The translations under genes and the position numbers were made by a program. The notes below the pieces were generated by a model that was not told the origin of the DNA, did not search any database, and saw only the letters and a list, made by a program, of their open reading frames with translations. From Pleurocapsa sp. MO_226.B13 (GTDB lineage: Bacteria > Cyanobacteriota > Cyanobacteriia > Cyanobacteriales > Xenococcaceae), in NCBI GenBank assembly GCA_030064795.1, contig JASJEI010000235.1, forward strand, positions 1-17,452: DNA of 17,452 nucleotides, written 5' to 3'. Shown piece after piece: positions 1-17,452 of the stretch (positions within the stretch are counted from its first letter, which is position 1; the number at the start of each line of letters is the position of its first letter).

Positions 1-1
1 G

Positions 2-982
2 GATGAACCCATTTATCATAAAGCTTCCAATGAAGTTGTCGATCATTGGAAAAAACAAATTATGAAAGCCCATCCCATGGCAAAACTAAATGGCTTCACA
101 AATGAGCTTCATCTAATGACAATGCATCAAATGGAAATTGATGTTTCATACATTTATCCAACTCTAGGACTAGCTATACAATCAGTTGACACAATGACAC
201 CACAAGTAGCAAGGGCTTTTACTGATGCTTATAATAGATGGTTAAAAGACTTTTGTAGCTATGAACCACAAAAACTTCAGGGTATAGGACTTGTTAATCG
301 TCACGCTCCAGAAGAAATGTTGGCAGAATTGCATCAAATAGCACAATTTGGCTGGACGGCTATCTGTTTGCGTCCGAATCCCGTCAAGGGTAGATTATTG
401 AGTGACCCTGCTTACGAACCTTTTTGGCAAGAGTGTGAAGAGTTAGGTATGGCAGTTGGTATTCATGAAGGTACTCATAGTCGCTTGCCTAGTGCTGGAG
501 CAGATCGATTTAACAATCGTTTTGCTATGCGTGCTTGCTCTCATCCAATGGAACAAATGATGGCTCTACTTAGTTTAATTGAAGGTGGGGTGCTAGAACG
601 TTATCCTAAGCTTAGGGTAGGATTTCTGGAATCAGGTTGTGGCTGGTTACCATACTGGTTATGGCGATTGGATGAAGAGTATGAATGCCATTACTGGGAA
701 GTGAAGGATAATATAAAGATGAAGCCTTCAGAGTATTTTCGTCGCCAATGCTATATTACGTTTGAGCCTTCAGAGCCTTACCTTAAGCAAGTAATTGAGT
801 ATATTGGTACTGATAATTTGCTTTTTGGTTCTGACTATCCCCATATTCATTGGCGAGTTGATGATAATGAAGAAGAACCAAAGTTATTGAATATTAATTC
901 AGTACTTCTGGAGCAGTTACCTATAAGAACGGTGCGAAAAATACTTTGGGATAATCCCGCTCGTTTCTACGGATTAAAATGA
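2..982 (+). CDS. Amidohydrolase-2 family metal-dependent hydrolase, 5' end outside the window
   Basis: The reading frame is open to the left edge of the window, so the methionine codon at 62 is probably internal and the true start lies upstream. The visible 327 residues look like the main part of an amidohydrolase-2 (ACMSD-like) TIM-barrel protein. Visible marks are the GIHEGTH segment, where a barrel-strand histidine is expected; the FGSDYPH segment, carrying the conserved metal-ligand aspartate of the last strands; and the closing DNPARFYGL, a typical C-terminal signature of the family. Family members use a metal to hydrolyse or decarboxylate small organic acids; the substrate cannot be told. 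The N-terminal metal-binding HxH would lie outside the window. The kinase gene begins 10 bp downstream on the same strand, so the two may be co-transcribed. Family assignment is firm, function is not. Confidence 0.85.
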   Translation, partial: DEPIYHKASNEVVDHWKKQIMKAHPMAKLNGFTNELHLMTMHQMEIDVSYIYPTLGLAIQSVDTMTPQVARAFTDAYNRWLKDFCSYEPQKLQGIGLVNRHAPEEMLAELHQIAQFGWTAICLRPNPVKGRLLSDPAYEPFWQECEELGMAVGIHEGTHSRLPSAGADRFNNRFAMRACSHPMEQMMALLSLIEGGVLERYPKLRVGFLESGCGWLPYWLWRLDEEYECHYWEVKDNIKMKPSEYFRRQCYITFEPSEPYLKQVIEYIGTDNLLFGSDYPHIHWRVDDNEEEPKLLNINSVLLEQLPIRTVRKILWDNPARFYGLK

Positions 983-992
983 CACTCCCCTT

Positions 993-3900
993 ATGAATAT
1001 AATAGATGGCTATCAGATTACTACCAAAATATATGAAAGTGCTAATTCATTAGTCTATAAGGCTATCCGTCTTGAAGATGATCGACCTATTATCCTCAAG
1101 ATTCTTAAAGAAGACTATCCGACAGCTTCAGAACTCACTCGATATAAGCAGGAATATGAAATTACCCGCTCCCTGAATCTGGATGGCGTTGTCAAAGCCT
1201 ATGACTTGCAGAGGTATCAAAACAGTCTGATTATGTTTTTGGAGGATTTTGGGGGAGAATCCTTAAAGATATGGATAGCACAAAACAATTTCACCCTAGA
1301 GGAATTTCTCATCCTTGCAATAGAGATAAGTAAAAATTTGGGTGATATTCACGCTGTCAATATCATACACAAAGACATTAACCCATCTAATATTGTCTAT
1401 AACAAAGAAACTGGAAAGCTTAAAATTATTGACTTTGGCATCGCCACAATTCTGCCAAGGGAAAATCCGACAATTCTCAACCCCGATCACTTAGAGGGAA
1501 CCTTAGCTTATATTTCGCCGGAGCAAACTGGCAGAATGAACCGAGTGATAGATTACCGAACTGATTTTTATTCAGTTGGGGTTACTTTCTATGAAATGCT
1601 CGTCGGAAGATTACCTTTTGAAACCACTGACCCGATAGAGTTGGTACACTGTCATATTGCCAAACAACCTGTGCCACCATATCTTGTAGAAGAGGGAGAG
1701 GAAGGGACAATAAACAATATTCCCAAGGCTGTTTCGGATATTGTGATAAAACTGATGGCAAAAACAGCAGAGGATAGGTATCAAAGTGCCTGGGGACTCA
1801 AAGCAGATCTAGAAAATTGTTTGCATCAGCTACAAAGCAAAGGGACAATTAGGCAATTTCCAGTTGGTCAAAGAGATATTTCTGGTCGGTTTCAAATTCC
1901 TCAAAAACTTTATGGTCGAGAGAAGGAAGTACAACAACTTTTAGATACCTTTGAGCGAGCTAGTCAAGGTTCAACTGAAATGATCCTTGTCGCTGGTTAT
2001 TCTGGAATCGGTAAGTCAGCTTTGGTCAATGAAATTCATAAGCCGATTGTAAGACAAAGGGGAAAATTTATTTCTGGTAAGTTTGAGCAATTTAAGCGTA
2101 ATATTCCCTATGCTTCCATAATTCAAGCTTTTCAAGAACTAATGGCACAGTTACTGACAGAAGATGAAGCGCAAATTCAAATCTGGCGAGAGAAACTATT
2201 AGAAGCTCTGGGTAGTAACGCTCAGGTAATCGTCGATGTGATTCCTGAATTAGAATTGATTATAGACAAACAGCCCCCAGTTCCCCATTTAGGGCTGAGT
2301 GAATCCCAAAATCGCTTTAACATTGTATTTCAAAACTTTATTAGGGTTTTTACCACCCCAGAACATCCTTTAGTACTCTTCCTAGACGATCTGCAATGGG
2401 CGGATGCAGCTTCTTTAAAGTTGCTCGAGTTATTAATGACCGATAGAGACAGTCGATACTTATTGACGATCGGGGCATATCGAGATAACGAAGTTAGTCC
2501 CACCCATCCTTTGATGCAGACCCTGGAACAGATCCAAAAGCTTGGTACTAGGGTAAAAACCATTGTCCTGGGAGCTTTGGGTATCGGTCACATCAACCAA
2601 TTAATTGCTGAGACTCTTCACTGTTCAACGGAAGCATCCCAACCTCTAGCAGAGCTAGTCCTCTATAAAACCGAGGGGAATCCCTTCTTCTTAACTCAGT
2701 TACTGCAAACTCTATACAAAAAAAAACTGTTGCTATTTAACGCTAATACAGGGTCCTGGCAGTGGGAAATTGAGCAAATTCAAACGGCAGGGATAACTGA
2801 TAATGTCGTGGAATTAATGATTGGTAAGATTGAAAAACTAGATGAAAGTACCCAGAATATCTTAAAGTTAGCTGCCTGCATTGGGAACAGATTCGATCTA
2901 GAAGTCCTATCTATTGTCAATGCTAAATCTGCATCAGCTACAGCGAGGGAGCTTTGGCCAGCTCTTCAACAAGGTTTGATTATCCCTCTGAGAGATAACT
3001 ACAAAATTCCTTTGCTTTGGAATCAGGAGGAAATATTTTCCTCTTCCATACCCTACCTATTTTTGCATGACCGAGTTCAGCAAGCAGCCTATACTCTGAT
3101 TCCAGAAGCCCAAAAAAAAGAGGTTCATCTGAAAGTTGGTCAATTACTACTCAAAAATACTCAGCAAGAACAATTAGAAGAAAATATTTTTGATATTGTC
3201 AATCAACTCAATTTTGGATTTGAATTATTTTCCTCTCAATCGGAACGAGATAATCTAGCTCAATTAAATCTAATTGCTGGCAGAAAAGCCAAGAATGCAA
3301 CAGCCTACGAACCTGCTCTCAAATATTTAGAGGTAGGGCTAGAGCTTTTATCATCCGATAGCTGGGAGTATCAGTATGAATTGACACTGAATCTCTATTT
3401 AGAAACAGTAGAGGTGCAATACATCAACACCCAGTTTGAGCAAGCTGAAGCCCTTTCTGCTGTGGTTCTAGAAAAAGCTGAAGAACTCATCGATCGAATT
3501 AGGATTTATGAACTAAAAATTCAATCTCATATAGCTCAATTTCAATTTCATTCAGCTATAGATGTTGCACTCCAGATTCTGAAAAAACTAAGAATAGATC
3601 TGCCCCGAAAACCGAGCCAACACAGGATCAAAGAAGAACATAAATCTCTACAATTGCTCTTAAAAGATAAGCCCATTGAAAATTTATTCGATCTGCCAGA
3701 CATGACAGATCCCTATAAACTATCAGCTATCAGGATCTTACTAGCTGTCACTGCACCAGCGTTTATTACTAATGCTTCTTTATATTCTCTGATAACCTTA
3801 ACGGCAGTCAATCTCTGCATTACCTATGGAAATCCACCGCAAGCTGCTGGCGTATATATCTTTTACGGCAAACTGCTGTGTGGAATTATGAAGGATATTG

Positions 3901-6707
3901 ATTCTGGATATCGGTTTGGTCAACTATCACTAAGGTTGTTAGAAAAATTTAATATTCAGAACTCTAAATCCCTAGTTTTACATTACAGTGCTGGATTTAT
4001 CCGACCCTGGAAAGAGTCAATCCGCCATAGTAATATCCTAGAAACCTTGCAGACAGCACTTAATGTTGGACTCGATATCGGAGATATCGAACATACTTCT
4101 TATAACGCTTCAGCCTATTGTTTGTTTTCCCTATTTTCGGGCTTACCTCTTGAAGAAATAAATCAGAAGTATGAAAAATATATAAATTTGACAATTAAGA
4201 TTAAACAATCTTACACAATTAGCTACATGAAAAACTGTAGTAAAATTGTAATTAGTTTGCTCAATGGATATAAAAATAACTACTGTTTAGTTATCGGTGA
4301 TTCTCAACAAGAAGAAGAGCGGATTCTAGCTCGATGGACTCAGGAGCAAGCTGAATGGTTGCTGTTTAGTGCTTATTTAGCCAAAACCATTTCCTACTAC
4401 TTTTTCAAACACTACGAGGAAGCGATAAGGAGTGCAATTGAAGCAGACAAGAACGCTGAAAGTTCTGCCGCTTATCTGGTTACTGCACAGCACAATTTTT
4501 ACTATTCTCTTGCCCTTTTAGGGAATTGTAATCCTTCTGAACTCGATAGACACAAAAACACTCTACAACAAGTATCATTCAATCAAAAAACTATGAAAAT
4601 GTGGGCTAACCATTGCTCCGAAAATTTTCAACATAAATATGATTTAGTAGAAGCAGAGAAAGCACGAGTTTTAGGACATAATTGGCAAGCAGGAGAACTT
4701 TACGAAAAAGCTATTCAAGGTGCAAAAAAATATGAATTTATCCATGAAGAAGCCTTAGCTTATGAACGAGCAGCAGAATTTTATCTAGCACAAACTAGAG
4801 AAGAAATCGGTCAACTTTATCTAAGAAATGCCCATCATTGTTACAGTCTTTGGGGAGCAAAAGCTAAAGTCAAACAGTTAGAACAAGAATATCCCCAGTA
4901 TTTATTAGAAGTAACTAATCAAAGAAAATCTAAAAAACTTAGTATAACCATTTCTAGCACGGGAAATGATGGAGAAAGTCTTGACTTAGCCACTATTATC
5001 AAAGCATCTCAAGCAATTTCTGGTGAAATCAAGCTGGAACAACTCCTGCAAAATTTAATGAAAATTGCGATCGAAAATGCAGGAGCGCAAACAGGGTTTC
5101 TGATTTTAGATCGAGAAGGTAATTGGGTTATCGAAGCTCAAGGAACAGTAGATAGCGATCGCGTTAATATTTTACAATTAATTCCTATAGAATCTATAGA
5201 GCCTGAAAAGTCGATCCCTCTCTTACCTACTACGATTATCAATTATGTAGCCCGCACTCAAGAATATCTGGTTTTAAATGATGCAGTCAGTGAAGGACAA
5301 TTTATTAATGACCCTTATATTATTGCCAACAAAAGTAAATCAATTCTCTGTACTCCTTTACTTAATCAAGGTCAATTAAGAGGAATTGTTTATTTAGAAA
5401 ATAATTTAACCACAGGTGCGTTTACCTCAGAACGAGTCGAACTTTTAAATATACTATCTGCTCAAGCTGCTATCTCTATTGATAATTCAAGGCTTTATCA
5501 AACCTTAGAACAAAGAGTAGAAGAACGTACTAAAGAACTATCACAAACCCTGGAAGTTCTCAAAGCAACTCAAGCAGAACTAATCTTTGAAAACGATCTG
5601 CTCAGAAGTACCGATCGCCCTTCGACCTATAATTATCAAGTGGGGGGAAGCTTGTCGATGGATTCCCCAACCTATGTGGTACGCTCTGCGGACAGAAATC
5701 TCTATAAAGCATTAAAACAAGGAGAGTTTTGTTATATCTTAAATGCCCGACAGATGGGTAAGTCTAGCCTCATGGTACGGATGATGCACCATCTGAGCCA
5801 CGAGGGATTTAGCTGCGGGGCGATCGACATGACTCGTATTGGCAGCGAAAACGTCACCCCCGAGCAATGGTATAAGGGATTGACAGTAGAGCTATGGCGA
5901 AGTTTTGGCTTGCTAAGGGCAGTTAATCTAAAAACTTGGTGGAAAGAGCGAGGAGATATTTCTCCAGTTCAGAGGTTGAGTCAATTTATTGAAGAAGTTT
6001 TGCTATTTAAAGTTGGTCAAAAAGATGACGCTTTCCCCAAAAACCTGGTGATTTTTATCGATGAAATTGATAGCATCTTAGGCTTGAATTTCCCAGTTAA
6101 TGACTTTTTTGCTCTGATTCGCTCCTGCTATAATCAGCGCAGTATCAATCGAGAATATAGACGTTTAACCTTTGCTTTTTTTGGAGTCGCTACCCCTAAC
6201 GATTTAATTACCGACCATCAAACAACCCCCTTCAACATCGGTCAATCAATTCAACTGGAGGGCTTTAAAGAGCATGAAGCCCAACCTTTAGTTCAAGGAT
6301 TGACCGAGAAAGTGAGCAATCCTCAAACAGTGCTCAAAGAAATTTTAGCTTGGACGAGTGGTCAGCCTTTTTTGACCCAAAAGCTCTGTCAACTCATTCG
6401 TAGTGCTTCATCTCCTATCCCTACCAACAGAGAAGCCGAATGGATTGAAAATTTGGTGCGAACTCGTATTATAGAGAATTGGGAATCACAGGATGAACCA
6501 GAGCATTTGAGAACCATCCGCGATCGCCTTTTTAAGAGCAAAAAATCCGTTCGGCTACTAGAACTCTACCAACAAATTTTGCATCAAGGAGAGATTGTGG
6601 CAGTTGATAGTTCAGAGGAAAGAGAATTGCTTTTGTCGGGGCTAATAGTCAAGCAACAGGGAACTTTGAGAGTCCAAAACCGTATTTATAAATCGATCTT
6701 TGTTTGA
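993..6707 (+). CDS. Giant Ser/Thr protein kinase with AAA_16-type ATPase, GAF and C-terminal AAA-like (AAA_35) domain
   Basis: 1904 residues. The N-terminal kinase domain (about 7-280) has a degenerate glycine loop, the ATP lysine K36 (ILKILK), catalytic H126-K127-D128 with N133 (HKD, not HRD), D147-F148-G149 and the S175-P176-E177 anchor. An AAA_16/STAND-like ATPase follows, with Walker A GYSGIGKS at 335-342 and a Walker B ending LFLDDLQWAD. A long helical, TPR-like region (about 620-1310) leads to a GAF sensor domain (about 1330-1500) and a coiled-coil linker (VEERTKELSQTLE). This part follows the cyanobacterial HstK-type layout of Ser/Thr kinase, ATPase and GAF. That layout normally ends in a histidine kinase, but no H-box or HATPase motifs are present. 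Instead the end is an AAA-like domain with P-loop N1584-ARQMGKSS and Walker B IDEID at 1689-1693. Probably a cytosolic signalling protein; ligand and targets unknown. No clear Shine-Dalgarno sequence precedes the ATG. Confidence 0.9.
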   Translation: MNIIDGYQITTKIYESANSLVYKAIRLEDDRPIILKILKEDYPTASELTRYKQEYEITRSLNLDGVVKAYDLQRYQNSLIMFLEDFGGESLKIWIAQNNFTLEEFLILAIEISKNLGDIHAVNIIHKDINPSNIVYNKETGKLKIIDFGIATILPRENPTILNPDHLEGTLAYISPEQTGRMNRVIDYRTDFYSVGVTFYEMLVGRLPFETTDPIELVHCHIAKQPVPPYLVEEGEEGTINNIPKAVSDIVIKLMAKTAEDRYQSAWGLKADLENCLHQLQSKGTIRQFPVGQRDISGRFQIPQKLYGREKEVQQLLDTFERASQGSTEMILVAGYSGIGKSALVNEIHKPIVRQRGKFISGKFEQFKRNIPYASIIQAFQELMAQLLTEDEAQIQIWREKLLEALGSNAQVIVDVIPELELIIDKQPPVPHLGLSESQNRFNIVFQNFIRVFTTPEHPLVLFLDDLQWADAASLKLLELLMTDRDSRYLLTIGAYRDNEVSPTHPLMQTLEQIQKLGTRVKTIVLGALGIGHINQLIAETLHCSTEASQPLAELVLYKTEGNPFFLTQLLQTLYKKKLLLFNANTGSWQWEIEQIQTAGITDNVVELMIGKIEKLDESTQNILKLAACIGNRFDLEVLSIVNAKSASATARELWPALQQGLIIPLRDNYKIPLLWNQEEIFSSSIPYLFLHDRVQQAAYTLIPEAQKKEVHLKVGQLLLKNTQQEQLEENIFDIVNQLNFGFELFSSQSERDNLAQLNLIAGRKAKNATAYEPALKYLEVGLELLSSDSWEYQYELTLNLYLETVEVQYINTQFEQAEALSAVVLEKAEELIDRIRIYELKIQSHIAQFQFHSAIDVALQILKKLRIDLPRKPSQHRIKEEHKSLQLLLKDKPIENLFDLPDMTDPYKLSAIRILLAVTAPAFITNASLYSLITLTAVNLCITYGNPPQAAGVYIFYGKLLCGIMKDIDSGYRFGQLSLRLLEKFNIQNSKSLVLHYSAGFIRPWKESIRHSNILETLQTALNVGLDIGDIEHTSYNASAYCLFSLFSGLPLEEINQKYEKYINLTIKIKQSYTISYMKNCSKIVISLLNGYKNNYCLVIGDSQQEEERILARWTQEQAEWLLFSAYLAKTISYYFFKHYEEAIRSAIEADKNAESSAAYLVTAQHNFYYSLALLGNCNPSELDRHKNTLQQVSFNQKTMKMWANHCSENFQHKYDLVEAEKARVLGHNWQAGELYEKAIQGAKKYEFIHEEALAYERAAEFYLAQTREEIGQLYLRNAHHCYSLWGAKAKVKQLEQEYPQYLLEVTNQRKSKKLSITISSTGNDGESLDLATIIKASQAISGEIKLEQLLQNLMKIAIENAGAQTGFLILDREGNWVIEAQGTVDSDRVNILQLIPIESIEPEKSIPLLPTTIINYVARTQEYLVLNDAVSEGQFINDPYIIANKSKSILCTPLLNQGQLRGIVYLENNLTTGAFTSERVELLNILSAQAAISIDNSRLYQTLEQRVEERTKELSQTLEVLKATQAELIFENDLLRSTDRPSTYNYQVGGSLSMDSPTYVVRSADRNLYKALKQGEFCYILNARQMGKSSLMVRMMHHLSHEGFSCGAIDMTRIGSENVTPEQWYKGLTVELWRSFGLLRAVNLKTWWKERGDISPVQRLSQFIEEVLLFKVGQKDDAFPKNLVIFIDEIDSILGLNFPVNDFFALIRSCYNQRSINREYRRLTFAFFGVATPNDLITDHQTTPFNIGQSIQLEGFKEHEAQPLVQGLTEKVSNPQTVLKEILAWTSGQPFLTQKLCQLIRSASSPIPTNREAEWIENLVRTRIIENWESQDEPEHLRTIRDRLFKSKKSVRLLELYQQILHQGEIVAVDSSEERELLLSGLIVKQQGTLRVQNRIYKSIFV

Positions 6708-6867
6708 TTTACCCTATTACTCTCTGATAATCTAGATTAAGGAAAGCTTTATTCCCTTGCTTCAACAATCTATTCAGCAACGCCAGAAAATTAATCTAGC
6801 GCGATCGCTTAATAAATTAGATGTTATTTATCTTTTACAGTTGTAGCCAGCTTTTAGTGGCACAAAT

Positions 6868-6895
6868 AAAGACTCTTGGTCAATTAACAGTCTTT
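6868..6895. terminator. Possible bidirectional terminator between convergent genes
   Basis: A 7-bp inverted repeat (AAAGACT, 14-nt loop, AGTCTTT) lies between the convergent kinase and radA genes and overlaps the radA stop codon. On the + strand it is followed by AATTTT. The stem is AT-rich and the T tract short, so this is a weak candidate resting mainly on position. Confidence 0.3.
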
Positions 6896-8417
6896 AATTT
6901 TCTGCTGCTATTACGGGAAAATCACCAGAACGTTCCGAAGGAATGGCTGCAATAATCGCATCGATCACTTTAGAGATGGGAATAATTTCTAAACCAAGAT
7001 CGCGGGGAAAACTCTGACCTTTAGGCACGATCGCTTTTTTAAAGCCTAATTTAGCTGCTTCTTTGAGGCGTAATTCCATCTGAGAAACCAAACGTACCTG
7101 TCCGCCCAAACCGACTTCTCCGATTAAAACCGTACGAGGATCGACCACGCGATCGCGAAAACTAGCGACAATGGCGATCGCCACTCCTAAATCCGCTGCG
7201 GGTTCGCCCACTCCCAAACCACCCACAGAAGCGACATAGGCATCTAGTTTAGATAGAGGTATACCGACTCGCTTTTCGAGGACGGCTAAAATTTGCTGGA
7301 GACGATTGTAATCAATTCCCGTAGTCGAGCGACGGGGAGAAGTATAGCTGGTAGGACTAACTAATGCTTGAAGTTCTACCACAATCGGACGAGTTCCCTC
7401 ACAAGCAACTACAATCGACGTACCTGGAGAGGCTTCATCGCGATTGCCTAAAAACAATTCTGAAGGGTTGTCTACCTCTACTAAACCCCGCTCGGCCATT
7501 TCAAAAATACCAATTTCGTGAGTCGCCCCAAAACGATTTTTAACCGAGCGTAACAGACGATGAGAAGCATAGCGATCGCCCTCAAAATAGAGTACCGTAT
7601 CTACCAGGTGTTCTAGTACCCTGGGTCCTGCGATCGCCCCTTCTTTGGTAACATGACCCACAATTAGCAGGGTAATATTTTCTCGTTTACCCACCTGCAT
7701 CAATGCCGAAGTACATTCCCGTACCTGTGCTACCGAACCTGGAGAAGAAGTCAAGGCAGCAAAGTGTAGAGTTTGAATACTGTCAATAATTGCTACTTGA
7801 GGTTTTAAAGATTCTAATTCGCGTAAAATTTCTTCTAAATCTGTTTCTGGCATTACATAGAGATTATTCTCTTTTTTAGGAGCAGTCTTGCCATTTTTCT
7901 TACTCTTGCTCTTGCCATTTTCCTTAGCTGGTGCTGATTCTGGTTCGATTTCTGCCACATCCAAGCGAGAAGCGCGCAATTTAACCTGCTGCCCCGATTC
8001 CTCTGCCGACACGTAGAGAATGCGAGGTAGACTATAAGATAACTTATTCGCTACCTGTAACAACAAAGTAGATTTTCCAATGCCAGGATCGCCACCAATC
8101 AGCACCAAAGAACCAGGAACAATCCCTCCCCCCAAAACGCGATCTAGTTCTCCATAACCCGAAGGAAACCTCTCTTGAACTTCATTATCGATCTGAGAAA
8201 ACTTTAATGATACTCTTGGTTGTGCTACTCCCGACGCTCTGGCGTTAGAACGAGTACCAGATTGCCATCCTCCACGGCTAAATCCGCTTCCTGAAGAAAT
8301 TTCTACTGGTTCTTCCGAGATGGTGCCAAATTCGTTACACTCCTTGCACAACCCAAACCATTGACTATACTCTGCACCACATTCATTGCAAATATATATT
8401 TGTTTAGATTTAGCCAT
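6894..8417 (-). CDS. radA: DNA repair protein RadA/Sms
   Basis: 507 residues with the full RadA order. An N-terminal four-cysteine zinc finger (C10, C13, C24, C27) is followed by a RecA-like ATPase with Walker A GGDPGIGKST (108-117) and Walker B VAIIDS near 208-213, the RadA-specific KNRFG motif at 293-297, and a C-terminal Lon-protease-like domain (about 330-490). RadA is a helicase-like ATPase that promotes branch migration in homologous recombination. The ATPase domain carries a lysine-rich low-complexity insert at about 160-184 that is absent from the short enterobacterial form; it is probably a surface loop. The gene diverges from rpaB across 274 bp and is a stand-alone housekeeping gene here. 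The ATG start directly precedes the zinc finger, as expected. HIP1 octamers occur inside the gene. Confidence 0.97.
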   Translation of the reverse strand: MAKSKQIYICNECGAEYSQWFGLCKECNEFGTISEEPVEISSGSGFSRGGWQSGTRSNARASGVAQPRVSLKFSQIDNEVQERFPSGYGELDRVLGGGIVPGSLVLIGGDPGIGKSTLLLQVANKLSYSLPRILYVSAEESGQQVKLRASRLDVAEIEPESAPAKENGKSKSKKNGKTAPKKENNLYVMPETDLEEILRELESLKPQVAIIDSIQTLHFAALTSSPGSVAQVRECTSALMQVGKRENITLLIVGHVTKEGAIAGPRVLEHLVDTVLYFEGDRYASHRLLRSVKNRFGATHEIGIFEMAERGLVEVDNPSELFLGNRDEASPGTSIVVACEGTRPIVVELQALVSPTSYTSPRRSTTGIDYNRLQQILAVLEKRVGIPLSKLDAYVASVGGLGVGEPAADLGVAIAIVASFRDRVVDPRTVLIGEVGLGGQVRLVSQMELRLKEAAKLGFKKAIVPKGQSFPRDLGLEIIPISKVIDAIIAAIPSERSGDFPVIAAEN

Positions 8418-8673
8418 TTTCTTAAGAAAAATTAGAGATTTAAAGCAATAAAAAAATAAGTTAGTAAACTTTTATGAGTGATATAGTCCCGATCCTAAGA
8501 AACATTAAAACCCTCAAAGATAAATTAAACCTGAAAAAACTGAATAATTGTCTGAATTGTTAAGATAATCGCCTTAAAATGGGCAGTTAGTTTTACTAGA
8601 CAGCATCAACGGGATAATCTTAAATAATAAGACCATAAAAATTTAACTTAACTAACGGTAATTTTACTTAAAT

Positions 8674-8680
8674 AAAGGAG
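8674..8680 (+). promoter_or_regulatory. Ribosome binding site supporting the TTG start of rpaB
   Basis: AAAGGAG lies 11 nt before the TTG at 8692. No ATG or GTG occurs in frame between this site and the conserved receiver-domain start, so the TTG is the best start codon. The surrounding 8418-8691 region is AT-rich and must hold the divergent promoters of radA and rpaB; I found no convincing -35/-10 pair or HLR1-type repeat in it. Confidence 0.55.
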
Positions 8681-8691
8681 CGTATAGTAAC

Positions 8692-9420
8692 TTGGAGACT
8701 AATAAAGAAAAAATTTTAGTAGTAGATGATGAAGCAAGCATCCGTCGGATCTTAGAAACTCGCCTTTCGATGATTGGTTATGATGTGGTGACTGCTGCTG
8801 ACGGCGAAGAAGCATTAGAAACCTTCCGTACCACTGAACCTAGCCTAGTCGTCTTGGATGTCATGATGCCAAAACTGGATGGCTATGGAGTATGTCAAGA
8901 ACTGCGAAAAGAATCTGACATTCCGATCATTATGCTAACCGCTTTGGGAGATGTTGCCGATCGCATCACTGGTTTAGAACTAGGCGCAGACGATTATGTC
9001 GTTAAGCCTTTCTCTCCTAAAGAATTAGAAGCCAGAATTCGTTCCGTCTTGCGTCGAGTCGAAAAAAATGGTGCGCCAGGAATTCCTAGTTCTGGTGTAA
9101 TTCATGTCGGCTCGATTAAAATCGACACCAACAAGCGTCAAGTATACAAGGGTGACGAACGCATCCGCTTAACTGGCATGGAATTTAGTCTATTAGAACT
9201 ATTAGTCAGTCGTTCTGGCGAACCCTTCTCTCGTTCGGAAATCCTTCAAGAAGTCTGGGGTTATACTCCCGAACGTCATGTAGATACTCGCGTGGTGGAT
9301 GTACATATTTCCCGTTTGCGGGCAAAACTAGAAGACGATCCGAGCAACCCAGAACTAATTTTAACCGCTAGAGGTACGGGCTACTTGTTTCAACGCATTT
9401 TAGAAGCGGGAGAAGAATAA
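8692..9420 (+). CDS. rpaB: OmpR/PhoB-type response regulator RpaB (Ycf27 homologue)
   Basis: 242 residues. The receiver domain (about 8-120) has the acidic pair D12-D13, phospho-acceptor D56 in VVLDVMMP, T83 and K105. An OmpR-type winged-helix DNA-binding domain follows (about 135-235), ending in the recognition region HVDTRVVDVHISRLRAKLE. The sequence ILVVDDEASIRRILETRLS near the N-terminus is characteristic of RpaB, the conserved cyanobacterial regulator of high-light, photosystem and phycobilisome genes, called Ycf27 in red-algal plastids. Its usual partner kinase (Hik33/NblS) is not in the window. Translation starts at a TTG. The next gene begins 95 bp downstream on the same strand and may or may not be co-transcribed. 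Confidence 0.95.
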   Translation: METNKEKILVVDDEASIRRILETRLSMIGYDVVTAADGEEALETFRTTEPSLVVLDVMMPKLDGYGVCQELRKESDIPIIMLTALGDVADRITGLELGADDYVVKPFSPKELEARIRSVLRRVEKNGAPGIPSSGVIHVGSIKIDTNKRQVYKGDERIRLTGMEFSLLELLVSRSGEPFSRSEILQEVWGYTPERHVDTRVVDVHISRLRAKLEDDPSNPELILTARGTGYLFQRILEAGEE

Positions 9421-9515
9421 ATAAGCAACGAAGAACGAGGAATCAATAGTCAACTGTTGCTGCTAGTAAATAATAAAATAGGAAAGCTAATAGCATAGAG
9501 CTTACGGCTTTAAAA

Positions 9516-10160
9516 ATGAAACAACCCGATACTAACTACATATTGAGATTGCTACCTTTCTTTGCTGGAGGATTAGGGGGGGTTTTGCTTTTAGTTAATC
9601 GTTTGCTAACAGCACAAATTACCGATTCTCAAGCTCGTTCTGATGCCTTAGGAGTAATTGAGGGTGCAGTCTTGATTTTAGTGGGTTTACTCTGGCAACA
9701 AATTCAGGCGAAACCTCCCGATACAGTGACTCTAATTGGAAAGACGGGTTTAGAAATCGCTCCCGAACTAAAAGAAGCAGCAAAAACAGAATTAGCCTGG
9801 GCATCTCACTTACTATTAACTAATACGGTAACGCGATCGCTGGCGGTGTATTATGATGGCAAAACTATACTCAGACGTGGTGTACTGGGTGAAAATCCAG
9901 AAATTAAACCAGGAGCAATTGTCGAACGAGTATTATCGAAGCAAAAGCCTGTCTATTTGGTCAATCTGAATCTTTATCCAGGTAAAATAGAATTTGATTA
10001 TTTACCAGAAAATACTCAAGGAGTTATCTGTCAACCGATTGGAGATCGAGGAGTACTGATTTTAGGTGCGAATGCCCCCCGAAGCTATACCAAGCAAGAT
10101 GAAAAATGGATTGAAGGTATTGCTGACAAATTGGCTGTAACTTTGAGCGATTCTATTTAG
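9516..10160 (+). CDS. CCB2/CCB4-type cofactor assembly of complex C subunit B protein
   Basis: 214 residues. Two hydrophobic segments near the N-terminus (about 10-28 and 45-62) form a hairpin anchor, followed by a soluble GAF-like domain containing IEFDYLPENTQGVICQPIG and a conserved-looking end, NAPRSYTKQDEKWIEGIADK. This matches the cyanobacterial family annotated as cofactor assembly of complex C subunit B, homologous to plastid CCB2 and CCB4, which help attach haem c(i) covalently to cytochrome b6. It would act in the thylakoid membrane. The gene follows rpaB on the same strand and is the last ordinary chromosomal gene before the junction region. The ATG lacks an obvious Shine-Dalgarno sequence. 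Family assignment comes from recognised sequence pattern. Confidence 0.85.
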   Translation: MKQPDTNYILRLLPFFAGGLGGVLLLVNRLLTAQITDSQARSDALGVIEGAVLILVGLLWQQIQAKPPDTVTLIGKTGLEIAPELKEAAKTELAWASHLLLTNTVTRSLAVYYDGKTILRRGVLGENPEIKPGAIVERVLSKQKPVYLVNLNLYPGKIEFDYLPENTQGVICQPIGDRGVLILGANAPRSYTKQDEKWIEGIADKLAVTLSDSI

Positions 10161-10186
10161 AGGCTGCGATCGCCTCAACCTCGAAA

Positions 10187-10239
10187 CGGAGAGAGAGGGA
10201 TTCGAACCCTCTTTACTTCCTTCTTTTACAGATTACCAA
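10187..10239 (-). pseudogene. 3' fragment of a tRNA-Ser gene (probable integration scar)
   Basis: Read on the minus strand, this ends in a perfect T arm (GAGGG, TTCGAAT loop, CCCTC), the acceptor 3' strand TCTCTCC and discriminator G (complement of 10187), the combination expected for tRNA-Ser. The half-arm TCTGT at 10228-10232 and loop TTGGTAA (10233-10239) resemble the tRNA-Ser(GCU) anticodon arm, with G for C in the anticodon. The variable region shows no good stem. No partner strand (TCTCTCC on the + strand), D arm or 5' anticodon strand lies within the next 100 bp, so the tRNA is incomplete. Such 3' tRNA ends are typical att sites left by integrating elements. Confidence 0.65.
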
Positions 10240-10251
10240 TAGCTCAAACGC

Positions 10252-10295
10252 TTGCTCACTAACGTTTATAAACAAAGTGAGCAAAAAGTGAGCAA
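10252..10295. repeat. 11-bp tandem repeat with an inverted half-copy next to the tRNA fragment
   Basis: AAAGTGAGCAA occurs twice without a gap (10274-10284 and 10285-10295). Its inverted core TTGCTCACT lies at 10252-10260, 15 bp before the matching AGTGAGCAA. A partial further copy (AAAGTGAGT) lies near 10332. Repeats of this kind beside an att site could be binding sites for a recombinase or an excision factor; function is inferred from position only. Confidence 0.5.
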
Positions 10296-10434
10296 AGATT
10301 ATAATTACGAGATTGGTTACGAAACTTTACAAAGTGAGTGGAAAATACAGTGCAAACGTGCTCCTAGAGGCGTAACTCTGGTTAAAGGCGGTAACAACAT
10401 TTACCTTCAATTTAAGACCTGGAGTTTAGACTAA
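10252..10434 (+). pseudogene. Short ORF resembling the N-terminus of a tyrosine recombinase
   Basis: A 60-codon frame with a TTG start, reading away from the tRNA fragment. Its second half (KRAPRGVTLVKGGNNIYLQF) is reminiscent of the first beta strands of cyanobacterial tyrosine integrases, which begin with a basic, Ala-Pro/Lys-Gly, strand-forming segment. It stops before any arm-binding or catalytic domain could form. Position beside a tRNA 3' end is where an integrase gene is expected. The similarity is weak and judged by eye. If it is a recombinase it is a truncated remnant. The frame starts inside the repeats described at 10252-10295, so its first codons may be non-coding. Confidence 0.3.
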
Positions 10435-10659
10435 CCGTAGATTGAATGCCCGATAACGATAAGCAATCAACGGCTGACGCTTAGCGAAGATTTTGGCTCT
10501 TAATTGTGAAGTTGGAGAAGGCGATCGCTATTCCTGAAAATCTCTATTTAGTGGAATCGGTTAACGTTTCAGCTGCGCTTACCTTCGCTAAACGATTCCG
10601 GTTTATTTTTGGATGCGATGAGCATCACAGGAACAGGTCTGGACTCTTGCTTCGCACGC

Positions 10660-10812
10660 TCAGTGAATTCCCATCCACCAACTCTGGCAGCAAAGAGTGC
10701 TCGCGGCGACGCATACAACACGAAAACCGATAAAGTAGTTGCCGAAAGCGCGCGAATTGTTGAAGCGGTACGCTGAACGGCAGTTACGAGGATAGTAGAA
10801 CCAAGAACCACC
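10660..10812 (-). pseudogene. Orphan copy of the FGE-domain C-terminus: second DGR-type variable region
   Basis: On the minus strand this encodes GGSWFYYPRNCRSAYRF followed by NNSRAFGNYFIGFRVVCVAA, then a short unrelated tail before TGA. It is homologous to the last ~40 codons of the intact FGE gene 282 bp away. Homology starts almost exactly at the GGS codons; just upstream (10813 onward) the frame hits a stop and no FGE sequence precedes it. The two copies are nearly identical at fixed codons but differ at first and second positions of the variable codons, as for two products of one diversifying retroelement. It cannot be expressed as a full protein and is either the remnant of a second target gene or a displaced cassette. 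Confidence 0.8.
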
Positions 10813-10840
10813 GCTTTTTTAATGCCTGTCCCATCTTTTA

Positions 10841-10864
10841 CAGTAAACAGTCAACAGTTAACAG
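10841..10864. repeat. Three heptamers CAGTNAA plus CAG
   Basis: CAGTAAA, CAGTCAA and CAGTTAA lie in tandem, followed by CAG. Short heptamer repeats are common in cyanobacterial intergenic DNA; no function is claimed. They lie between the orphan variable region and the end of the FGE gene. Confidence 0.6.
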
Positions 10865-10940
10865 CGATCGATACTTATTATTTCTTAGCACTTTGTATTA
10901 CGATTGATACTAATATATAGTATAAAAATTTTTTTGGCGC

Positions 10941-10972
10941 AAAGGGCAAAAGGGCAAAAAGAGCAAAAGGGC
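10941..10972. repeat. Tandem (A)nGGGC / (A)nGAGC repeats
   Basis: Four units of 7-9 bp (AAAGGGC, AAAAGGGC, AAAAAGAGC, AAAAGGGC) end at the stop codon of the FGE gene. Low-complexity A-rich repeats of this kind are frequent in cyanobacterial intergenic regions. They sit immediately downstream of the variable region in the sense of its transcription. Confidence 0.6.
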
Positions 10973-12723
10973 TATGTAGTCTTCGCGGCGACGCACACAA
11001 CACGAAAACCGAGATTGATGAAGCGGTTACCGCGCGAATAGATGAAGCGATACGCAGAACGGCAGCTAATAGGATCGTCGAACCAAGAACCACCGCGTGT
11101 TACTTTGTTATTACCACTCCCTGAAACCCTTGCACTACCATCAGTTGGCGCATCTTGATAGTTGTCATGCCAATCATCTTGACACCATTCCCAAAGATTT
11201 CCATGCATATCGTATAAACCAAAGGCATTGGGCGGAAAACTGCCGACTGGTGTAGTTTGTTCTCGATATTCTCCTGGTGCTTCATCAGCAAAAGTTTCAC
11301 TCGCAAGATAGTTAGCTAATTCCCCAGTAATCGTTTCTCCAAAATGAAAGGGAGTGCTGGTTCCTGCACGAGCTGCATATTCCCATTCTGCTTCCGATGG
11401 CAGTCGATATTCATATCCTCCTGCTATCAAACTTGACAATCGCTTACAAAATTCCACTGCTTCCTCCCAGAAAATAGTTTCTACAGGAAGATCATCTCCT
11501 TGGAATCTAGAGGGATTGGGGCTAAGATCCCGTTCAATTTTTGGGAGAGCAGCGATCGCTCTCCACTGCGCTTGAGTCACTAAAAACTTACTCATAAAGA
11601 AGGGTTGAACAGTTACTTCATGTTGCGGTTTTTCTACTCTAAAATATTCCACACCAAATTTTTGAACTAGCCTTTCTATTCCCGCATCTTCTGTTCCCAT
11701 TAAAAACTTACCTCCAGGAATAGCGACCATTTCCAGGTTTACGCCATTTCCCAAGTCTTGAGTAAAAAACTCAGATTTTTGTGAATCTCTGCGAATAATT
11801 TCTCCGCGAGCATTAACCGTTAGCACCTCAAAGTTATCAGTAGTTCGGGGGATTTGCTCTGGATCGAGAAGTAAAACTGGTTTAGATATCCAACGTTCAG
11901 CTAATTGGGGCAAGAATAAAGCTGCCATAAATCCGCCTCCTGCCAAAGCAGTATAACCTGCTATTTGTAAAAACCTCCGTCGAGTCCAACGTCGAGGGGT
12001 TTGAATCGGTTGCGGAATCAATAAGCTAGTTCCAGCTATTTCGATCGCCTTTCCTTGTTTCGATACTTCCTTCAATTGACTAGTAGCAGTGACAATATCC
12101 CCACGGGCAAAATTTCCCAGACTTCGGGCATAGGTAAACAGGGGGGAAAATTCTGCTAGCGGTTCGGTCAAATTTTCCACCAAAGATTCCAGCCGCACCA
12201 ATTCCGTTCCCGAGTTCAGGGAGACTTGATAAAATGCTGCTAGTTGACGCACTGCTGCTGTGGGTTCGAGATAAGCTAATGCTGTCCATAATTGAGCGAG
12301 GGCAAAATCGCGCTCGTCGGGGTCATCGCTTGCTAGCAGAGGTTCCACATAAGCGAGTAAGAACTGAGCTAGTTCAGTGATTCTCTGTTGCCCGAAATTC
12401 CGCTCTTCCTGGAGCCGCTGAAGCAGGACATTGCGTACCACTCGCTCCATTTGATAAATTTCATATCCGACTTCAGACAATAGTTCGGAAAACAAGAGAT
12501 CGGCTACAGCTATCCAAGGAATATCCAGCGGTTGCTCATTGATATCGCCCTGAAAATTAGCCCAAAGACAATATAGTAAATCGGGGGTAACTGCCAAAGG
12601 AAAAGCAGCGTGACAGGCGAACCAGAGATGAGGATTGCCAAAACGTTGGCTAAAAGATTCAATTCGGCGATGAGCCTCTTGGAGTTCACCTTGTTGTAGG
12701 GAGCTCAAATTCCTCTTGTCCAT
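10972..12723 (-). CDS. FGE-sulfatase/C-type-lectin-fold protein with membrane segment: probable DGR target
   Basis: 583 residues. A helical N-terminal domain of unknown function (about 1-235, containing HLWFACHAAFPLAVTPDLLY) precedes a Tat-like motif T247-RRRFLQ-253 and a hydrophobic segment at about 255-275. An FGE-sulfatase domain follows (about 325-580), recognisable by EMVAIPGGKFLMG, RLPSEAEWEYAARAG, GLYDMHGNLWEWC and the end GFRVVC. Arginines before the membrane segment suggest N-inside, C-outside topology, so the FGE fold would face the periplasm. The first active-site cysteine of true formylglycine-generating enzymes appears replaced by D549, which is a variable position, so a ligand-binding role is more likely than enzyme activity. 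Last gene of the five-gene operon; it begins 6 bp after the VWA gene, with AAAGGTGA supplied by the end of that gene. Confidence 0.92.
   Translation of the reverse strand: MDKRNLSSLQQGELQEAHRRIESFSQRFGNPHLWFACHAAFPLAVTPDLLYCLWANFQGDINEQPLDIPWIAVADLLFSELLSEVGYEIYQMERVVRNVLLQRLQEERNFGQQRITELAQFLLAYVEPLLASDDPDERDFALAQLWTALAYLEPTAAVRQLAAFYQVSLNSGTELVRLESLVENLTEPLAEFSPLFTYARSLGNFARGDIVTATSQLKEVSKQGKAIEIAGTSLLIPQPIQTPRRWTRRRFLQIAGYTALAGGGFMAALFLPQLAERWISKPVLLLDPEQIPRTTDNFEVLTVNARGEIIRRDSQKSEFFTQDLGNGVNLEMVAIPGGKFLMGTEDAGIERLVQKFGVEYFRVEKPQHEVTVQPFFMSKFLVTQAQWRAIAALPKIERDLSPNPSRFQGDDLPVETIFWEEAVEFCKRLSSLIAGGYEYRLPSEAEWEYAARAGTSTPFHFGETITGELANYLASETFADEAPGEYREQTTPVGSFPPNAFGLYDMHGNLWEWCQDDWHDNYQDAPTDGSARVSGSGNNKVTRGGSWFDDPISCRSAYRFIYSRGNRFINLGFRVVCVAAKTT
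10984..11094 (-). repeat. DGR-type variable region at the 3' end of the FGE gene
   Basis: Codons 544-580 of the FGE gene. The framework GGSW, P551, C554, R555-S556-A557, R559, S563-R564 and GFRVVCVAA is shared with the orphan copy, while most positions between change. In the variable codons the third base is always C or T, as expected when AAC/AAT codons in a template are mutated at adenines. The shared 3' block (GGTTTTCGTGTTGT onward) occupies the position where the mutagenic-homing initiation site of a DGR is expected. The template repeat and reverse transcriptase are not in the window. Confidence 0.8.
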
Positions 12724-12729
12724 TACCCA

Positions 12730-14124
12730 TCACCTTTTGAGATATCCTCGTAAAACATTAATCGTTTCCTGAAACCCTTGACTACTTACTTCAAACATTG
12801 GCACTAAACGGGCAATTTCCCCTGCACTTGTCCCCTGCCAACGATCGTAAGGCATGGGATTGAGCCAAGCGAGATAGTTTACTTGCTGCCGAAGCTGCTC
12901 TAGGAAATCAGCGGTCAAATTAATCCTCTTGGGGTTAAGTCCACCCCGTAAAGCACCAGCATCGCTAAAAATCAGGGCTACTGTCCAATGAGCATCCAGT
13001 TTGGGGAGAATCTGGCTAATTAATTCCGCTTGTTGATGATAAGGGTCGTGATAGAGATATTCTAAGGGACAATTCTGAAAATAGTAGATACTTGTCTTCC
13101 CTAGTTTTCCTGCTTGTTGAACGGTTGCTACTAAAAGATCGGCAAGTCGATGAAAGGGCAGCATCGAGCCATCATAATCTATTAATAATAATAGTTGAGT
13201 TCGATTGATGCGAGGAGGAACCAATACTGGTTTAAGTAAAAATCCTTGACGACTGATTTGGTTAACGGTTGCCTTGATATCTAACTCGGTTGCTTTCCCA
13301 GAACGTTCTAGTCGGCGTAAATAACGCCAGCTTTGTTTCATCTGCCTAGGAGTAATGGGAAAATATTCATGGTTCATCAAAAAGCGATCGCTTTTGACTA
13401 ACTGAGCAATTTCGATTTTATTTATCTCCTGGGTTAGTTGCTCGGGAAACGAAGTATTGGCTTGATTTTGAGATACGGTCGAGATTTGCCGCTTATAACC
13501 AGAGAGACGTTTTGCTATCTTTTGACTAGCCCATCTAACAGCAATCACACCAATAACCATAGTAAAGGCGATCGTTAATAGTCCCCCCCAAAATAATGGT
13601 TGCGAAATTGTTGAGGTGATATTAGGAATTGCAATAACAGTTGGATTTTCTAATTGTGGTTCTGTTGGCGGTTCTTGTGTTGCTTCCGTGGGATTTTCTG
13701 GAGGGTTTTCCCTTGAAGTTTCTGGGTTTTCCTTAATCAAAGAGTCGGAATATATTATTACCATACTCAGTAATAAAACTCCCCCCAAAACCAGATTTCG
13801 TAGAGTTCTATTGGTCTGGCGTTTAGCTAAATTAGTTGCCGATTCTGGTAAATCTTCATCGATAGAAACATTAGAGCTACTAGTCAGAGGTAAAGAATCA
13901 GGCTTGCCGATCACCTGTTCAAAATGATAGTCAAAGATCCGCTTATCTTGAGGAGATTTGACCCAAAGGGTGCAGCATAAACGCGCCAATGCTGAGCGAT
14001 CTGGAAAGCCAAACCCCCCTCTGATTGCTTGTAATAGCAATTTATATTCCCCTATACCCAATGGTAAGCCAGCTTTTTGTAATCGGGTAAACAACTCCAA
14101 CAGCGGCAAATCTTCAATATCCAT
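12730..14124 (-). CDS. Two-pass membrane protein with VWA/CoxE-like domain
   Basis: 464 residues. The N-terminal ~75 residues form a small helical domain (LFTRLQKAGLPLGIGEYKLL) like those preceding VWA domains in SAV_2336-type proteins. Two transmembrane segments (about 110-127 and 176-196) flank a Pro/Glu/Thr-rich loop, probably extracytoplasmic. The C-terminal part (about 305-464) is a VWA-like domain with LLLLIDYDGSM at 311-321: D316-x-D318-G-S320 replaces the usual DxSxS metal-site motif. Later elements are FSDAGALRGG and the CoxE-like YLAWLNPMPYDRWQGTSA. VWA proteins of this kind pair with MoxR ATPases, and the moxR gene directly upstream overlaps by 11 bp. Role inferred: membrane-anchored partner of the ATPase. 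Confidence 0.85.
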   Translation of the reverse strand: MDIEDLPLLELFTRLQKAGLPLGIGEYKLLLQAIRGGFGFPDRSALARLCCTLWVKSPQDKRIFDYHFEQVIGKPDSLPLTSSSNVSIDEDLPESATNLAKRQTNRTLRNLVLGGVLLLSMVIIYSDSLIKENPETSRENPPENPTEATQEPPTEPQLENPTVIAIPNITSTISQPLFWGGLLTIAFTMVIGVIAVRWASQKIAKRLSGYKRQISTVSQNQANTSFPEQLTQEINKIEIAQLVKSDRFLMNHEYFPITPRQMKQSWRYLRRLERSGKATELDIKATVNQISRQGFLLKPVLVPPRINRTQLLLLIDYDGSMLPFHRLADLLVATVQQAGKLGKTSIYYFQNCPLEYLYHDPYHQQAELISQILPKLDAHWTVALIFSDAGALRGGLNPKRINLTADFLEQLRQQVNYLAWLNPMPYDRWQGTSAGEIARLVPMFEVSSQGFQETINVLRGYLKR

Positions 14125-15034
14125 TTTTCAAGTAACGTTGATGATCCTGCCAACGTTTTAACAGCACCCCCGCATAGGGCAACTTTCCTCGTAATTTTGC
14201 CAGTACTTCGTCTTCTGGTTCGCGGCGCAACACCTGAAACCAATCAATCAATTCACTGGTACTGACCATCTTCCCCGCATGAGTTTTATCCTTCTGCATT
14301 TGGTCTCGTAACTCTAAAAAACGTTTTACCGCCTGATTAACTAATAGTTCTGGTGGATTGTCGAAATGGGCATTGATAATTTCTATTAAACGCTCATCAC
14401 TGGGGAAATTGATATAGTGAAATAAGCAGCGACGCAAGAAGGCATCGGGTAAATCCTTCTCATCATTGCTAGTAATCAGGACAATTGGCGCTACCTCGGC
14501 TCGAACTATTTCTCCTGTTTCTTCTACTTTAAACCATCGCCGATCGAGCTCCATCAACAGATCGTTAGGAAAATCAAGATCTGCTTTGTCAATTTCATCA
14601 ATTAGCACCACTGTTTGCTTTTCATTGCGAAAAGCATTGCCCAACTGTCCCCATCGGACGTAGGTAGCAGGATCGCTAATCCGCTTAATTTCCTCCTGTT
14701 CAAGGATGTTATTGGCAGCCAGTTGAGCATCCCGCAAACGAGCCACCGCATCGTAGGAATAAAGACCTTCTCGCGCTACAGAGGTGGATTTGACACACCA
14801 TATTTCTAAGGGCAACTTCAACTCGTGAGCTACCGCACGAGCCAACTCGGTTTTCCCAGATCCTGGCTCCCCTTTGATTAAAAGTGGTCGCTGTAAGTAT
14901 ATCGCGATGTTTACCGCCTCCACTAACTCGGTACTTGGTAAATAAGGCAATAACAATTGCCCCATTTCATCCCGTTCTCCTAGTTGGGGCTGCACAGTAC
15001 CTGTATATTGGGGTAAATTATTTAGAGTTTCCAC
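14114..15034 (-). CDS. MoxR-type AAA+ ATPase
   Basis: Counted from the GTG at 15034 the protein has 306 residues. Walker A is GEPGSGKT (55-62) and Walker B VVLIDEID (142-149), followed by DLDFPNDLLMELDRR. Sensor-1 lies in IVLITSNDEKDLP and the arginine pair in FLRRC near 201-202. The frame is open further upstream to a TTG at 15070, but that start would overlap the previous gene by 49 bp and add a basic, unconserved-looking stretch; the GTG (VETLNNLPQYTG) overlaps it by 13 bp and fits the family's start better. MoxR proteins act as ATP-driven chaperones or activators together with a VWA partner, which is the next gene here. Acts in the cytosol, probably as a hexamer. Confidence 0.9.
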   Translation of the reverse strand: METLNNLPQYTGTVQPQLGERDEMGQLLLPYLPSTELVEAVNIAIYLQRPLLIKGEPGSGKTELARAVAHELKLPLEIWCVKSTSVAREGLYSYDAVARLRDAQLAANNILEQEEIKRISDPATYVRWGQLGNAFRNEKQTVVLIDEIDKADLDFPNDLLMELDRRWFKVEETGEIVRAEVAPIVLITSNDEKDLPDAFLRRCLFHYINFPSDERLIEIINAHFDNPPELLVNQAVKRFLELRDQMQKDKTHAGKMVSTSELIDWFQVLRREPEDEVLAKLRGKLPYAGVLLKRWQDHQRYLKNGY

Positions 15035-16014
15035 AGTCGTTCTACTTCGTCGTAGTAGTTGTAACCACAACGCTCAAAAATACCTTGTAACACATCTTCG
15101 GGAATCCCGTCATCACTCTGGGAGAGGATAGAACTAACGGTATCATCAACGTTATGGGTTAGTTCGTAGGGCAATTCGTTAAACTCGTGTAACATCCAAT
15201 CAGTTACATTTTCTTCTGTGAATTTACTAATATTTGGCGATCGCACAGGCGCATCAGCCTGGTTACTATTAACTCGATCTACAAAAAGGCGATCTAAATT
15301 GCCCACCGAGCCATCGTAGTCGATAAAAAATATCAACAACTTATACTTGCTCGCACGCAAACCAGCTTGTCGAACTTTCTGAGCTAGAGGCTGCCAAAAT
15401 TCTTTAATCAATTGTTCTAAATAGTCTTGGGGGATAAAATTGACATCGTGGAAAACTAAGAGAACATTCTCCGTTTGCCATAATCGATAAACCCCTTCAG
15501 CAATTTCTAAGGGTGAAGGTGGCGGGTATCGTTTCCCTAAAACCTTATTCCCCAGTTCTCGCCATAATGTCTGGACATCGATTCTTCGCACCGTGCGAGA
15601 TAACTCAATCCTGATTTTCTTGTAGTTTGTGTTGTGGGGAACATACTGCTCAACTAAGCGATTCAACAACCATCGCTGTCCATATCTGAGAGAGCCATGA
15701 ATCAAAAAAGCGGCTACTGACTGGGCTTGGATCAATCTGAGAAATAATCGTACTTGTCTCTCATAACCTAATTTCAAGAGCATACGATAGAGTTGCTCAC
15801 TATTAGAAGTTTTATCTAACTCTTTTAACTCTTGGTTAATTCTCTCCCGTTCTTGTTGGGCTTCCTTAATCTGCTGTTGTAGCTGCCAAATTTCTTTGGG
15901 ACGCAGGTTGCTCGTTCTCTCGGCTTGACTTAAATACTCAATCTCATTACTCAGAGCATTATATTTCTGTTGTAGTTCACTATAGCGACGTTTGAGATGT
16001 TCATCAAGGAGCAT
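15022..16014 (-). CDS. Adaptor: helical effector-associated-type domain plus inactive STAND-like NTPase
   Basis: 330 residues. Residues 1-68 are a charged helical, coiled-coil-like module homologous without gaps to the C-terminus of the neighbouring caspase. From about 75 a STAND-like domain follows, in which the P-loop place reads IHGSLRYGQRWLLNRL: G112-Q113-R114 stands where GKS/T is needed, so ATP binding is not expected. A Walker B-like strand VLLVFHDVN (about 184-192) is also altered, while overall order and hydrophobic strands (KLLIFFIDYDG) are kept. This fits the inactive STAND (iSTAND) type known from predicted bacterial conflict systems. Starts 6 bp after the caspase stop. Inferred role: adaptor that gathers the caspase through module-module contact and links it to the MoxR/VWA pair. 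Confidence 0.75.
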   Translation of the reverse strand: MLLDEHLKRRYSELQQKYNALSNEIEYLSQAERTSNLRPKEIWQLQQQIKEAQQERERINQELKELDKTSNSEQLYRMLLKLGYERQVRLFLRLIQAQSVAAFLIHGSLRYGQRWLLNRLVEQYVPHNTNYKKIRIELSRTVRRIDVQTLWRELGNKVLGKRYPPPSPLEIAEGVYRLWQTENVLLVFHDVNFIPQDYLEQLIKEFWQPLAQKVRQAGLRASKYKLLIFFIDYDGSVGNLDRLFVDRVNSNQADAPVRSPNISKFTEENVTDWMLHEFNELPYELTHNVDDTVSSILSQSDDGIPEDVLQGIFERCGYNYYDEVERLWKL

Positions 16015-16020
16015 TAGAAG

Positions 16021-17064
16021 TTACAAATTTAGTTGCTGTTCTAATTCTTCCATCTTTTGAGCAGCTCGATCTCTTTTTTTCTTAGCCTGGGTAATTTGTT
16101 GTATCAGTTTGAAATGCTCCTGGGGAGGAAGATTGTCTATTTTTTCTGCATTGCTTAAAAATTCTATTTCCTGATTTCTATAATCATATTCTTGTTGCTG
16201 TTCCTTAAGTTCCTGTTCTAGATGACGGCGTTGTATAGAGGTCAATGGGGATTTCACTAACCCCAGTTCTGGTAGTGAATTAATAACAACAGCTTTCCGA
16301 ATATCCCCCCGATAATCAGCTAAGATTATATCCCCCAATCCCTCAGTACGAGCAGTTGGTTCTTGTATTCCTCCATGCTTGACATTCCAACGCCGCAAAG
16401 CATCTAGCACATGATTCTTAAGATCATCGACAGTAACCATTTTTTTACCATTTCTGTCCGCCTTTCCACTTAATCCTTCCAACAAATAATAGGTAAAGAC
16501 ACCATGTTGGACTTGTTGCCATTCAAGTGCTGTTTGTTCGGCTGTACTCGCCGCAATTAAAGCAAAACCTTCTGCCAAATCATAAACATTCTTAATAAAC
16601 TCAGGGTCGGTTAAATCCCTACCAATATCTACACCACTATGACAAGCATCTAGAGTTAGTACTAATTTACGTCCTCCGCTATCTCTCATATGTCGTTCCA
16701 CTTCCGCAACAGATAGCGCTCGTTGGTTTAATAAGGTGCGTTGGGTATCCTGAGTAATTAAAACAGGTTCTTTTTTATTGCCTTCTCTTTCCACCCTGGT
16801 TCCATGACAAGCAAAATGTACCCATAGTAGGTCATCAGGTTGAACCGCCTGACAAAGTTCAATTAATCTGGCTTCCACATTGTCACGAGTAGGAAACAAG
16901 CGATTATCCCTATCTAACTCATCGTGGAGACAAACCACTTCATAGCCTAACTGAGTAAGGATTTGCTCTAGCGCTAACACATCGTTAACACAAAACTTTA
17001 AGGTTCCAAAGTTAGGGTCAGTATAGTGATTAACTCCAACTAAGAACGCCCAGCGATTAGTCAT
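16021..17064 (-). CDS. Caspase-like peptidase (family C14) with C-terminal adaptor-binding module
   Basis: 347 residues. The caspase fold (about 1-250) starts with WAFLVGVNHYTDP and the substrate-pocket region KFCVNDVLALEQIL. The catalytic histidine is H87 in FACHGT and the catalytic cysteine C141 in LTLDACHSG. Both are intact, so the enzyme should be active. A linker (about 250-275) leads to a charged helical module at 276-347 that is homologous to the first 68 residues of the next gene product. Bacterial caspase homologues often act as regulated suicide proteases in immunity or cell death. First gene of the operon, with AAGGTG just before its ATG. No signal peptide, so it acts in the cytosol. 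Confidence 0.92.
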   Translation of the reverse strand: MTNRWAFLVGVNHYTDPNFGTLKFCVNDVLALEQILTQLGYEVVCLHDELDRDNRLFPTRDNVEARLIELCQAVQPDDLLWVHFACHGTRVEREGNKKEPVLITQDTQRTLLNQRALSVAEVERHMRDSGGRKLVLTLDACHSGVDIGRDLTDPEFIKNVYDLAEGFALIAASTAEQTALEWQQVQHGVFTYYLLEGLSGKADRNGKKMVTVDDLKNHVLDALRRWNVKHGGIQEPTARTEGLGDIILADYRGDIRKAVVINSLPELGLVKSPLTSIQRRHLEQELKEQQQEYDYRNQEIEFLSNAEKIDNLPPQEHFKLIQQITQAKKKRDRAAQKMEELEQQLNL

Positions 17065-17452
17065 TTCACCTTAGCCTCATCACTTTCCTCATTCCAAACC
17101 TAGGCAACACCCACAGTTGGAATTAACCCAAAAATGGGAGTAGTAGAATTATTGTAGCTAATAGCAGACTTAGTTAATTTGATTCAGAGCGCGTTTTCTT
17201 GAGTATGCGATCGCCCTACCTCTTCACCCCCAACACTGACAAAATCCGACTCACTGGCACTTTCTCCGCCTCCATCCTCTCCACCTGTGCTAACAACCGC
17301 TTGGGAATGTAACGAGACTTTTTACAGGTGCGATCGCGTGAGTTAGCTTATTTAATAGCGTTTACAATTTGTTCCCCCGCTAGAACATACTCTCAAATAA
17401 AGCGGATTAAATCAACCCCTAACCAGCGAGCTTGGCTATTATATCTCTCCGC
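17065..17452 (-). other. Region upstream of the caspase operon, no intact gene
   Basis: 388 bp without an intact gene. It should contain the operon promoter. On the minus strand TACAAT (within AGCTACAATAATTC, about 80 bp before the caspase ATG) could be a -10 box, but no good -35 box is at standard distance. CCCAAAAATGGG at 17128-17139 is a small palindrome. Two HIP1 octamers occur. A 43-codon open fragment within the region is listed separately. Confidence 0.4.
17216..17347 (-). pseudogene. Possible coding remnant with helix-turn-helix-like end
   Basis: A minus-strand frame open for 43 codons between two stops, including KKSRYIPKRLLAQVERMEAE and ending PVSRILSVLGVKR. It has no start codon at its beginning. 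The basic, helical composition and the SRILSVLGV segment recall the turn of a small DNA-binding or transposase N-terminal domain. It may be a remnant of a mobile element or of a gene displaced when the cassette arrived. I do not recognise the family. Confidence 0.25.

Follow-up and report, generated by a model that had tools for sequence, protein, structure and literature searches.

The locus and its two repeats

The window analysed here is the whole 17,452-nt contig JASJEI010000235.1 of Pleurocapsa sp. MO_226.B13. A gene cluster on its minus strand codes for a caspase-like (Peptidase_C14) protein (16021..17064), an iSTAND protein (15022..16014), a MoxR-type AAA ATPase (14114..15070) and a VWA_CoxE domain protein (12730..14124), which lies 6 bases upstream of an FGE/CLec target gene on the same strand (10972..12723). 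The target is a protein of 583 residues with the PF03781 domain at residues 331-576, and a variable repeat (VR) is found at the 3' end of the gene, where the domain reaches residue 576 of the 583. The clustering of AAA/MoxR, VWA_CoxE, iSTAND and caspase C14 with an FGE sensor is that of a MoxR-vWA ternary conflict system. When PADLOC was run on the window, only the caspase model and weak AAA matches were returned. The cluster resembles the neighbourhood given for the targets of cyanobacterial diversity-generating retroelements (DGRs) in the available excerpts of Dore et al. 2024 (PMC10907252). On the plus strand, beyond a radA-like gene, positions 993-6707 encode a protein of 1904 residues in which kinase, AAA_16, GAF and AAA_35 domains are found. 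A T-arm-like stretch, AGGGTTCGAATCCCTC, at about 10190-10215 of the minus strand suggests a tRNA remnant, and ARAGORN called no tRNA near 10200.

The initial annotation had described two copies of an FGE-gene 3' end with the substitution pattern of a DGR. Both were found where it had placed them, each beginning with GGTGGTTCTTGG, at 11094 and at 10812 of the minus strand. Copy 1 (10984..11094, minus strand) is the VR, 37 repeat codons at the 3' end of the FGE gene, and copy 2 (10702..10812, minus strand) is a segment of a template repeat (TR) in which half of the template adenines have been replaced. Codons 1-4 are the same in both copies and codons 29-37 are one silent base apart (GTG/GTA). 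The shared repeat ends are short, measuring 15 nt and, with one mismatch, about 28 nt. In codons 5-28, which form the adenine-templated core of copy 1 (11011-11082) and the rewritten core of copy 2 (10729-10800), both on the minus strand, there are 20 differences, 18 of them at codon positions 1 or 2. An adenine is present in 13 of these 18 pairs, and the third base of the variable codons is C or T throughout.

The initial annotation had considered all 18 differences explainable by an adenine in a common template. The templates of relatives bear this out for 17 of them; the exception is position 1 of codon 24, which is C in one copy, G in the other and C in the template. The third base of codon 13 also falls on a template adenine, which brings the total to 18 of 20, and the second exception is position 3 of codon 15 (C/T). 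As 28 of the 72 core sites are adenines, the binomial probability of such a concentration is 3e-6.

Copy 2 lies in the position of a template

The reading of the two copies as two FGE-gene 3' ends was correct for copy 1 and failed for copy 2. The third codon upstream of copy 2 is a stop codon, which shows that no FGE gene ends in copy 2. It is directly preceded by the stretch GGGACAGGCATTAAAAAAGC (10813..10832, minus strand), which resembles the GGGRYAGGC leader of intact TRs and probably is the start region of the template RNA. The window leader at 10832 is almost identical to the leader in a Xenococcus genome, and the form GGGRYAGGC, with one mismatch allowed, was found before 106 of 126 A-rich templates. 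In Xenococcus MO_188.B8 (G001:C120), a single alignment with an 81% DNA match spans leader, repeat and tail (query 247-541). With the template leader upstream, the template tail downstream and the stop codon in front, copy 2 occupies the place of the template.

The content of the repeat is not that of an A-rich template. With the threshold for an A-rich template set at 6 AAY codons, the 126 A-rich templates have 6-14 of them, whereas the TR position of the window has 4 in 24 codons. We define here the class of RT-less DGR satellites, consisting of a target and a template-RNA gene; in the window, leader, repeat and structured tail adjoin the VR gene and the 17.4 kb contig shows no reverse transcriptase (RT). 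Neither an RT nor an Avd was seen in it by tblastn (best E 0.017, over 37 residues), and the covariance model R1 of the tail found no second template in the contig. DGR-type RT matches were obtained in 6 of the 12 related or tail-bearing genomes searched, with full length in G001, G002 and G003. The phage records searched gave no match, nor did a pattern scan of IMG/VR. A second Xenococcus locus, G001:C124, was rejected as an ortholog: its tail is 89% identical, but the FGE domain is only 50% identical and the template is truncated. It is a similar arrangement only, with a truncated template remnant.

The flanks also bear on the possibility that copy 2 is an assembly chimera, in which reads of a VR ended up at the template locus when the metagenome was assembled. 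In favour of this, the length of the contig is just 17452 bases, the repeat ends are common to VR and TR, and a mixed population may contain numerous VR variants. The common ends, however, are short, the TR-specific sequence continues on both sides, and similar templates were found in other assemblies, which are also drafts (G004:C393 and, in part, G004:C593 and G697:C128). We regard a chimera as very unlikely.

A conserved RNA structure follows the template

Downstream of the TR, at 10553..10698 of the minus strand, lies a conserved structured RNA that was recognised by model R1 with 125.7 bits. In an alignment of 46 sequences the fold has 35 predicted pairs, 22 of which have changes on both sides. 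Pairing was observed in 96.8% of the cells, compared to 85.7% in shuffled alignments and at most 44.2% when the partners were slid, and 0 of 500 shuffles reached any of five measures; the structure was derived from those same 46 mutually related sequences, the window included, and both controls therefore lean in favour of the fold. The window tail keeps the fold with few non-standard pairs. A comparison with Rfam gave no family at gathering score, and a chance match to RybB was below the cut-off and on the other strand.

When plasmids were searched at the DNA level, the stretch after copy 2 matched intergenic DNA of Microcystis and Picosynechococcus plasmids. In the Microcystis plasmid the tail stretch follows a clean A-rich template that adjoins an RT coding stretch. 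The complete plasmid loci have the order FGE, avd, RT, template and tail, with avd annotated in 2 of 3. A pattern scan of 84,980 genomes yielded 62 tail stretches, 57 of them in records with cyanobacterial titles, and an A-rich repeat stood directly before the tail in 53 of the 62. A covarying RNA of about 146 nt is found after most of the cyanobacterial DGR templates collected here.

Several tails deserve separate mention. Three are in records titled Gammaproteobacteria, Parabeggiatoa and Thiomargarita (L034, L052 and L055). L034 and L052 have their RT downstream of the template and on the other strand, and L055 has it upstream as in cyanobacteria; an exchange of elements between phyla is possible. 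On two Picosynechococcus plasmids (L002 and L010) a decayed template lies between unrelated genes with no annotated RT nearby, and the tail RNA is well kept, with 116 and 112.8 bits. In two further genomes (L053 and L071) the tail RNA carries an almost identical insert in its variable loop, which looks like the arrival of a small mobile repeat at a site that tolerates it.

Both copies were changed at template adenines

Four related genomes supplied five loci with intact templates, from which a consensus template was built. Compared to this consensus, copy 2 was changed at 14 of 28 adenines and at 4 of 44 other sites (p=1.4e-4), and with the five single templates p ranged from 1.4e-4 to 3.5e-3. 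One of the four non-adenine changes is position 1 of codon 24 (C to G). Copy 1 was changed at 16 of 28 adenines and at 4 of 44 other sites. For a control, each of the five intact TRs was compared to the other four, and only 1-2 A sites were changed (p >= 0.78). The adenine-templated mutagenesis of a DGR, proposed in the initial annotation, is well supported by these counts in both copies and by the A-rich third copy that exists in relatives. The FGE protein itself points to activity of the VR: the two closest relatives among the matches listed (6 aligned of 120 listed proteins) are 86% and 84% identical to the window and differ from it at 10 and 11 of 13 A-codons, compared to 33 and 31 of the 228 other residues of the FGE domain.

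This pattern is hardly compatible with a plain duplication of the gene end followed by random decay, without a DGR. In favour of it, no RT was seen in the contig, but the changes are concentrated on template adenines, non-standard pairs are few in the fold that the tail RNA has retained, and an A-rich template stands in the template position at 126 of 178 tail-bearing places. We give this explanation next to no credence.

We then considered the relation of the two copies. Copy 2 in its present form was rejected as the template of copy 1, as its adenines account for only 8 of the 20 differences. With 16 adenines changed in copy 1 and 14 in copy 2, an overlap of 8.0 is expected, and 8 were observed. 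The two window copies changed as if independently, and there is no sign that copy 2 was copied from copy 1. The initial annotation had cautioned that residues shared by the copies might point to a common history after mutagenesis. This caveat is weakened, since codon 15 is TAC or TAT in 5 of 5 related templates and since the same letter was found at 4 of the 8 adenines changed in both copies, near the 57% predicted from the T-rich spectrum of both.

Copy 2 might instead have been overwritten through ordinary homologous gene conversion, with a VR at another genomic site as the donor and without entry of cDNA. VR and TR have both repeat ends in common, remote CLec targets are described as common in cyanobacteria in the available part of PMC7517822, and the pattern to be expected from conversion by another VR is identical to that from the entry of cDNA. 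The common ends are short, however, and copy 1 is an unlikely donor, because the two copies changed as if independently. Gene conversion is the less likely route for copy 2, though a reasonable minority view.

Templates that look rewritten are rare among tail-bearing loci

The occurrence of the arrangement was followed with model R1. The tail was detected in 37 of the 386 genomes sampled across the phylum and in 112 of the 388 sampled in the order of G001. All 67 places of the phylum sample were taken. The family of G001 had 14 places in 7 of 27 genomes, 8 of them new and all taken, and from its order 76 new places of at least 91 bits were taken among the matches listed. In the order of G004, 27 of 63 genomes had the tail, at 44 places, of which the two of G004 and 24 others of at least 104 bits were taken. 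The samples overlap, and altogether 178 places were examined: 175 from the scans (122 genomes), the two of G004 and the window.

An A-rich repeat was in the template position at 126 of the 178 places, and 87 of these had an RT of at least 100 aa upstream. No repeat was recognised by the pattern at 29 places; by eye, about 14 of these have a template, a VR or a remnant, including an intact template in G010 (L253). Another 19 places have their repeat inside a long open frame, 16 of these repeats being VR-like and 3 A-rich. FGE frames with a VR that leads directly into the template tail were seen in L009, L035, L072 and at places such as G001:C140 and G106:C28, and all of these are possibly VR-template recombination products from which avd and RT were lost.

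The 16 VR-like repeats could be taken to mean that copy 2 is likewise a second VR, which lost its gene body and was joined to the template tail by a deletion of avd and RT; a further such repeat, L009, is on an Aulosira plasmid. The frames of these repeats, however, are open over 182 to 925 codons upstream (236 in L009), whereas in the window a stop codon stands three codons before copy 2 and the repeat is preceded by the template leader. A second VR is therefore highly improbable.

Only 4 of the 178 places have a low-A repeat in the template position: G155, where the template is shortened, G678, where it has an insertion, the window and G004:C393. The latter two are the clear cases of a template rewritten throughout; the 175 scan places alone gave only the shortened template and the one with the insertion. 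Two more templates, G004:C593 and G697:C128, look partly rewritten and are counted among the 126, with 7 and 6 AAY codons. Similarity to the window led to G004:C393 and G001:C124, and pattern or model scans led to G004:C593 (L068) and G697:C128.

Templates and their neighbouring VRs

Template and VR were then compared pairwise. In 71 pairs with a linked RT there were 1023 differences, and the adenine was on the TR side in 995, on the VR side in 3 and on neither side in 25. In 32 pairs without an RT upstream the corresponding numbers were 378, 21 and 44. In the window pair, 8 differences have the adenine in copy 2, 6 have it in copy 1 and 6 in neither copy, a distribution that deviates from the RT-linked pairs with p=5e-14 and from the RT-less pairs with p=6e-7, the hand-picked G004 loci and the window having been removed from the references. 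For the other templates that look wholly or partly rewritten the counts were 5/2/5 (G004:C393), 9/1/3 (G004:C593) and 11/0/2 (G697:C128, with two non-A differences); the last might be a rewritten template that has stayed in use. Repeats in frames open for more than 150 codons, bodies shorter than 80 nt and pairs below 74% identity were left out, as was L318 (1/1/14), which was taken as paired with another template.

Any VR-side adenine was observed in 3 of the 71 RT-linked pairs and in 9 of the 32 pairs without an RT upstream (p=0.0012); when the window and G004 were omitted, the counts were 2 of 70 and 7 of 30 (p=0.003). Templates seem to lose adenines mainly where no RT is seen upstream, unless some VRs were written from another template, by which VR-side adenines could arise. 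RT-less means here that the 3-4.5 kb fetched contained no RT of at least 100 aa on the upstream side, and for some places the contig stops early.

The RT-less templates fit their own neighbours. At every non-A site, 13 of 31 RT-less A-rich templates match the neighbouring VR. In 15 of 15 RT-less templates whose genome gave another fetched template, the own template fits the VR better; one of the 15, L213, has a downstream RT, which was not counted in the RT-less call. The mismatches to the own and the other template were 0 and 20 in G085, 0 and 25 or 31 in G314, 0 and 14 in G384, 0 and 17 in G183 and, in the worst case, 12 and 17 or 25 in G135, in an ungapped comparison that inflates mismatches for templates of unequal length. 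This fit supports an RT that acts in trans on separate template RNAs. According to the census, templates with no RT close upstream seem to be common and to fit their own neighbour.

Interpretation of the locus

Taken together, the locus is probably an RT-less satellite of a cyanobacterial DGR whose own template has been rewritten, most likely by mutagenised cDNA. A ternary-type conflict gene cluster carries an FGE/CLec sensor with the VR and is followed by its own template-RNA gene with leader, TR and structured tail, and the RT and Avd would be supplied in trans or have been lost. In the host lineage an A-rich template would have been used by the RT to diversify the FGE sensor. Mutagenised cDNA, from the own or a sister template, would then have entered the template DNA instead of the VR. 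The template segment would have been replaced in this step, by cDNA or by a VR through gene conversion, with the leader and the tail left in place. Copy 2 has the corresponding features: half of the template adenines are replaced, most third bases are retained and the sequence on either side remains of the template type. With half of its adenines gone, the template offers fewer variable codons and may have lost diversifying power.

The locus most likely works like, and descends from, a DGR of the cyanobacterial RT clade 5E, a clade assigned here from published work and from the RTs of related loci. In the excerpts available of Vallota-Eastman 2020 (PMC7517822) and Dore 2024 (PMC10907252), these DGRs have in common with the window the CLec/FGE target, the C-terminal VR, the adenine-templated codons and the MoxR/vWA/peptidase neighbourhood. 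In the related plasmid loci the order is avd, RT and TR, whereas the window lacks RT, Avd and an A-rich TR. Unlike in clade 5E DGRs, the TR of the window itself has substitutions at adenine sites. With no RT seen in the contig and an A-rich template missing, the locus does not qualify as a complete DGR.

RT-less or degenerate DGR loci have been described, as far as the accessible sections go, for Thiohalocapsa (DGR 4, 5 and 7; Dore 2024, PMC10907252) and in DiGReF, with distal targets beside a mutated RT (Schillinger 2012, PMC3521204). Like the window, they are target loci without an RT that may be served in trans. In contrast to what is described there, the window has kept its own template-RNA gene, and this template is rewritten.

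In the Bordetella phage BPP-1, a structured RNA directly 3' of the TR recruits RT-Avd and primes the cDNA, according to the parts available of PMC12875486 and PMC8867640, and the window likewise has a structured RNA directly 3' of its TR. The cyanobacterial tail has its own covarying fold (46 sequences) and is likened to the BPP-1 spacer by position. A Bordetella phage study reportedly found that the TR can become variable when VR and TR exchange their 3' element.

The template DNA of DGRs is described as unchanged in the portions consulted of PMC3240598 and PMC10907252, and an unchanged template makes endless rounds of diversification possible. The rewriting of a template appears to run against this standard picture. 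The kind of DGR is known; a rewritten template and template-specific RT-less cassettes were not met in the available parts of the open-licence literature, which is no claim that they are absent from print. A template rewritten at its own adenines would be a natural failure mode, or an off-switch, of the DGR design. Such templates can now be searched for by two flanking markers, the leader and the tail, and the tail RNA is a handle for locating template genes whether or not they are linked to an RT. It is conceivable, though we propose it only tentatively, that in cyanobacterial DGRs one RT works with a set of separate template-RNA genes, that each of these is dedicated to a target of its own, and that the templates are themselves open to adenine mutagenesis. 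If so, a rewritten template would change or retire the codons that are able to vary, and a lineage could lock one sensor while its RT keeps diversifying others.
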